From Candidatus Proruminimicrobium quisquiliarum (GTDB lineage Bacteria > Elusimicrobiota > Endomicrobiia > Endomicrobiales > Endomicrobiaceae), in the NCBI GenBank assembly GCA_018433245.1, contig JAHDRN010000009.1, positions 124,001 to 188,000 on the forward strand: a stretch of 64,000 bases of DNA. Reading direction: 5' to 3'. The notes beneath the pieces are model-generated. The model was given only the letters and a program-made list of their open reading frames with translations. It did not search any database and had not been told where the DNA came from. Below, in pieces: positions 1 through 64,000 of the stretch; positions within the stretch are counted from its first letter, which is position 1, and every line of letters starts with the position of its first letter. The translations under genes were made by a program, and so were the position numbers.

Positions 1-1094
1 TATTCTTTCATCAATTCCGGAGTTCTGCGCACGGAAGTAGGTCTGATCGCTTCGTGGGCTTCCTGAGCTCCTTTTGATTTTGTTTTGTAAAATCTCGGTG
101 TTTTAGGCAGAAACCCTTTGCCGTATTGCGCTTCTATAAATTTTAAAGTTTCATCCTGAGCCGATTTTGCGACGTTTAACGAATCGGTTCTCATATATGT
201 TATAAGACCGACTACTCCTTCCGAGCCCGTATTTACTCCTTCGTACAAATGCTGCGCTATCATCATTGTTTTTGAAGGGGAAAAACCTATTCTTCTTGAA
301 ATATCCTGCTGCATAGTTGAAGTGGTATAAGGGCCGTAAGGAGATCTTCTTCTTTCTTTCTTTTCAACTTTGCTTACGCTGTATTTCGCATTTTGCAGGT
401 CATTTAATATAGTATCGGCTTCCTGTTTGTTTTTTATTGACAGCTTTTCAAATTTTACGCCGTTTTTTGATATAAGGTTGGCTTTAAAAGCTATATCGGT
501 TTTTTGAAGTTCGGCCGTGATTGACCAATATTCAACCGGAATAAATTTATTGATTTCTTCTTCCCTGTCGCAGATCATCATAACGGCGACCGACTGAACT
601 CTTCCGGCGGACAATCCTCTTTTTATCTTTTTCCATAATAAAGGCGACAGTTTATAACCTACCAGTCTGTCCAAAATTCTTCTGGCCTGCTGGCTGTCAA
701 CGAGAGCCATATCTAATTTTCTGGGATTTTTAACTGCACTTTTTATCGCTTCGGCCGTTATTTCGTGAAATGTTATTCTGCTTGTTTCGGCATCTTTTAA
801 TTTTAACAGTTCCTGCAGATGCCATGCGATAGCTTCCCCTTCCCTGTCAAAATCAGTCGCAAGATATACATGGTCAACGGCTTCAACGGCTTTTTTTAAA
901 TTTGCTATGACTTGTTTTGACTTTGGAACAGCTATATACGTGGGTTTAAAATTATCTTCCGTGTCTATTCCGATTTTGCTTTTCGGAAGATCTCTGATAT
1001 GGCCGAAAGAACTTTTAACTGTATAGTCCTTTCCAAGGATTTTTGATATTGTTTTTTCTTTAGCGGGAGACTCTACTATTACCAAGTATTTCAT
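1..1094 (-). CDS. topA: DNA topoisomerase I (partial, C-terminal part outside window)
   Basis: Type IA topoisomerase that relaxes negative supercoils. The reading frame starts at the ATG complementing 1092-1094 and runs off the left edge, so only about 364 N-terminal residues are visible. The start is a TOPRIM domain (KYLVIVESPAKEKTI), followed by the acidic metal site DFDREGEAIAWHL and the catalytic tyrosine motif LITYMRTDS. GAQEAHEAIRPT lies near the edge. It is the last gene of a minus-strand group with dprA, 39 bases downstream of it; dprA-topA adjacency is common in bacteria. Identification is secure; the missing C-terminal zinc ribbons cannot be assessed. Confidence 0.97.
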   Translation of the reverse strand, partial: MKYLVIVESPAKEKTISKILGKDYTVKSSFGHIRDLPKSKIGIDTEDNFKPTYIAVPKSKQVIANLKKAVEAVDHVYLATDFDREGEAIAWHLQELLKLKDAETSRITFHEITAEAIKSAVKNPRKLDMALVDSQQARRILDRLVGYKLSPLLWKKIKRGLSAGRVQSVAVMMICDREEEINKFIPVEYWSITAELQKTDIAFKANLISKNGVKFEKLSIKNKQEADTILNDLQNAKYSVSKVEKKERRRSPYGPYTTSTMQQDISRRIGFSPSKTMMIAQHLYEGVNTGSEGVVGLITYMRTDSLNVAKSAQDETLKFIEAQYGKGFLPKTPRFYKTKSKGAQEAHEAIRPTSVRRTPELMKE

Positions 1095-1133
1095 TTTAAC
1101 TCCAATAAAAAAACAGCAAAAAATTTACGGGTT

Positions 1134-2252
1134 CTATCTGTTTCTTATATATAACTGGCCCGGTACCGCTCTTATAAATCCGTCAAGTTCCAACTCGGTC
1201 AAAATAACAGCCAGTTCCGGTATGTCTATTTTCATGCTTTCGCTTAAAGCGTCAACCGACATTCCGTCAATTGTTGATTCTATAAGTTTCAAAACTGCCA
1301 AATTGCGAGTGTTAGTAATATCATTTATATTTTTCGTTGTCAATTTTTTTTCTTTCTTTTGCCTGCGTACCCATAAGGATAAAGAATGCATAGATTCAAC
1401 GACGTCCTCGGGATTTAAAGCTATCAGACATCCGTCTTTTATAAGACTGTTCGGCCCTTTTGAATAATTGGAAAAAACCGAACCCGGCACCGCAAAAACG
1501 TCTCTTCCGTAATCCAAGCTCAATTTTGCCGTAATCACGGCTCCGCTTTCAAGAGCGGCTTCCGTTACGACCGCCGCCATTGAAAGACCGGCTATGATTC
1601 TGTTTCTTCTGGGAAAAGATGCTTTATCCGGTTTCTGCCTCATTGGAAATTCGCTTATTAAAACATTATCCGCGGCTATTTGATCCTGAAGTTTTCTGTT
1701 TTCGGGTGGATAATAATGGAGAAGTCCGTTGCCCAGCACCGCGATTGTTCTTCCGTTGTTTTTCAATACCGAACGGTGCGCTTCCGTATCAATTCCTCTT
1801 GCAAGTCCTGATATCACGCAGATATTGTTTTGCGCGAAATACCGGCAAAAATGATTCGTAACCGATATCCCGTAATTTGTGGGTCTTCTTGAACCGACAA
1901 CGGCAACCGAAATATTATCGTTTTTTTTTAATGTTCCTTTAATATACAGAACGGGCGGGAAATCGCATATATCTTTAAGCTGAGCCGGATATTCCGGATC
2001 TATATATGTTGTGATTTTTACGTTATTTTTTTCGGCAAGGCCGAGTTCTTCGTCAATTGCGCCGGAATCCGAAATTTTTTTTATTGCTGCCGCGGCCTTT
2101 TCGGTTAAATTGCCTGTTTTTTTAAGTTCGTCCGCGCCGGCGTTCAATACGTTAACAGCGCCGCCGAAACAACTTATTAAAGAAATAAGTTTTTTGGGGC
2201 CTATTTCCGAGACCATATTCAACTGTACGATTGCCGACTGTTCAAGCATCAT
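1134..2252 (-). CDS. dprA: DNA processing protein DprA (Smf)
   Basis: Binds incoming single-stranded DNA and loads RecA during natural transformation. The 372-residue protein has an N-terminal helix-hairpin-helix-like region, then the Rossmann-type DprA core: VAVVGSRRPTNYG, SGLARGIDTEAH, VLGNGLLHYYPPENRKL, FPRRNRIIAGLS and the GAVITAKLSLDYGRDVFAVPG block. The C-terminal 70 residues resemble the winged-helix DprA extension. Two consecutive ATGs (2252 and 2249) could start it. The first overlaps the TGA of the upstream ankyrin gene, which suggests translational coupling. It is followed by topA. It implies DNA-uptake capacity, but no other competence genes are in the window. Confidence 0.96.
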   Translation of the reverse strand: MMLEQSAIVQLNMVSEIGPKKLISLISCFGGAVNVLNAGADELKKTGNLTEKAAAAIKKISDSGAIDEELGLAEKNNVKITTYIDPEYPAQLKDICDFPPVLYIKGTLKKNDNISVAVVGSRRPTNYGISVTNHFCRYFAQNNICVISGLARGIDTEAHRSVLKNNGRTIAVLGNGLLHYYPPENRKLQDQIAADNVLISEFPMRQKPDKASFPRRNRIIAGLSMAAVVTEAALESGAVITAKLSLDYGRDVFAVPGSVFSNYSKGPNSLIKDGCLIALNPEDVVESMHSLSLWVRRQKKEKKLTTKNINDITNTRNLAVLKLIESTIDGMSVDALSESMKIDIPELAVILTELELDGFIRAVPGQLYIRNR

Positions 2253-2836
2253 ATTTTTTCCAAATCGGATAAATCCTGAGAAGCGGCTCCTGCCTGCAAT
2301 AATATAGTTTTTATCAATGCCGCCGATTTTTTATTTTCATTTTTTTCGGCATAATCAAGAGGTTTTAAGCCTGTTTTTGTTTTTGCCTTCACATCGGCTC
2401 CGGCTTCAACCAAAGCTGCGGTTATTTTAATATTCGGATTGCTTTCGCACGCGTACATCAAAGCCGTTTTGCCTTCATTGTCGGCGGCGTTTACATCAGC
2501 GCGTTTTCTTGTTAAAACATTTACAACTTCAACATTCCTGTTTTCTTCGCAGGCGTACATCAGGGCAGTTCTGCCTTTTTCGTCTTTTGCGTTGACTCCG
2601 GCTCCGGCTTCTATTAAAAACTGAACCACTTCTGGATTATTATACTTGCTTGCCTGCATTAACGGAGTCTGCAAATCTTTTGTCAGCCCGTTGACGTCTC
2701 CGCCTTCTTTTACGGCTTTCATTACCACCTTTAAAGACCCGTCTTTACAGATATTTTGGAATGTTTCCGCGTTAAGATACGCCGAGCAAAACAAAAATAA
2801 AGCGAACAAAAAAACAGATTTAATAAAAATTTTCAT
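2249..2836 (-). CDS. Secreted ankyrin-repeat protein
   Basis: A 195-residue protein with a hydrophobic signal peptide (about residues 1-23, ending SAYLNA) followed by about four ankyrin repeats. Recognisable repeat signatures are TPLMQASKYNNPEVVQFLIE, GRTALMYACEENRN, GKTALMYACESNPN and a degenerate last repeat with PLDYAEKN. Ankyrin repeats mediate protein-protein contacts; the signal peptide implies a periplasmic or exported location. The start has a good ribosome binding site (GGGAGAA, 6 bases upstream). It lies 12 bases downstream of the epimerase gene and overlaps dprA by 4 bases, so it is probably co-transcribed. The specific partner is unknown. Confidence 0.85.
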   Translation of the reverse strand: MKIFIKSVFLFALFLFCSAYLNAETFQNICKDGSLKVVMKAVKEGGDVNGLTKDLQTPLMQASKYNNPEVVQFLIEAGAGVNAKDEKGRTALMYACEENRNVEVVNVLTRKRADVNAADNEGKTALMYACESNPNIKITAALVEAGADVKAKTKTGLKPLDYAEKNENKKSAALIKTILLQAGAASQDLSDLEKI

Positions 2837-2848
2837 AATTTCTCCCGT

Positions 2849-3769
2849 TTATTTTTTTATAAAATATTCAACCGTTTTTTTAAGACCGGTTTTGATATCA
2901 ACGCGCGGTTTCCATCTCAATACTTTTGCGGCTTTTGAAATATTTAAAAAATTTCTGAACAATTCGCCTGAACGTTTCGGCATATATTCCGGTTTGTGAC
3001 CGTATTTTGTTATAGCCGCAATCTCTTTTGCAAGAGCGTTTACCGAAAATACTGTCTGCGTTCCTATATTTATTATTTCATTTTCGCCTTTTGTAAGAGC
3101 GCGCAGATTGGCTTCAACTACGTCGGATACAAAAACGTAATCACGCATCTGTCTGCCGTCGCCGAAAATTTTTACGGGTTCATTTTTAAGCATTCTCCCT
3201 ATAAATATAGCCACTACTCCGGCTTCTCCGTGCGGGTCCTGCCGAGGCCCGTAAACATTTGCGTATCTTAAAACCGTATATTTAAGCCCGTATATGGAAG
3301 CGTAACTTTTAATATAATTTTCAACCGAATTTTTTGCAACTCCGTAAGGAGACAGCGGATTGACGGGCGTTTTTTCATCCGGAGCTTTTCCGGAACATTC
3401 TCCGTACATTGTTCCTCCGGAAGAAGCAAATATTATTTTCTTTACTTTTGTATTTTTGCAGGCTTCAAGAATATTGAGTGAACCTTTAATATTGACGTCC
3501 GCGTCAAACAAAGGGTCTTCAACGGATTTGCGCACGTCAAGCTGAGCGGCGTGGTGTATTACAACGTCAAATTTTTCTTTTTTAAACATTCCGTTGATTT
3601 TTTGTCTGTCGGTTATTGAAAATTTATAAAATTTCGCTTTTTTATTTACATTTTTCAAATTCCCGGTTGATAAATTGTCAACAATCGTAACTTTATGATT
3701 TTTTAATATTAAAGCGTCAACAACGCTTGAGCCTATAAAACCGGCGCCGCCGGTAACAAGAATTTTCAT
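2849..3769 (-). CDS. NAD-dependent epimerase/dehydratase (UDP-glucose 4-epimerase family)
   Basis: Extended short-chain dehydrogenase of 306 residues that acts on nucleotide sugars. The NAD-binding GGAGFIGS motif is at residues 7-14, the catalytic YGVAK at 142-146, with SSGGTMYGE before it. The substrate-loop block NVYGPRQDPHGEAGVVAIF and KIFGDGRQMRDYVFVSDV are typical of UDP-glucose 4-epimerases. The Ser/Thr-Tyr-Lys triad is complete. RBS GGAGA precedes the ATG. It is the first gene of the group leading to dprA and topA. The substrate (UDP-glucose, UDP-GlcNAc or another) cannot be fixed from sequence alone. Confidence 0.9.
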   Translation of the reverse strand: MKILVTGGAGFIGSSVVDALILKNHKVTIVDNLSTGNLKNVNKKAKFYKFSITDRQKINGMFKKEKFDVVIHHAAQLDVRKSVEDPLFDADVNIKGSLNILEACKNTKVKKIIFASSGGTMYGECSGKAPDEKTPVNPLSPYGVAKNSVENYIKSYASIYGLKYTVLRYANVYGPRQDPHGEAGVVAIFIGRMLKNEPVKIFGDGRQMRDYVFVSDVVEANLRALTKGENEIINIGTQTVFSVNALAKEIAAITKYGHKPEYMPKRSGELFRNFLNISKAAKVLRWKPRVDIKTGLKKTVEYFIKK

Positions 3770-3794
3770 TTTAATTCTCCAAAAAGCGTTATGG

Positions 3795-3815
3795 TTTGTA
3801 CGTTAATTGTACAAA
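3795..3815. promoter_or_regulatory. Perfect inverted repeat TTTGTAC-N7-GTACAAA, candidate operator
   Basis: A 7-base perfect inverted repeat with a 7-base spacer in the divergent region between the epimerase gene (minus) and the UvrD-type helicase gene (plus). The geometry resembles operators of dimeric repressors. UvrD is SOS-controlled in many bacteria, so a LexA-type site is one possibility, but it matches no LexA consensus that I can name for this lineage. Confidence 0.4.
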
Positions 3816-3920
3816 ATTATAATTTTATAGCAAAAAATATTTTTAACTCCGAAATTTTCCTTGTAAAAGAAACTGAAAACTAGTAGAATTTTCTAAAATC
3901 TTTTACTGAAATTGAAGCCA

Positions 3921-6128
3921 ATGTTACTGAAAAATTTAAATCCATCACAAAAAGAAGCCGTTTTACATACTGAAGGACCTCTTATAATTTTTGCCGGAGC
4001 AGGCACGGGAAAAACAAGAGTCATTACGCAACGTGTTGCATATTTATTGTCAAAAGGGATAAAACCTTATAATATTTTAGCCGTTACGTTTACAAATAAA
4101 GCGGCCGGTGAAATGAAAAAACGTGTTGAGGAACTGGCCCCCAGTACAGGCGGAGGAGATGTAAGAATTTCAACATTTCATGCTTTTTGTACATATATAT
4201 TGTCAGTTGAAGCGGGTAATTTCGGATTAAGCCCTGATTTTTTAATTTATGATATGGGCGAACAGGCAAAAGTAATAAAAGAATGTTTAAAAGAATTAAA
4301 TCTTGATGAAAAAAAATATAAACCGAGTTGGGTTGTAAACAGAATAAGCAGAGCAAAAGATGATTTAAATCTGCCTCTGGATGTTGAAGCCAAAGCTATT
4401 GCCGACGGTGATTTTTACCAGCAGATGATAGCAAAAATATACCGTTTATATCAGGAAAAACTTGAACGTTACGGAGCATTGGATTTTGGCGACTTAATAA
4501 TGCAGACTGTTTTAAAACTGCAGGATCATAAAGAAATCCTCGCAAAATATCAGGATAAATTTAAATATATTATGGTTGACGAATATCAGGATACAAATCA
4601 TTCACAGTATCTGCTTACGAAAATGCTGGCTGAAAAACATCATAACATCTGTGTAGTCGGTGATGATGACCAAAGTATTTATTCATGGCGCGGAGCCGAT
4701 ATCAATAACATATTGGAATTTGAAAAAGATTATCCTGCATGTAAAACCGTAAAACTTGAAGAAAATTACCGTTCAACTCCTAAAATACTTTCAATGGCAT
4801 GGTCTGTTATCAAAAACAACAATGAAAGAGTAGACAAAAAATTATGGACGAAAAATGATAACACCGGTGAAATAAATGTATTCCAAAATATGAATGAAAA
4901 TGATGAAGCTTTAAGAACTGTTGATATGATTTTAATAAATAAGTCCAATCATAATCATAATTTATCGGACTTTGCAATATTTTACAGGACAAATGCACAA
5001 TCCAGAGCCCTGGAAGATGCTTTAAGAAGAAGCGGTATTCCTTATGCCATCGTAGGCTCTCTGAAGTTTTATGAAAGAGCGGAAATCAAAGATATAATGG
5101 CATACTTAAAATTAATTCATAATCCGAACGATAATGTCAGCTTTAAAAGAATTGTTAATATACCAAAACGCGGAATCGGGAAAACTTCCATGGATAAACT
5201 GGAAGAGTTTGCCAATGATAAAAAAATATCTCTTTTTGAAGCCATAAAATTTATTGATACCACACTTATTACAAAAAGTTCTTTAACCGGATTAAATAAT
5301 TTTAGAAATTTAGTTCAGAAATTTATTAATTTAAAATCAGCTAAAACAGTTAAAGACATTGTTGAAATGGTTATTAATGAAACAGAATACTTAAAAGAAT
5401 TGGAACTTTCGGATAATCCTGAAGCTAAAAGCAAAGCGGAAAACATTCAGGAATTAGTGTCTGCCATTGAAGATTTCCAAAGAAGATCTCCCGACCAGAC
5501 ACTTTCCGGATATTTATCGCAGATTGCATTGGTAAGCGATATTGATTCATGGGAAAATGCTTCCGATAAAGTTACATTGATGACTTTACATTTGGCAAAA
5601 GGTCTTGAATTTAAAAATGTGTTTATAGTCGGGCTTGAAGAAGGGTTATTCCCGATAGGCGAATCTGCCTATGATCAAACCGAACTTCAGGAAGAAAGAA
5701 GATTAATGTATGTGGGAATGACAAGAGCAAAAGAAAATTTATATATGAGTTGGGCGAGCGAGAGAACTGTTTTCGGCAAAACAAAATGGAATGTACCTTC
5801 AAGATTTTTACTGGAAGCAGGGTTTACAGAACAACTTTCAACAAGATCCGCACAAAACAATATTTCATCAAATTTTAATTATAAAAAAGATTTTTCACAG
5901 GAACCGCAATACCGGCAGAAAAATTCATTTATCGAGCTTGACGAACCACCTAAAATTGCCGATAACACCCCGTATTCTATCGGCACTATGGTTATGCATC
6001 CGACTTTTGGAAACGGCAAAATTATTGAAAAATCAGGCTCCGGAGACGACCTCAAATTAGTGGTATTATTCGGAAACGGACAATGGAAAAAACTGATTGC
6101 AAAATTTGCGAACTTAACAATTATTTAA
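3921..6128 (+). CDS. pcrA: ATP-dependent DNA helicase UvrD/PcrA
   Basis: Superfamily 1A 3'-5' helicase of 735 residues acting in repair and clearance of RecA or stalled RNA polymerase. Motifs in order: Q-motif region LNPSQKEAV, Walker A AGAGTGKTR (about 25-33), motif II DEYQDTNHSQ, motif III GDDDQSIYSWRGA, motif V TLHLAKGLEFKNVFIVGLEEG, motif VI EERRLMYVGMTRAKENLY. The last 45 residues (GTMVMHPTFGNGKIIE...) are the Tudor-like RNA polymerase-binding tail of PcrA/UvrD. An in-frame TTG at 3912 is possible, but the ATG at 3921 aligns with family N-termini. No clear Shine-Dalgarno is seen. uvrD is the alternative symbol. Confidence 0.96.
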   Translation: MLLKNLNPSQKEAVLHTEGPLIIFAGAGTGKTRVITQRVAYLLSKGIKPYNILAVTFTNKAAGEMKKRVEELAPSTGGGDVRISTFHAFCTYILSVEAGNFGLSPDFLIYDMGEQAKVIKECLKELNLDEKKYKPSWVVNRISRAKDDLNLPLDVEAKAIADGDFYQQMIAKIYRLYQEKLERYGALDFGDLIMQTVLKLQDHKEILAKYQDKFKYIMVDEYQDTNHSQYLLTKMLAEKHHNICVVGDDDQSIYSWRGADINNILEFEKDYPACKTVKLEENYRSTPKILSMAWSVIKNNNERVDKKLWTKNDNTGEINVFQNMNENDEALRTVDMILINKSNHNHNLSDFAIFYRTNAQSRALEDALRRSGIPYAIVGSLKFYERAEIKDIMAYLKLIHNPNDNVSFKRIVNIPKRGIGKTSMDKLEEFANDKKISLFEAIKFIDTTLITKSSLTGLNNFRNLVQKFINLKSAKTVKDIVEMVINETEYLKELELSDNPEAKSKAENIQELVSAIEDFQRRSPDQTLSGYLSQIALVSDIDSWENASDKVTLMTLHLAKGLEFKNVFIVGLEEGLFPIGESAYDQTELQEERRLMYVGMTRAKENLYMSWASERTVFGKTKWNVPSRFLLEAGFTEQLSTRSAQNNISSNFNYKKDFSQEPQYRQKNSFIELDEPPKIADNTPYSIGTMVMHPTFGNGKIIEKSGSGDDLKLVVLFGNGQWKKLIAKFANLTII

Positions 6129-6167
6129 AAAATTTATATAATCTGTTCTGAGTAACGGAGATTTCTA

Positions 6168-7154
6168 ATGAAAAAAGCTTTAATAATAGGCGTAAACGGG
6201 CAGGACGGTTCATATCTGTCAGATTTGCTGTTGGAAAAAGATTATGAAGTTCACGGTATTATCCGAAGAAGCAGCAGTCCAACTCTTGCCAGAGTCCGGC
6301 ACATTGTGGATAATTGCGAATTTGACGAACGTTTTTTTCTGCATTTCGGCGATTTATCCGATGCTTTGAGCCTTATAAAAGTCATTGAAGAAGTACGGCC
6401 GGACGAGATTTACAATCTCGCCGCACAAAGCCAGGTTTACGTAAGTTTTGACATACCTGAATATACGGGAGACGTTTCGGCGTTGGGAGTTACAAGACTT
6501 CTTGAAGCAATCAATATATCGCAAATTAAAACAAAATATTTTCAGGCGTGTTCCAGTGAAATATTCGGAAAGCCTTCAGAGACTCCGCAAAATGAAAATA
6601 CGCGCTTAAATCCGGTCAACCCTTACGGCGTATCAAAATTATACGCTTATCTTATGACTTCCGTTTATCGTTCAACATATGGCATGTTCAACTGTTCGGG
6701 CATTTTGTACAACCATGAAAGTCCCAGAAGAGCGGAAAATTTTGTGACAAGAAAAATCACCAAAAGCATCGCAAAAATTTTAACAAAAAAACAGGATTTT
6801 TTATATCTTGGCAATATTGAATCCAAAAGAGACTGGGGTTTTGCAAAAGATTACGTTGAAGCTATGTGGCTGATGCTTCAGCAGGATAAGCCGGATGACT
6901 ATATCATCGCTTCAGGCCAGACTTATTCCGTAAAAGATTTTCTTGTAGAAGCATTTTCGCTTGTAAATCTTGACTGGCAAAAATACGTTAAATTTGACCA
7001 GCGCTTACTAAGACCGAAAGGGGATTTTTCTCTTTTTGTCGGAGACGCTTCAAAAGCGCGCAAAGTTCTTAACTGGAAACCGAAAACATCCTTTAAAGAA
7101 ATCGTAAGACTTATGCTTGAAGCCGATTTGAAATCCGAAGGGGTGTCGCTTTAA
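6168..7154 (+). CDS. gmd: GDP-mannose 4,6-dehydratase-like
   Basis: Converts GDP-mannose to GDP-4-keto-6-deoxymannose, the entry to fucose, rhamnose and perosamine nucleotides. Evidence is the N-terminal GVNGQDGSYL (8-17), GIIRRSSSPTLARV, the YNLAAQSQVYVSF block, SSEIFGKPSETPQNE, catalytic YGVSK (153-157) and ILYNHESPRRAENFVTRKI, all diagnostic for the GMD group. It is slightly shorter (328 residues) than the usual 340-370. The RBS GGAG is in place. It ends one base before the following radical SAM gene. With the PLP aminotransferase at 8634-9770, it would suffice for an amino-deoxy sugar such as perosamine (inference). Confidence 0.9.
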   Translation: MKKALIIGVNGQDGSYLSDLLLEKDYEVHGIIRRSSSPTLARVRHIVDNCEFDERFFLHFGDLSDALSLIKVIEEVRPDEIYNLAAQSQVYVSFDIPEYTGDVSALGVTRLLEAINISQIKTKYFQACSSEIFGKPSETPQNENTRLNPVNPYGVSKLYAYLMTSVYRSTYGMFNCSGILYNHESPRRAENFVTRKITKSIAKILTKKQDFLYLGNIESKRDWGFAKDYVEAMWLMLQQDKPDDYIIASGQTYSVKDFLVEAFSLVNLDWQKYVKFDQRLLRPKGDFSLFVGDASKARKVLNWKPKTSFKEIVRLMLEADLKSEGVSL

Positions 7155-8633
7155 ATGAATATTCTTTTAATAAATCCGCCTGAAGACAATTTAATAAAAA
7201 ATTTTGCATACGAAGACGGAACGCAGTGTTTAGATTCGCCCGATTTCGGTCATTTCCCGCCGCTCGGAATTCTTTATATAGCAGCATATCTTGAAAAATA
7301 CGCTCCCGAACATAAAACTTATCTTCTTGACTGCGTTTCCGAAAAAATGAGTTATGAAACGATAGAAGAAAAAATTAAAGAAATAAAACCAGATCTTGTC
7401 GGTATTTCAAGCTTTTCCGTAGCCCTTGTTGATATTGTGAAAACAGCCGACATCATAAAAAAAATCAATCCAAAAACTCACATATGCATGGGCGGACATC
7501 ATACAATGGTTTTTCCGAAAGAAGCCGTTGAATTGCAAAATATAGATTCAATAATTCTCGGAGACGGTGAAAAAGCTTTCTGTCAACTTGCAAAAGCACT
7601 TGCCGCAGGCGTCTCAATAGAAGAAATCACAGGCGTTTATACAAAAAATTCCATATTTAAGTACCTCAATGCCTCCAATAATAAAAATCTTTTGCTGTAT
7701 GATTTGGATTTGATTCCGGCCTATACTGACAATCTTGACGAATTGCCTTTCCCCGCCAGAAGACTTATATCCCATCTTGAATTTTTCAGCACCGTAGGCG
7801 TATCAAAAAAATTTACCACTATTGTTTCAAGCCGAGGATGTCCTTATCACTGTACTTTTTGTGACGTTCCTCACAAAAAATACAGATCCAGAAGCATAAA
7901 AAACATCGTTGACGAAATTGAAGACTGTATTAAACAAGGCTATGAAGAATTCCACTTTTACGACGATATGTTTAATATAACGCCAACCAGAATTATTGAA
8001 TTTTCAAATGAAGTTTTATCCAGAAAATTAAAATTTACGTGGGATTTCAGAGGCAGAGTTAATACCATCACAAAAGAATCTTTGCAAATTGCAAAAAAAG
8101 CGGGATTAAGCATGGTGTCTTTCGGAGTGGAAACCGGAACAGACGAAGGGTTAAAATATATAAAAAAAGAAACAACCGTTGCCCTAATAAAAAATGCTTT
8201 TAAAATTTGCAATGATCTTAAAATTAAGACTGTAGCCGATTATATGTTAGGATTCCAATTTGAAAAAACAAAAGAAGACATTAAAAAAAGTATAGATTTT
8301 TGTATTTCTATAAAACCGACTTATGCCGTTTTCAGCGTGCTTTCTTTGTACCCCAAAACGCCTGTCTATTATGAAGCCATTGAAAAAAAACTTATTGATC
8401 CGACAAGATGGGAGAAATTTTGTAAAAATCCCACTAAGGATTTTTATATCGATTACTGGGAAGAATTTTTTACAAGAAAAGAACTGCTTGATATGCAGCA
8501 GGAAGCCTTTGAACGGTTTTTCTTAAGACCGAGATATATATTAAAATCAATTCTTGACCTTAGAAGCATTGATGAACTCAAAATAAAAATCCGCGGTTTC
8601 TTCAGATTACTGGCAAGCAAATTTAAAAAGTGA
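7155..8633 (+). CDS. B12-binding-type radical SAM protein
   Basis: A 492-residue BchE-like enzyme with an N-terminal cobalamin-binding-like Rossmann domain (NPPEDN at the start, GHHTMVFPKEAV) and a radical SAM core whose 4Fe-4S cysteines are C229, C233 and C236 in SSRGCPYHCTFCD. HFYDDMFNI and GVETGTDEG are further core motifs. The DxHxxG cobalamin ligand motif is not obvious in the N-domain, so B12 may be base-off bound or absent. It begins directly after the gmd stop, so it is translationally linked. Its end meets the convergent aminotransferase gene with no gap. Its role is unknown, probably modification of a sugar or lipid made by this cluster. Confidence 0.85.
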   Translation: MNILLINPPEDNLIKNFAYEDGTQCLDSPDFGHFPPLGILYIAAYLEKYAPEHKTYLLDCVSEKMSYETIEEKIKEIKPDLVGISSFSVALVDIVKTADIIKKINPKTHICMGGHHTMVFPKEAVELQNIDSIILGDGEKAFCQLAKALAAGVSIEEITGVYTKNSIFKYLNASNNKNLLLYDLDLIPAYTDNLDELPFPARRLISHLEFFSTVGVSKKFTTIVSSRGCPYHCTFCDVPHKKYRSRSIKNIVDEIEDCIKQGYEEFHFYDDMFNITPTRIIEFSNEVLSRKLKFTWDFRGRVNTITKESLQIAKKAGLSMVSFGVETGTDEGLKYIKKETTVALIKNAFKICNDLKIKTVADYMLGFQFEKTKEDIKKSIDFCISIKPTYAVFSVLSLYPKTPVYYEAIEKKLIDPTRWEKFCKNPTKDFYIDYWEEFFTRKELLDMQQEAFERFFLRPRYILKSILDLRSIDELKIKIRGFFRLLASKFKK

Positions 8634-9770
8634 TCAATTGCCGGTTTTCAAAAATTTTTTTATTAAATTACATACATATTCTATCTGAGTTGTTTTAAGA
8701 TTTGAAGAAGAAGGCAGATATAATCCGGATTTTGTAAGTTTTTCAGTATTTTTATAATTCCCAGTTATTTTACATCCGTATTGTTTCAGACTTTTTTGTT
8801 TATGCATGCCGGTAAATAATAATCTTGTATCAACATTGTTTTCTTTTAAAAACTTCATCAGCCTGTCTTTTGTTTTTCCGTATTTTTTTTCATCAATAAG
8901 TATTGCGTTCATCCAATGAACATTAATTGAATTTTTTTCGTCTTGCTGAAAAATTATTCCTTCAACGCCGGAAAGAAATTTTTTATAAAGTCTGTTGTTT
9001 TCTATTCTCATAGCTCTATATTTGTCGGCAAGTTCGGTCTGGGCAAGCCCGATCGCTGCCTGTAAATTCGTCATTCTATAATTAAACCCTATCTCGTCAT
9101 GTTCATACGTTCTGGGTTTAGTGAGTGAATAGCTCATGTTTCTCAAATATCTGCATTTATCGTAATATTTTTTATTGTTTGTAAGAACCATTCCGCCTTC
9201 GCCTGCAGTCAGATTTTTATTGGCGAAAAAACTGAATGCCGATATTGACGAAAAACTGCCGACTTTTTTCCCGTTGTACTCGGCTCCGTGAGCCTCGGCG
9301 CAGTCTTCAACAATGTGCAGTTTATATTTTTTTGCAATCCTTATAATTTCTTTCATATTGCAGGGATTTCCGAAAATATGAACGGGCATTATCGCTTTTG
9401 TTTTTTTTGTTATTTTTTCTTCTATTTTTGAAACGTCTATATTCCATGTTTTTTCGTCAATATCGACAAAAACCGGTTTTGCTCCGGTATAACAAACCGC
9501 AAATGCACATGCTATCATTGTAAAAGAAGGAATTATGACTTCATCGCCTTTTTTAATGCCAAGAGAAGCTAATGCAAGATGAAGAGCCGTTGTTCCGCTT
9601 GTGACGGCAACGGCATATTTGCAGCCGCAGTATTTTGCAAATGCTTTTTCAAATTCAACAATATATTTTCCGGCTGATGATATCCAGCCGGTATCAATAC
9701 AATCGTTAATATATTTTTTTTCATTGCCGGATAAATATGCGGTACAGACCGGTACAAATTTTTTATTCAT
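8634..9770 (-). CDS. DegT/DnrJ/EryC1/StrS sugar aminotransferase (perosamine synthase-like)
   Basis: PLP-dependent transamination of a keto-sugar nucleotide. The 378-residue protein has VAVTSGTTALHLAL (56-68), IIPSFTMIACA, VDIDEKTWNID, the aspartate in VEDCAEAHGAEYNGKKVG, and the Schiff-base lysine K185 in FFANKNLTAGEGG, the form seen in GDP-perosamine synthases. The gene lies opposite gmd, so GDP-4-keto-6-deoxymannose is a plausible substrate (inference). It is the last gene in a minus-strand operon, 9 bases after the methyltransferase. Confidence 0.93.
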   Translation of the reverse strand: MNKKFVPVCTAYLSGNEKKYINDCIDTGWISSAGKYIVEFEKAFAKYCGCKYAVAVTSGTTALHLALASLGIKKGDEVIIPSFTMIACAFAVCYTGAKPVFVDIDEKTWNIDVSKIEEKITKKTKAIMPVHIFGNPCNMKEIIRIAKKYKLHIVEDCAEAHGAEYNGKKVGSFSSISAFSFFANKNLTAGEGGMVLTNNKKYYDKCRYLRNMSYSLTKPRTYEHDEIGFNYRMTNLQAAIGLAQTELADKYRAMRIENNRLYKKFLSGVEGIIFQQDEKNSINVHWMNAILIDEKKYGKTKDRLMKFLKENNVDTRLLFTGMHKQKSLKQYGCKITGNYKNTEKLTKSGLYLPSSSNLKTTQIEYVCNLIKKFLKTGN

Positions 9771-9779
9771 ATAATTTCT

Positions 9780-10634
9780 TTACACTTTTTTTAATATATA
9801 CATAACACTGCCTGACGGCATTTCAAAGTCAATCCTCTTAATAAAAGGAATTAAATTTAATAATGCAAATATATAATTCAATGGAACCATCCCATATCCT
9901 TTAAGATAAGCTAGTATATAATTAACTGTCGCCGTTTTCCGTACTGCTTTTCTATCAATAACTTTTAAACCCGCCAATTCACATATTATTTCAATCGTTT
10001 TAATATTGAAATAATATAAATGCTCAAATTTATATTTCTGTCTTGTGGCTCTTACTACGTATGATACTATAGATCTGTAATCTGGAGTTACCACCATTAT
10101 GTATCCATCTTTTTTTAATAATTTGCAAGCTAATTTTAATGTTTCCACAGGGTTTTGGACGTGTTCTAAAACATCACATATTGTTATTAAATCAAAATAT
10201 GTTTTTTCAAAATTGGCCGTTTGAATTGTTCCGGTATGTATTTTATCACTGCCGAATTTATTTTCGGCGATTTTGCCCGCATATTCAGAAAGCTCAATCC
10301 CAAAAACATTGAATCCTTCATTCATGGCTACTTCCAATAAAAAACCGCTACATGTCCCGATGTCTAAAATATTACCGCCACTTTTATACTTTTTTAAACA
10401 CCTAATATATTGTAAAAAAGTTTGTTTTTTTAAATTTGATATTTGAGAATTATTAATCTCGAAATCTTTATAATATTCATTATACATTTTTCTGGTTTCA
10501 TCCAGCGTAATCTGCGGCAATAAAAATTCAACTAAACAGGCGGGGCATAAAAAAAGATTTGAATTGCCGACAACAGCAATATTTTTCATTATACCCTTGA
10601 ACGAACAAATCGGACATTGCTGTTCATGAGTCAT
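9780..10634 (-). CDS. SAM-dependent methyltransferase with N-terminal zinc ribbon
   Basis: 284 residues. An N-terminal CPIC...CPAC zinc-ribbon (C7, C10, C30, C33) is followed by a class I Rossmann methyltransferase: NILDIGTCSGFLLEVA as motif I, FGIELSEYA as motif II and DLITICDVLEHVQNP as the post-I region. This architecture is common among small-molecule and sugar C- or O-methyltransferases in polysaccharide clusters. Its start overlaps the stop of the cupin gene by 4 bases (ATGA). The substrate is unknown; a sugar nucleotide or glycan is inferred from its neighbours. Confidence 0.88.
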   Translation of the reverse strand: MTHEQQCPICSFKGIMKNIAVVGNSNLFLCPACLVEFLLPQITLDETRKMYNEYYKDFEINNSQISNLKKQTFLQYIRCLKKYKSGGNILDIGTCSGFLLEVAMNEGFNVFGIELSEYAGKIAENKFGSDKIHTGTIQTANFEKTYFDLITICDVLEHVQNPVETLKLACKLLKKDGYIMVVTPDYRSIVSYVVRATRQKYKFEHLYYFNIKTIEIICELAGLKVIDRKAVRKTATVNYILAYLKGYGMVPLNYIFALLNLIPFIKRIDFEMPSGSVMYILKKV

Positions 10635-11062
10635 TTTAATAATACCTCATCGTCTTTAATACCTTTAAATCTTATTTTATCTTCTGTTTTTAAATACGGT
10701 CCTTGCTTTATTTCTATAAGCTGCGTATCTTCAAGATATTTAAAGCCGTGGGCACCGTCTGTAAACAAAATAACGTCTCCTTTTTCTATCTCGTTGCTTA
10801 CAACATAGTTTTTATTATTGTCATAAAAATCTACCCTTACTCTTCCGCTTTTCATAATCAGTGTTTCATGCGTATAAAAAACTTCTCTTTTAATTTTATT
10901 GTGAACGTGGGCGGCGACAACCGTTCCTTTTTTATGGCAGACGCAGCCTATCTGCTGAGTTGAATTGGTGGGTGTAAAAAACTCAATCCCCTCTTTTTGT
11001 CTGTAATCAGCTCTTATAATTACGGCAAGAAGTATTTCTTTATTCTTTATGTATTCTATCAT
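10631..11062 (-). CDS. Cupin-fold protein of sugar cluster
   Basis: 143 residues with a cupin beta-barrel pattern: VVAAHVHNKIKREVFY gives a metal-site-like HxH and E; MKSGRVRVDFYD and GDVILFTDGAHGFKYLED give the second conserved motif with a histidine. Small cupins near sugar aminotransferases are often ketoisomerases, epimerases or regulators of nucleotide-sugar synthesis. No exact family is claimed. RBS GGAGA lies before the ATG, and the gene is coupled to the methyltransferase by a 4-base overlap. Confidence 0.75.
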   Translation of the reverse strand: MIEYIKNKEILLAVIIRADYRQKEGIEFFTPTNSTQQIGCVCHKKGTVVAAHVHNKIKREVFYTHETLIMKSGRVRVDFYDNNKNYVVSNEIEKGDVILFTDGAHGFKYLEDTQLIEIKQGPYLKTEDKIRFKGIKDDEVLLK

Positions 11063-11081
11063 ATCGGTCTCCGTTATTTTT

Positions 11082-12425
11082 TTACTTTTTAAAAATTCTT
11101 TCTAAAACGTACATTATAGGGCTTAATTTTAAAAAAGGCAAAAGTCTCCGTACAATTTTAAGTCTGCCGTAAAACTCGATAAGTGCTTTTTTCTGGGTTT
11201 TTATAATATCTTTTGACGTAAGCCCGTCAGGCAGATAGCGCGGCTGCGAATATGAATTTGTAAGATTATCCCTGTCGAATTCAAAATTAAGTTCTTTCCA
11301 TAACGCCGAACCCGGCAGCACTTCAAGAACATTAAACATTGCTATATCAAGATCCGAATCTTTTGCAAATTTTATTGTGTTATTCATGGTTTTTTTTGTT
11401 TCGCCGGGCAGCCCGAAAATAAAAAAACCTCCGCATATCATCCCGTATTTTTTGGCAAGCTTCACGGCTTTAAGATAATCGGCTGTAGTTTCCTGCTTGC
11501 AGACGCTTTTAAGAATTGAATCGTTTCCGCTTTCAACACCGATATTAAAATTATAGCAGCCCGCTTTTTTCAAAGAGGCCACGATTTCTTCGTCTATGCT
11601 TGTAGCCCTTAATCCTGTGGAGCATGCCCACGGAACTTTTATGTTTTCGCCTATCAAGCGGCATAATTTCAGCAAGTATTCTTTTTTAAGAGCAATGTTA
11701 TCGTCAAGAAATTTTATTTCCCTAACAGCGCAGCGGTCAATCAAATATTTCATTTCGGCTATTACGTTTTCCGGAGAACGCATTCTTACTTTGCCTTTAT
11801 AAACGTAAGGGCTGGCGCAAAAAGAACATTTATACGCACACCCTCTGCTTGCCATTACATATCCTATCGGCATTTTTTTATATATTTGACCGGACGGCCT
11901 GCTGTTATAATCTTTGGGATCTATTTTACTCCATATAAAAGGAATATTATCAAGATTTTCAACCGGCTCAGCAAATTCTATTTCCGATAATTCATCTTTC
12001 AGATTTTCAAGAGAATATACGCCTTTTATTCCTTGATTGCCAAAATTATTTAAAGCGAGCTGCAAAAGAGCGTTTTCGCCCTCGCCGCAGATTACAAAAT
12101 TTGCTTTTGAATCAACAAGAGTCTGATAAGGAAAAACCGTAGGATGCACTCCTCCGATAACAACTTTAATTCCATTTTTATTTAGAAGGTTTGAGAGCGC
12201 GCAGACCTGATTGTATTCGGCTGTCATACATCCTATACCGGCGGCGTCTGCTTTTTCTTCTTTTATAATTTTCATAACGGTTTCATTATCAAGACCGTAT
12301 TTTAAAGCATCAATTATGACTGTTTCAATGCCGTGTTTTTCAAGATAAACTGACAATACCCCAAGATTTAACGGAGGCAGCATTTGAAATGTTGATATTG
12401 AAATCCTTATTAATGCTATTTTCAT
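11082..12425 (-). CDS. B12-binding-type radical SAM protein (tandem copy 2)
   Basis: About 447 residues. The N-terminal cobalamin-binding-type domain has VIGGVHPTVFPYQTLV and ICGEGENALLQL. The radical SAM core has MASRGCAYKCSFCASP (CxxxCxxC), IKFLDDNIALKKEY and GVESGNDSILKSV. The ATG at 12425 is preferred over the in-frame TTG three bases upstream because AGAGG lies 5 bases before it. It is strongly similar to the next gene upstream throughout (for example GFFIFGLPGETK in both), so the two are a tandem duplication. The substrate is unknown; the surrounding genes suggest sugar or lipid chemistry. Confidence 0.86.
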   Translation of the reverse strand: MKIALIRISISTFQMLPPLNLGVLSVYLEKHGIETVIIDALKYGLDNETVMKIIKEEKADAAGIGCMTAEYNQVCALSNLLNKNGIKVVIGGVHPTVFPYQTLVDSKANFVICGEGENALLQLALNNFGNQGIKGVYSLENLKDELSEIEFAEPVENLDNIPFIWSKIDPKDYNSRPSGQIYKKMPIGYVMASRGCAYKCSFCASPYVYKGKVRMRSPENVIAEMKYLIDRCAVREIKFLDDNIALKKEYLLKLCRLIGENIKVPWACSTGLRATSIDEEIVASLKKAGCYNFNIGVESGNDSILKSVCKQETTADYLKAVKLAKKYGMICGGFFIFGLPGETKKTMNNTIKFAKDSDLDIAMFNVLEVLPGSALWKELNFEFDRDNLTNSYSQPRYLPDGLTSKDIIKTQKKALIEFYGRLKIVRRLLPFLKLSPIMYVLERIFKK

Positions 12426-12434
12426 CAAACCTCT

Positions 12435-13799
12435 TTATGTTTCAACTCTTTTAAAAAGCCTTTCAAGAAAATAAAAAACAGGTTCTTTTTTTATGAACTT
12501 TAAAAGTCTGAAAAATATTTTTGGCCGGAAATAAAACATTCTTAACGCTTTCCTCTGCATCTCTATAATATCTTTCCCTGTGATATTTTCATAAATTTCT
12601 CTTGGCTGAGAATATGAATTTTCTATTTCGTTTCTGTTAAATTTATAATTTAAATCTTTCCACATCTGCGAGCCCGGTAAAATATCAAGTACGTTAAACG
12701 TGGCAAGCGCAAGTTCGGACTTTACTGCAAAATCTATGCTTTTTTGCATTGTTTCTTTCGTTTCACCGGGAAGTCCGAAAATAAAAAAACCGCCGCAGAC
12801 TATATTATATTTATGAGCAAGATTAATAGCTCTGGTAAATTGTTCCGGCGTCTCCTGCTTTTTGACGACCGCCAATATATTTTTATCCGCGCTTTCTATT
12901 CCTATATTAAAATTATAACATCCCGCTTTTTTCATTGCCGAAACAATTTCTTCGTCAAGATTTGCTGCTCTGAGCCCTGAAGTACAACCCCATGCTATTT
13001 TTAGATTATTGTCTATAATTGCTCTGCAAAGACTCATTATATGTTCTTTTTTAAAGGCAAGATTATCGTCTATAAATTTTATTTCTTTAATGCCGTATTT
13101 TTCAATAAGAAGTTTAATTTCGGCAATTACGTTTTCTATGCTTCTAAATCTAACCCTTTTATTTGATAAAAACGGATTTGCGCAAAAAGTACAGGCGCAG
13201 ACGCATCCGCGGCTTGTCATCACATAACCTATCGGCATTTTTTTATATATCAAACCGGCCGGTCTTTGCCTGTACGTTTCAGGCCTTATTTTTTCCCATG
13301 CGGGGAAAGGAAGATTGTCAAGATTTTCCTCATACTCGGCAAATTGAATATTATCGGAGTTTTCTTTCAAATCTGCGAGAGAATATACTCCTTTTATTCC
13401 TTCATTGTCAAAATTATTCATAGCAAGCTGAACAAAAGCTTTTTCGCCTTCTCCGCAAATTACAAAATCGGCCTGCGAATCAACAAGAGTCTGATAAGGG
13501 AAAATAGTAGCGTGAACTCCTCCTATAATAACTTTGACTTTTAAGCCGCTGTTTTTGATAATGTTTGAAAGATCCGCAACAACGTTATATTCAGCCGTCA
13601 TACAGCTGATTCCTACGGCTTCGGGTTTTTCTTTTTTAATCACTTCAAGGATATTTTCGTTTGTTAAATTGTCTCTTAGTCCGTCTATTATTTGATTTTC
13701 TATTCCGTGTTTATCCAGAGACGATGAAATATATCCAAGTCCGAGAGGCGGTATAAGCTGTAATGTATGAACATGTACCCTTATAAGCATTATTTTCAT
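12435..13799 (-). CDS. B12-binding-type radical SAM protein (tandem copy 1)
   Basis: 454 residues, paralogous to the gene just downstream. N-terminal domain: VIIGGVHATIFPYQTLV, ICGEGEKAFVQL. Radical SAM core: MTSRGCVCACTFCANP with CxxxCxxC plus an extra cysteine (CVCACTFC), IKFIDDNLAFKKEH and GIESADKNILA. It heads a five-gene minus-strand operon (two radical SAMs, cupin, methyltransferase, aminotransferase). A TATAAT hexamer lies 8 bases upstream of the ATG, so the transcript may be leaderless; no Shine-Dalgarno is visible. The reaction is unknown. Confidence 0.86.
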   Translation of the reverse strand: MKIMLIRVHVHTLQLIPPLGLGYISSSLDKHGIENQIIDGLRDNLTNENILEVIKKEKPEAVGISCMTAEYNVVADLSNIIKNSGLKVKVIIGGVHATIFPYQTLVDSQADFVICGEGEKAFVQLAMNNFDNEGIKGVYSLADLKENSDNIQFAEYEENLDNLPFPAWEKIRPETYRQRPAGLIYKKMPIGYVMTSRGCVCACTFCANPFLSNKRVRFRSIENVIAEIKLLIEKYGIKEIKFIDDNLAFKKEHIMSLCRAIIDNNLKIAWGCTSGLRAANLDEEIVSAMKKAGCYNFNIGIESADKNILAVVKKQETPEQFTRAINLAHKYNIVCGGFFIFGLPGETKETMQKSIDFAVKSELALATFNVLDILPGSQMWKDLNYKFNRNEIENSYSQPREIYENITGKDIIEMQRKALRMFYFRPKIFFRLLKFIKKEPVFYFLERLFKRVET

Positions 13800-13807
13800 G
13801 ATAGTTT

Positions 13808-13813
13808 ATTATA
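13808..13813 (-). promoter_or_regulatory. TATAAT -10 element close to start codon
   Basis: On the minus strand a consensus TATAAT ends 8 bases before the ATG of the first tandem radical SAM gene. Transcription would begin at or within a base or two of the start codon. The -35 region is weak (T-rich). Confidence 0.45.
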
Positions 13814-13892
13814 CAAAAATTTTAATGTCTTAAAAAATTTTTCAAAATATTATATATTAGAATATGCTCCAAATAATAAAAAGAGGAAGCTA

Positions 13893-14300
13893 ATGTCAAA
13901 ATTAACAAGATTCGGCGTTTCAATAAACAAAGAGCTGTTGAAAAAATTTGATTCCCTTATACGAAAACAAAAATATCCTACGCGCTCAAAAGCGATAGAA
14001 GATTTAATTGCCGAATCCGTAGACGGTTCTCAAATATCCGACGACAAAACTTTATCGGTCGGATACATTGACATGATATACGATCATCACAAAAGACAAT
14101 TGCTGAATAAAATAACCGAAATCCAGCATGATTTCCACGATATTATTTTATCATCACAGCATGTCCATATAGATCATAACACATGCCTTGAAATAATAGT
14201 TGTAAAAGGCTCAAAATCCAAAATAGAAAAGCTCGGCCATATGCTTAAATCCACAAAAGGCGTAAAACACGGCAAATCAAGAATATTTTCAAACAATTAA
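13893..14300 (+). CDS. nikR: Nickel-responsive regulator NikR
   Basis: 135-residue ribbon-helix-helix repressor with a C-terminal ACT-like nickel domain. The N-terminus SKLTRFGVSINKELLKKFD is the RHH strand and helix. The four high-affinity nickel ligands are all present at the family spacing: H79, H90, H92 and C98 (QHVHIDHNTCLE). The start at 13893 is chosen over an in-frame upstream extension because AGAGGAAG precedes it and it aligns with NikR. The next gene, a TonB receptor, starts 84 bases later behind its own promoter, and is the likely target. Confidence 0.95.
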   Translation: MSKLTRFGVSINKELLKKFDSLIRKQKYPTRSKAIEDLIAESVDGSQISDDKTLSVGYIDMIYDHHKRQLLNKITEIQHDFHDIILSSQHVHIDHNTCLEIIVVKGSKSKIEKLGHMLKSTKGVKHGKSRIFSNN

Positions 14301-14309
14301 TTTGTTTTA

Positions 14310-14338
14310 TTGACAATCTCGGAACAATTTTATATAGT
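14310..14338 (+). promoter_or_regulatory. Sigma70-type promoter of TonB receptor gene
   Basis: TTGACA at 14310-14315, a 17-base spacer and TATAGT at 14333-14338. The site starts 9 bases after the nikR stop, so the receptor can be controlled independently of nikR. Confidence 0.8.
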
Positions 14339-14364
14339 AACACGAATTTTAATAAATGTATTAC
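14337..14364 (+). promoter_or_regulatory. Putative NikR operator GTAACAC-N14-GTATTAC
   Basis: Imperfect inverted repeat (6 of 7 positions pair) with a 14-base spacer. It overlaps the end of the -10 box and the likely transcription start. Known NikR operators are spaced inverted repeats of similar size, and nikR is the adjacent gene. The half-sites are related to, but oriented differently from, the GTGTTAC/GTAACAC arrangement that I recall for other lineages. Confidence 0.6.
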
Positions 14365-14384
14365 AAATAAAAAAGAGAAATATT

Positions 14385-16136
14385 ATGAAAAAAATTTTAA
14401 TTATGCCTGTCTTATTTTACTTTGCCGTTTCCGTTTACGGAGCTGACGTAACCCTTAGCCTTGAAAAATATGGGCAAAAACAGGATATGCTTGTCACAAA
14501 AGACGAAATAACCGCTGAACAAGCTGAAAACAAAAGTTCTGCGCAGGCTTTTAGTTTATTATCTCAAATGTCCGGAGTGCTGGTACAAACCACCGGAGAC
14601 GCCGGAAGAGCCGATCCGGTCATAAGGGGAATCGGCGACAGCTGCAGAAAAATAGCTCTTTTTATTGACGGCAAGCCTGAAAAAATGTCTTTGTTCGGAT
14701 GCGGCGTTTCGCATTCAATGCTTGCGGCAAACGTTGAAAGAATTGAAGTTATAAAAGGCCCTGATTCGGTATTATACGGTTCGGGCGCATTAGGCGGCGC
14801 TATTAATATAATAACAAAACAGCCGACAAAGCCTTTTGAGGGGATAATTGATGTTTCCGCCGGTTCTTTCAATACGCAGAATTCCGGTATTTATCTCGGC
14901 GGCGTTCAAAATAACGTTATTTACGCCGTTTCTGCAAATAAATATATTTCAGACGGACATTTGGATAACGCAAATTATAACGCAAGTGACTATTACGAAA
15001 AACTGGGCTATTGTTTTAAAGACGGCTCGGCTGTGTCAGTTGAAGCAAAACAATATTTCGGATTAAAACATGAACCCGCTCCTTATGCGGCAGGCTATTG
15101 GGAAGATTATGACAGAGGAAGCGTACAGTTAAATTACGACAAAAATTTTTCAAAATCGGATATTGCCGTTAAAATATATACCAACTACGGCGATCATCAG
15201 TTTTCGGACGGCTGGCATTCAAAGGACAGCCTGTCCGGCATAATGACAAATTACAATATTGAATTGTCAGATAACAATTTATTAAAAACCGGCGCCGAAT
15301 TCAGACAGCAGGAAGGGAAACTGTTGACCGGACCGGTATATATGGTTCATAACAGCTGGAAAACGTATGACTGGTCGGCGTTTGCTTTGGATAAACATAA
15401 TTTTACGGAAAAGCTAAGCGGCGTTGCCGGAGCAAGGTTTAATAACGATGAAATTTCCGGAAGTTTTTTTGCACCCAGAGCCGGCGTTGAATATTCATTA
15501 TCCGAAGTCTATTCAGTAAAAGCGTTGTACAGCAAAGGGTTCAGAGCACCTTACTTGAACGAACTTTATCTTGTGCCGGCAAGAAATGAAAATTTAGAAG
15601 CCGAAGAAGTAAATAATTATGAAATCGGTTTTAGCGCCGAATCTTATGATTTCAAATTCAATATGACCGGCTTTATAATGAAAGGTTCAAATATCATAGA
15701 CAACAGCGGCGGTAAATTCCAAAATACAGGCGAATATGAATTTAAAGGCTGTGAAATTGATGCAAATTATGCATTCAGTAAATATTTAAATGCAGGACTC
15801 GGATATACTTATTTTGACGCCGGCAAAAATACACAGGGCCGTCCGGTAAATAAAATAGACGCAGGTTTAAACGTTAAAGTAAATAAATTTTCGTTTAATA
15901 CAAACGCAATGTTTGTAGGCGAATACTATGCGGCAAACTACAAACAAAACAGGCTTGACGATTTTGCGGTGGTAAACGCAAGATTAAATTACGACGTAAC
16001 CGAAACCGTAAGGCTTTTTGTTGAAGGCAAAAACATAACAAACCAAAAATATTATATGTTTTTGGACAGAGACGGCGGCAGAATTATGGAAATGCCCTGC
16101 GCAACGTTTACAATCGGAACAAAAGTTAAATTTTAA
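14385..16136 (+). CDS. TonB-dependent outer-membrane receptor (probable nickel uptake)
   Basis: 583 residues: signal peptide (about 1-20, ending YGA), plug domain (LSQMSGVLVQTT, DPVIRGIGDSCRKIALFIDG, VERIEVIKGPDSVLYGSGAL, GGAINIITKQP) and a 22-strand-type barrel. It ends in TFTIGTKVKF with the terminal aromatic residue typical of outer-membrane barrels. The ATG at 14385 starts a proper signal peptide and has GAGA upstream; an earlier in-frame start at 14310 is rejected because it lies within the promoter. Position behind nikR and the operator-like repeat suggest nickel (or cobalt) chelate import. The family itself is broad, so the substrate is inferred from context. Confidence 0.92.
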   Translation: MKKILIMPVLFYFAVSVYGADVTLSLEKYGQKQDMLVTKDEITAEQAENKSSAQAFSLLSQMSGVLVQTTGDAGRADPVIRGIGDSCRKIALFIDGKPEKMSLFGCGVSHSMLAANVERIEVIKGPDSVLYGSGALGGAINIITKQPTKPFEGIIDVSAGSFNTQNSGIYLGGVQNNVIYAVSANKYISDGHLDNANYNASDYYEKLGYCFKDGSAVSVEAKQYFGLKHEPAPYAAGYWEDYDRGSVQLNYDKNFSKSDIAVKIYTNYGDHQFSDGWHSKDSLSGIMTNYNIELSDNNLLKTGAEFRQQEGKLLTGPVYMVHNSWKTYDWSAFALDKHNFTEKLSGVAGARFNNDEISGSFFAPRAGVEYSLSEVYSVKALYSKGFRAPYLNELYLVPARNENLEAEEVNNYEIGFSAESYDFKFNMTGFIMKGSNIIDNSGGKFQNTGEYEFKGCEIDANYAFSKYLNAGLGYTYFDAGKNTQGRPVNKIDAGLNVKVNKFSFNTNAMFVGEYYAANYKQNRLDDFAVVNARLNYDVTETVRLFVEGKNITNQKYYMFLDRDGGRIMEMPCATFTIGTKVKF

Positions 16137-16153
16137 CGTTATATTTTTCAAAA

Positions 16154-16190
16154 TAAAAAACTCCGTTTAACCGCGGGGTTTTTTATTTTT
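16154..16190 (+). terminator. Rho-independent terminator after TonB receptor gene
   Basis: CTCCG ... CGGGG stem flanked by an A-run on the left and a long T-run on the right, about 20 bases after the receptor stop codon. Confidence 0.8.
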
Positions 16191-16240
16191 TTTATTTTTT
16201 TGATAGAATAGAGTACGGTTTAAATCCCTTGCGATATAAT

Positions 16241-16314
16241 CGGGGTGTTGCACAGATGGCTAGTGCGCTCCCTTCGGGTGGGAGAGGTCGCTGGTTCAAA
16301 TCCAGTCACCCCGA
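16241..16314 (+). tRNA. tRNA-Pro (anticodon CGG)
   Basis: Acceptor CGGGGTG pairs with CACCCCG, D-stem GCAC/GTGC, anticodon stem CTCCC/GGGAG with loop TTCGGGT (anticodon 16275-16277 CGG), T-arm loop TTCAAAT, discriminator A. The 3' CCA is not encoded. It reads proline CCG codons. Confidence 0.95.
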
Positions 16315-16401
16315 TTTTCAAAAACTAAATGTACGCTAAGCAATAAAAATACTGTCTTCTACAAATGCTTTAATTAACAGGCAAGATCTACGATAATTAT
16401 A

Positions 16402-17628
16402 ATGAACAATAAAAAAAATATTTTTCAAAATATATTAATATTATTTTTAGTTGTTAACGTTTTTCTAATTTTCATATATTTTTTTGCAGGTGATTTTTCT
16501 TTACAGTATCAAAACTGGAAGAAAGGTCCTTTAATCCACGAGAACTCTGTTTATTCAACGCAGCACGCGCATAAAACTTTTTATTTGGCAACTATTGTTT
16601 GGTTTAATATTTATCTGTTAATCTTTCTTTTTTTTAAAAATAAAAAAAATGTTTTTTTTCCCGTACTTGCCTGCATAATTTCTTTCTTGATTATGGAAAC
16701 TGCTTTAAAAACATATATTTATAATTCAAATTTTTTAACGGAATTTATTCCTCATCCTACCAGATTTTACACTACAAGAAGTAATTTAAAATTAAAAGAA
16801 ATTCCTGAAAAAGAACTTGTGCCGACCGATAAAAACGGGTTTAGATATTACGGAGAATTAACCATTGATAAGCATCCGGCGGAAAAAAGAATATTTATTA
16901 TAGGCGATTCTTCCTCATTCGGGCATTATTTAAAATACGAAAATACTTTTTCATCAGTATTGGAACAAAAATTGCTTAGTGATAATATTAATGCGAAAGT
17001 AATTCTCGCCGCCTGTCCGGGACATACTACATATCAGGGATTATTGATTATAAAAGAAAGTATTTTAAAATTTAAGCCTGATATTATAATTGTCAGCTAT
17101 AACAATGACTCGGCAAAAGAATTTAAACAGGAAAAAGACCGGGCTTTTATACATAATAAATTTGAACATCTGTTATTTAAACTGCTTTATAAAAGCGATT
17201 ATTTTCTGCTGGCGCAAAAAGTAATATCGGACTGGCAAATAAAATTGTTTTCCGCAGAGAACAAGCCTGTTTTAATACCCAGAGTTTCTTTGGAAGATTA
17301 TAAAAATAACATAACGGAAATTGTTAATCTCGGCAAACAATATAACTTTACGCCGGTTTTTTTAAGAATGCCGTATAATTATAAAATTTTACGAAATTCT
17401 CCGGAGCTAAACGATCTTTATATAGATCAAAGATATCCTTCGTCATTAATTGATTTATGCAAAAAAAATAAATTAAATTATATAGATTTTGATATTTTAT
17501 GGGGAGGAGAAAACAAAGACGAGACGTTATTTGACAAACTTGCCCATTTTCATCCCAGCAAATATGGTCATTTGAAAATGGCGGAAGCTCTATACCCCGA
17601 AGTAAAAAAAATACTAAAAAATGAATAA
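16402..17628 (+). CDS. Membrane-anchored SGNH/GDSL hydrolase-like protein
   Basis: 408 residues. There are three predicted membrane segments (about 8-28, 60-78, 84-102), then a globular SGNH-like domain with the block-I serine in FIIGDSSSFG (GDS at 168-170), an asparagine-containing strand (IIVSYNNDS) and a C-terminal HFHPSKYGHLKMAEAL that carries the catalytic histidine pattern. Such proteins often add or remove acyl groups on polysaccharides. No Shine-Dalgarno is visible at the ATG. The gene overlaps the next by 8 bases, so the pair is probably coupled. The function is inferred by motif only. Confidence 0.72.
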   Translation: MNNKKNIFQNILILFLVVNVFLIFIYFFAGDFSLQYQNWKKGPLIHENSVYSTQHAHKTFYLATIVWFNIYLLIFLFFKNKKNVFFPVLACIISFLIMETALKTYIYNSNFLTEFIPHPTRFYTTRSNLKLKEIPEKELVPTDKNGFRYYGELTIDKHPAEKRIFIIGDSSSFGHYLKYENTFSSVLEQKLLSDNINAKVILAACPGHTTYQGLLIIKESILKFKPDIIIVSYNNDSAKEFKQEKDRAFIHNKFEHLLFKLLYKSDYFLLAQKVISDWQIKLFSAENKPVLIPRVSLEDYKNNITEIVNLGKQYNFTPVFLRMPYNYKILRNSPELNDLYIDQRYPSSLIDLCKKNKLNYIDFDILWGGENKDETLFDKLAHFHPSKYGHLKMAEALYPEVKKILKNE

Positions 17629-18472
17629 ACTATTGCCGGCTTTATTTTTATGTTGTTTTTGTATAACCAATATTTACGCCGAAACAGATATTTCCGTCGG
17701 TTGTTCCAAAAATACTCCTTTGCATTGTATGGTCGGGCTTATTCTTGAAAATACCGATATTTTCAGCCAAAACGGCGTAAAAGGGAAAGTATTTTATTTT
17801 GACAGCGGCAAACAACAGAATGAAATCTGCAAGAATAAAGACGTAACAGTTACTTTCAGCTGTTCCTACCAGCCGTTTTTGCATATACGGCAGCTTCCCC
17901 GGTATAAAATTATAAATTCTCTGGGCTCATTGGGCAGGGTTTATTTGATATCAACAAAAAATTCAATTAATGACATTAAAACCGTTTATTTCAGAACGGG
18001 CGCTTCTACTCCGATGATTATTGAAAAAATGGCGCCGGTATACAATATTAATTTCACTCCTATTGAACTTGAAAAAAATCTCAAAGACAAAACGTCTTTT
18101 CTTGACTGGAGCCCGTGGGCTGAAAAAAAAATATTATCTAAAAAATATAATATTCTTTTCAGCGAACAATTTTATTCTTTTACAATAGCAAAAATTAAAG
18201 ACCGCGATACTTATAACAAAATTAACAGTATTTTTAAGCAGGTTGTTTTATGGGCAAAAAATAATAAAGAAAAAACGATTGATATGGTCAGCAAAAAAAG
18301 CAATATAGATAAAAAAATCATCGAAATGGTATTAAACGACAATCTTAATTTTTCCGGACCGGATATTGACTTGACTATAACAAATAAATCTTTAACCGAT
18401 TTACACTACTCCTATGCGTTCATTAAAAATAAACTGAACGGCAAAACCTTTGAAGAGTTTCTGTACAAATAA
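17621..18472 (+). CDS. Periplasmic substrate-binding protein (NMT1/SsuA-like), orphan
   Basis: 283 residues: signal peptide (about 1-20, ending NIYA), then a two-lobed binding-protein pattern (ISVGCSKNTPLHCMVGLILE, VYLISTKNSINDIKTVYFRTG, FLDWSPWAEKKIL). The layout resembles ABC-transporter binding proteins of the NMT1/THI5 type for sulfonates, taurine, nitrate or pyrimidines. No permease or ATPase lies next to it. It overlaps the SGNH-like gene by 8 bases and ends 2 bases before a convergent glycosyltransferase. The ligand is unknown. Confidence 0.65.
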   Translation: MNKLLPALFLCCFCITNIYAETDISVGCSKNTPLHCMVGLILENTDIFSQNGVKGKVFYFDSGKQQNEICKNKDVTVTFSCSYQPFLHIRQLPRYKIINSLGSLGRVYLISTKNSINDIKTVYFRTGASTPMIIEKMAPVYNINFTPIELEKNLKDKTSFLDWSPWAEKKILSKKYNILFSEQFYSFTIAKIKDRDTYNKINSIFKQVVLWAKNNKEKTIDMVSKKSNIDKKIIEMVLNDNLNFSGPDIDLTITNKSLTDLHYSYAFIKNKLNGKTFEEFLYK

Positions 18473-18474
18473 TA

Positions 18475-19662
18475 TCAGGCGTAGTTTTTGTCAAAATCCA
18501 CCGCGCTGATAAGACTGCCTTTGCCTATAAAAATTTTTTTACCTTTCCACATAACGGTCTTTTTTAAAAAAGGAACGGGATATATAATAAGAAGAAGAAT
18601 ATCTTTATAAATTACAAGAAGAGGATAAAGAATAAGTATTTTTTTATTGCGGCCGTCTTTTTTATTTATCGCGAAAAGACACGCGTATTCTATAATGATT
18701 TTTAAAACTGCGGCTACTCCAAGCAGAATAAAGCCTCTTATCCCCAAAAAAGGAAGAGCAGTTATTGCTATTCCGACGGGATTGGTTAAAATTTCTCCGA
18801 TATAAAAAAACGGTTCAAGCCTGAACCTCATCGCGCACCAGCGCCTTACGCGGCCCGTAAAATCTTTTACCGATGTTGTTGATCTGTTGTAATTTGTTAC
18901 CCACACGCAGTTAGTTGAAACGGAGATTTTATTTTTTCTGTAAATTTCGCCCATAACGTAATCTTCGGCGAGATAATTGCCGAATATTTTGTATCCGCCG
19001 AGTTTATCAAGCGCTGCTTTTTCCATAAACATTGATTTGCCGACGATAACCGTTTTGCGGAAAAGTTTCCATGCCGATATTACTCCGCCCGATAAAAAAA
19101 GATTTATATAAGCGTTTTCCATAATGCTTCCTATTGAATCGCCGCCGGTTCCTTTAATGGGAGAAAACACTATTTTTGAGTTATTGCGTTCGTATTCGTT
19201 TACAAGCCTTTTTAGCATATCCGGTTTCACTCTTGTGTTGGCGTCATTAAGCCAGTAAATTTCTCCCGTTGCTTTTTGCGCAAGTTTTGCAAGGCTGTCA
19301 ACTTTCGGATTTAACATTTTCTGCAAACCCGTGGCGATTATTATTGTTTTAATATGAGGATAACGGCGTTTAACTTTTTCAATAAAATAAACGCACGGAT
19401 CTCTTAATGTTTCAACGCCTATAATTATTTCATAGTCCGGATAATCAAGTTTATAATAGCTTTCAAGATTTTGTTCAATGCAGTCGTCAACGCCTTTGAA
19501 CGGCTTTAACAAACTGATTTTGGGATAATTTTTGACAGAAAGAGATTCCGTCCGGTATTTTTTATTTTCACGAAAGATTATAACGCAGAAAAGAAACACA
19601 AGCGTAAGAAAAAACGAAAAACTTACCGCTCCGACAGCAAAATAAAAAATAATATCACTCAT
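18475..19662 (-). CDS. Membrane glycosyltransferase, GT21-like (ceramide glucosyltransferase family)
   Basis: 395 residues: N-terminal membrane helix (about 6-30), cytoplasmic GT-A domain and C-terminal hydrophobic segments. Motifs are SLLKPFKGVDD, IIIGVETLRDPC, WLNDANTRVKPD (D2 aspartates), NYLAEDYVMGE (D3) and GRVRRW, the (Q/R)xxRW box of processive and GT21 enzymes. HpnI-like hopanoid or glycolipid transferases share this pattern. The ATG at 19662 has GGGGAGG 8 bases upstream; a GTG one codon earlier is less likely. The 5' end and leader of this gene recur twice in truncated form at 21.3-21.5 and 22.5-22.7 kb. Confidence 0.87.
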   Translation of the reverse strand: MSDIIFYFAVGAVSFSFFLTLVFLFCVIIFRENKKYRTESLSVKNYPKISLLKPFKGVDDCIEQNLESYYKLDYPDYEIIIGVETLRDPCVYFIEKVKRRYPHIKTIIIATGLQKMLNPKVDSLAKLAQKATGEIYWLNDANTRVKPDMLKRLVNEYERNNSKIVFSPIKGTGGDSIGSIMENAYINLFLSGGVISAWKLFRKTVIVGKSMFMEKAALDKLGGYKIFGNYLAEDYVMGEIYRKNKISVSTNCVWVTNYNRSTTSVKDFTGRVRRWCAMRFRLEPFFYIGEILTNPVGIAITALPFLGIRGFILLGVAAVLKIIIEYACLFAINKKDGRNKKILILYPLLVIYKDILLLIIYPVPFLKKTVMWKGKKIFIGKGSLISAVDFDKNYA

Positions 19663-19715
19663 CACAACCTCCCCTAAGGGAATTTACTGCAACTATATTG
19701 TAATAAGCAAATATT
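19657..19715 (-). repeat. Leader repeat, copy 1 (in front of the intact glycosyltransferase)
   Basis: 59 bases covering the start codon, Shine-Dalgarno and leader of the glycosyltransferase gene. It is identical to 21473-21531 and recognisably related to 22658-22717. The identical block ends abruptly upstream. Confidence 0.85.
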
Positions 19716-19730
19716 TAATAATTTGTTAAA

Positions 19731-20576
19731 TTAAAAATTTATATTTTTTAAATATTTTTTGATCAGACTGTAAATTTCAATCAATGAAATGTCTTTGGCA
19801 TAAGTAAATTTCTTTTGATATTGTATCCAAAGTTTTTGAATTTGGCGGTCTTCTTCCAATTGTTTTAAAACAGTTTCATAATTTTTTATAACTTCCAAAC
19901 TGTTTCGTTTTATACAAGTTGCCGTTAATGATTTTTGGAATGTATTTTTATCAATATGTCCTATTTTTATTTTTAATAAAAGATATATATCATAAAAATC
20001 TCTGATTCTTGTATTAGCAATACCACGGGATATAACTGTTTCTATTTTTTCAGCAAGAAATGTTTCCATATTGTAAGTTAGAATATGTATTTTTTCATTA
20101 TTGAAAAAAGGTTTAAATGAAAAATCTATTTCTCTCGGAGTTATTTTATCTCCGGTTGTTATATCAACAGATAATGCTACAGACAAAACGTCATAGTCTG
20201 CTTTCATTGCAACTCTAATTCCGCCGTATTCATCATCCTTTCTGATATCTGAAAGCTCTACAATACTGTACCGTATATTATCCTTTAAATCTATTTTACA
20301 TATATCCTGAAATATCTCTTTTATTCTTTTTTGACTGACTTTTATTCCCTTAATGCTTGCATCAATATCCATAGTGGTTCTTGAATTTAAACCGGCAATA
20401 ATTGATATTAGAAAACCGCCCTTTAATATGAAATTTTTTTTATATTTAGAATGTGCTATTCTTATCAATAAACATTCCAACATGTAGGTTTGTAAAGCAA
20501 GCTGCGGAGAAATATTTTTTTCCACAGCCTTTTGTTTTATATATGCTTTAAACTGCATAACATTTGAAAAGTTCAT
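19731..20576 (-). CDS. AbiEii-type nucleotidyltransferase toxin
   Basis: 281 residues of the AbiEii/AbiGii (MNT-fold) family, toxin of type IV or abortive-infection modules. Motifs: FILKGGFLISI (KGG), RTTMDIDASIKG (the catalytic DxD), VDITTGDKITP, and the C-terminal TFLAEKIETVISRGIANTRIRDFYDIYLLL that typifies the family. It starts inside the stop of the AbiEi-like gene (4-base overlap), the usual order antitoxin then toxin. Related enzymes transfer nucleotides to tRNA or other targets; the target here is unknown. AT-rich codon use marks it as part of the accessory island. Confidence 0.9.
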   Translation of the reverse strand: MNFSNVMQFKAYIKQKAVEKNISPQLALQTYMLECLLIRIAHSKYKKNFILKGGFLISIIAGLNSRTTMDIDASIKGIKVSQKRIKEIFQDICKIDLKDNIRYSIVELSDIRKDDEYGGIRVAMKADYDVLSVALSVDITTGDKITPREIDFSFKPFFNNEKIHILTYNMETFLAEKIETVISRGIANTRIRDFYDIYLLLKIKIGHIDKNTFQKSLTATCIKRNSLEVIKNYETVLKQLEEDRQIQKLWIQYQKKFTYAKDISLIEIYSLIKKYLKNINF

Positions 20577-21166
20577 AATAATACCTGTAAATATTTTAAA
20601 ATTTTATCTTTTACTCTTAATTTTTCCGCATATTCCATAAGTAACGGAATATTTTTTTTCTTCTTTGAAATATACATTTTTATGGCAGGTATAAAAAGCT
20701 GGGCATCGTCAATATTACTGCCTCTTGCCATATCACATAACGTCTTTTCCATATTATAAACTTTTATTTTATTTTTAAAAGGCGATAATTTTTCTTCTAT
20801 GCCTAAATTATATATGTTCGGATTTGCCTGTTTTATGGTTATTAAGTTATCCTTTAATGAATTTATATGATAACCTTGCGGGAATGTCATAATATATTTA
20901 TCTAACATTCTATCGGTTAAGCCATGAATATACAAAGCGGTATCATGAGAAAATATACCTTTTCTATATCGTTGTTGAAAAATATACATTTCATCTGCTA
21001 AAGCACCTTTGGTAATGTAAACGCCTCTTGTCGCTTTTAAGATTTGATTATTATTAAGCATTAATTTCAAATATTGTCTGGCGATATTATTAGCCATTAT
21101 TTGTGAGGATGTTATTATTCCGTTATTTTCTTTTAAAAGTTTATTTATAGTTTCAATATAATTCAT
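20573..21166 (-). CDS. AbiEi-type antitoxin / transcriptional regulator
   Basis: 197 residues. An N-terminal winged helix-turn-helix (IITSSQIMANNIARQYLKLMLNN, ending GVYITK) is followed by the AbiEi C-terminal domain (FSHDTALYIHGLTDRM, KVYNMEKTLCDMARG). AbiEi proteins repress their own operon and neutralise AbiEii. RBS GGAGG lies upstream of the ATG. A consensus promoter and a perfect inverted repeat are visible 45-85 bases upstream. It overlaps the toxin gene by 4 bases. Confidence 0.88.
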   Translation of the reverse strand: MNYIETINKLLKENNGIITSSQIMANNIARQYLKLMLNNNQILKATRGVYITKGALADEMYIFQQRYRKGIFSHDTALYIHGLTDRMLDKYIMTFPQGYHINSLKDNLITIKQANPNIYNLGIEEKLSPFKNKIKVYNMEKTLCDMARGSNIDDAQLFIPAIKMYISKKKKNIPLLMEYAEKLRVKDKILKYLQVLL

Positions 21167-21210
21167 AATAACCCTCCTTTATTTTATTTTGCTTTATTTT
21201 ATTTTATTTT

Positions 21211-21241
21211 TACACTTTGAATTATAATATATTAAAGTGTA
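21211..21241. promoter_or_regulatory. Perfect inverted repeat TACACTTT-N15-AAAGTGTA, abiE operator
   Basis: Eight-base perfect arms. One arm lies within the promoter spacer and the other downstream of the -10 box of the abiE promoter, which fits autorepression by the AbiEi-like protein (known for this family). Confidence 0.7.
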
Positions 21242-21249
21242 TTTGTAAA
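21221..21249 (-). promoter_or_regulatory. Promoter of the abiE operon
   Basis: On the minus strand: TTTACA (21244-21249), 17-base spacer, consensus TATAAT (21221-21226). Confidence 0.75.
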
Positions 21250-21301
21250 GACTAAAAATTTAGGCATAAAGAAAATTTGGCAGAAGTTTAAAGCAGGAAA
21301 A

Positions 21302-21478
21302 TTACATTTTTGCCAAAGCGTTTAAAAAACTTGCTTTGGAATAATTTTTCATCCAAAAACCCGACGAAGAACATTTCTCGTTTTCACACAGTATAACCGC
21401 CCGAAAAATCAAAACAACCAAACTGAAAGCCAAAACGCATGCCGCACATGCAACCAAATACATACTGAAATTACTCAT
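21302..21478 (-). CDS. 58-residue membrane peptide, truncated copy of glycosyltransferase N-terminus (copy 2)
   Basis: Too short for usual gene calling. It has the same leader and Shine-Dalgarno as the glycosyltransferase at 18475-19662. It encodes one membrane helix, then FRAVILCENEK...SSSGFWMKNYSK and a stop. It aligns with residues 1-57 of the intact enzyme (NYSKASFLN against NYPKISLLK). It is far closer to the copy at 22487-22663 than to the intact gene, and both copies end at the same codon (AARATGTAA). Either both are remnants of a duplicated gene or both are real small membrane proteins; the shared frame and stop favour some selection. Confidence 0.5.
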   Translation of the reverse strand: MSNFSMYLVACAACVLAFSLVVLIFRAVILCENEKCSSSGFWMKNYSKASFLNALAKM

Positions 21479-21531
21479 CACAACCTCCCCTAAGGGAATT
21501 TACTGCAACTATATTGTAATAAGCAAATATT
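21473..21531 (-). repeat. Leader repeat, copy 2
   Basis: 59 bases identical to 19657-19715, here in front of the truncated 58-residue frame. Confidence 0.85.
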
Positions 21532-21629
21532 AAGTTTGAATAACAAAATTTTAAAAAAATTGTTAAGCTGGAAATACAACTTTAAAATTAAATTATAAAT
21601 CCGAAATACTTGAATGTTAAAGCATAAAT

Positions 21630-21685
21630 AAAAAAACCCCCCGACACGTCCGGCAATTTCTCGCCGGATATAAGTGTGTCGGGAG
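21630..21685 (-). terminator. Strong terminator after higBA-type operon
   Basis: Outer stem CCCGACAC/GTGTCGGG and inner stem TCCGGC/GCCGGA. On the minus strand it is followed by a T-run (TTTTTTTATTT). It lies about 30 bases downstream of the antitoxin stop codon. Confidence 0.85.
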
Positions 21686-21715
21686 ACATTTTTATTATAT
21701 CAAATTTTCTATTTT

Positions 21716-22030
21716 TTACAATTTAACAATATTTATATCAAACCCGGCACCGTTTAAAATCGTTTTAAAAGTATCTATTCTCGGATTTTTTTTCGGAGAT
21801 AAAGCCTTATAAATACCGGTTCTGTCAATATGAGCGCTGTTTGCTATTTTTGTAGCCGTTCCTCTTTCCGCTTTAATGATTAATTTTAAAGATTCTTTAA
21901 ACGCTTCAAAATCTTTGTCTTTTTTGTACTGTTTGACAACAAAATCTTTAAAACTTGAAAGAGCCTTAGGATTTTTTTTAAAATCCGCTATGACGCTGTC
22001 ATCAAAATTTGTTATTTTTGCTTTTTTCAT
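21716..22030 (-). CDS. higA: Addiction-module antidote protein (HigA-like)
   Basis: 104 residues. The C-terminal half is an XRE-type helix-turn-helix: RGTATKIANSAHIDRTGIYK followed by ALSPKKNPRIDTFKTILNGAG, typical of antidotes paired with RelE/HigB-like killers. It follows the toxin gene after 14 bases, in the toxin-first order of HigBA-type modules, and is followed by a strong terminator. It would bind and neutralise the toxin and repress the operon. The symbol is by family analogy. Confidence 0.86.
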   Translation of the reverse strand: MKKAKITNFDDSVIADFKKNPKALSSFKDFVVKQYKKDKDFEAFKESLKLIIKAERGTATKIANSAHIDRTGIYKALSPKKNPRIDTFKTILNGAGFDINIVKL

Positions 22031-22044
22031 ATTATTCCTCCATA

Positions 22045-22338
22045 CTAATCATACAAATCCATAAGTTGTCTTGCCTTTTTTATATCTTCACTTTGAGAAC
22101 TTTTATCTCCTGCATTTAACAATAAAACTATTTCTCCGTTTCTTTTAGTAAAATAAATTCTTACACCAGCCTGTATATTAAACCTTAATTCAAATAAATT
22201 GCCTTTTAAATTTTTGAAATCTCCAAAATTTCCGAGTTTTACTCTGGACATTCTGTCAATGATAATGTTTTTTAGTTCAAAATTTTTTAGTTTTTTAAAC
22301 CATTTCTCAAAAACATCCGTTTGTTTTATAACTATCAT
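22045..22338 (-). CDS. higB: Addiction-module killer protein (RelE/HigB-like mRNA interferase)
   Basis: 97 residues. FEKWFKKLKNFELKNIIIDRM, NFGDFKNLKGNLFELRF, GVRIYFTKRNGEIVLLLNAGDKSSQ and the final KKARQLM are the conserved blocks of the phage-derived Gp49/RelE-superfamily killer proteins that cleave mRNA on ribosomes. The ATG at 22338 is chosen because AGAGGAG sits 5 bases before it; an in-frame upstream ATG at 22359 lacks such a site. The promoter and operator immediately upstream overlap. Confidence 0.88.
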   Translation of the reverse strand: MIVIKQTDVFEKWFKKLKNFELKNIIIDRMSRVKLGNFGDFKNLKGNLFELRFNIQAGVRIYFTKRNGEIVLLLNAGDKSSQSEDIKKARQLMDLYD

Positions 22339-22360
22339 AAAACTCCTCTGTTCTTCCAAA

Positions 22361-22388
22361 CAAAGTGTAGATTATTTTCAACACTTTG
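22361..22388. promoter_or_regulatory. Perfect inverted repeat CAAAGTGT-N12-ACACTTTG, higBA operator
   Basis: Eight-base perfect arms that overlap both the -10 and the -35 of the higBA promoter. This is the expected position for autorepression by the antitoxin. Confidence 0.7.
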
Positions 22389-22392
22389 TCAA
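22364..22392 (-). promoter_or_regulatory. Promoter of higBA-type operon
   Basis: Minus strand: TTGACA (22387-22392), 17-base spacer, TACACT (22364-22369). Confidence 0.7.
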
Positions 22393-22420
22393 GTTGTTTA
22401 TTATTGATTATTCATAATCC

Positions 22421-22446
22421 ACATACATTAGTTATAATATGTATGT
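22421..22446. promoter_or_regulatory. Perfect inverted repeat ACATACAT-N10-ATGTATGT
   Basis: Eight-base perfect arms between the higBA promoter and the truncated glycosyltransferase copy. It could be a second operator or a hairpin ending the truncated copy's transcript. It is not explained by a known site. Confidence 0.4.
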
Positions 22447-22486
22447 AGATTGCAATTTTTGTAATTCATAATTTGGAAAGATTGTT

Positions 22487-22663
22487 TTACATTCTTGATA
22501 AAGTGTTTAAAAAACTTACTTTGGAATAATTTTTCATCCAAAAACCGGACGAAGAAGATTTTTCATTTTCACACAGTATAACCGCCCGAAAAAGAAAAAC
22601 AATCATAAGCAAAAACACCACACCACCCAACCCAACAACCGAATAAACAATAAAATTACTCAT
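22487..22663 (-). CDS. 58-residue membrane peptide, truncated copy of glycosyltransferase N-terminus (copy 3)
   Basis: It encodes a single membrane helix, then FRAVILCENEK, SSSSGFWMKNYSK and VSFLNTLSRM-stop. It is nearly the same as the frame at 21302-21478 and similar to the N-terminus of the glycosyltransferase at 18475-19662. GGGAG precedes the ATG at 22663; an upstream in-frame ATG at 22675 is less likely. DNA similarity to copy 2 stops at the stop codon. It may be a gene remnant or a real small protein. Confidence 0.5.
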   Translation of the reverse strand: MSNFIVYSVVGLGGVVFLLMIVFLFRAVILCENEKSSSSGFWMKNYSKVSFLNTLSRM

Positions 22664-22717
22664 CACAACTCCCATAGAATATACTCCCCTACAGGCACAT
22701 TGTAATAAACAGATATT
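22658..22717 (-). repeat. Leader repeat, copy 3 (diverged)
   Basis: It shares ACTCATCACAAC at the start codon side and ATTGTAATAA...ATATT at the far side with copies 1 and 2. The middle is diverged. Confidence 0.7.
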
Positions 22718-22832
22718 AATTTTTAATAATCAAACCCTTAACAATTTATTAAGTTAAAAACTCCCTTCTTAAAAATAATTAAAATTTAATGTATAATAGT
22801 CTCGCACCACCATATAAATCATAAGGATTGTT

Positions 22833-24296
22833 ATGGAACTGGTATTAGAAAAAAACAAAGAAAAGACTATAGAAGATATAAAAGAACTTTTGAAAAAAGA
22901 TTCAAATTATCATCCATTTAGTGATGATTTACTGAATCTGAAAGATATAGCCGAAACCATATCCGATATTATTAAAAATACAAAAGACCCTTTCGTTTAC
23001 AGTATCAATTCTCCATACGGCACAGGCAAAACATTTTTTCTAAAAAGATTACATTGTTTACTTGAGCAAAAAGATTGTTTAGTTGTTTCATACAATGCTT
23101 GGGAATCAGATTTCTATTCTGATCCGCTATCTGCCTTAATAGGCGAATTATCAGATCAAATTGATGCAAAAAAATTTAAAAAAACAGAACAAGAAGTGGC
23201 TGTCTTAACAAATGTATCAATCGGATTTTCTTTTGGATTAACAGGAAATTTAAATTTTGGCAATAAACAAAATATATCAGATACATATCAAAAACATAAA
23301 TATAGGAAAGAAAAATTTATAGAAACATTAAAAAAATTTACAGAAGAATTACCATCACCTTTAGTTTTTATAATTGATGAATTAGACCGTTGCAGACCTG
23401 ATTATGCAATTCAAACTTTAGAAATCATAAAGCATTTTTTTAACATTCCGAATATAACATTTGTTATCGGTGTCGACAGAAAACAAATAGAAAGCACAGT
23501 AAGAGTATTATACGGTTCAAATATAGATACTTGTTGCGACGAATATTTAAGAAAATTCATAGATCAAGATTTTTATCTTCCAAAACCATCATCTACAAAA
23601 TATATAGAAACTTTATGCCGTAAACATTTAGCTTCCGTTATTCTTCATTTTTGTGGGCATGATAATTTTTTCAGTGTTTATAAACAAAATTTATTCTCTC
23701 CTATTTTTGAGCAAAAACGCAAACTTGATTTTTTTAGGCATGCATTATCTAAGGGGAAATATGATACAGATTCTGAACCTATTAAAGAACAATTTATAAA
23801 TACTACTATAGATCTTATTACGGCATATGTTGATGCTTTATCAGAATATTTTGTTTTTAGTTTAAGAAAACAAGAACAATTTGTTATTTCGTTAAAGATA
23901 TTATTTTCTTTATTATCAGAAGATAAAGATATATTATTGCCAGAATTAGCCTGTTTATTAACAGCAATTAAATTACATGAACCCTCTATGTTAGATAAAC
24001 CCAAAACTAAGATATTTGAAATACTTTTATATAAAACCCCATATAATTTAAATTATCCTGAAATTTCTAAATTGAATTTGAAATCCGAGGGATCTATAAA
24101 AAGATTTAAACTTGATAAAATTGAAAAAGAAGCGATTCATATAATGTTAAATTTAGATGCAATACAATTCTGGAGCAGATGCCTTTATGAAATTCAATTT
24201 TCTAAGGATCACGATAAATTTAGGAACTCGCTATATGATCTCGCAAATAAATATTTACAATTAACTAAACAATTAAGTCTGTTAGAAAATCAATAA
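22833..24296 (+). CDS. KAP-family P-loop NTPase
   Basis: 487 residues. Walker A SPYGTGKTFF (61-70), the KAP-type AW motif in SYNAWESDFY, and the Walker B signature FIIDELDRCRPDYAIQTLE (179-197) followed by FVIGVDRKQIE. The usual membrane segments of many KAP NTPases between Walker A and B are missing, so this looks cytoplasmic. KAP NTPases are widespread on mobile elements and are recurrent candidates in phage-defence loci (family knowledge). RBS AAGGA and a TATAAT at 22792-22797 lie upstream. It converges on the HEPN/repeat gene with a 13-base gap. Codon use is AT-rich. Confidence 0.85.
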   Translation: MELVLEKNKEKTIEDIKELLKKDSNYHPFSDDLLNLKDIAETISDIIKNTKDPFVYSINSPYGTGKTFFLKRLHCLLEQKDCLVVSYNAWESDFYSDPLSALIGELSDQIDAKKFKKTEQEVAVLTNVSIGFSFGLTGNLNFGNKQNISDTYQKHKYRKEKFIETLKKFTEELPSPLVFIIDELDRCRPDYAIQTLEIIKHFFNIPNITFVIGVDRKQIESTVRVLYGSNIDTCCDEYLRKFIDQDFYLPKPSSTKYIETLCRKHLASVILHFCGHDNFFSVYKQNLFSPIFEQKRKLDFFRHALSKGKYDTDSEPIKEQFINTTIDLITAYVDALSEYFVFSLRKQEQFVISLKILFSLLSEDKDILLPELACLLTAIKLHEPSMLDKPKTKIFEILLYKTPYNLNYPEISKLNLKSEGSIKRFKLDKIEKEAIHIMLNLDAIQFWSRCLYEIQFSKDHDKFRNSLYDLANKYLQLTKQLSLLENQ

Positions 24297-24309
24297 TATT
24301 GAACCCTAT

Positions 24310-25521
24310 TTACTTAACATCGATGCCATACATTTTTGCTGTTTTGCCCAACCAATTTTTTCCTAATTTGTCCGTAATAACACAAATATTAGTTATTAGC
24401 ATTATAGCTATCAGAGCATTGGAACGTTTGTATTGAATTGAGCTAACAGTATGTATTGACATATGTCTATTGTATTCGTTTACAAAAGTGTTTTTATCTC
24501 CAATTGCAAATAATTTTAAAGCATTGTTTATAATTGGAATCATTAAAATTGTATAAAAAGGAACTTTGCTGAAAGATAATTTATCAAAATCTATTATTTT
24601 TATTTTACTAACAACATTTGATGCTAATTTCTTTTTATTATTTTGTAATTTACGAATTACTTTCACATCAATAATATATTCTAATAAACAGTCAAATACA
24701 ATTGTTGCGGAACTTTGTGCAGATCTATAATTTTTATTTTTATAACTTAAAATGCTACTAATGATATGAGCTTTTATATCTTTATTCAAACACTTGCATT
24801 CTTTAATAGCATTTTCACAATCATTGATAATTGTTTGATCATTTTTACATAAAACTGTTTTCTTTAAAGAGAATGTCTTAGCCTTAATAACTTTGTCAAG
24901 AATTTTACTATTTGGAATAAAAATTATTGGGAATCCACTCTTGCACAAATCAACATAATCTATTGTGATTTTATTCCCCCAATTATCTGGGAAATGGTAT
25001 TTATATGCATAATTAAATGTCTTTGATAATTCTTGAATTTGCTCACTATATCTTGTAAATGCTGGTTCTAATGTCTTTGCTATTTTTTGTATTTGCTCAT
25101 TGTATCTTGTAAATGCTGGTTCTAATGTCTTTGCTATTTTTTGTATTTGCTCATTGTATCTTGTAAATGTTGGTTCTAATGTCTTTGCTATTTTTTGCAT
25201 TTGCTCACTGTATCCTGTCAATGCTGGTTCTAATGTCTTTGCTATTTTTTGTATTTGCTCATTGTATCCTGTCAATGCTGGTTCTAATGTCTTTGCTATT
25301 TTTTGTATTTGCTCATTGTATCTTGTAAATGTTGGCTCTAATGTCCTTGCTATTTTTTGCATTTGCTCACTATATCTTGTAAATACTGGTTCTATATGGT
25401 TCGCAAGTATAGACATATCTAATGCTATCTTATAAAAAACAGATTGGAGTTTCGGTGAGATGTTAGTTTTTAGATTCTCTAATTTTTTTAAATCTTCTTG
25501 ACTATTCTTACCAGTTAACAC
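24310..25521 (-). CDS. Repeat protein with C-terminal HEPN-like domain
   Basis: 403 residues, GTG start with AGGGGGG 5 bases before it. Residues 44-169 are seven tandem 18-residue units, consensus EPxFTRYNEQIQKIAKTL, probably a helical or coiled array. The C-terminal half is helical: ILSYKNKNYRSAQSSATIVF resembles the first helices of HEPN domains, and NRHMSIHTVSSIQYKRSNAL carries the HEPN RNase motif Rx4H (R352, H357). HEPN RNases are toxins or effectors in many defence systems (family knowledge). I do not recognise the whole protein. It is adjacent to the KAP NTPase (convergent) and the restriction gene. Confidence 0.72.
   Translation of the reverse strand: MLTGKNSQEDLKKLENLKTNISPKLQSVFYKIALDMSILANHIEPVFTRYSEQMQKIARTLEPTFTRYNEQIQKIAKTLEPALTGYNEQIQKIAKTLEPALTGYSEQMQKIAKTLEPTFTRYNEQIQKIAKTLEPAFTRYNEQIQKIAKTLEPAFTRYSEQIQELSKTFNYAYKYHFPDNWGNKITIDYVDLCKSGFPIIFIPNSKILDKVIKAKTFSLKKTVLCKNDQTIINDCENAIKECKCLNKDIKAHIISSILSYKNKNYRSAQSSATIVFDCLLEYIIDVKVIRKLQNNKKKLASNVVSKIKIIDFDKLSFSKVPFYTILMIPIINNALKLFAIGDKNTFVNEYNRHMSIHTVSSIQYKRSNALIAIMLITNICVITDKLGKNWLGKTAKMYGIDVK
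25015..25392 (-). repeat. Seven 54-base in-frame tandem repeats
   Basis: Coding repeats within the HEPN-like gene, each 54 bases, nearly identical at the DNA level. Several contain the same 20-base stretches. Because 54 is a multiple of three, gain or loss of units keeps the frame. Confidence 0.95.
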
Positions 25522-25908
25522 ATATCCCCCCTGTTATTTTTTAAGATTGTACCAATTTTTAAACAATATTTTTTAAATCAATTGAATATTCATATTTTTC
25601 TGTCGTTGTCTTTTAAGATTTATCAGTTTATAGCGAACCGAAGAAATTTGCGACTGCGGTGTACGTAAGCAAGAGTGCAACGGGCTGTACATAAGGGAGC
25701 AAATTACAAAGGTGCAGCATAAAATGGTAAATCGTAATTAAAAAATCAAGCGGAATATTTTCTGAACTAATTTTATTTTTTACAAGGCCTGAGCGAGTGC
25801 AATTTTACGAAGTATTTTAAGATGATTTTTAATTTTTTTTGAATAGAACTGCCTTATTATAAAGTATAACATACCATGCGTAAGTTGTTTCTGAATTATT
25901 GAGATCTA
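25522..25908. other. Non-coding interval, mostly repeat copy A
   Basis: No convincing gene. It holds the HEPN gene's ribosome binding site at the left and repeat copy A (25671-25833). Confidence 0.6.
25671..25833. repeat. Island repeat, copy A (left of restriction gene)
   Basis: It shares GAGTGCAA-GGG, a 29-base identical core at 25697-25725 and a TTTTACGAAG-ATTTTAAGATGATTTTT segment with 28105-28220. Both copies have the same orientation. Copy A carries an extra segment of about 45 bases between the core and the last segment. Confidence 0.8.
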
Positions 25909-27978
25909 TTATTTCAACAATTCATACTGGAATAATTTTTTTTCAATAAAATTGGCATGATATTTATCTAATTCTTTCTTTAATTGTTTAATTAAATCGT
26001 CAATATCGCCACTATTGTTATATTTTTTTATCATAACCATTTTGCCTGTCTTATCTTTTCTACCAGATGGGATATCAATATTTATATCTTGTTCTATTTG
26101 TTTTAAACCATATTTATAATTTGAATTATATTCCGTTTTTGTTTTTACTTTTATAAGCAATTTATTCCACAAAGTCAATATATTGGTATCTTCTTTATCT
26201 AATTTAACGATTTTAAGCAATTTGTCAGCATGCGTATTTTGATATAAGCATAATTGATTTATTATATCCTCATTACTTTTGCATTGACTTTTATCTGTCA
26301 AACAACTCCATATAAAGCACCGTTTCAAAAAATCTGTGTCTTGTTGATACTTGATGCCACCATCTGCTGATTTCATAATCACTTCAATCTCTGTATAATC
26401 TTTGCACTTGTAACAATTTGCTATCCATAAAGGAAGTTGTTGTAAAATATTATCATCGCCAAGTTTGTATGCTTTTTGAACCTTACAATATTTTGCATAA
26501 GCCCCAATATCATTTACTAATTTACCATTATCTGTTTTAGGCATATTACTTAAATTAAACAAATAGACAAATGGGGTTTGTTTTGTATCATTTAATAATA
26601 TTTTTGGATTGTTAAATATTTTTTTTATTTTTGTATTTTTCCCAAAATCATTCATTAATTCTAAAATAAGATTTTGTTCATCTTTATTTTCCCAATAAAT
26701 AAGTGTTATACAGCCTTCGCTTGCATTGAAATGCTTCCTGTTACAACAATGTCCTTTTATAAATTTTTTATCCACTATATGCTGCGATTTCCAATATTTA
26801 ATTGGGCTATACGCAATATAGTAATCAGTTTTTATTATATTAAATGCTTTCCATATAAATAAATTCGCTAGATCTCTATTAACATTTTTTGTATCGAATT
26901 TATACTCTCCCATTTTTTTATACATATAGATATCTTTAACTGTAAATGTGGCTTTCCCTTTGCTTGCATTCCCCTGTGGTTCAACAAATGGCGGATTTTC
27001 TAACATTATTATTTTCGTTTTTTTTCTATCAATATTTTGCTCCAACCAACTTAATAAATAATTATTAAAGTTTTCACTTAAAGCATCACCATCTAACAAT
27101 AACCCATCTTGATCTCTATGTTGACTTGAATGTGGAATTATCATTTTTACTCTACCTTCATAAAGCCCTTTTAACGTAGTCCATTCCGTATAATCATAGG
27201 TATTTAATATTGTATGTTCCAACCATTCATTTTCAAAAAACTTTTCCAAATTTCCTGTCCCTGCACATGTATCTATTATCAAATAATCAAATCCTGCGAT
27301 TTTAATATTTTCTATGCACTCTTTTAAATATTGAGTTGAAATTTTAACATATTGATCTGGTGTAAAATATGCCCCCAGTCGTTTTTTAAGCAAAGAACAA
27401 CCCAACATATTCATATTAAAAGTAAGCCAATTGTTTTGAGTTCTATCGGTTTCTTCTCTAGCAATCTGTTCATCCCATTCAAAAGGATAAATATATAATT
27501 CTTGCGGATTTATAAATTCTGTTTTTACTTCTTCTTTGTTTGCATCTTTATGTTTTTTACAATATTCATTATTGTACGAAACTATACTTTCTTCACATAT
27601 CCAACCCTTTGAATATTGGTTGATCGTTGAATTAATTAAATCTTTAAAATCTACTGGTCTTACCCAAACATCAGTTTTTATTTTTTGTAAAGTTATTATG
27701 CCTTCTTTATTGGTTGAAATATTATATAGATTAAATTTTCTTTGGTTTATATCTAATGCAACTGCCTTTGATGGAATGTCAGTTGCAATGGTATTGTATG
27801 CTCTAATATACCTTTTGATTTGGGTTTCAACTTCTGTATAGGATTTAATTTCTAATTTCATTTCAAACAATATCCCATATATTTTACCATCTGTGTTACA
27901 AGAATAATCTGGATTTATTTCTATTTCTTCCCAAAAATCCTGCATCCCTTCTATTTCAGATTTATAAATCTTTTTCAT
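25909..27978 (-). CDS. Type IIG-like restriction-modification protein (DNA adenine methyltransferase with N-terminal nuclease-like domain)
   Basis: 689 residues. The methyltransferase motifs are LGAYFTPDQYV (201-211), motif I IDTCAGTGNLEKFF (235-248) and motif IV LENPPFVEP (327-335), the NPPF form of N6-adenine enzymes of the Eco57I/type IIG group. The N-terminus has GKIYGILFEMKLEI with D30...E39-x-K41, compatible with a PD-(D/E)xK nuclease, so restriction and modification may be in one chain. A target-recognition domain would be C-terminal but is not recognised. RBS GGGG lies upstream. No separate nuclease or specificity gene is present. The gene is flanked by the island repeats. Confidence 0.82.
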   Translation of the reverse strand: MKKIYKSEIEGMQDFWEEIEINPDYSCNTDGKIYGILFEMKLEIKSYTEVETQIKRYIRAYNTIATDIPSKAVALDINQRKFNLYNISTNKEGIITLQKIKTDVWVRPVDFKDLINSTINQYSKGWICEESIVSYNNEYCKKHKDANKEEVKTEFINPQELYIYPFEWDEQIAREETDRTQNNWLTFNMNMLGCSLLKKRLGAYFTPDQYVKISTQYLKECIENIKIAGFDYLIIDTCAGTGNLEKFFENEWLEHTILNTYDYTEWTTLKGLYEGRVKMIIPHSSQHRDQDGLLLDGDALSENFNNYLLSWLEQNIDRKKTKIIMLENPPFVEPQGNASKGKATFTVKDIYMYKKMGEYKFDTKNVNRDLANLFIWKAFNIIKTDYYIAYSPIKYWKSQHIVDKKFIKGHCCNRKHFNASEGCITLIYWENKDEQNLILELMNDFGKNTKIKKIFNNPKILLNDTKQTPFVYLFNLSNMPKTDNGKLVNDIGAYAKYCKVQKAYKLGDDNILQQLPLWIANCYKCKDYTEIEVIMKSADGGIKYQQDTDFLKRCFIWSCLTDKSQCKSNEDIINQLCLYQNTHADKLLKIVKLDKEDTNILTLWNKLLIKVKTKTEYNSNYKYGLKQIEQDINIDIPSGRKDKTGKMVMIKKYNNSGDIDDLIKQLKKELDKYHANFIEKKLFQYELLK

Positions 27979-28104
27979 TTCCCCAATCCTTCATTTTAAT
28001 TTTGCATTAACAACCCATAATGCCAATTATAAAATAAATGCATTTATATTGTTCTGTTATATTTTACTGAAATATGATGATAAAAGCCATATTGTTTTTT
28101 CTAG

Positions 28105-28220
28105 AACAGTGCAATGGGCGGTACATATGGAGCAAATTACAAAGGTGCAGCATAAAATCATAAATCGGAATTAAAAATTCAGCGGAAAGTTTTTACGAAG
28201 GATTTTAAGATGATTTTTGA
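28105..28220. repeat. Island repeat, copy B (right of restriction gene)
   Basis: Direct-orientation partner of 25671-25833, with the same 29-base core at 28130-28158. The following 100 bases to the tRNA-Lys are GC-richer and non-coding. Confidence 0.8.
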
Positions 28221-28321
28221 TTTTCTTTTGGACGAGGTATACCTAGCACAGCCGAGCGGCAGCGAGCACGGTATCCGAAGTTCAAAAAAAATTGAAAAGG
28301 GCTTAAAAGACGAGTAAAAAG

Positions 28322-28394
28322 TGCGCCATATAGGAATCGAACCTATAACCTAACGGTTAAGAGCCGTTTGCTCTACCAATTGAGCTAATGGCGC
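28322..28394 (-). tRNA. tRNA-Lys (anticodon CTT)
   Basis: Minus strand: acceptor GCGCCAT/ATGGCGC, D-stem GCTC/GAGC, anticodon stem AACGG/CCGTT with loop CTCTTAA, T-loop TTCGATT, discriminator A. No encoded CCA. Confidence 0.95.
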
Positions 28395-28605
28395 ATCTAA
28401 AAGAAGTCGCTGTTGTATTTTTACGAAGTATTTTTGCTTTTCTGCCATTGTCAGCATAAACCAAAAATCCTCTCTGACTTTTTTGTGCAGTATTTTTATT
28501 TTTTTGCTAGGCGTTGAGGTGTGAGCGTGTACTGTAAAGGGCGGAGCCCGAGGTACCCGAACACCGAAACAACACCGCAAAAAATAAAAAGACAAAACAA
28601 AAAAG
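28395..28605. other. Spacer between tRNA genes
   Basis: No supported gene. The 81-residue frame across it is a translation of the tRNA-Lys gene and its flank. The TTTTTACGAAGTATTTTT at its left resembles the tail of the island repeat. Confidence 0.5.
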
Positions 28606-28679
28606 TGCCCAATAGAGGATTCGAACCTCTGACCCCTTCCATGTCAAGGAAGTACTCTAACCAGCTGAGCTAACTGGGC
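28606..28679 (-). tRNA. tRNA-Val (anticodon GAC)
   Basis: Minus strand: acceptor GCCCAGT/ATTGGGC, anticodon stem CTTCC/GGAAG with loop TTGACAT, T-loop TTCGAAT, discriminator A. Confidence 0.94.
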
Positions 28680-28697
28680 ATTTTATACATATATATA

Positions 28698-28770
28698 AGG
28701 TGTGGGTCGGAATTGAACCGACACAAGGCAGTTTTGCAGACTGTCCCCTTAGCCATTCGGGCACCACACC
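28698..28770 (-). tRNA. tRNA-Cys (anticodon GCA)
   Basis: Minus strand: acceptor GGTGTGG/CCACACC, anticodon loop CTGCAAA with stem CAGT/ACTG (outermost pair A-C mismatched), T-loop TTCAATT, discriminator T as usual for tRNA-Cys. Confidence 0.93.
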
Positions 28771-28860
28771 AAATCCGATTTGAATGAACGGACAAGAAGT
28801 ATATAAAAAAAACGTTGAACAGTCAAACATTTACGGCATTTTTAAGACACTGTTTGAGAG

Positions 28861-28889
28861 TTGACACGAAAATTTGTAATTGATAGAAT
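28861..28889 (+). promoter_or_regulatory. Promoter of ppdK
   Basis: TTGACA (28861-28866), 17-base spacer, TAGAAT (28884-28889), leaving a leader of about 68 bases before the ATG. Confidence 0.75.
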
Positions 28890-28963
28890 GAACGCTAAAT
28901 TATATTAAAAATTAAAATATTTATTGTCTTCTTGTCAAAAAAAATATATAAAGGAGTTAGTCA

Positions 28964-31699
28964 ATGGCTAAGTTTGTTTATTTTTTCGGCGGCGGCAAAG
29001 CAGACGGTAACGGCAGTATGAAAAATCTTTTGGGCGGAAAGGGCGCAAATCTTGCAGAAATGGCGGGACATAAAGCTCTTAAACTTCCGGTACCTCCGGG
29101 ATTCACTATCACGACGGAAGTTTGCACTTATTATTACGATAACAAAAAGAAATATCCGAAGGAACTTGCAAAACAAGTTGAAACTGCTCTTAAAAACGTT
29201 GAAAAAGTTATGGGCAAAAAATTCGGCGATGTAAAAGATCCTTTGCTCGTATCAGTAAGATCCGGAGCAAGATCATCCATGCCCGGAATGATGGAAACTG
29301 TTTTAAACGTAGGTCTTACCACAAAAACAATCCCCGGCTTAATTGAAAAAACAAAAAATGAAAGATTCGTATATGATGCATACAGAAGACTTATAATGAT
29401 GTATTCCGACGTCGTTATGGAAAAAGCAGGCGGAATTGAACCTGCCGACGATATGGGCATCAGAAAACAGCTCGAAAGAATAATGGATGCGGCAAAAAAA
29501 GAAAAAGGCGCAAAACAAGATACGGATTTGAACACCGAAGACTTAAAGACTCTTTGCGAAAAATTTAAAGCAAAAGTAAAAGAAGTTTTGGGAAAAGCAT
29601 TCCCTGACGATCCGATGGAACAGCTCTGGGGCGGAATCTCAGCCGTATTTTCTTCATGGAACGGAAAAAGAGCAATCGCTTACAGAAAAATTGAAGGAAT
29701 TCCGGATGAATGGGGTACGGCAGTTAACGTTCAGTCCATGGTATTCGGAAATATGGGAACATCGTCTGCAACCGGCGTTGCTTTCACAAGAAATCCCGGA
29801 AACGGCGATTCAAGATTCTACGGAGAATATCTGGTCAATGCACAGGGTGAAGACGTTGTTGCAGGTATAAGAACTCCTGCTCCTATCAACGAAGCTTCAA
29901 AGAGCATACAGAACCAGACAGAAAAAACTCTTGAAGAAGTTATGCCTAAAGCGTATAAAGAGCTTTTTGCAATACAGAAGAAACTTGAAAAACATTATAA
30001 AGACATGCAGGACATAGAATTTACCGTCCAGGAAGGAGTACTCTGGATGCTTCAGTGCAGAATCGGAAAGAGAAACGGTCCGGCTGCGGTAAAAATGGCG
30101 CTTGATATGTACAAAGAAAAGCTTATAACCAAAGATGAAGCCGTTATGAGAGTTTCTCCGGCTCAGCTTGACGAACTTCTGCATCCTATCATAGAGCCTA
30201 AGAATGAAGCAAACGCAAAAATCATAGCAAAAGGTCTTCCTGCAGGTCCCGGCGGAGCAAGCGGAGCCATAGTATTTTCAGCCGAAGACGCTGTTAAAGC
30301 GGCCGAAGCAGGCAAGAAAGTTATTCTCGTAAGAGAAGAAACAAACCCTGAAGACGTTGAAGGTATGAGAGCGGCTCAGGCTGTTCTTACGGCAAGAGGC
30401 GGTATGACTTCGCACGCTGCTCTTGTTGCAAGAGGCTGGGGCAAATGCTGTATAGTAGGCTGCAGTGACATAGAAGTAAACTTAAGCAAAAAGATTATGA
30501 CACTCGGCGGAAAAGAATATAAAGAAGGCGATTTTATAACTCTTAACGGAACAAAAGGAAACGTTTACGAAGGCTCACTGGCCATGGTTGACGCGACAAA
30601 TAATACGCAACTGTTTGATTTCTTGAAACTCTGCGATTCAGTTAAAAAACTTAAAGTAAGAACAAACGCGGACACTCCTTCAGACGCAAAAAAAGCAAGA
30701 CTTTTCGGAGCAGAGGGCATCGGTCTTTTCAGAACGGAACATATGTTCTACGGAGAAAATTCGGATAAGCCGTTGTTTGCTTTGAGAAAAATGATTGTTT
30801 CAAAAACAGTTGAAGAAAGAAAGAAAGCTTTGGCTGAACTTTTCCCTTTCATTAAGGACAGCATTAAGGGCACTTTGGAAGCTATGGACGGATACGCGGT
30901 AACAGTAAGACTTTTGGATCCGCCTTTACACGAATTTATTCCGAGAGAAAAAGCGCAGCAGGAAGTTATCGCAAAGAGCTTAAACATCAGTCTTAACGAA
31001 TTCCAGAAAAGAGCGGAAGCTCTCCATGAAAGCAACCCGATGATGGGCCACAGAGGCGTAAGACTCGGCGTAACTTATCCTGAAATAACTGAAGCTCAGG
31101 TAAGAGCTATATTTGAAGTATCTGCCGAACTTTTGGCAAAAGGCAAAAAAGTATATCCTGAAATAATGGTTCCCGTAGTATGTTCCGAAAACGAACTTAA
31201 ACACCAGAAAGCCATTGTTGAAAAAGTATACAAAGAAGTATGCGAAGCAAAAAAAGTAAAAAAGATTCCTTATATGTTCGGTACTATGATAGAAATACCG
31301 AGAGCCGCATTATTGGCTGACAAACTTGCCGAAACGGCGGAATTCTTCTCGTTCGGTACAAACGACCTTACGCAGATGACTTTCGGTTTTTCAAGAGACG
31401 ATATGGGCGGATTTATCGGTGACTATCTCGGCAACAAGATTCTCGCAAACGATCCTTTCCAGACTATAGACCAGAACGGAGTAGGCCAGCTTATTAAGAC
31501 CGGTCTTACTTTGGGCAGAAAACAGAGAAAAGACATGAAGATAGGTATTTGCGGAGAACACGGCGGAGAACCGAAATCGGTTGAATTCTGCCACAATGCC
31601 GGGCTGACTTACGTTTCCTGCTCTCCTTTCAGAGTTCCTATAGCAAGACTTGCGGCGGCCCAGGCGGCGGTAAAACAGGCTAAAGCAAAGAAAAAATAA
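28964..31699 (+). CDS. ppdK: Pyruvate, phosphate dikinase
   Basis: Interconverts pyruvate, ATP and Pi with PEP, AMP and PPi. In anaerobes it often runs in the glycolytic direction to gain ATP from PPi. 911 residues, the typical length. The N-terminal ATP-grasp domain has GGKGANLAEMA and VSVRSGARSSMPGMMETVLN. The swivelling domain has the phosphohistidine in GGMTSHAALVARGWGKCCIVG. The TIM-barrel PEP domain has GIGLFRTEHMF, GTNDLTQMTFG and the catalytic cysteine CGEHGG. RBS AAAGGAG. It has a consensus promoter and little of the AT-drift of the island next door. Confidence 0.98.
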   Translation: MAKFVYFFGGGKADGNGSMKNLLGGKGANLAEMAGHKALKLPVPPGFTITTEVCTYYYDNKKKYPKELAKQVETALKNVEKVMGKKFGDVKDPLLVSVRSGARSSMPGMMETVLNVGLTTKTIPGLIEKTKNERFVYDAYRRLIMMYSDVVMEKAGGIEPADDMGIRKQLERIMDAAKKEKGAKQDTDLNTEDLKTLCEKFKAKVKEVLGKAFPDDPMEQLWGGISAVFSSWNGKRAIAYRKIEGIPDEWGTAVNVQSMVFGNMGTSSATGVAFTRNPGNGDSRFYGEYLVNAQGEDVVAGIRTPAPINEASKSIQNQTEKTLEEVMPKAYKELFAIQKKLEKHYKDMQDIEFTVQEGVLWMLQCRIGKRNGPAAVKMALDMYKEKLITKDEAVMRVSPAQLDELLHPIIEPKNEANAKIIAKGLPAGPGGASGAIVFSAEDAVKAAEAGKKVILVREETNPEDVEGMRAAQAVLTARGGMTSHAALVARGWGKCCIVGCSDIEVNLSKKIMTLGGKEYKEGDFITLNGTKGNVYEGSLAMVDATNNTQLFDFLKLCDSVKKLKVRTNADTPSDAKKARLFGAEGIGLFRTEHMFYGENSDKPLFALRKMIVSKTVEERKKALAELFPFIKDSIKGTLEAMDGYAVTVRLLDPPLHEFIPREKAQQEVIAKSLNISLNEFQKRAEALHESNPMMGHRGVRLGVTYPEITEAQVRAIFEVSAELLAKGKKVYPEIMVPVVCSENELKHQKAIVEKVYKEVCEAKKVKKIPYMFGTMIEIPRAALLADKLAETAEFFSFGTNDLTQMTFGFSRDDMGGFIGDYLGNKILANDPFQTIDQNGVGQLIKTGLTLGRKQRKDMKIGICGEHGGEPKSVEFCHNAGLTYVSCSPFRVPIARLAAAQAAVKQAKAKKK

Positions 31700-31715
31700 A
31701 AGCAGTTTTTTATAT

Positions 31716-31753
31716 CGGGTCGGAAACCGGCTTTAACAGCCGTTTCCGGCCCG
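31716..31753 (+). terminator. GC-rich hairpin between ppdK and OmpA-like gene
   Basis: About 15 base pairs with one bulge: CGGGTCGGAAAC...GGC, loop TTTAACA, GCC-GTTTCCGGCCCG. The following T-tract is weak (CATTTTT), and the next start codon is only 11 bases away. It could be a terminator or an RNA structure controlling that gene. Confidence 0.6.
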
Positions 31754-31764
31754 AAAACATTTTT

Positions 31765-33009
31765 ATGAACAAAATTAAAAATTGTATTTTAGCCGCATTA
31801 TGTTTGTTTACAGGCTCGGCTTATGCCGGCAGTCAGACCGTAATACAGGCCGTTGCTGAAATTCCTCAGCAGACGGCAGTCAATAACAATTCCGTCGTTT
31901 CAACAAAAACAGGCGTTTACAAAGGCGCCGATTTTATTAAAATAACCCTTAAAAACAAACTATTTGCGCCGGGCAATACCGTAAATATGCCGGCAGAACT
32001 TGTTCTTGAAATACAGGTTTTGAATGAAAACGTAAAAGTAAAAAAATGGCGGCTTGACATTATAAATTCAAGAAAAGAAAACGCTTTTACCTCCTCCGGC
32101 GAAACTATTCCCCCTGTTATAACATGGAATGGAATAAAAGACGGCGATATAGCCGAAGGCAAATTTAAATATATATTTACAGTTGAAATATGGAAGAAAG
32201 ACAAAGTTACCGTTGAAGACGGCAATATAACCGTTGACGTTACTCCTCCCCTTGCGCTGTTAAAATCGTCTACGGACGTAGCCGTTATATCCGACGACAG
32301 GCTGTTGGAAAACATCGTGTTTTCTTTAAACATAAGCGACGAAACGGGAGTTGATTTAAACAAAACAACGTTTCAAATTTTAAACGCAAAAAACAATACG
32401 GCGATTAAATCTTGGACTCTTCAAAGCGACGCCCAGCAAAACATAACATGGGACGGCAAAGACGATATTTACGACAGACTTGTTCCCGCCGGAGAATATA
32501 AACCCGTGCTTCAAACAAGCGATACCGCCGGCAACGTAAGCGTTTTTTCAAAAAGCATTTCGGTAATAAAATGCGACGCGCAGGGCAACGTTGAAGACAT
32601 AGTGGTTAAAGAAAAACCGAAAGCTTTGGCGGCTTCCGTAAAAGATACCGTTTTTTTTAAATCGGCAAGCGGCGTTTTGACGGATTCGGCGTTAAAATCG
32701 CTTGAAACCATGACCGCGCTTTTAAAAGAATATCCCGCCAATAACGTTTTAATTGAAGGACATACAGATTCGGTTGAATGCAAAAAAACAAAAAATGATT
32801 TGGAACTTTCAAATAAAAGGGCTCAGGCCGTTTACGATTTTTTTATAAAAAACGGCATCGTTCCCGAAAGACTTCAGGCGGCCGGCTACGGAAAAGCAAA
32901 ACCGGCGGCGCCGAACCAGGATATAAGAACGAGAATTTTAAACAGAAGAGCCGATATTACCGTTTTAAAAATTGACGCAGCTGCCGACGGAATAAATAAG
33001 GCCGATTAA
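31765..33009 (+). CDS. OmpA-family outer-membrane/peptidoglycan-binding protein
   Basis: 414 residues: signal peptide (1-21, ending SAYA); a middle region with two FlgD-like Ig segments (ITWNGIKDGDIAEGKFKYIF and ITWDGKDDIYDRLVPAGEY); and a C-terminal OmpA domain (DTVFFKSASGVLTDSALKSL, VLIEGHTDSVE, LSNKRAQAVYDFFIKNG, RLQAAGYGKAKPAAPN, NRRADITVLK) that binds peptidoglycan. It probably links the outer membrane to the wall. No Shine-Dalgarno is visible; a strong hairpin ends 11 bases before the ATG. Confidence 0.92.
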   Translation: MNKIKNCILAALCLFTGSAYAGSQTVIQAVAEIPQQTAVNNNSVVSTKTGVYKGADFIKITLKNKLFAPGNTVNMPAELVLEIQVLNENVKVKKWRLDIINSRKENAFTSSGETIPPVITWNGIKDGDIAEGKFKYIFTVEIWKKDKVTVEDGNITVDVTPPLALLKSSTDVAVISDDRLLENIVFSLNISDETGVDLNKTTFQILNAKNNTAIKSWTLQSDAQQNITWDGKDDIYDRLVPAGEYKPVLQTSDTAGNVSVFSKSISVIKCDAQGNVEDIVVKEKPKALAASVKDTVFFKSASGVLTDSALKSLETMTALLKEYPANNVLIEGHTDSVECKKTKNDLELSNKRAQAVYDFFIKNGIVPERLQAAGYGKAKPAAPNQDIRTRILNRRADITVLKIDAAADGINKAD

Positions 33010-33036
33010 TTTGCGCACGGGAGGTTGAGATTTTAT

Positions 33037-33297
33037 ATGAAATATGCTATAAAAAAAGGAGTTTTGTGGCAGGAGGTTGACGGAGAGGTTGTAATAGTTG
33101 TTCCCAAAGAAGACCCGATGTACTTAAACGAATCCGGCAGCGTTGTCTGGAAACTGATAGACGGCGGATTGGACGAGTCAAAAATTATAGATAAAATTAC
33201 GGACGATTACGAGGGCGACAGAAAAATTATAGAAAAAGACGTTAAGGCGATAATCTCCGATTTAATAAAAAACAAGTGCATAGAATTAAAAAAATAG
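33037..33297 (+). CDS. PqqD-like small protein
   Basis: 86 residues with the PqqD fold pattern: WQEVDGEVVIVVPK, MYLNESGSVVWKLIDGGLDESKIID, and a C-terminal helix-turn region ending LIKNKCIELKK. PqqD proteins bind precursor peptides and hand them to radical SAM maturases; relatives also act alone. No maturase or precursor peptide is adjacent. The ATG at 33037 is taken because the only alternative, a TTG at 33025, abuts the GGGAGG ribosome site. It lies 27 bases after the OmpA-like gene and 20 before a lipoprotein foldase, so co-expression is likely. Confidence 0.8.
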   Translation: MKYAIKKGVLWQEVDGEVVIVVPKEDPMYLNESGSVVWKLIDGGLDESKIIDKITDDYEGDRKIIEKDVKAIISDLIKNKCIELKK

Positions 33298-33317
33298 AGA
33301 TTTCCCGGGAGAATTAG

Positions 33318-34238
33318 ATGAAAGCCAGCGGTTTTGCGGTATTGATGTTGTTAAGTTGTTTAATGGTTGCCGGTTGCAAACAAAAGGAAGACGTTATAGC
33401 CAAAGTCGGAAATGAAAATATAACGGTTACCAATTTTATTGAAAGAATGGAGGCTACTCCTCCTGCTTATCAGTCTTATATAAATACAGAGCCCGGCAAA
33501 AAACAGTTTATAGATCTTATGGTAAGAGAAAAACTGCTTTTGGAATATGCAAAAAAAGCGGGCGTACATAAAAAAGAAGAATACAAAACAGCGATAAAAG
33601 ATTTCGCCGCGGAACAGAAAAAACAGTTTAAAGATTACGAAGACGGGCTTTTGATAGAAATGTTTTTGAGGGATTTGCAGACGACCTCAATTACGCCGAC
33701 AGAAGACGAAATAAATAAATATTACGAAGAAAACAAAAGCGACTTTACAAATCCCGTAGCCGTCATTGCAAAACATATTCTGGTTCAGTCCAAAGAAGAC
33801 GCCGACGCCGCTCTTGCAAGAATAAAAGGCGGAGAATCTTTTGACAAAGTAGCAAAAGAAGTGTCCACCGACAGAATTTCCGCGGAAAAGGGCGGACTTA
33901 TAGGCCCTTTCAGAAAAGGAGAGCTTGTTCCCGAATTTGAAAAGGCCGTGTTTAATCTTAAAACCAGAGAGATTTCCGAAGTAATAGAAACGCCTTTCGG
34001 ATTTCATATAATCACAAAAGTATCCGAAGAAAAACTGCCTGCCGTAACGGAAGAAACCGCCAAAGCAGAAATTAAGAAATTTCTTTCAAAAACAAAATTT
34101 GAAGGCTGGTTTGACGACAAAAAGAAAACGCTAAACGTTACGGTTGATTATGCCAAACTCAGCGGCATAAAAAATCAGGAAGAAGCGCCGGCTAACGATG
34201 AAAATAAAGATGAAATTTTAGGCGAATTCACCAACTAA
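33318..34238 (+). CDS. Peptidyl-prolyl isomerase lipoprotein (parvulin/PrsA-like)
   Basis: 306 residues. The signal peptide ends in a lipobox (MVAGC, Cys about residue 20), so it is a membrane-anchored foldase. N-terminal SurA/PrsA-like helical chaperone region (residues 27-140), then a parvulin domain: AKHILVQSKEDADAALARIK, SFDKVAKEVSTD, GGLIGPFRKGELVPEFEKAV, TPFGFHIITKV. It helps fold exported proteins. RBS GGGAGAA. It is followed 13 bases later by a second SurA-like gene. Confidence 0.92.
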   Translation: MKASGFAVLMLLSCLMVAGCKQKEDVIAKVGNENITVTNFIERMEATPPAYQSYINTEPGKKQFIDLMVREKLLLEYAKKAGVHKKEEYKTAIKDFAAEQKKQFKDYEDGLLIEMFLRDLQTTSITPTEDEINKYYEENKSDFTNPVAVIAKHILVQSKEDADAALARIKGGESFDKVAKEVSTDRISAEKGGLIGPFRKGELVPEFEKAVFNLKTREISEVIETPFGFHIITKVSEEKLPAVTEETAKAEIKKFLSKTKFEGWFDDKKKTLNVTVDYAKLSGIKNQEEAPANDENKDEILGEFTN

Positions 34239-34251
34239 AAGGAGATAAAAA

Positions 34252-35304
34252 ATGAAAAAAGCGTTGTTTGGTTTATTGGTATTGGCAATAATGTCGGGAA
34301 CTGCGTTGGCTCAGGAGGCCGTGGATAAAACGCTTGCAGTAGTAAACGGCGAGCCTTTAATGAGTTCGGAATATAATAAGATAGCAACTCCCATAATTGA
34401 ACAGCAGAGAATGGCGATGCCGGCGAGCGAACAGACAGAAGCCAAACTTAATGAGTTAAAAAATAAAATCCTTGAAGAAAAAGTCAACCAAATACTTTTG
34501 GTGCAGGAAGCCAAAAAATCAAAAATTAAAGTGGTAAAAAGAGAAATTGACGAAGCTTTGCTTCAGGTAAAAAAAAGATTCCCGAATGAAGCGGCTTTTA
34601 CCGAAGAATTAAAAAAAGAAGGCTTAACGCAGATACAGTTTGAAAAGAAACTTGAAGAACAGCTGATGAGCATGAGATTTATTGAAGGCGTAATGAAATC
34701 AAAAGTAAAACAGCCTTCCGAAGACGATGTAAAGAAATTTTACGATAACGTAAGAAAGAAAATGGCCGGCGAAAACCCGGGTATTTCCGCACAAGACGAA
34801 GAAGTCGTAGCATACGTGGCAAATCTTTTAAAGAGAATGTCTTCCGAACAGGTAAGACTGAGACAGATATTCGTAAAATGCCCTAAAACCTCAACTACCG
34901 AAGAAGTTAAAGCCGCCCAGAACAGAGTCGCAAACATAAAAAAAGAACTTCTTAAAGGAAAGCTGAGTTTTGCGGATTTATCTGAAAAATATTCCGAAGA
35001 CACTGTTTTAAAACAGAGAAAAGGAGATATGGGCCTTGTGGTTAAAGGAGATCTGGCAAAAGAAATAGACAGTGTAGTTTTTAATTTAAACGTCGGAGAA
35101 TGGACGAAAGACGCCGTAAAAACGGATTTCGGATATCATTTCTTAAGAGTTGAAGAAAAGAAAGCGTCTTCTGTATTTACGTTTGACGACGTAAAGAAAG
35201 ATTTGGGAGAAGTTTTGTACCAGCAGAATATGAAAAAAGCTTATGACGTATGGATAGCGGAATTAAGAGCAAAAGCCAGCATAAAAATTAACCAGATTTG
35301 GTAA
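34252..35304 (+). CDS. surA: SurA-like periplasmic chaperone / peptidyl-prolyl isomerase
   Basis: 350 residues: signal peptide (about 1-20, ending TALA), SurA N-terminal domain (KTLAVVNGEPLMSSEYNKI through VMKSKVKQPSE), and one parvulin domain (VRLRQIFVKCPKTSTTEEVK, LSFADLSEKYSEDT, KGDMGLVVKGDLAKEID, TDFGYHFLRVEEKK). It would escort outer-membrane proteins. The adjacency surA-pdxA matches the conserved proteobacterial order surA-pdxA-rsmA. It has one rotamase domain rather than the two of E. coli SurA. Confidence 0.9.
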   Translation: MKKALFGLLVLAIMSGTALAQEAVDKTLAVVNGEPLMSSEYNKIATPIIEQQRMAMPASEQTEAKLNELKNKILEEKVNQILLVQEAKKSKIKVVKREIDEALLQVKKRFPNEAAFTEELKKEGLTQIQFEKKLEEQLMSMRFIEGVMKSKVKQPSEDDVKKFYDNVRKKMAGENPGISAQDEEVVAYVANLLKRMSSEQVRLRQIFVKCPKTSTTEEVKAAQNRVANIKKELLKGKLSFADLSEKYSEDTVLKQRKGDMGLVVKGDLAKEIDSVVFNLNVGEWTKDAVKTDFGYHFLRVEEKKASSVFTFDDVKKDLGEVLYQQNMKKAYDVWIAELRAKASIKINQIW

Positions 35305-35310
35305 TTTTTA

Positions 35311-36234
35311 ATGTCTAAACCGAAAGTAGCGATAACGATCGGAGATCCGGCCGGAATCGGGCCGGAAATAGTTTTCAGGGCTGTAAACTCCTTGGAAGTT
35401 CAACGGGTTTGCAGCCCTGTTGTTTTCGGCGATAAAACAATTATAGAAAAATATACAAAAAATAATAAAATCGCGGCGCAATTCGTATATTCCTCAAATT
35501 TTAACCAAAATATTGCCCTCGGCAAACCGTCCAAAATATCGGGATTAGCCGCCTGCAGCGCAATTAAAGAAGCCGCTCAATGGTGTATGACAGGATTAAC
35601 ACAGTCGCTTGTAACCGCCCCCGTATCAAAAGAATCTTTCAAACTTGCCGGATTGAAAGCGCCGGGCCATACGGAATTTTTGGCTGAACTTACAAATACA
35701 AAAAATTACTGTATGATGATGATTTGCGGAAAAATCAACTGCGTGATGGTTACAAGGCATCTGCCTTTAAATAAAATTGCGAAAAATCTGACAAAAAAAA
35801 ATATTATTTCAACAATAAAAACGGCCGAGGCTTTTTTAAACCGCTACAAAAAAAATCCGTCAATTACCGTCTGCTCTCTAAATCCGCATGCCGGCGATAA
35901 CGGAATTTTGGGAACGGAAGAAAAAGAAATTATAATGCCGGCAGTAAAACAGCTTAAAAAAGAAAAATATAATATTTGCGGACCCTTTGCCCCTGATGCC
36001 GTATGGGCTGTGCTTAACGAAAAAAATTACGATTTGATAGTCGGAATGTACCACGACCAGATAATGATTCCCCTTAAAACAATCAACGCCAAAAAAATAA
36101 TAAATGTAACCGCGGGGCTGCCGTTTGTAAGAACCTCGCCCGGACACGGAACGGCTTTTGATATCGCCGGAAAAAATAAAGCCGATATTTCTTCAATGAA
36201 AGAAGCCGTTATTTTCGCGGCAAAAAGATTATAA
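35311..36234 (+). CDS. pdxA: 4-hydroxythreonine-4-phosphate dehydrogenase
   Basis: NAD-dependent step of DXP-independent-precursor vitamin B6 synthesis (with PdxJ). 307 residues: ITIGDPAGIGPEIVFRA, TAPVSKESFKLAGLKAPGHTEFLA, NPHAGDNGILGTEE, GPFAPDAVW, GMYHDQIMIPLK, LPFVRTSPGHGTAFDIAG. The metal-binding histidines are present. It starts 6 bases after the SurA-like gene, so it is the end of the operon. An AT-only hairpin with a T-run follows. Confidence 0.96.
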   Translation: MSKPKVAITIGDPAGIGPEIVFRAVNSLEVQRVCSPVVFGDKTIIEKYTKNNKIAAQFVYSSNFNQNIALGKPSKISGLAACSAIKEAAQWCMTGLTQSLVTAPVSKESFKLAGLKAPGHTEFLAELTNTKNYCMMMICGKINCVMVTRHLPLNKIAKNLTKKNIISTIKTAEAFLNRYKKNPSITVCSLNPHAGDNGILGTEEKEIIMPAVKQLKKEKYNICGPFAPDAVWAVLNEKNYDLIVGMYHDQIMIPLKTINAKKIINVTAGLPFVRTSPGHGTAFDIAGKNKADISSMKEAVIFAAKRL

Positions 36235-36269
36235 TTTTTTGAACTTTTATTATTATCCGCAGGCTGAAC

Positions 36270-36299
36270 AATAAATTTTGTTTAAAATTTATTTTTTGA
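36270..36299 (+). terminator. AT-rich hairpin with T-run after pdxA
   Basis: AATAAATTTT-GTTT-AAAATTTATT followed by T residues. It may serve as terminator; being all A/T, it may instead be part of the unwinding region upstream of dnaA. Confidence 0.5.
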
Positions 36300-36342
36300 A
36301 AAACGTCCGCAAAATTTCCGTAAAAAAATATATTGTTTTTGC

Positions 36343-36371
36343 TTGACTATTTTATACTAATTTTATATAGT
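36343..36371 (+). promoter_or_regulatory. Promoter of dnaA
   Basis: TTGACT (36343-36348), 17-base spacer, TATAGT (36366-36371). Confidence 0.7.
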
Positions 36372-36460
36372 TTTTATTATCGGTGACGGGATATTTTTTG
36401 CGGCGCAAAAAATCTCTGTTGCAAATCATAAAAATTTTAAATTTTTTGCTTTCGGACATA

Positions 36461-36469
36461 TGTGGAAAA
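36461..36469 (-). promoter_or_regulatory. DnaA box (TTTTCCACA on minus strand)
   Basis: TGTGGAAAA on the plus strand, just before the dnaA start; fits TTWTNCACA. A consensus box TTATCCACA (minus) follows at 36517-36525 inside dnaA. Confidence 0.7.
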
Positions 36470-36481
36470 CTTGGGGATAAT

Positions 36482-37840
36482 GTGAATATTTCTATACAGG
36501 ACGCCTGGAAAAAAGTTGTGGATAACTTATCAGGCACGGTCGGACAGGAAACGATAAATTTATGGATTAAACCGACTTATCCGGTATCATTGGTGGACGG
36601 ACTTTTTACGTTATCGGTTCCGAATATTTTTTTCTCAAAAAGAATAGAGGAAAATTACCAGAATATAATTGAAAAAACTCTCAGCGAATTTTACGTTACG
36701 CCCGTTAAAATCGCGTTTCAGATACAGAAAGACGTTATTCCGATAATAGAAAATATTGAAAAAACTCCCATTCATCCCGACGTTCCTTTATCGTCAACGA
36801 TTAAAGATCAGATAAATTCAAAATATACGTTTGACAGATTTGTCATCGGAAATTCAAACAGATTTGCTCAAGCCTCGGCGGAAGCGGTGGCAAAAAATCC
36901 CGGCAAACAGTTTAACCCTTTGTTTATTTACAGCGGAGTGGGTCTGGGGAAAACGCATTTGCTGCATGCTATCGGAAACGCAATGAAACAGCAGAATCCG
37001 AAATTCAGGCTTCTGTACACGTCGTGCGAAAAATTCGTAAACGAGTTTATCGCGAAAATACGTTCGGGCGATTCGGAACAAATCGCTTCGTTTAAAAATA
37101 AATACAGAAACCTTGACTGCCTGTTTATAGACGACATTCAATTTCTTATGGATAAAGACAGTTCTCAGGAAGAATTTTTTAACATATTCAACGAACTCAA
37201 AGACAGCGGCAAACAAATCGTAATAGCCTCCGACAGACCTCAGAACGAATTAAATAAAATTGAAGAAAGGCTTATTTCAAGATTTAAATGGGGCAATACC
37301 GTTGATATAAAAACGCCGGATCTTGAAACAAGAATAGCAATTTTAAGAAAAAAAGCGGAAGAAGAAAATTTTGCGGTTCCCGACGATATAATTTTATTTG
37401 TAGCAAAACAGATAAAATCAAACATAAGGGAACTTGAAGGAGCTCTTCTAAGAGTTACTTCTTTTATAAAGTTTACAAACACTCCTTTTACGCTTGATAC
37501 GGTAAAAACTCTTTTAAAAGACGTAATCAAAACGGAAGAAGACATTAAAATAACGATAGATAAAATACAGCAGATTGTCGCCGACGAATATACCGTAGCC
37601 GTAAAAGATTTAAAGGGCAAAAAAAGATGCTCTCAGATTGTTATGCCGAGGCAGATAGCGATGTATCTGGCAAGAACTATGACCGACGCGTCCACTACTG
37701 AAATAGGCGACGCTTTCGGCGGCAAAGATCATACGACCGTTATGCACGCATGCAATAAGATTAAAGAAAAAGTTGAAGTTGACGCTTATTTTGCGGCTCA
37801 CGTAAATAAACTTATTAAGATAATTAAGACCGAAGAATAA
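36482..37840 (+). CDS. dnaA: Chromosomal replication initiator protein DnaA
   Basis: 452 residues from a GTG at 36482, which follows GGGG and starts domain I (NISIQDAWKKVVDNLSG). The long in-frame N-terminal extension to 36383 is rejected as too long for the family. Domain III AAA+: Walker A SGVGLGKTHLLHAIGN, Walker B LFIDDIQFL, and sensor ASDRPQNEL. Domain IV: GGKDHTTVMHACNKI, the DnaA-box binding signature. DnaA boxes lie before it, at its start and in the interval behind it, which would allow autoregulation. Confidence 0.97.
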   Translation: MNISIQDAWKKVVDNLSGTVGQETINLWIKPTYPVSLVDGLFTLSVPNIFFSKRIEENYQNIIEKTLSEFYVTPVKIAFQIQKDVIPIIENIEKTPIHPDVPLSSTIKDQINSKYTFDRFVIGNSNRFAQASAEAVAKNPGKQFNPLFIYSGVGLGKTHLLHAIGNAMKQQNPKFRLLYTSCEKFVNEFIAKIRSGDSEQIASFKNKYRNLDCLFIDDIQFLMDKDSSQEEFFNIFNELKDSGKQIVIASDRPQNELNKIEERLISRFKWGNTVDIKTPDLETRIAILRKKAEEENFAVPDDIILFVAKQIKSNIRELEGALLRVTSFIKFTNTPFTLDTVKTLLKDVIKTEEDIKITIDKIQQIVADEYTVAVKDLKGKKRCSQIVMPRQIAMYLARTMTDASTTEIGDAFGGKDHTTVMHACNKIKEKVEVDAYFAAHVNKLIKIIKTEE

Positions 37841-38061
37841 ATGTGTATAAGTTTTCCGATTTCTCCGGTTTTAACTGTAAAACTTTTTTGATGTTGATAA
37901 GTCTGATAACTTTTTTATTTTTTACACAGGTTATCCTTATTATTTGATTTTAAAAAATTATTGAAAAATAAAGCGGTTTTTTAATTTTAAAAAATTATAC
38001 ACAGTATACAACGGCTTATTATTAAGGTTTTATTCTTTATATAAAAAGGGAGGACACGGTA
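37841..38061. other. oriC: Probable oriC between dnaA and dnaN
   Basis: AT-rich interval with three boxes fitting TTWTNCACA: TTATACACA (minus) at 37842-37850, TTTTACACA (plus) at 37920-37928, TTATACACA (plus) at 37995-38003. The position between dnaA and dnaN and the box cluster are typical of bacterial origins. Confidence 0.75.
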
Positions 38062-39177
38062 ATGAAAGTAATTTGTTCAAAAGATGAATTGTTAAAAGGG
38101 ATGCAATTAGTTCAACCGGTAATAACATCCAAAGCAACTCTCCCGGTGCTTTCAAATTTTTTATTTGAAACAGACGGACAAAAAGTAAAATTGTCTGCTA
38201 CGGATTTAGAAATAGGAGTAAATTGTTATATAAAAGCCGACGTGCAGAAAGAAGGAGGAGTTACGATACCGGCAAAAAGATTTGCCGATATTATAAGAGA
38301 ACTCCCTAACGGAGACATAGAAATAAAAGCCGACGAAACGAAACAAATAAATATTAAATCGGCAAAATCAAAATTCACGCTGATGGGTATAGATAAAAAA
38401 GAATATCCGACACTGCCGGAATTTCCGAAAGAAAATATAATAAAAATCCCGGCTGCGGTTTTAAATTCTCTTCTGAAAAAAACCCTCTTTGCCGTTTCAA
38501 AAGACGAGCAGAGATATGTTTTAAACGGAGTTTTTCTTATAATAGACAAAGGAGAAATCAAGGCGGTTTCTACCGACGGAAGAAGGCTTGCGTATATATG
38601 CGAAAAAGGGCTTGACGCAAAAATTTCAGGCAAGTCAATAATACCGACGAAAGCGGTCGCCGATATTTTAAGACTGATTTCTTTAAATGAATCGGTTGAA
38701 GAATTAACTTTAGGTTTTTCGGACAATCAGATTGCCGTGGAAATAGGAGATATAACATTTCAGGCTAATCTCATAGAAGGCGTATTTCCGAATTACGAAC
38801 AGGTTATTCCGAAAAAATCAAATTCAAAAATTAAAATAAAGACGGAAGATATGATGGCGGCGGTAAAACAGATGGCTCCGCTTACAAGCGGCAAAATTGC
38901 GTCCGATAAAACCTCGGCCATAAAACTTTCGTTTGAAAAAAACAGGCTTGCGATTTCCGCAAATACAGCCGGCCTTGGCTCGGGCGAAACCGAAATAGAA
39001 ATAGAATACGGCGGAGACCAGATAGACATAAATTTTAATCCGAATTATATAAAAGATATTTTGCAGAATATAGAAGATCCAAACGTCGTATTTTCATATA
39101 CAACGTCTCAGAACCCCGTGGTTTTAACGCCCGAAAGCAACGAAAATTACATTTGCGTTGTTATGCCTATGAGATAA
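38062..39177 (+). CDS. dnaN: DNA polymerase III beta subunit (sliding clamp)
   Basis: 371 residues, the usual length. The first domain starts MKVICSKDELLKGMQLVQPV with LPVLSNFLFE; ATDLEIGVNCYI, the middle SVSTDGRRLAY-type block (AVSTDGRRLAYICEKG) and the C-terminal FNPNYIKDILQNI and ENYICVVMPMR are clamp signatures. The ring dimer tethers polymerase to DNA. RBS GGGAGG lies in the origin interval. It is followed by dciA after 2 bases. Confidence 0.97.
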   Translation: MKVICSKDELLKGMQLVQPVITSKATLPVLSNFLFETDGQKVKLSATDLEIGVNCYIKADVQKEGGVTIPAKRFADIIRELPNGDIEIKADETKQINIKSAKSKFTLMGIDKKEYPTLPEFPKENIIKIPAAVLNSLLKKTLFAVSKDEQRYVLNGVFLIIDKGEIKAVSTDGRRLAYICEKGLDAKISGKSIIPTKAVADILRLISLNESVEELTLGFSDNQIAVEIGDITFQANLIEGVFPNYEQVIPKKSNSKIKIKTEDMMAAVKQMAPLTSGKIASDKTSAIKLSFEKNRLAISANTAGLGSGETEIEIEYGGDQIDINFNPNYIKDILQNIEDPNVVFSYTTSQNPVVLTPESNENYICVVMPMR

Positions 39178-39179
39178 AA

Positions 39180-39461
39180 ATGAACGCCGTTAAAGAAATA
39201 GAAACATCGGCAATAATGAAAATACTGAAGGAACATTTAGGCATAGGAGAGGAATATTCCGTCATAATAGCCGTATGGCAGCAGGAAATAGGAAATAATA
39301 AGGTTGAACTTTGCGGATACAAAAGCGGCACTCTTTTCGCCCGCGCGCCGGCAACGGCTTACATCAACGATTTGAATTTAAGAAAAAAACAAATAATAAA
39401 AAAAATTAACCAGTATCTGGGCAAAAATTTAATAAAAAACATAAAGTGTGAAATAAAATAA
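39180..39461 (+). CDS. dciA: DciA-like helicase-loading protein (DUF721)
   Basis: 93 residues. The DUF721 pattern is seen as IMKILKEHLGIGEEYSVIIAVWQQEIG, then VELCGYKSGTLFARAPATAYINDLNLRKKQIIKKIN and LIKNIKCEIK. DciA proteins load the replicative helicase DnaB in bacteria without DnaC/DnaI. It lies between dnaN and gyrB, as DUF721 does in actinobacteria, but recF is missing here. The ATG at 39180 is chosen over an upstream TTG inside dnaN. Confidence 0.8.
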   Translation: MNAVKEIETSAIMKILKEHLGIGEEYSVIIAVWQQEIGNNKVELCGYKSGTLFARAPATAYINDLNLRKKQIIKKINQYLGKNLIKNIKCEIK

Positions 39462-41945
<2,484 letters not shown>

Positions 41946-41990
41946 CTTTTGATTTTGATAAAAATTATTAACATATAAGAGGATAATGAC

Positions 41991-44528
41991 ATGGCAGAAG
42001 ATAAAAACAAACCCGTTGAGACGCCGGCAGAAATGGAAAATGCGAACATAATGTCCAGAAATATTGAAGATGAAATGAAAACTTCTTACATAGATTACGC
42101 TATGAGCGTTATCGTGGGAAGAGCTCTTCCGGACGCGAGAGACGGTTTAAAACCCGTTCACAGAAGAATTTTGTACGCAATGAAAGAGATGGGATTAAAA
42201 CACAATACAGCGTATAAAAAATCGGCAAGAGTTGTCGGTGACGTGCTCGGTAAATATCATCCGCACGGAGATATGGCGGTTTATGACGCGATGGTGAGAA
42301 TGGTTCAGGAATTCTCTCTTAGATATCCGCTTGTAGACGGGCAGGGAAACTTCGGAAGCATTGACGGAGATTCGGCGGCGGCAATGAGGTATACCGAAGT
42401 AAGAATGGATAAAATTGCCGACGAAATGCTGGCGGATCTTGATAAAAACACGGTTGATTTTATACCGAACTACGACGGTTCTCTTGAAGAGCCTTTGGTG
42501 CTTCCTTCAAAACTTCCGGGACTTTTGGTAAACGGTTCGTCGGGCATAGCCGTAGGTATGGCGACGAATATTCCCACTCATAATCTTTCCGAAATCGTAG
42601 ACGGAACCATAGCATACATAGACGATCCGGAAATTGAATTTTCGGAACTTCTTAAAATAATAAAAGGGCCGGATTTTCCGACGGGCGGACTTATTCTCGG
42701 CAAAGGCGGCATAAAAGAATATCTTGAAACCGGAAGAGGCTCGGTTAAAATGAGAGCCAAAACCGAAATAGAGGAAATGAAGGGAAGCAGAGAAGCGATT
42801 ATCGTCAACGAAATTCCTTATCAGGTCAATAAAACAAATCTCATATTGTCAATAGCCGATCTTGTAAAAGACAAAAAAATAGACGGCATTTCGGATTTGA
42901 GAGACGAATCCGACAGAGACGGAATAAGAATAGTAATAGAACTTAAAAGAGACGCAAACGCGCAGGTTGTTTTAAACCAGCTGTACAAACATACGCAGAT
43001 GCAGTCTTCTTTCGGCGTGATAATGCTGGCGCTTGTAAACAATAAGCCGAAAGTTATGAACATAAAAGAACTTCTGTTCCATTTTGTTGAACACAGAAAA
43101 GAAATAATAACAAGAAGAACAAAGTTTGAACTTGCCAAAGCCGAAGCAAGAGCGCATATTTTGGAAGGCTTGAAAATAGCCATAGATAATCTTGACGCGA
43201 TAGTAAAAACAATAAGGCAGTCTCCGGATACCGATACGGCAAGAATCAATTTGATTGAAAAGTTCAGACTGTCAAAACTGCAGGCTCAGGCGATACTTGA
43301 TATGAAACTGCAGCAGCTGACCGGGCTTGAAAGAAAAAAAATAGACGACGAATATATTGAAATTATCAAAACTATTGAAAAGCTCAAATCAATTCTTGCA
43401 GACGCAAGAAAAGTTTTAAACATAATAAAAGAAGAACTTATTCAGCTTAAAGAGCAGTACGGCGACGCAAGAAGAACAAAAATAACGGTTGCGGAAGCCG
43501 ACTTTAACATTGAAGATCTTATTCAGGAAGAAGAAGTGGCTGTTACGATGTCTCATACCGGTTACGTAAAAAGAATTCCGGTAGATACTTACAGAACGCA
43601 GGGGCGCGGCGGAAGGGGCGTTACCGGAATGAGCACGAAGGAAGAAGATTTTGTAGAAAAACTTATAGTAACGTCTTCTCATTCGTACATGCTTTTCTTT
43701 ACAAACAGAGGAAGATTATACTGGACAAGAGTATACGAAATACCGGAAGGCAACAGAACGTCTAAAGGAAAGGCGATCGTAAATCTTCTGCAGCTGACGG
43801 GCACGGAAGAAAAAGTCACGGCCGCAATTCCGATAAGATCGTTTGACGCAAAAGAAATAAAAGACGAATATTTATTGATGTGTACCAGAAAAGGCGTGAT
43901 AAAGAAAATCGCCCTTACGGAATTTGACAACCCCAGAAAAACCGGCATCATAGCGATAAAACTTGAGGACGGAGACGTTTTAATAGACGTTAAAAGAATA
44001 GAAAAAAATCCTGAAGTTATAATAGCCACCAAGAAAGGAATAGCCATAAGATTTAAAGAAGGAGACGTTAGGGCCATAGGAAGAACAGGAATGGGCGTTA
44101 ACGGCATAGATTTGGAAGATGACGACGAAGTAATAGGAATGGAAGTATTGGCGCCGGAAGACGTGTTTCTGTCGGTATCCGAAAACGGATACGGCAAAAG
44201 AACGGAAGTCGGTAAATACCGTCTGCAGAGAAGAGCGGGCAAAGGCGTTATAAATATGCATGCTTCCGAAAGAAACGGAAATGTCGTAAATATAATGAAG
44301 GCGAATGACGGGCAGGTAATGATAATAACCGAGCACGGAATAACGATAAGGCTGAAAGTGCAGTCAATATCGGTTATAGGAAGAAATACTCAGGGAGTAA
44401 GGCTTGTAAGACTTGAAGAGGGCGATAAAGTGGCTGCAATAGCGACCGTTGTTAAAGAAGAGGAATCCGAAGATACTGAAGTTCAGGAAGCTCTTGAAAC
44501 CGCAAAGCCGGAGAAAGACGAAGAATAA
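41991..44528 (+). CDS. gyrA: DNA gyrase subunit A
   Basis: 845 residues. [27 protein letters not shown], the catalytic tyrosine in [23 protein letters not shown] and the GyrA-box QGRGGRG in the first blade of the C-terminal beta-pinwheel identify it as gyrase rather than topoisomerase IV. The C-terminus ends in an acidic tail. It forms a heterotetramer with GyrB for negative supercoiling. RBS AGAGG. A hairpin with 12-base arms follows the stop. Confidence 0.97.
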
Positions 44529-44546
44529 AAGCGGTAAAAATATAAA

Positions 44547-44582
44547 ATTTCCTGCCGTGTAATTATAAATACGGCAGGAAAT
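44547..44582 (+). terminator. Hairpin after gyrA
   Basis: Perfect 12-base arms ATTTCCTGCCGT and ACGGCAGGAAAT around a 12-base loop. The T-tract on the plus side is weak. Confidence 0.55.
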
Positions 44583-44613
44583 CTGATTTGTATAAAACAG
44601 GCAGGTTTATGGG

Positions 44614-46116
44614 ATGTTTCCCTATAAAGAAGCGAAATACGGCAGTACGGCTTTAATTTTTACCATTATAGCGTTATGGTACGCGGTAACAAATTTTATA
44701 TGGTGGCATATCAACACTCCGGTAATTCCATGGTATGATACCGCAGCGGTTCATTTCTTAGATGTTTTTAAAAATGAAACCATCTCTCCTCCGCTAATAC
44801 CGTGGATAATGAGATTTATGTTTTTCTTGTTTGGCAAAGAGCAATCCGATTTAATAATAATCGCAGTGAATTATGTATTTTTTTTAATACCGCTTTATTT
44901 TATTTATAAAATAGGCGAGAAAACGGATTCAAAAGAAACCGGACAAATAGCGATGATATTGTTTGCTATGGTTCCGGCCGTATACGGGCTGAGCAGACAA
45001 TTCGGACATAAAGACTATCATGTAATAGCGGCAATAACGTTTAACATATACTGTTTAATAAAGACGGATCATTTTAAAAACAGAAAATGGGCAATACTTT
45101 ACGGAATATCCGCAGGATTGGGATTGTTGATAAAGGAATATTTTTTGGCGTATTTTATACCGCCATTTTTGTGGATATTATTTAAGGCATTTAAAGAAAA
45201 ACCGCGCAGTTTTCAAAGGATCAATATAATATTGGCGTCACTAATCGGCATTTTAGTATCAGGGATTTATTATTTTGATTTTTACGCGATACATAAAGTT
45301 TTAAACGATCCGGTCGTGCAGACAAGACCTGTTTTTTCTTTTAGCACCATAAAAATAATGATGTTCGGCCTTTATGAGGAACTTTTATCACTTCCGATAT
45401 TTCTGGTATATTTGGCGGGATTATGGTATTTTATAAGTAGGTATCGCAATAAACATAAAATAATTATTTTATTATGGATATTCGTGCCGTGGACGATAAT
45501 ATTTTTGATGCCGCATTATAAGGTTTCTGAATATTGCGCAGGTTTTATTCCGGCCATGATACTTATAGGAGCAATTTTTATAACGCATATCAAAAAAAAT
45601 ACAGTCAAAGAAATAATATTGGCCGCTTTAATAATTGTCGGGATAATTCAGCACATTGATTTTTCTTTCTTTCAAAAAAGTATTTTGTCAACACTGGGAG
45701 TAACTATAAATCAAACATTTTTCCCGTATTATCGTGTTGATTATAAAAACATAATGAATTGCAATGCAAAAGACAATTCACAAAAAATAGTGCAGCTTGT
45801 GGATTTTATAAATAAAGTGTGTCAGGGCTCAAAACTTTCTGTATATGTAAATGATAATGCAGTCATTAACAGTAAAGCTTTTAGGTCCGCGATGCTGTTG
45901 CAGGATATGAGATGTTTGCCTAAAGATATTGAAAAGTTTAATCTTAAAAAAGACCAAAATGCTATTGTATTAGTAGGTGAAATGCCGGTTGCAATGAAAA
46001 AAAACAAGAAAAAGATAAATCGAGAGTTTTATATGGCGGCAACGACTTTTTTTTATAATAATATAAAAGATGAGAGCAATAAAATCAGAATTTTTAAAAG
46101 AAAAATAAATAACTAA
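44614..46116 (+). CDS. Multi-spanning membrane glycosyltransferase (PMT/ArnT-like), copy 1
   Basis: 500 residues. Hydrophobic, with 9-11 predicted membrane segments and an acidic pair in the first loop (WYDTAAVHFLDVF). It includes YGLSRQFGHKDYHVIAA, which resembles lipid-linked sugar transferases of the GT39/GT83 (dolichyl-phosphate-mannose or ArnT) class, with a C-terminal soluble tail of about 130 residues. Its role is probably transfer of a sugar to a lipid or protein in the periplasm. The gene following is a clear paralogue. No specific substrate is assigned. Confidence 0.75.
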   Translation: MFPYKEAKYGSTALIFTIIALWYAVTNFIWWHINTPVIPWYDTAAVHFLDVFKNETISPPLIPWIMRFMFFLFGKEQSDLIIIAVNYVFFLIPLYFIYKIGEKTDSKETGQIAMILFAMVPAVYGLSRQFGHKDYHVIAAITFNIYCLIKTDHFKNRKWAILYGISAGLGLLIKEYFLAYFIPPFLWILFKAFKEKPRSFQRINIILASLIGILVSGIYYFDFYAIHKVLNDPVVQTRPVFSFSTIKIMMFGLYEELLSLPIFLVYLAGLWYFISRYRNKHKIIILLWIFVPWTIIFLMPHYKVSEYCAGFIPAMILIGAIFITHIKKNTVKEIILAALIIVGIIQHIDFSFFQKSILSTLGVTINQTFFPYYRVDYKNIMNCNAKDNSQKIVQLVDFINKVCQGSKLSVYVNDNAVINSKAFRSAMLLQDMRCLPKDIEKFNLKKDQNAIVLVGEMPVAMKKNKKKINREFYMAATTFFYNNIKDESNKIRIFKRKINN

Positions 46117-46137
46117 TTTGAAATTAATGGTGCCGAT

Positions 46138-47745
46138 ATGTTTGAAAAAAAACAACTGTTCCCAAAAATACAATACAATTCATCAATATTAATCTTTATA
46201 TTGATAGCGTTATGGTACGCGGTAACAAATTTTATATGGTGGCAGATAAATACACCGAATTTTCCGTGTTATGATTCGGCAGCTGTTCATTTTTTATATA
46301 TTTTCAATACACATAAAAGTAATAATCCCTTAATAATATGGATTTTTGACTTTTTACTCTCTGTTTTCGGCAACAAAAATGTCGATGGTATTACGGTAAG
46401 CGTAAATTATATATTTTTTTTAATACCGTTATATTTTATTTATAAGATAGGCAAAGAAATAGATTCAAAAGAAACAGGCAATATAGCAATGATACTATTT
46501 GCGCTGGTGCCTGCAGTATACGGACTTTCCAGACAATTCGGACATAAAGATTATCATCTGATAGCAGCAATGACGTTTAACATATATTGCTTAATAAAAA
46601 CAAATGATTTTCAGAATAAAAAATGGTCAATAATCTATGGCATATCGTTTGCAATAGGGTTTTTGATAAAAGACACAATTTTAATTTATTTGATTCCAAC
46701 GTTTCTATGGGGAGTTTTTGTTGCTCTGAAAGAAAAATTTGCAATAAAAAAACTAGTAAATATATTAATATCTTTACTGGTTTGCAGTCTAATAGCCGGA
46801 TGGATTTGTTATCAGCCATATGCAATAAGAAAAGTTATATACGATCCAATTACATTAGTAGCTCCGATTTTCTCTTTAGCAAGTTTACGAGTAATGACGC
46901 TTTGTTTATATGAGGAGTTACTGTCATTGCCGATATTTTTGCTTTTTTTAACAGGTCTGGTATATTTTATAAAAAAATACCGCAATAAAAATAAAACACT
47001 TATTTTATTATGGATATTTATTCCGTGGACAATAATATTTTTTATGCCACATCATAAGCTGACAGAATATTTCACCGGATTTATTGCCCCGATAATATTA
47101 GTGTGTTCAATATTTTTAACGCGCCTAAAAATAAAAAAAATGATTTTAACTTTTTTGATAATTATAGGAATAATTCAGTATGTTAATTTTTCATATTATC
47201 CTACGGATTTATTCTCAAGAATGCGGACAAAAATTTACGGGATTGATTTGATGTATTACAATGCGGCTACTGAAAACATAATGAATTTTGATGTTAAAAA
47301 CAGGTGTGAAAAAATATCAAAAGTAATAGAGCGCATAAATAGAGATTGGCCCGCATCACATTATGCGGTATACGTGACTATGGATGCTGCAATCAACAAC
47401 AAAGCTTTTAGGGTTTGCATGTTGTTAAACGATATGAACTGTAACGTTAGCAATATTGAAAAATTTGAAATTACAAAAGAGGATGAAATTGTTATTATTG
47501 TAGGAAATTTTATGGAATTAAATGAACTGCGGAGACAGAAAATAATATTTGACAACCACCCAAGGCTTGTTTATGAACTCAAATTCCAGAACATAAATGT
47601 TGAAAACTATTTGTGGCACTATAGCGAAGAGCTGAGGAGTCAGATAGAAATTATGGATAGAGATTTTGATACGGCAACAATTTTTTATTTTAATGACGAA
47701 ATTAACGAGAATAATAAAATTGCCGTTTACAAAAGGAAGAATTAA
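46138..47745 (+). CDS. Multi-spanning membrane glycosyltransferase (PMT/ArnT-like), copy 2
   Basis: 535 residues, paralogue of the preceding gene, 21 bases after it. It has the same topology, the acidic motif CYDSAAVHFLYIF and YGLSRQFGHKDYHLIAA. It shares a block of 41 identical bases near the start with copy 1. The tail is about 50 residues longer, with a DNHPRLVYELKFQN segment absent from copy 1. Neither has a predicted signal peptide beyond the first membrane helix. Confidence 0.75.
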   Translation: MFEKKQLFPKIQYNSSILIFILIALWYAVTNFIWWQINTPNFPCYDSAAVHFLYIFNTHKSNNPLIIWIFDFLLSVFGNKNVDGITVSVNYIFFLIPLYFIYKIGKEIDSKETGNIAMILFALVPAVYGLSRQFGHKDYHLIAAMTFNIYCLIKTNDFQNKKWSIIYGISFAIGFLIKDTILIYLIPTFLWGVFVALKEKFAIKKLVNILISLLVCSLIAGWICYQPYAIRKVIYDPITLVAPIFSLASLRVMTLCLYEELLSLPIFLLFLTGLVYFIKKYRNKNKTLILLWIFIPWTIIFFMPHHKLTEYFTGFIAPIILVCSIFLTRLKIKKMILTFLIIIGIIQYVNFSYYPTDLFSRMRTKIYGIDLMYYNAATENIMNFDVKNRCEKISKVIERINRDWPASHYAVYVTMDAAINNKAFRVCMLLNDMNCNVSNIEKFEITKEDEIVIIVGNFMELNELRRQKIIFDNHPRLVYELKFQNINVENYLWHYSEELRSQIEIMDRDFDTATIFYFNDEINENNKIAVYKRKN

Positions 47746-47791
47746 AGTAAAAATTGCACAAGGAGTTGAAATTATATAAAATCATAAAGTT

Positions 47792-49531
47792 ATGAATACA
47801 AAAAATATTAAATTTTTATCAGGTAATGAAGCTCTTGCCCAGGGAGCATGGGAAGCCGGAGTAAAATTTGCCGCTTCTTATCCGGGAACGCCCGCCACGG
47901 AAATTTTGGAATCTTTTACGCAGTACAAAGAGATTGACGCGCAGTGGTCGGTTAACGAAAAAGTCGCGTTTGAAGTCGCGCTCGGAGCGTCTTTTGCGGG
48001 TGTAAGGTCAATTTACTCGTCAAAACATGTAGGACTAAATGTTGCGATGGACCCTTTAATGACATCGATGTATTCCGGAATTAATGCCGGTTTTGTTGTC
48101 GTTACCGCCGATGAGCCGGGAATGCATTCTTCTCAAAACGAACAGGACTCAAGACTTATCGCAAAATTTGCAAAAGCTCCGCTATTGGAGCCGTGTTCTC
48201 CGTCGGAAACTAAAAAGTTTATAAAAACCGCTTTTGAAATAAGCGAACAGTTTGATACTCCGGTCATATTCAGAATGACTACCAGAGTATCCCACACCAA
48301 AGAAAACGTTGAACTTGAAGAAAGAACCGAAAAAGAGCAAAAAAAGTTTGAAATTAATCCCCCCAAATACGTAATGGTGCCGGCCAACGCATATAAAAAA
48401 CATATTGCTTTGGAAGAAAAATTAATCAAACTTCAGGAATATTCCGAAAACAGCGCTTTAAATGTTGCGGAATTAAAAGATAACGAGTTGGGAATAGTCT
48501 GCGACGGAGTAACTTATCTTTATGTTAAAGAAAAATATCCGAACGCTTCTGTTTTAAAACTTGGCATGGTATATCCGTTTCCGGATAAAAAAATAAAAGA
48601 GTTTGCTTCAAAAGTCAAAAAAGTTGCCGTAGTTGAAGAAAGCGAACCGTTTATAGAAGAGCATCTGCTTCAGATGGGCATAAAATGTTTCGGCAAACAT
48701 TACACATACAGAGTCGGCGAACTGAAACCCGAAAATATAAAAGACGTAATTGAAGGAAATCCGAAAACCGATTATCCGGGTCCGTCAAGAAAACCTGTTT
48801 TGTGTCCCGGCTGCCCGCACAGAGCCGTTTTTGTGGCGCTTAGAAAATCAAAAGTGACGGTAAGCGGAGATATCGGCTGTTATACACTCGGATCATTGCC
48901 TCCTCTTGCGGCGCTGCATTCAACTATTTGTATGGGCGCAAGCGTAACGATATTTGAAAGTTTTTCAAGATATATCGGACATGAAAAAACAGTCGGAGTG
49001 CTTGGAGATTCAACGTTTGTTCATTCCGGAATAACCGGCCTCATAAACGCCGCCTACAATAAAGGTAAAGGAGTTCTGTTAATTTTAGATAACGGAACGA
49101 CCGGCATGACCGGAGCTCAGCCGAATCCGGCGACGGGAGTGACGGCAAAAGGCGAAAAAACAAAAAAACTTGATTTAGCCGCTATATGCAAAGTATGCGG
49201 AGCCGATCATGTTGAAGTCGTAGATTTGTCAAGCGAAAGTATTGATATAAAACTTAAAGAATTGCTGCCGAAAGACCAACTGTCGGTTTTGATCGTAAGA
49301 TATTCATTATGTAAGTTAATAGACAGAACAAAACTCCCGGCTCCGAAATTTGATGCCGGTAAATGTAAAAAATGCTATATGTGCGTAAGCGTTGACTGTC
49401 CCGCTATTTTTAAGAACGAGTCGGGCGATATTCAATTAAATATGGAATTATGCGCGGGATGCGATGTCTGCGTCGCTATGTGCAAATTCGGCGCGCTGAC
49501 GTCGGCAAAAAAAGATACAAACCGTTTATAA
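47792..49531 (+). CDS. iorA: Indolepyruvate:ferredoxin oxidoreductase, alpha subunit
   Basis: Oxidatively decarboxylates aryl pyruvates (from Trp, Phe, Tyr) to aryl-acetyl-CoA and reduces ferredoxin. 579 residues: N-terminal pyrimidine-binding domain (GNEALAQGAWEAGVKFAASYPGTPATEI), TPP-binding domain (GDSTFVHSGITGLINA, LDNGTTGMTGAQPNP) and C-terminal ferredoxin-like 4Fe-4S motifs (CKKCYMCVSVDCP, CAGCDVCVAMC). It is oxygen-sensitive in known anaerobes and archaea. It is followed 16 bases later by iorB. Promoter not identified. Confidence 0.95.
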   Translation: MNTKNIKFLSGNEALAQGAWEAGVKFAASYPGTPATEILESFTQYKEIDAQWSVNEKVAFEVALGASFAGVRSIYSSKHVGLNVAMDPLMTSMYSGINAGFVVVTADEPGMHSSQNEQDSRLIAKFAKAPLLEPCSPSETKKFIKTAFEISEQFDTPVIFRMTTRVSHTKENVELEERTEKEQKKFEINPPKYVMVPANAYKKHIALEEKLIKLQEYSENSALNVAELKDNELGIVCDGVTYLYVKEKYPNASVLKLGMVYPFPDKKIKEFASKVKKVAVVEESEPFIEEHLLQMGIKCFGKHYTYRVGELKPENIKDVIEGNPKTDYPGPSRKPVLCPGCPHRAVFVALRKSKVTVSGDIGCYTLGSLPPLAALHSTICMGASVTIFESFSRYIGHEKTVGVLGDSTFVHSGITGLINAAYNKGKGVLLILDNGTTGMTGAQPNPATGVTAKGEKTKKLDLAAICKVCGADHVEVVDLSSESIDIKLKELLPKDQLSVLIVRYSLCKLIDRTKLPAPKFDAGKCKKCYMCVSVDCPAIFKNESGDIQLNMELCAGCDVCVAMCKFGALTSAKKDTNRL

Positions 49532-49547
49532 AACAGAGGAAAAAAAT

Positions 49548-50024
49548 ATGGAAACAATAAATATATTATTTTGCGGTACCGGCGGACAGGGAATACTGAC
49601 GGCTTCGGAAATTGTGGGAAGAGCCGCAATGTTTGACGGATATCACGCAAAAAAATCAGAAGTGCACGGAATGGCTCAGAGAGGCGGTTCGGTTGAATCC
49701 CATCTGAGGCTGGGCAAAGAAGTTTTTTCACCGATTATTGAAAAAGCACAGGCTGATTTTCTCGTTTCGTTTCATAAAGGAGAACATGACAGAATGGCAG
49801 ATATGCTCAAAAAAGACGGCGTTGATCTTCTTAATGAATTTTTGCAAGCGGATAAAGATATATCTGATAAAAAATATATAAATACTTATATGCTCGGAGT
49901 TCTGTCAAGGTATCTTGATTTGACAGAAGAAAGCTGGTTAAAAGCCATGACGGAAGTTTTTAAAGGCAAAAATACGGAAAAGAATTTTGAAATTTTCAGA
50001 GCGGCAAGAGCAAATAAGCATTAG
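49548..50024 (+). CDS. iorB: Indolepyruvate:ferredoxin oxidoreductase, beta subunit
   Basis: 158 residues, the gamma-type domain of 2-oxoacid:ferredoxin oxidoreductases: LFCGTGGQGILTASEIVGRAA, KKSEVHGMAQRGGSVESHLRLG. Shorter than the usual 180-200 because part of the middle is missing after HDRMADMLKKDGV. It pairs with IorA; RBS AGAGGAAA. Confidence 0.9.
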   Translation: METINILFCGTGGQGILTASEIVGRAAMFDGYHAKKSEVHGMAQRGGSVESHLRLGKEVFSPIIEKAQADFLVSFHKGEHDRMADMLKKDGVDLLNEFLQADKDISDKKYINTYMLGVLSRYLDLTEESWLKAMTEVFKGKNTEKNFEIFRAARANKH

Positions 50025-50035
50025 AGAGGGCAAAA

Positions 50036-51334
50036 ATGATTTTTAATGAAAAAATGGAATGCGCCGGCAAAGAAGAGTTAAAAAAAATCCAGTCGGAAAG
50101 ACTTGTCAAACTTGTTGACTATGTTTACACAAATTCATCCGTATATAAATCAAAAATGGATAAACTCGGAGTAAAACCCTCAGATATTAAAAGCATAGAA
50201 GACATATCAAAACTGCCGTTTACTCCGAAAGACGATTTAAGAGACGCATATCCGTTCGGATTATTTTCAAAAGATATAAAAGACGTCGCTGAAATTCACG
50301 TTTCAAGCGGAACGACGGGCAATCCTACAGTTGTAGGATATACAAAGGATGATTTGGAATTATGGTCCGAAGGCGTTGCAAGATCAATAGCGTGCGCCGG
50401 CGGAAACAAAGGCGACATGATACAGGTTGCATACGGATACGGACTTTTTACCGGCGGACTCGGCCTTCATTACGGAGCGTTAAAACTGGGGCTTACGATT
50501 ATGCCGATGTCTTCGGGACAGACGAAAAGACAGATAAAACTTATGCAGGATTTTAAACCGAGAATTTTGGCATGTACCCCCAGCTATGCAATGTATATAG
50601 CTGAAGAAATGAAAGAGATGGGATTGGATCCCAGAAAGAGCAGTTGGGAGATAGGGATTTTCGGAGCAGAGCCGTGGAGCGAGGGAATGAGAAAATCAAT
50701 AGAAGATTCTCTCGGACTTATCGCAACCGACATATACGGATTATCCGAAATATCGGGACCCGGAGTTTCACAGGAGTGCACGTATAAAGAAGGACTTCAT
50801 ATATGGTCGGACGTATTTTATCCCGAAATTATAGATCCGAAAACGGATAAACCCGTTAAAGACGGAGAACCGGGTGAACTTGTTATTACTACGCTGACGA
50901 AACAGGCTATTCCTTTATTGAGATACAGAACAAGAGATATTGTCACGATAACGCATGAAAAGTGCAAATGCGGAAGAACGGCGCCGAGAACCTCAAAAAT
51001 AACGGGAAGAACCGACGATATGATAGTAGTAAGAGGAATAAACGTATTTCCGACTCAGGTGGAATATGCCCTTTTGCAGGTTGAAGACATACTGCCCAAC
51101 TACCTTATAGTTGTTGACAGAAAAGAACAGATGGATTGCCTTGAAGTGTGGGTTGAAGTTGACGAAAAAGTATTTAGCGATGAGATGAAAGCTATGGCCG
51201 ATTTGAAACAAAAAATAACAAAGAGTATAGAAAATACTCTCGGAATAGGTGCAAATATAAAACTGGTTGAAAGAAAAACGATAGAAAGAAGCGAAGGCAA
51301 AGCTAAAAGGGTCATAGATAAAAGAAGTTTATAA
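50036..51334 (+). CDS. paaK: Phenylacetate-CoA ligase family protein
   Basis: 432 residues, AMP-forming. The P-loop is SSGTTGNPTVVGYT; further motifs are IDIYGLSEISGPGVSQEC-type block (ATDIYGLSEISGP), YRTRDIVTI and GRTDDMIVVRGINVFPTQVE. In iorAB operons of anaerobes and archaea such ligases are thought to act in reverse, releasing the arylacetate from the CoA ester (family inference). RBS GAGAGG. The next gene encodes an ACT protein. Confidence 0.92.
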   Translation: MIFNEKMECAGKEELKKIQSERLVKLVDYVYTNSSVYKSKMDKLGVKPSDIKSIEDISKLPFTPKDDLRDAYPFGLFSKDIKDVAEIHVSSGTTGNPTVVGYTKDDLELWSEGVARSIACAGGNKGDMIQVAYGYGLFTGGLGLHYGALKLGLTIMPMSSGQTKRQIKLMQDFKPRILACTPSYAMYIAEEMKEMGLDPRKSSWEIGIFGAEPWSEGMRKSIEDSLGLIATDIYGLSEISGPGVSQECTYKEGLHIWSDVFYPEIIDPKTDKPVKDGEPGELVITTLTKQAIPLLRYRTRDIVTITHEKCKCGRTAPRTSKITGRTDDMIVVRGINVFPTQVEYALLQVEDILPNYLIVVDRKEQMDCLEVWVEVDEKVFSDEMKAMADLKQKITKSIENTLGIGANIKLVERKTIERSEGKAKRVIDKRSL

Positions 51335-51345
51335 GGAGAAAAACA

Positions 51346-51777
51346 ATGAAAATAAACCAAATCTCAATTTTTATTGAAAACACCAAAGGAAGACTTGCCG
51401 ACGTTTGTTCAATACTCGGAGATAACGGAATTAATATCAGAGCTTTAACTATCGCAGAAAGTCCGGAGTTTGGGATTTTAAGAGTAGTTTTGGATAAACC
51501 CGAAGAAGCAAAAGAAATATTAAAAAAGAACGGTTTTATAGCGACGACGGCCGAAATAGTAGCCGTTGAAGTTCCCGATGAACCCGGCGGACTTGCAAAA
51601 GCGTTGAAAGCCCTTGCCGGGAATAATATAAATGTTGAATATATGTACGGATTTGTGGAAAAAGCCACCGATAAAGCCCTTATGGTTTTTAAATTTGAAA
51701 ATATTGATAAGGCAATATCGGTTCTTAAATCAAACGGCATAAATATTGTTGATAAAAAAACCGCTCTCGGTTTGTAA
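51346..51777 (+). CDS. Tandem ACT-domain protein
   Basis: 143 residues: two ACT domains, residues 2-70 (QISIFIENTKGRLADVCSIL) and 71-143 (AVEVPDEPGGLAKALKALAGNNINVEY). ACT domains bind amino acids and allosterically regulate metabolism. This type often accompanies iorAB and paaK and may sense the aromatic amino acid. RBS AAGGAG. Confidence 0.87.
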   Translation: MKINQISIFIENTKGRLADVCSILGDNGINIRALTIAESPEFGILRVVLDKPEEAKEILKKNGFIATTAEIVAVEVPDEPGGLAKALKALAGNNINVEYMYGFVEKATDKALMVFKFENIDKAISVLKSNGINIVDKKTALGL

Positions 51778-51806
51778 AAATAATATTTAACCAAAAAAGA
51801 TAAAAA

Positions 51807-54056
51807 ATGAATAAACAATTAAAGGCTTTATTTTTTTTGATGTTTTTTTTATCGGGTCTGAGCGCATTGGTTTACCAGACCGTATGGATAAGACTTGCTT
51901 TTGCCCATTTCGGCGTTATTTTACCGGTAATGTCTGTAGCGATATCGGTTTTTATGCTCGGACTTGCTTTAGGGTCTTGGCTGGGCGGCAAATATATAGA
52001 AAAACTTTCGGACAAATTTAAAACTTCTCCGCTTGTTTTTTATGCGTGTGCAGAATGCTTTATCGCGACCGGAGCATTGACTGTTCCAAAACTTTTCGGC
52101 GTTTCTCAAAATATTTTATTTTCGGCCGGACAATCGGATTCTACCGTATATTTATTTTTATCCGCGGCGGCTCTTACGCTTTCCATGCTTTTATGGTGCT
52201 TAGCGATGGGCGTTACGTTTCCCTTTGCGGTTGCTTACCTGAAAAAATTATCAATAATGAAAGGAAAAAGTTTCAGTTTTTTATATACGGCAAACGTTAT
52301 AGGCGCATTGTGCGGAATTCTATTTACAACTATTATATGGGTTGAAACTTTCGGTTTTAATAAGACTCTTATCATAGCCGGGTTTTCAAATATTTTAGCG
52401 TGTATTACAGCATTGATAGCTTATAAAATCTTCAATGGAAAGGCGGCAAGAACAGATACGGAAGTATTTAATTTTCAGTCCGTCAATGATTCCGGTTCGG
52501 CAAAATCAAAAATAAATCTTCTTATACTTTTTATAACGGGTTTTTCATGTTTGGGAATGGAAGTTTCATGGACAAGAGCTTTTGCGCCGGTTCTAGGAAC
52601 AATGATATATGCATATTCTTTTTTATTGGCAGGATATATGGCCGCAACATGGTTAGGAGCATTTTTGTACAGACGCGATGCCGCAAAAAACAGAGTCAAA
52701 TCTACCGGAACATTAATTTTTATGCTTGCAGTTTTTGCATTTTTTCCCATATTGGTAAACGATCCTCAGATTTTTAAGTATAACATAAAATCATTAGGAC
52801 AAGCTGACAATGTATATCGGTATTTATTGCAGGTAGTTCTTTCAATATTCCCGTTATGCGCAACTTTAGGATATCTTACTCCTTCAATTATTGACGAATA
52901 TTCATCCGGTAACGAAAAACTTGTCGGCAAAAGTTATGCGATAAACGTTATAGGATGTATTTTGGGACCAATTGCCGTTTCTTATTTTTTACTGCCGGCT
53001 CTGGGGGCAAAAACAACGCTTATTATTTTGTCCGTTCCGTATACATTGTTATTTTTTATTTTTATAAGAAAATTTAGATTTATAAATAAAATAATTTCAT
53101 CGGGTTTATCTGTGTCGGTTGTCGGAATTGCCGCATTATACAGTAATACATACGAGGTGCCGTTTAAAAACATTCCCGGAAGGACTCAAATTATAAAAAG
53201 AGATTCCGTTGCCACTGTTGTTGGTATGAAAAATAATGCAAATAAATTTGAATCACAACTGCTTGTAAACGGTATGGGAATAACGGTTTTAACAACAGTT
53301 ACAAAACTAATGGCGCATTTGCCGCTTGCTTTTTGTAAAAATGAGCCCAAAGACGCGCTTGTAATTTGTTTCGGTATGGGGACAACATATAGATCTCTCT
53401 TGTCATGGGATGTGAACGTAACGGCTGTTGAACTTACGCCGAGCGTTGTTGACATGTTCGGATTGTATCACGATGATGCGGAAGAAGTGCTGAAAAATCC
53501 GAACGGCGAAATTATTATAGACGACGGACGCAGATATTTAATGAGAACAAATAAAAAATTTGACGTGATAACGCTGGGCCCTCCGCCTCCGATAGAGGCC
53601 TCAAGTTCGGGACTTCTTTATTCAACTGAATTTTATCAGGCGGTAAAACTCAGGCTTAAACAAGACGGAATATTGCAGCAGTGGCTGCCGGCAGGTCTGG
53701 AGCACGATACGACTGTCCCTGTAATAAGAGCTTTGACAGCCGAATTTAAATATGTAAAAATTTTTATAATCCCCAGCGGCAACGGCATTTTTTTTATAGC
53801 GTCAAATTCGCCGATAGAAGATTTTTTACCGGATAAACTTGTGGCTAAAATGCCGGAAAAAGCGGTTAAAGATTTAATGGAATGGCTTGACTGTGAAAAA
53901 AATTTGCAAAACACCGTTCAGTTTATAGGATTATTGAGTGAATTATCAATAGATAAAATACTGAAATTTTACAATAATGACGCGGTTATTACGGATGATA
54001 AACCGTATAATGAATATTTTTTGTTAAGAAGACTGGGCAAAAATGCAAAAGTTTAA
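51807..54056 (+). CDS. Fused membrane / spermidine synthase-like protein
   Basis: 749 residues. About 10-12 N-terminal membrane segments (FFLSGLSALVYQTVWIRLA is the recurrent start) and a C-terminal spermidine-synthase-like Rossmann domain (ALVICFGMGTTYRSLLSW, VTAVELTPSVVDMFGLY, IIDDGRRYLMRTNKKFDVITLGPP, GLLYSTEFYQAVKLRLKQDG). The aspartate usually acting in true spermidine synthases is at DD(G/R); the substrate is unknown. Fused forms of this sort are frequent in anaerobes. It overlaps the following HAD gene by 14 bases. Confidence 0.87.
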   Translation: MNKQLKALFFLMFFLSGLSALVYQTVWIRLAFAHFGVILPVMSVAISVFMLGLALGSWLGGKYIEKLSDKFKTSPLVFYACAECFIATGALTVPKLFGVSQNILFSAGQSDSTVYLFLSAAALTLSMLLWCLAMGVTFPFAVAYLKKLSIMKGKSFSFLYTANVIGALCGILFTTIIWVETFGFNKTLIIAGFSNILACITALIAYKIFNGKAARTDTEVFNFQSVNDSGSAKSKINLLILFITGFSCLGMEVSWTRAFAPVLGTMIYAYSFLLAGYMAATWLGAFLYRRDAAKNRVKSTGTLIFMLAVFAFFPILVNDPQIFKYNIKSLGQADNVYRYLLQVVLSIFPLCATLGYLTPSIIDEYSSGNEKLVGKSYAINVIGCILGPIAVSYFLLPALGAKTTLIILSVPYTLLFFIFIRKFRFINKIISSGLSVSVVGIAALYSNTYEVPFKNIPGRTQIIKRDSVATVVGMKNNANKFESQLLVNGMGITVLTTVTKLMAHLPLAFCKNEPKDALVICFGMGTTYRSLLSWDVNVTAVELTPSVVDMFGLYHDDAEEVLKNPNGEIIIDDGRRYLMRTNKKFDVITLGPPPPIEASSSGLLYSTEFYQAVKLRLKQDGILQQWLPAGLEHDTTVPVIRALTAEFKYVKIFIIPSGNGIFFIASNSPIEDFLPDKLVAKMPEKAVKDLMEWLDCEKNLQNTVQFIGLLSELSIDKILKFYNNDAVITDDKPYNEYFLLRRLGKNAKV

Positions 54057-54693
54057 AGCCGTATTATTTGATATGGACGGAATTTTGGTTGATTCCATGC
54101 CGTATCATTTTATTTCATGGTTTGAGACCATGAGAAAGTATAACATAAGAGTAACTCCTTTTGAAATATACGGCAAAGAAGGCGAAAAAAGCGAACTTTG
54201 CGTTGAGTATTTTTTTAAAAAAGCAAAACGGAAGATAACGAAAGAAAAAATAAAAAAAATAACGCGGGAAAGAGCGGAAAAATTTAACGAATATTTTAAA
54301 CCGTATATATTTGCCGGAGTTGAAGAAATTATCCGCGGTTTAAAAAAACAGGGATACAAAACCGCCGTTGTGACGGGTTCCGCAAAAGCCGACGCGGTAA
54401 AAATCCTGCCTGCGAAAATCTACAATTTATTTGACGCAATAATTTCAAGCGATATTGTTAAAAAAGGCAAACCGCATCCGGAACCTTATCTGACGGCCTC
54501 AAATCTTTTGAATGTCAGTCCGTCGCAATGTATGGTAGTGGAAAATGCTCCGTACGGCGTTAAATCGGCAAAATCTGCAAAAATGTACTGCGTCGCCGTA
54601 ACTACAAGTCTGCCGGAACAATATTTAAAACAGGCTGATAAAATCTGCGCAGATATTAAAGAAGTTTTTAAGCGCAGCCGTATCGGCCGGTAA
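54043..54693 (+). CDS. HAD-family sugar-phosphate phosphatase/phosphomutase-like
   Basis: 216 residues, subfamily IA (beta-phosphoglucomutase-like). Nucleophile FDMDGILVDS (D10, D12), helical cap (EIYGKEGEKSELCVEYFF), motif II VVTGSAKADAV, motif III KKGKPHPEPYL and motif IV VVENAPYGVKSAKSAKM. It probably dephosphorylates a sugar phosphate. It overlaps the upstream gene by 14 bases, which suggests translational coupling. Confidence 0.88.
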   Translation: MQKFKAVLFDMDGILVDSMPYHFISWFETMRKYNIRVTPFEIYGKEGEKSELCVEYFFKKAKRKITKEKIKKITRERAEKFNEYFKPYIFAGVEEIIRGLKKQGYKTAVVTGSAKADAVKILPAKIYNLFDAIISSDIVKKGKPHPEPYLTASNLLNVSPSQCMVVENAPYGVKSAKSAKMYCVAVTTSLPEQYLKQADKICADIKEVFKRSRIGR

Positions 54694-54711
54694 TTTAAAA
54701 CGGTATTTTAT

Positions 54712-55434
54712 ATGAATAAAAGCGGAGAATTTGTAAGCGTAATCATACCTGTTTATAACGAAAAGAACCTGATTAACGACGCAATTTTAGAAACTTTGGA
54801 AGTTCTTGAAAAAGATTTTGATAAATACGAATTGATAATAGTTGACGACGGCAGCACCGACAATACATTTGAAATTATATCCAATTATGCGGATAAAAAC
54901 AAAAATATCATCGTTTTAAAACATGTAAATAATCAAAATTTGGGCAGTTCTTTATACGACGGTTTTTTAAAAGCGGCCGGCGAGTATTTAATTTTTAATT
55001 CTGCGGATCTGCCTTTATCACCTGAAAATATAAGAACTCTTTTGGAAAACAACAAGCCTTTTGATTTATTAAATATAGAAAGAAGAAAGTATTCGGGCGC
55101 GTCCGCATGGAGACAAACCGTTTCTTTATTAAATAAAATTTTACTGCATATGTTATTCCCTTTAAATGCGAAAGATTTTCGCGATATGAATTTTACCGTG
55201 ATAATCAAAAAACAAATTCTTGAATCGGTAATGCCAAGATCAAAAAGTCCGGGATTTTTTATGCCGGAGATGCTTTTAAGAGCAAAATATAAAAAAATGA
55301 ACGTAAAAATTGCGCAAGCAGAGTATAATCCCAGACACAAAGGCAAATCTCATTTCGGGAAAATAAAAGACATAATATGGTCATTATATGATATGATTTG
55401 TTTCAGATTAGATTTAAATACGAGGCGGAAATGA
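54712..55434 (+). CDS. Family 2 glycosyltransferase
   Basis: 240 residues, GT-A fold: VSVIIPVYNEKNLINDA, IIVDDGSTDNTFEII (DDGS and TD), NFTVIIKKQIL and HKGKSHFGKIKDI at the end. The pattern resembles dolichol-phosphate-type glycosyltransferases. The last four bases form the start of the carbamoyltransferase gene. Confidence 0.9.
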   Translation: MNKSGEFVSVIIPVYNEKNLINDAILETLEVLEKDFDKYELIIVDDGSTDNTFEIISNYADKNKNIIVLKHVNNQNLGSSLYDGFLKAAGEYLIFNSADLPLSPENIRTLLENNKPFDLLNIERRKYSGASAWRQTVSLLNKILLHMLFPLNAKDFRDMNFTVIIKKQILESVMPRSKSPGFFMPEMLLRAKYKKMNVKIAQAEYNPRHKGKSHFGKIKDIIWSLYDMICFRLDLNTRRK

Positions 55435-57074
55435 AAAATATTTTGGGTATCAGCGGCGGCACAAGACCCGGCAACCAGGATTCGGCCGCAACGATCATCT
55501 CAAACGGCGAAATAACGGCGTGCGCCGAAGAAGAAAGATTTATAAGAATCAAACATGCTCCAGGGGTTTTGCCTGAAAATGCGATAATATACTGCCTGAA
55601 ACAGGCAGGATTGGATATTAAAGACGTTGACTGCGTTGTTTTTGCCGGCGCGACGTATGATTCAATGAAACAAATACTTACTAATTTTTTTAATTTTAAA
55701 TTCGGATACTGCCCGGATATTTTTTTGATAGACCATCATCTTGCACATGCGGCCTCTGCTTTTTATACAAGCGGATTTGAAAACAGTTTTATTATTACGG
55801 CGGATTTTTCGGGCGATAACAGAAGCACGGTTTTATGGTATGCGGATAAAAAAGGCATAAAAGAAATAGAAAGTTATTTAAAACCGAATTCTCTGGGGCT
55901 ATTTTATGCGGCTGTTACGCAGTATTTAGGCTTTAAGTATGATAATGATGAATGCAAAACTATGGCGTTGGCCGGCTATGATTCAAAAATTGCTTCTCTT
56001 TTCAATGATTTTTTAAAAATAAATAACGGCGGATATAATGTTAACACAAAATATTTAGATTCAAGAATAATGCCCGGCAAAACCAATCCGTCAAGACAGG
56101 AACCGTTATTTTCCGAATATTTAATAAAAACGCTCGGGCGCTCTTTTAGAAAACAGGATGAAAAAATAAACGATTTTTATTTGTCAGTCGCAAAGTCCGC
56201 TCAAACTTCTTTGGAAAAAGCGTATTTTGAACTTATAAAAAAATTAAGGAGATCACATTATACGTCAAATAATTTATGTTTAGCCGGAGGAGTGGCGCTT
56301 AACGCCGAATTGAATTCGCGGATAGCCTATTCTGATTTGTTTTCAAATATGTTTGTTCAGCCTGTTGCAAATGACGCGGGTCTTTCGTTGGGCGGAGCAT
56401 TATATATCGCAAACAAAATTAAAAGTTTAAATATAAAAAAAATGGACACTTTATATTTAGGGCCTGCTTTTTCAGATCGGCAGATCAAGCGGATTCTTCT
56501 GAAAAATAAAATAAAATATAGATATTATCCGTCGGGGATAGAAGAAATTGGGGGAAGTCTTCTTGCTGACGGGAAAATAGGAGCGATTTTTAACGGCAGA
56601 ATGGAATGCGGTCCGCGCGCGCTGGGAAACAGATCAATATTGGCAAATCCAAAAAATCCAAAGGTAAAAGATATATTAAATAAAGATTTTAAAAACAGAG
56701 AATTGTTTCAGCCGTTTGCTCCGTCGGTACTTGATGAAGATATGCATATTTATTTTGATTTGCCTAAAACAAAAGTAAACCTGGAACATATGATAGTCAA
56801 TGTAAAAGTGAAAAAAGAAAAACAAAAAGATATAATTTCGGCAGTACATATAAACAATACCGCAAGAATTCAAAATGTTAAGAAAAATATAAATCCGGTT
56901 TTTTATAAAATTTTAAGCAGTTTCAGACGGAAAACTTCAACAGGCGTTTTGCTAAATACAAGTTTAAATAAAAAAGGACAGCCTATTGCATGCGCTCCGT
57001 CGGACGCGCTTGACATATTTTATTCAACACCGTTGGATTTTATTATAATAGGCAAATATATCGTAACAAAATAA
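55431..57074 (+). CDS. Carbamoyltransferase (NodU/CmcH family)
   Basis: 547 residues from the ATG at 55431 (4-base overlap with the GT2 gene); the earlier in-frame start is rejected. N-terminal Kae1/HypF-like fold: ILGISGGTRPGNQDSAATII, DHHLAHAASAFYTSGFENSF, LCLAGGVALNAELNSRI, ANDAGLSLGGALYIAN. C-terminal carbamoyltransferase: GAIFNGRMECGPRALGNRSILANP. NodU/CmcH enzymes use carbamoyl phosphate to modify sugars or antibiotics; here a glycan or lipid is a likely acceptor. Confidence 0.93.
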   Translation: MKNILGISGGTRPGNQDSAATIISNGEITACAEEERFIRIKHAPGVLPENAIIYCLKQAGLDIKDVDCVVFAGATYDSMKQILTNFFNFKFGYCPDIFLIDHHLAHAASAFYTSGFENSFIITADFSGDNRSTVLWYADKKGIKEIESYLKPNSLGLFYAAVTQYLGFKYDNDECKTMALAGYDSKIASLFNDFLKINNGGYNVNTKYLDSRIMPGKTNPSRQEPLFSEYLIKTLGRSFRKQDEKINDFYLSVAKSAQTSLEKAYFELIKKLRRSHYTSNNLCLAGGVALNAELNSRIAYSDLFSNMFVQPVANDAGLSLGGALYIANKIKSLNIKKMDTLYLGPAFSDRQIKRILLKNKIKYRYYPSGIEEIGGSLLADGKIGAIFNGRMECGPRALGNRSILANPKNPKVKDILNKDFKNRELFQPFAPSVLDEDMHIYFDLPKTKVNLEHMIVNVKVKKEKQKDIISAVHINNTARIQNVKKNINPVFYKILSSFRRKTSTGVLLNTSLNKKGQPIACAPSDALDIFYSTPLDFIIIGKYIVTK

Positions 57075-57085
57075 GGGCGTAAATT

Positions 57086-58639
57086 ATGTTTTACAAATTA
57101 ATATTCTGTGCCGCAAGATTAATAACATTGATTTGCTGCGTTTTTTTGGGGTGGTATTTTATAAACGCCGAATTGATGTTTTCTGAAAATTTTTTCCCCT
57201 CTTTATATATGATGTTAATTCCGCAAAATGTAAATACCGGAATGTTTTTTAACATAACATTTTTATATATAGAACTGTTACAGTATTTGTCGGCGTATAT
57301 TGTTTACGGCGTATATGTTTTTTATTATGCCGGTTTAACGGGCATAGTTACATTTTTTGCCTGCCTGATTTCCAAAAAAGACAAAATTGTTGTAATAACT
57401 AATACGATTTTTATGGCTGCAGCGTACGGGCTTCTTACCATCAACAAAATTTTAGTTTGTTCTTATATATACCTTTTAATGCTTTTTTTTGTATATTTGG
57501 CAATTATATATATAAATATATATATGAAAGCTCATAATAAAATTATAAAAGAACTTCTGCTGCTGCCGATATTGGGCGAAGTGTTTTTTGGTTATCATAT
57601 TTTAAATCTGATTACACATAAATTCTATTTAGCAAAAAAAATAATATTTTTCACATTATTAAACATAGTATTTCTTTTTATACCAATATCTAAAATAAAC
57701 ATTGAAAAATCAATCCAAAGTCCAAACGAACTTGTTGCTTCAGGAGATTTTTATATAGTCAATGCCGACAGCCTTAAAAATAGAATAATAAGCAATGACA
57801 AAAGTAAAAAAGAAATAGTTGAAATTGATTTAAATTCGCAAAAAAAATTAAGATATCCTGTATCTTGCGAAGGAATGTTTGACGGAGCGGTTTATAATCA
57901 GAGCAAAAAAGAATATTATTTTTATGATGAATTTTCAGGTTCTTTATTTGTTTTAAACGATGATTTTAAATTAAAAAATATAAAACAAATAGCTGCTCCT
58001 ACAAAAGATATCCAATCCGGTCACAGAATTGTATTTGACAATGACTGCGGAATTATTATTTTAGTTTTAGAAAAAGGTAAATTATATAAATTGGATCTCA
58101 ATAATTTTGACATTATTTATTCGTCAAATATTCCGGACAGATCCGATTATGCCGTAATTAATAAGTTCAGAAAATCATGTCTTATATCTTTTTGGCTGAA
58201 AGAAAATTTTTTAATAGAGTATTCAATAGATAATAATAAAATAGAAAAAATACAAGCTCCTCTTATGCAAGGCTATATCCAGATATCTGATAAAAATGAA
58301 GAAATTTATGTAGCATATCACCAAAAAGGGCAAATATATGTTTATGATGCAAAAACATATCAGCTTAAAAGAAAAATAAAAACAAATTACGGAGTTAAAA
58401 ATATTACATATGATGATGATTTAAATATATTGATAGCGCCTTCTTATATAAAAGGTGATATTGATATGTTTTTAATGGATGGCTCGGATAATTTAATATG
58501 GCAGGGTTTTGCTGTACCTATGTTAAGAGAAGCCAGATTTGACGTAAAAAAGGAAAACTTATTTGTAAGCTCTAAATACGGACTGTACAAGATTCCTATA
58601 AACATAAAAAAAATTATAAAGTTTCACATGAAACAATAA
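57086..58639 (+). CDS. Membrane protein with C-terminal propeller-like domain
   Basis: 517 residues. Residues 1 to about 210 contain six or so membrane segments. About 290 residues follow with repeats of strand-turn-strand type (FYIVNADSLKNR, GSLFVLNDDFKLKNI, GQIYVYDAKTYQLKRKI, YDDDLNILIAPSYIKGDIDMFLMDG), suggesting a periplasmic beta-propeller. I do not recognise the family. It lies between the carbamoyltransferase and the B12 radical SAM, possibly co-transcribed. A parS-like site overlaps its last codons. Confidence 0.7.
   Translation: MFYKLIFCAARLITLICCVFLGWYFINAELMFSENFFPSLYMMLIPQNVNTGMFFNITFLYIELLQYLSAYIVYGVYVFYYAGLTGIVTFFACLISKKDKIVVITNTIFMAAAYGLLTINKILVCSYIYLLMLFFVYLAIIYINIYMKAHNKIIKELLLLPILGEVFFGYHILNLITHKFYLAKKIIFFTLLNIVFLFIPISKINIEKSIQSPNELVASGDFYIVNADSLKNRIISNDKSKKEIVEIDLNSQKKLRYPVSCEGMFDGAVYNQSKKEYYFYDEFSGSLFVLNDDFKLKNIKQIAAPTKDIQSGHRIVFDNDCGIIILVLEKGKLYKLDLNNFDIIYSSNIPDRSDYAVINKFRKSCLISFWLKENFLIEYSIDNNKIEKIQAPLMQGYIQISDKNEEIYVAYHQKGQIYVYDAKTYQLKRKIKTNYGVKNITYDDDLNILIAPSYIKGDIDMFLMDGSDNLIWQGFAVPMLREARFDVKKENLFVSSKYGLYKIPINIKKIIKFHMKQ
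58620..58635 (+). promoter_or_regulatory. parS: parS-like site 1 (AGTTTCACATGAAACA)
   Basis: Two mismatches to the TGTTTCACGTGAAACA consensus: the central G is A and the first base is A. It overlaps the end of the membrane/propeller gene. Confidence 0.75.
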
Positions 58640-58648
58640 GGCTATTAA

Positions 58649-59959
58649 ATGAAAACAATTTTGTTGATAAATCCTCCGGTTTACGATTTTGCGGCATACG
58701 ACTTATGGGCAAAACCGTTAGCTTTGCTTTATTTATCGTCAATATTAAAAAAACAAAATATAAAAATAGAGTTTTTTGATTATATGGACAGATTGTCATC
58801 TTTAATTGAAAATACGGAATCTAATGAATACGGATGCGGACATTATATAAAAGAACAGGTTGACAAACCCAAAATTATAAATGACATAAAAAGAAATTAT
58901 TTTCGTTTTGGTATTCCCAAAGATACGGCTGAAAATTATTTTAAAACTTTAAAACCGCCGAATGTTATAATAATAGGGTCTGTTATGACTTATTGGTATA
59001 TCGGAGTTAAAGAGGCGGTTAAAAGTTTAAAAAAAATATTTCCCGATACGCCGATTATACTTGGTGGAGTTTATGCAACGTTGTGTTTTGAACATGCCAA
59101 AACAATAAAAAATATTGACGATATAGTGTCCGGCGGTTTTCACGGATTAATGGCTGTATTAAGTAAATATAATATTAATATTGATATTGTTAATGATTTT
59201 TCATCTTTCCCCACTCCGGATTATTCTGTATATCCAAAATTGGAATACATGGCAGGAAGAACAAGTATGGGCTGTCCTTTTAATTGTTCTTATTGCGCTC
59301 AAAAGATTTTAAGCAACAGAACATATTCTATCAAATCAGTTGATGTGATAATAGACGAGATATATGAATTAACCGGCAAAAGAAATATTAAAAATATTGT
59401 TTTTTATGACGATGCTCTTTTTTATAATGCAAACAGACATATAAAAATATTGTTTCAACAAATATTAGATGATAACAAAATTTTTAATATACATACTCCC
59501 AACGGATTGCATGCGAAATTTATTGATGAAGAATTGGCGGATTTAATGTTTCATGTGAAACTTATAAATCCAAGATTTAGTTTGGAAACGGCAGACGAGC
59601 ATGAGCAAAAGTATAGCGACCATAAAATAACAAATCAGGAATTTAAATCGGCAATTAAAATGTTAAGAAAATCAGGTTATAATAAAGGCGAATACACGGT
59701 GTATTTATTAATAGGTCTGCCGAACCAAAATATAAACAGTATTAAGGACTCAATAAAATTTGCGCATGATTTAGGAGCAAAAATATCATTTTCGGAATAT
59801 AGCCCCATACCGTATACTGCAACTTGGGCATATATTGATGCATTTTTTAAGGAAGAACCGCTTTTTCAAAATAAAACTTATTTTTTATCACGGCAAAAAA
59901 ATTATGATGAATTGCTGGAATTAAAACAACTTGCAAAAAATTTAAATAATAAGTTATAA
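58649..59959 (+). CDS. B12-binding-type radical SAM protein
   Basis: 436 residues. N-terminal Rossmann-like domain (ILLINPPVYDFAAYDLW, IIIGSVMTYWYIG, IILGGVYATLCFEHA) and radical SAM core (RTSMGCPFNCSYCAQKI: CxxxCxxC; YDDALFYN; SLETADEHEQK). There is no evident DxHxxG. It is the fourth B12-type radical SAM in the window and is only distantly similar to the tandem pair at 11-13.8 kb. Its context with a carbamoyltransferase and an SDR suggests a modification pathway. The ATG follows the previous gene by 9 bases. Confidence 0.85.
   Translation: MKTILLINPPVYDFAAYDLWAKPLALLYLSSILKKQNIKIEFFDYMDRLSSLIENTESNEYGCGHYIKEQVDKPKIINDIKRNYFRFGIPKDTAENYFKTLKPPNVIIIGSVMTYWYIGVKEAVKSLKKIFPDTPIILGGVYATLCFEHAKTIKNIDDIVSGGFHGLMAVLSKYNINIDIVNDFSSFPTPDYSVYPKLEYMAGRTSMGCPFNCSYCAQKILSNRTYSIKSVDVIIDEIYELTGKRNIKNIVFYDDALFYNANRHIKILFQQILDDNKIFNIHTPNGLHAKFIDEELADLMFHVKLINPRFSLETADEHEQKYSDHKITNQEFKSAIKMLRKSGYNKGEYTVYLLIGLPNQNINSIKDSIKFAHDLGAKISFSEYSPIPYTATWAYIDAFFKEEPLFQNKTYFLSRQKNYDELLELKQLAKNLNNKL
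59547..59562 (+). promoter_or_regulatory. parS: parS-like site 2 (TGTTTCATGTGAAACT)
   Basis: The GTTTCACATGAAAC core in reverse orientation, inside the radical SAM gene. Confidence 0.7.
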
Positions 59960-59975
59960 TGTTTCACATGAAACA
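59960..59975 (+). promoter_or_regulatory. parS: parS-like site 3 (TGTTTCACATGAAACA)
   Basis: Differs from the consensus only at one central base. It lies between the radical SAM gene and the SDR gene. Confidence 0.8.
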
Positions 59976-59993
59976 TAAAGAAACGGAGTATTC

Positions 59994-60719
59994 ATGAATC
60001 ACAATGAGTATGCCTTGATTACCGGAGCCAGCAGAGGAATAGGAGCAAGTATCGCAAAACAACTTGCAAAAGACGGATATGATATTTTGCTTAATTATAA
60101 ATCAAATAATTCCAAAGCTAAAAAAGTCTGTCGCGAGATACAAAAACTCGGCAGAAAATGCGAATTGCTTAAATTTGACGTTTCCGACTCAAAATCGACG
60201 ATGTTAAAATTAAAACCGCATATAAAAAATAAAAAAATAAAAATATTGGTTAATAATGCGTCTCACAGAGTTAAAAAATCATTTTTGAAAACTACGGAAA
60301 AAGATTGGAACGGGATTGTAGACGTTGTATTAGGCGGTTTTTATAATTTAACGAAAAATGTTTTGCCGAATATGATAGTAAATAAAGGCGGCAAAATAAT
60401 CAATATAACTTCAATAGGCGCATTCAGTGCAGACGTTAACGTAGGATATGCGGCCGCAAAAGCCGGACTGGTAGGCGCCACAAGAGCATTGGCGAATGAA
60501 GTAAAAAAAAGAAATATTCTCGTCAATGCGATAGCTCCGGGCCCTATATATACCGATTACTTCGGCGATAAAACAAGAGAGGAAGCTTCGTTAGCTGCAG
60601 GCGGCAATAAAATAGGAGAACCTGAAGATATAGCCAATATTGTTTCTTTTTTATGTTCGGATAAAGCAAATTACATAAACGGACAAATTATTCACGTAAA
60701 CGGCGGCATGTATATATAA
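59994..60719 (+). CDS. Short-chain dehydrogenase/reductase (FabG-like)
   Basis: 241 residues. NAD(P) motif ITGASRGIGASIAKQL, NNASHRV, INITSIGAFSAD with the catalytic Ser, YAAAKAGL with Tyr and Lys, GPIYTDYFGD and NGQIIHVNGGMYI. Closest to 3-oxoacyl-ACP reductase or sugar reductases; the biosynthetic substrate is unknown. RBS ACGGAG. Confidence 0.9.
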   Translation: MNHNEYALITGASRGIGASIAKQLAKDGYDILLNYKSNNSKAKKVCREIQKLGRKCELLKFDVSDSKSTMLKLKPHIKNKKIKILVNNASHRVKKSFLKTTEKDWNGIVDVVLGGFYNLTKNVLPNMIVNKGGKIINITSIGAFSADVNVGYAAAKAGLVGATRALANEVKKRNILVNAIAPGPIYTDYFGDKTREEASLAAGGNKIGEPEDIANIVSFLCSDKANYINGQIIHVNGGMYI

Positions 60720-60737
60720 ACAAATTAAAAATTTGCC

Positions 60738-61778
60738 ATGAAAACAACTAATTACATAACAAATCTTCTGGAACTGTCAAATAAAAGCTGCAAATTGAAA
60801 TCCAAGCCGCAATTTTTACAAATTTTCATTACTACAAATTGTAACTTAAAATGTATAATGTGCTGCAACGGTTTTGAAAACAGGGACAAATATCTTGCCT
60901 ACGAAGTAATTGCCGAAATACTAAAAGATAATCAACAGTTAACGGCGGTTGAATGGATCGGCGGCGAGCCGTTAATGCATCCTGATTTTGAAAAGTTGCT
61001 GGATTTAGCTCATAATCTCAGAATAAAACAAATTTTAGTTACAAACGGATTACTTTTAAATAAAAGATTAATAAAAAAACTTATTGAATACAATGTTGAT
61101 CTGACAATATCAATCCATGCGCCCCGCAAACAAGTTTATGAAAAAATACAACAAGGGGCAGATTTTGAAAAACTGTTAAAAAATATAAAAACTCTTACCG
61201 ATTTTAAACAAAAAAAAGCGCCTGAATTATTGACGGTAAATTATGTTGTTTTAAAACAAAATTATCAGTATCTGGGCGAGATGATAAAATTTTTAACAAA
61301 ATACGGCGTAAAAAATATATTTTTTGAATCAGATATTACAAACGGAGCCGACAGCATTCTTAACGACGGTAAAATAAAAAAAATATTGCCGGATATTTTA
61401 AAAAAAATAAAAGAAAAAGCCTTAAAAAATAAAATAAATGTTTTTATAGACGATAAATTTATTAAACCGGAACCGGTAAAAAAACTTAAAATATCAAAAG
61501 ATGAATTTTATTGTCTGGTGCCTTGGATATCGTCGTGCATAGAAGTAAACGGCGACGTAAAAAATTCTATTTTTTGCGGTGTAAAAACCGGCAATATATT
61601 TAAAAATAGTTTTAATAAGATTTGGAACTCAAAAAAATCAATGCAAATAAGAAAAAATATGTCAGCAAAAAAAATAAATTTGTCAAAAGAATGCGGAAAA
61701 TGCGCCGATATGCATGTTATTACAAAAATGTACAGGGCATTGGACAGATTTACAAAAGTTTTGATAAGAAATTATTAA
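60738..61778 (+). CDS. Radical SAM protein with SPASM-like C-terminus
   Basis: 346 residues. The core has ITTNCNLKCIMCCNGFEN (CxxxCxxC), WIGGEPLMHPDF and TISIHAPRKQVYE. The C-terminal part has CLVPWISSCIEVNGDV and a distal CGKCADMH, as in SPASM/twitch auxiliary clusters. Such enzymes modify peptides, sugars or cofactors. It follows the SDR by 18 bases and precedes parA by 19. Confidence 0.87.
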   Translation: MKTTNYITNLLELSNKSCKLKSKPQFLQIFITTNCNLKCIMCCNGFENRDKYLAYEVIAEILKDNQQLTAVEWIGGEPLMHPDFEKLLDLAHNLRIKQILVTNGLLLNKRLIKKLIEYNVDLTISIHAPRKQVYEKIQQGADFEKLLKNIKTLTDFKQKKAPELLTVNYVVLKQNYQYLGEMIKFLTKYGVKNIFFESDITNGADSILNDGKIKKILPDILKKIKEKALKNKINVFIDDKFIKPEPVKKLKISKDEFYCLVPWISSCIEVNGDVKNSIFCGVKTGNIFKNSFNKIWNSKKSMQIRKNMSAKKINLSKECGKCADMHVITKMYRALDRFTKVLIRNY

Positions 61779-61797
61779 TCTTATTAAGGGGATATCT

Positions 61798-62574
61798 ATG
61801 AGCAAGGTTATCGCAATAGCAAATCAAAAGGGCGGCGTAGGAAAAACCACTACGGCAATTAATCTGGCATCAAGTCTGGCTCATTTAGGGCAGGAGTGTT
61901 TGTTAATTGATATGGATCCTCAGTCAAACACAACCAGCGGGCTCGGTATAGATTTTACCGGAATAAAAAAATCAATTTACAATGTGCTTATAGATGAAGT
62001 TGCGCTGGAAGACGTATTAGTTACTACCGAGGTGGATTGGCTTGATATTGCGCCCGCAACGGTAGATTTAAGCGGCGCGGAAATAGAGCTTGTCAATATG
62101 GATAAAAGAGAAGAAAAATTAAAATTGGCGCTTGAAAAATTTCAGAAAGTTTACAAATACATTATTATAGATTGTCCGCCGTCGCTCGGTCTTTTGACTA
62201 TAAATGCTTTGGTCGCGGCCGATACGGTTATAATCCCTATGCAATGCGAATTTTTTGCTTTACAGGGGTTGGGGCAGCTGTCAAAAACAATATTTGCTTT
62301 AATGCAGCATTATAATTTGGAACTGGAAGGCGTTTTATTTACAATGTTTAACAACCAGACGAATCTCTCGCATCAGGTCGCAGAAGAAGTTACAAAACAT
62401 TTCGGAGATAAAGTTTATAAAACAAAAATTCCGAGAACGGTCAAACTGGCCGAGGCTCCGAGTTTCGGCAAGCCTATTATGATTTACGATAAGTCGTGCA
62501 AAGGCACCGAAGCGTATTTGGATCTGGCATGGGAATTTTTATCAAAGCAAAATTTACCTGAGGAGAAAAAATAA
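61798..62574 (+). CDS. parA: Chromosome partitioning ATPase ParA (Soj)
   Basis: 258 residues. Deviant Walker A KGGVGKTT (11-18), switch I DMDPQSNTTSGLG, Walker B IIDCPPSLGLLTINA, and the family C-terminal GKPIMIYDKSCKGTEAYL. It drives segregation of ParB-parS complexes near the origin. RBS AAGGGG. Its stop codon shares one base with the parB start. Confidence 0.97.
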   Translation: MSKVIAIANQKGGVGKTTTAINLASSLAHLGQECLLIDMDPQSNTTSGLGIDFTGIKKSIYNVLIDEVALEDVLVTTEVDWLDIAPATVDLSGAEIELVNMDKREEKLKLALEKFQKVYKYIIIDCPPSLGLLTINALVAADTVIIPMQCEFFALQGLGQLSKTIFALMQHYNLELEGVLFTMFNNQTNLSHQVAEEVTKHFGDKVYKTKIPRTVKLAEAPSFGKPIMIYDKSCKGTEAYLDLAWEFLSKQNLPEEKK

Positions 62575-63434
62575 TGTCAAAACAGAAATTAGGAAGAGGG
62601 TTGGATGCAATATTGTCTCCGCTTACGGCTCATAAACAAAGCGAAAGCGCCGGCAATTTCATAAATATAGGCATCAATAAAATTAAACCGAACAGCCAGC
62701 AGCCGAGAAGAAATTTTGACGAGTCAAAATTGGAAGAATTAGCTGATTCAATAAAAGAAAACGGGCTGATAGAACCGATAATCGTAACAAAATCAATAGT
62801 TCCGGGCGAATATGAATTAATAGCCGGCGAAAGAAGGTTAAGGGCCGTAAAATTGGCGGGATTAAAAGAAATCAAGGCGATAATAACAAACCCAGCTTCC
62901 GACAAAGAAAGATTGGATTTGGCGTTAATTGAAAATTTACAGAGAGAAGATTTAAATCCGATAGAAGAGGCTCTTGCTTATAAAAAATATCAGGAAGAAT
63001 ATCAGTATACTCAGGAGCAGATTGCGCAAGCGGTGAAAAAATCACGTTCGGTAATTACAAATACAATGAGATTATTGAATCTCCCCGATGATGTTCGGGA
63101 TTTAATATCAACAGGCAAAATATCGGCAGGCCACGGCAGAATGCTGGCAAGCATAGATGACGAACAAAAAATTCAGGAATTGGTAAAGCAAATTTTAGAA
63201 AACGGTTTAAGCGTGCGTGAAATAGAATCTGCGGTTAATTTGACAAAGAAAGCTAAACTGCCGAAAGAAAGATTCGCAGGGCAGGATATAGAAGTTATAA
63301 ATCTTACGGAAGACCTTCAAAGGTTGTACGGAACGAAGGTTCAAATAACAGGAAACGGTAAAAAAGGCAAAGTGATTTTTGAATATACAAACTTACAGGA
63401 ATTGGAAAGAATATCAAATATGTTGAAAAAGTAA
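62574..63434 (+). CDS. parB: Chromosome partitioning protein ParB (Spo0J)
   Basis: 286 residues. N-terminal LGRGLDAIL; the ParB/Srx CTPase domain with QPRRNFDESKLEELADSI, GLIEPIIV, AGERRLRAVKLAGLKEI and ENLQREDLNPIEEALAY; and the helix-turn-helix in YTQEQIAQAVKKSRSVITNT. C-terminal dimerisation domain. It binds parS; three near-consensus sites lie 2.6 to 3.9 kb upstream. Confidence 0.96.
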   Translation: MSKQKLGRGLDAILSPLTAHKQSESAGNFINIGINKIKPNSQQPRRNFDESKLEELADSIKENGLIEPIIVTKSIVPGEYELIAGERRLRAVKLAGLKEIKAIITNPASDKERLDLALIENLQREDLNPIEEALAYKKYQEEYQYTQEQIAQAVKKSRSVITNTMRLLNLPDDVRDLISTGKISAGHGRMLASIDDEQKIQELVKQILENGLSVREIESAVNLTKKAKLPKERFAGQDIEVINLTEDLQRLYGTKVQITGNGKKGKVIFEYTNLQELERISNMLKK

Positions 63435-63442
63435 CACACGGA

Positions 63443-63451
63443 TGTGCATAA
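63443..63451 (-). promoter_or_regulatory. DnaA box TTATGCACA (minus)
   Basis: Perfect TTATNCACA. A second identical box on the same strand is at 63577-63585, and TAATCCACA (one mismatch) at 63624-63632. All lie between parB and the helicase gene. Confidence 0.65.
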
Positions 63452-63638
63452 GTGGCGTTAAATCGCAACAATATGTTAAGTTTGCCTCAAAAACAATATA
63501 ATAAAATAATTGAAAAATCAATTAGTTTTTTAAAAGAAGACGAAAAACAGTAAAATAGAGACGCTTGTTGACAAGTTGTGCATAAAAACAAAAAGATATA
63601 AAAAAAATATTGACAAATAAGGATAATCCACATCTGCC

Positions 63639-64000
63639 ATGACTATAGAATTTAATGAAGATTTTATAAAAGCCCAACAATTAATAACCGAAACAAATGA
63701 TAATATTTTCATTACCGGTAAAGCCGGAACAGGAAAGACCACTTTTCTTAAAGAATGCATAAAAAAATGCGGTAAAAAAACAGTTATACTTGCTCCGACA
63801 GGAGTAGCCGCATTAAATTCAGGCGGAGAAACGATACATTCTTTCTTTAAATTTAAAACAGATATAACTCTTGCAAAAATATCAAAAAAGAAAAAGCAGG
63901 AAATGTATAAAAACATAGATACAATAGTTATAGACGAAGCGTCAATGTTAAGAGCCGATCTGTTGGACTGCATTGATAAATTTTTAAGGCTTAACGGGAG
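63639..64000 (+). CDS. PIF1/RecD-like helicase (partial, cut by window edge)
   Basis: The first 120 residues: MTIEFNEDFIKAQQLITETN, Walker A FITGKAGTGKTTFLKECI, LAPTGVAALNSGGETIHSFFKF and IDTIVIDEASMLRADLLD (Walker B with DEAS). This is the PIF1-like branch of superfamily 1B helicases, which unwind 5'-3'. No Shine-Dalgarno is obvious. The rest lies beyond the window. Confidence 0.85.
   Translation, partial: MTIEFNEDFIKAQQLITETNDNIFITGKAGTGKTTFLKECIKKCGKKTVILAPTGVAALNSGGETIHSFFKFKTDITLAKISKKKKQEMYKNIDTIVIDEASMLRADLLDCIDKFLRLNG

Follow-up and report, generated by a model that had tools for sequence, protein, structure and literature searches.

The window analyzed here, 64,000 nucleotides of the genome of Candidatus Proruminimicrobium quisquiliarum (Elusimicrobiota, Endomicrobiaceae), carries a nikR gene directly followed by a gene for a TonB-dependent outer-membrane receptor. 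An earlier note on this DNA proposed that NikR represses the receptor gene through a repeat overlapping its promoter, and it suggested that the inverted order of the half-sites may reflect a divergent recognition code. The locus raises two questions: does the repeat serve as a NikR operator for a nickel receptor, and does its arrangement call for a new mode of DNA recognition?

The nikR gene (13893..14300, plus strand, with its ATG at 13893 and its stop at 14300) encodes a nickel-responsive ribbon-helix-helix repressor of 135 amino acids. Two Pfam domains exceed their gathering scores (NikR_C, E 5e-29; RHH_1, 6e-06), and the NCBIfam cut-offs are exceeded for NF003381 (147.7 against 105), NF002169, and NF002815; the protein falls below those for TIGR02793 (107.8 against 175.45) and NF001884 (105.9 against 119). 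It can be aligned over almost its full length with the solved NikR chains 2bj1, 1q5v, 2wvd, and 2ca9, and its nickel ligands (His79, His90, His92, and Cys98) line up with those of the solved chains. The four ligands reported in the earlier note are thus all present, and they are widely kept in the phylum: across the 81 of 84 nikR loci that were aligned, they occur in 77, 76, 78, and 80 sequences, respectively. DNA binding by this protein is predicted to depend on nickel. The recognition strand, R6-F-G8-V-S10 (RFGVS), whose residues presumably contact bases, is conserved as well (R in 80/81, G in 73/81, and S in 77/81 aligned sequences), and in the alignment it corresponds to R-V-T-I-T in 1q5v, which we take to be E. 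coli NikR. The 84 loci comprise the window, its three closest relatives (L031 to L033), and 80 matches with an E value of at most 5.5e-23; the tree of NikR proteins was built without L050, L112, L117, and L124, which read short. Only one nikR match exists in the 1.94-Mb genome, which is rated 100% complete, and the nearest nikR records in the named collection belong to Endomicrobiaceae MAGs and Candidatus Praeruminimicrobium purgamenti. Upstream of nikR, the other strand carries a methyltransferase gene and, in tandem, two genes for B12-binding radical SAM proteins (9780-13799), and a same-genus locus (L031) shows three radical SAM-like frames, assigned by eye.

The receptor gene (14385..16136, plus strand) begins with an ATG 84 nt past the nikR stop and encodes 583 amino acids with Plug and beta-barrel domains; ExbD is also present in the genome. 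Its promoter consists of a -35 element, TTGACA (14310..14315, plus strand), and a -10 element, TATAGT (14333..14338, plus strand), separated by 17 nt. It agrees at 11 of 12 positions and is the best of six promoter-like hits between 13780 and 14420, a stretch that yields 3.7 hits on average when shuffled; in the window, its exact string is present a single time, against an average expectation of 0.01. Transcription is presumed to start near 14345, given the position of the -10 element. The predicted operator lies on the plus strand and is made up of box 1, GTAACAC (14337..14343), a 14-nt spacer that begins GAAT (14344..14357), and box 2, GTATTAC (14358..14364), with the two boxes 21 bp apart from center to center. 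Box 1 begins within the -10 element and shares two bases with it; the repeat is exact, and promoter and repeat overlap as had been claimed. The window receptor, with its plug and barrel, has over its promoter two 7-bp boxes of the GTGTTAC/GTAACAC type at the N13/14 gap, of which box 2 is one letter off GTGTTAC, in the reverse of the convergent order GTGTTAC...GTAACAC. Directly after the receptor gene lies a tRNA gene (16241-16314), and farther downstream (19731-24296) are an AbiEii/AbiEi-like pair, a Gp49/HI1420-like toxin-antitoxin pair, and a KAP NTPase.

The window has a single occurrence of the pattern GTRNYAC-N14-GTRNYAC, whereas 100 shuffles yield none, and the whole 1.94-Mb genome contains a GTRNYAC pair once at N14 and never at N13. 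No place in this genome other than the receptor promoter fits the strict pattern. When up to two mismatches to a tighter pattern are allowed, 10 other genome sites appear against 21 for a reversed-pattern control, which is not above chance, and the 12 kb around hypA contain two lone boxes and no pair. A wider regulon in this genome was rejected on the grounds of the single strict site and the chance-level looser matches. Autoregulation of nikR in the window was likewise rejected, since no site within two mismatches lies upstream of the gene; 31 other nikR loci have one.

We consider it very likely that 14337-14364 is a NikR operator through which nickel-loaded NikR represses the gene of a receptor whose cargo is nickel or a nickel chelate, probably in the service of a group 4 [NiFe]-hydrogenase. 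With sufficient cytoplasmic nickel, the NikR tetramer would be nickel loaded, and one ribbon-helix-helix dimer would occupy each GTRNYAC box on the same face of the DNA, two helical turns (21 bp) apart. The bound protein would lie over the receptor promoter's -10 element and start, and the gene would be blocked. Scarce nickel would free the promoter, and the TonB receptor would then be made and carry its cargo, nickel or chelated nickel, through the outer membrane, probably to feed the hydrogenase. Nickel repression would fit the position of the site over the -10 element and the presumed start, and it would also fit the joint occurrence of nikR with [NiFe]-hydrogenase and HypA described below. 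The genes, ligands, promoter, and operator, and the conservation, uniqueness, and spacing of the latter, are read from sequence. From these we infer binding, its nickel dependence, repression, and the substrate.

The gene content points to a probable use for the nickel. The genome carries a group-4-type hydrogenase run, so assigned from neighboring membrane subunits and motifs, whose large subunit (L162:8640-9875) keeps both CxxC pairs and has NuoD as its best-scoring model, below the NuoD cut-off. It also carries HypA followed by a HypF-like frame, identified by eye. Among 36 genomes of the family, a [NiFe]-hydrogenase match and HypA above its cut-off coincide in the same 13, and nikR is found in 11 of these 13 versus 2 of the 23 others (Fisher p 8.7e-6, ignoring kinship). 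The exceptions are G008 (78% complete) and G015 (87% complete), with nikR and no [NiFe]-hydrogenase match, and G010 and G019, with a hydrogenase and no nikR match. Neither CbiM nor NicO was found in the window's own genome. Across 60 relatives plus this genome, CbiM was not found in the eight genomes that have this receptor type directly after nikR (G000, G001, G011, G020, G040, G041, G042, and G047), and NicO occurs among them only in G041, downstream in the receptor run and together with DUF1007. CbiM is present in G058, where weakly similar receptors follow two of its nikR genes, and in G013 it heads the receptor operon.

Lack of conservation of the motif upstream of nikR-linked receptors had been named as the observation that would count against the proposal; that comparison shows the motif to be conserved at nearly every locus read. 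Across the window and the three nikR-receptor loci nearest to it (L031 to L033), TTGACA, TAT[AC]GT (TATAGT or TATCGT), and GTAACACGAA align, and box 2 reads GTATTAC, GTATACA, GTGTTAC, and GTGTTAT, respectively. In G001, a relative from the same genus, box 2 is a poor match (GTATACA, three mismatches by hand count), and G042 has the same variant. Farther afield, among loci where a receptor-like gene follows nikR, a strict pair comes after nikR in G041, G047, and L099, the last with one other gene in between, and a near-pair with a weaker box 2 does so in G040, in G042, and at two loci of G058. No box pair is present at L123 (in G140), where a receptor-like gene lies 277 nt past a divergent nikR. 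In the sister clade of Endomicrobiaceae, nikR is not flanked by a pair of this kind, and the receptor sits at the far end of a run converging on nikR or elsewhere.

Comparable sites also occur away from nikR. Just before the receptor, G029 has GTGTCAC-N13-GTAATAT (one mismatch) and G026 has ATGTTAC-N13-GTGCTAT (two mismatches). GTGTTAC-N13-GTAATAT (one mismatch) occurs about 300 nt before the receptor in G030 and, in G013, before a cbiM-PDGLE-receptor-ZnuA-ABC-ABC3-methyltransferase run; in both genomes nikR is on a different contig from the site. Within promoter stretches of unequal length (80-440 nt), a like site with zero to three mismatches precedes the receptor or the cbiM-receptor operon in all eight nikR-bearing Endomicrobiaceae with a readable promoter, and in G029, G026, G030, and G013 it is not beside nikR. 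These eight come from 13 nikR-bearing members of the 36 family genomes; outside the count are G015 and four genomes (G021, G025, G032, and G008) whose contig ends before the receptor promoter or whose promoter was not reached. Among six nikR-less genomes (one receptor and five cbiM promoters), G010, G003, G007, and G017 have no candidate under four mismatches; G019 and G006 have a two-mismatch candidate, the same mismatch number as in nikR-bearing G026, and that of G019 looks like a decayed copy. In the nikR-less Endomicrobiaceae loci L191, L195, L196, L197, and L198, cbiM is followed by larB- and larC-like genes, and in some by a larE-like gene, a nickel-pincer cofactor set; the larC-like gene of L195 contains Ni_insertion (PF01969), and the other lar names were given by eye. 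Only L195 (G006) among them has a two-mismatch NikR-like candidate before cbiM.

The receptor might instead import cobalamin or a siderophore, with NikR as a chance neighbor or acting on cobalamin or cobalt uptake. The two B12-binding radical SAM genes just upstream would suit such a cargo, as would the receptor's two top NCBIfam models, TonB-siderophore and TonB-B12, and its top-scoring solved structure, BtuB. The scores, however, are far under the cut-offs (119.2 against 599.7 for TonB-B12, the BtuB model TIGR01779, 85.7 against 836 for PRK10641, and 139.1 against 223.5 for TonB-siderophore), and the receptor reaches no cut-off among the 25 NCBIfam models listed. A cobalamin riboswitch was rejected, as none reaches the Rfam gathering score within the window. 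Because the site over the promoter is also kept along with nikR, we regard this alternative as unlikely. The exact site, its uniqueness, and its conservation support the reading that the neighboring receptor gene has an operator of the NikR type over its promoter.

We then come to the arrangement of the boxes. In the 250 nt that flank nikR on each side, the 84 loci contain 42 GTRNYAC pairs within 60 bp, of which 39 are spaced at 20 bp (gap N13) and 3 at 21 bp, the window having N14; many of the loci belong to one family (f18), and the sites are not independent. A control of 3,360 random 250-nt pieces from the same loci, at least 600 nt away and mostly coding DNA, gave no pairs. Restricting the count to noncoding DNA leaves 26 pairs, all at 20 or 21 bp; the ORF mask hid the window's own site, and the unmasked count is 42. 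By hand count, a strict pair is present in 38 of the 84 loci and absent in 46. Sites before nikR all begin GTGnTAC (31/31), and in 23 of the 31 this box has its classical partner. After nikR, the 11 strict sites spread over 9 of 16 possible box-type combinations, including everted, direct, and palindromic boxes, and 10 of them depart from the convergent order. GAA or GAT follows box 1 in 14 of 17 aligned sites after nikR, whichever way the box points. In G041, where one nikR was found, a convergent site precedes nikR and a nonconvergent site precedes the receptor.

Such variety does not call for a new code, since a ribbon-helix-helix dimer has two-fold symmetry of its own. The nine box combinations after nikR, the recurrent GAA/GAT, and the unchanged recognition strand suggest that the half-site is best taken as a pseudo-palindrome with a center that can drift. 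A changed, lineage-specific code behind the everted order could draw on the four closest loci, which share box 1 GTAACAC and gap N14, and on the uniform GTGnTAC of all 31 sites before nikR. We find this very improbable: the strand RFGVS is the same as in relatives with classical sites, the 11 sites after nikR are scattered over many box types, the one NikR found in G041 faces two arrangements, and Rodionov et al. (2004; PMC545781) already describe the reversed order in Desulfotalea psychrophila and D. vulgaris. The divergent code suggested earlier is rejected for these reasons. The inverted half-site order was correctly observed, being opposite to the published convergent GTGTTAC-N13/14-GTAACAC; it is real, and it is neither new nor a changed code. 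That the repeat is a chance inverted repeat with nothing bound is barely credible, for despite the AT-rich intergenic DNA in which it lies, it has no counterpart in 100 shuffles and no second strict match in 1.94 Mb, it is conserved, and all 42 pairs stand at 20 to 21 bp.

If the receptor is a nickel gate under NikR control, its inner-membrane partner may be a ZnuABC-like transporter. In four order- or class-level relatives (G040, G041, G042, and G047; nikR-receptor runs L173:3085-9983, L174:896-6313, L175:5427-10274, and L176:4163-9676), genes for a ZnuA-like binding protein, an ATPase, and an ABC-3 permease come after the receptor gene in the same orientation, and in G041, G042, and G047 a methyltransferase-like gene follows as well; these assignments were Pfam-tested in G041, and the ABC-3 permease was also matched in the other three. 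The ZnuA-like proteins of the four runs have CPGH where a Pro-His motif is usual, and 14 such binding proteins, from nikR-bearing and nikR-less genomes, have Cys where two ordinary ZnuA-type proteins have Pro-His. The window's own genome has a ZnuA-ABC trio unlinked to the receptor (L179:4492-6826); its genes have no NikR-type site, and an orphan ABC partner under NikR was rejected here. In G011, a weak pair, GTAACAC-N14-GTATTTA (L180:3007-3034), precedes the run holding the equivalent unlinked genes, and this pair was not seen in G020. A like transporter is present in G009 and G018, which have no nikR or hydrogenase match, and this argues against a role for nickel only. The Cys-motif transporter is a candidate partner of the receptor, its link to nickel being a lead. 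We tentatively envisage, as one possible broader picture, an undescribed Elusimicrobiota route for nickel or nickel chelates made up of the TonB receptor, the Cys-motif ZnuA-like protein, a ZnuBC-like pair, and a SAM methyltransferase. Its NikR half-sites would be orientation-free pseudo-palindromes drifting among inverted, direct, and everted forms, and in the window's genus only the outer-membrane gate would be left in the regulon, the ABC partner being unlinked to it.

Judged from sequence, both the operator and its link to the receptor are sound, and the mechanism would be the ordinary one, in which NikR represses nickel uptake, here in a further phylum. A literature search, with most subscription papers outside it, found no paper on NikR in Elusimicrobiota and none on a NikR-linked ZnuABC-like transporter. 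The analysis provides a predicted NikR target set for a little-studied phylum and points to the ZnuABC-like transporter as a candidate nickel importer. The natural sites, with many box orientations at one fixed spacing, also offer a test of half-site direction for a ribbon-helix-helix tetramer.

The closest parallel in letters and spacing is with the deltaproteobacterial operators, which take the form GTGTTAC-[N13/14]-GTAACAC or the reversed GTAACAC-[N13/14]-GTGTTAC (PMC545781), the latter in D. psychrophila and at nikK of D. vulgaris. The window site follows the reversed order and differs in its box 2 (GTATTAC), its phylum, and its target, a TonB receptor; the deltaproteobacterial operators serve nikMQO-type transporters, nikK, an Fe-only hydrogenase, and one unnamed gene pair. 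The E. coli NikR that acts at nikABCDE shares the family, the ligands, and a two-box operator, whereas its half-site letters differ (GTATGA-N16-TCATAC; PMC7055735) and its target is an inner-membrane ABC transporter. In Helicobacter pylori, NikR has a broad regulon, in contrast to the one strict site in the window genome, and its two hemi-operators lie two helix turns apart, with a center spacing of 20 nt versus 21 here (PMC5385501). TAACA and TATTA of the window boxes fit the H. pylori TRWYA half-site, and the TRWYA dyad has the same pseudo-palindromic property (PMC5385501). The predicted NikR control of TonB-dependent nickel uptake resembles that of the H. pylori TonB receptors FecA3 and FrpB4 (PMC5385501, PMC7055735, PMC11247825).
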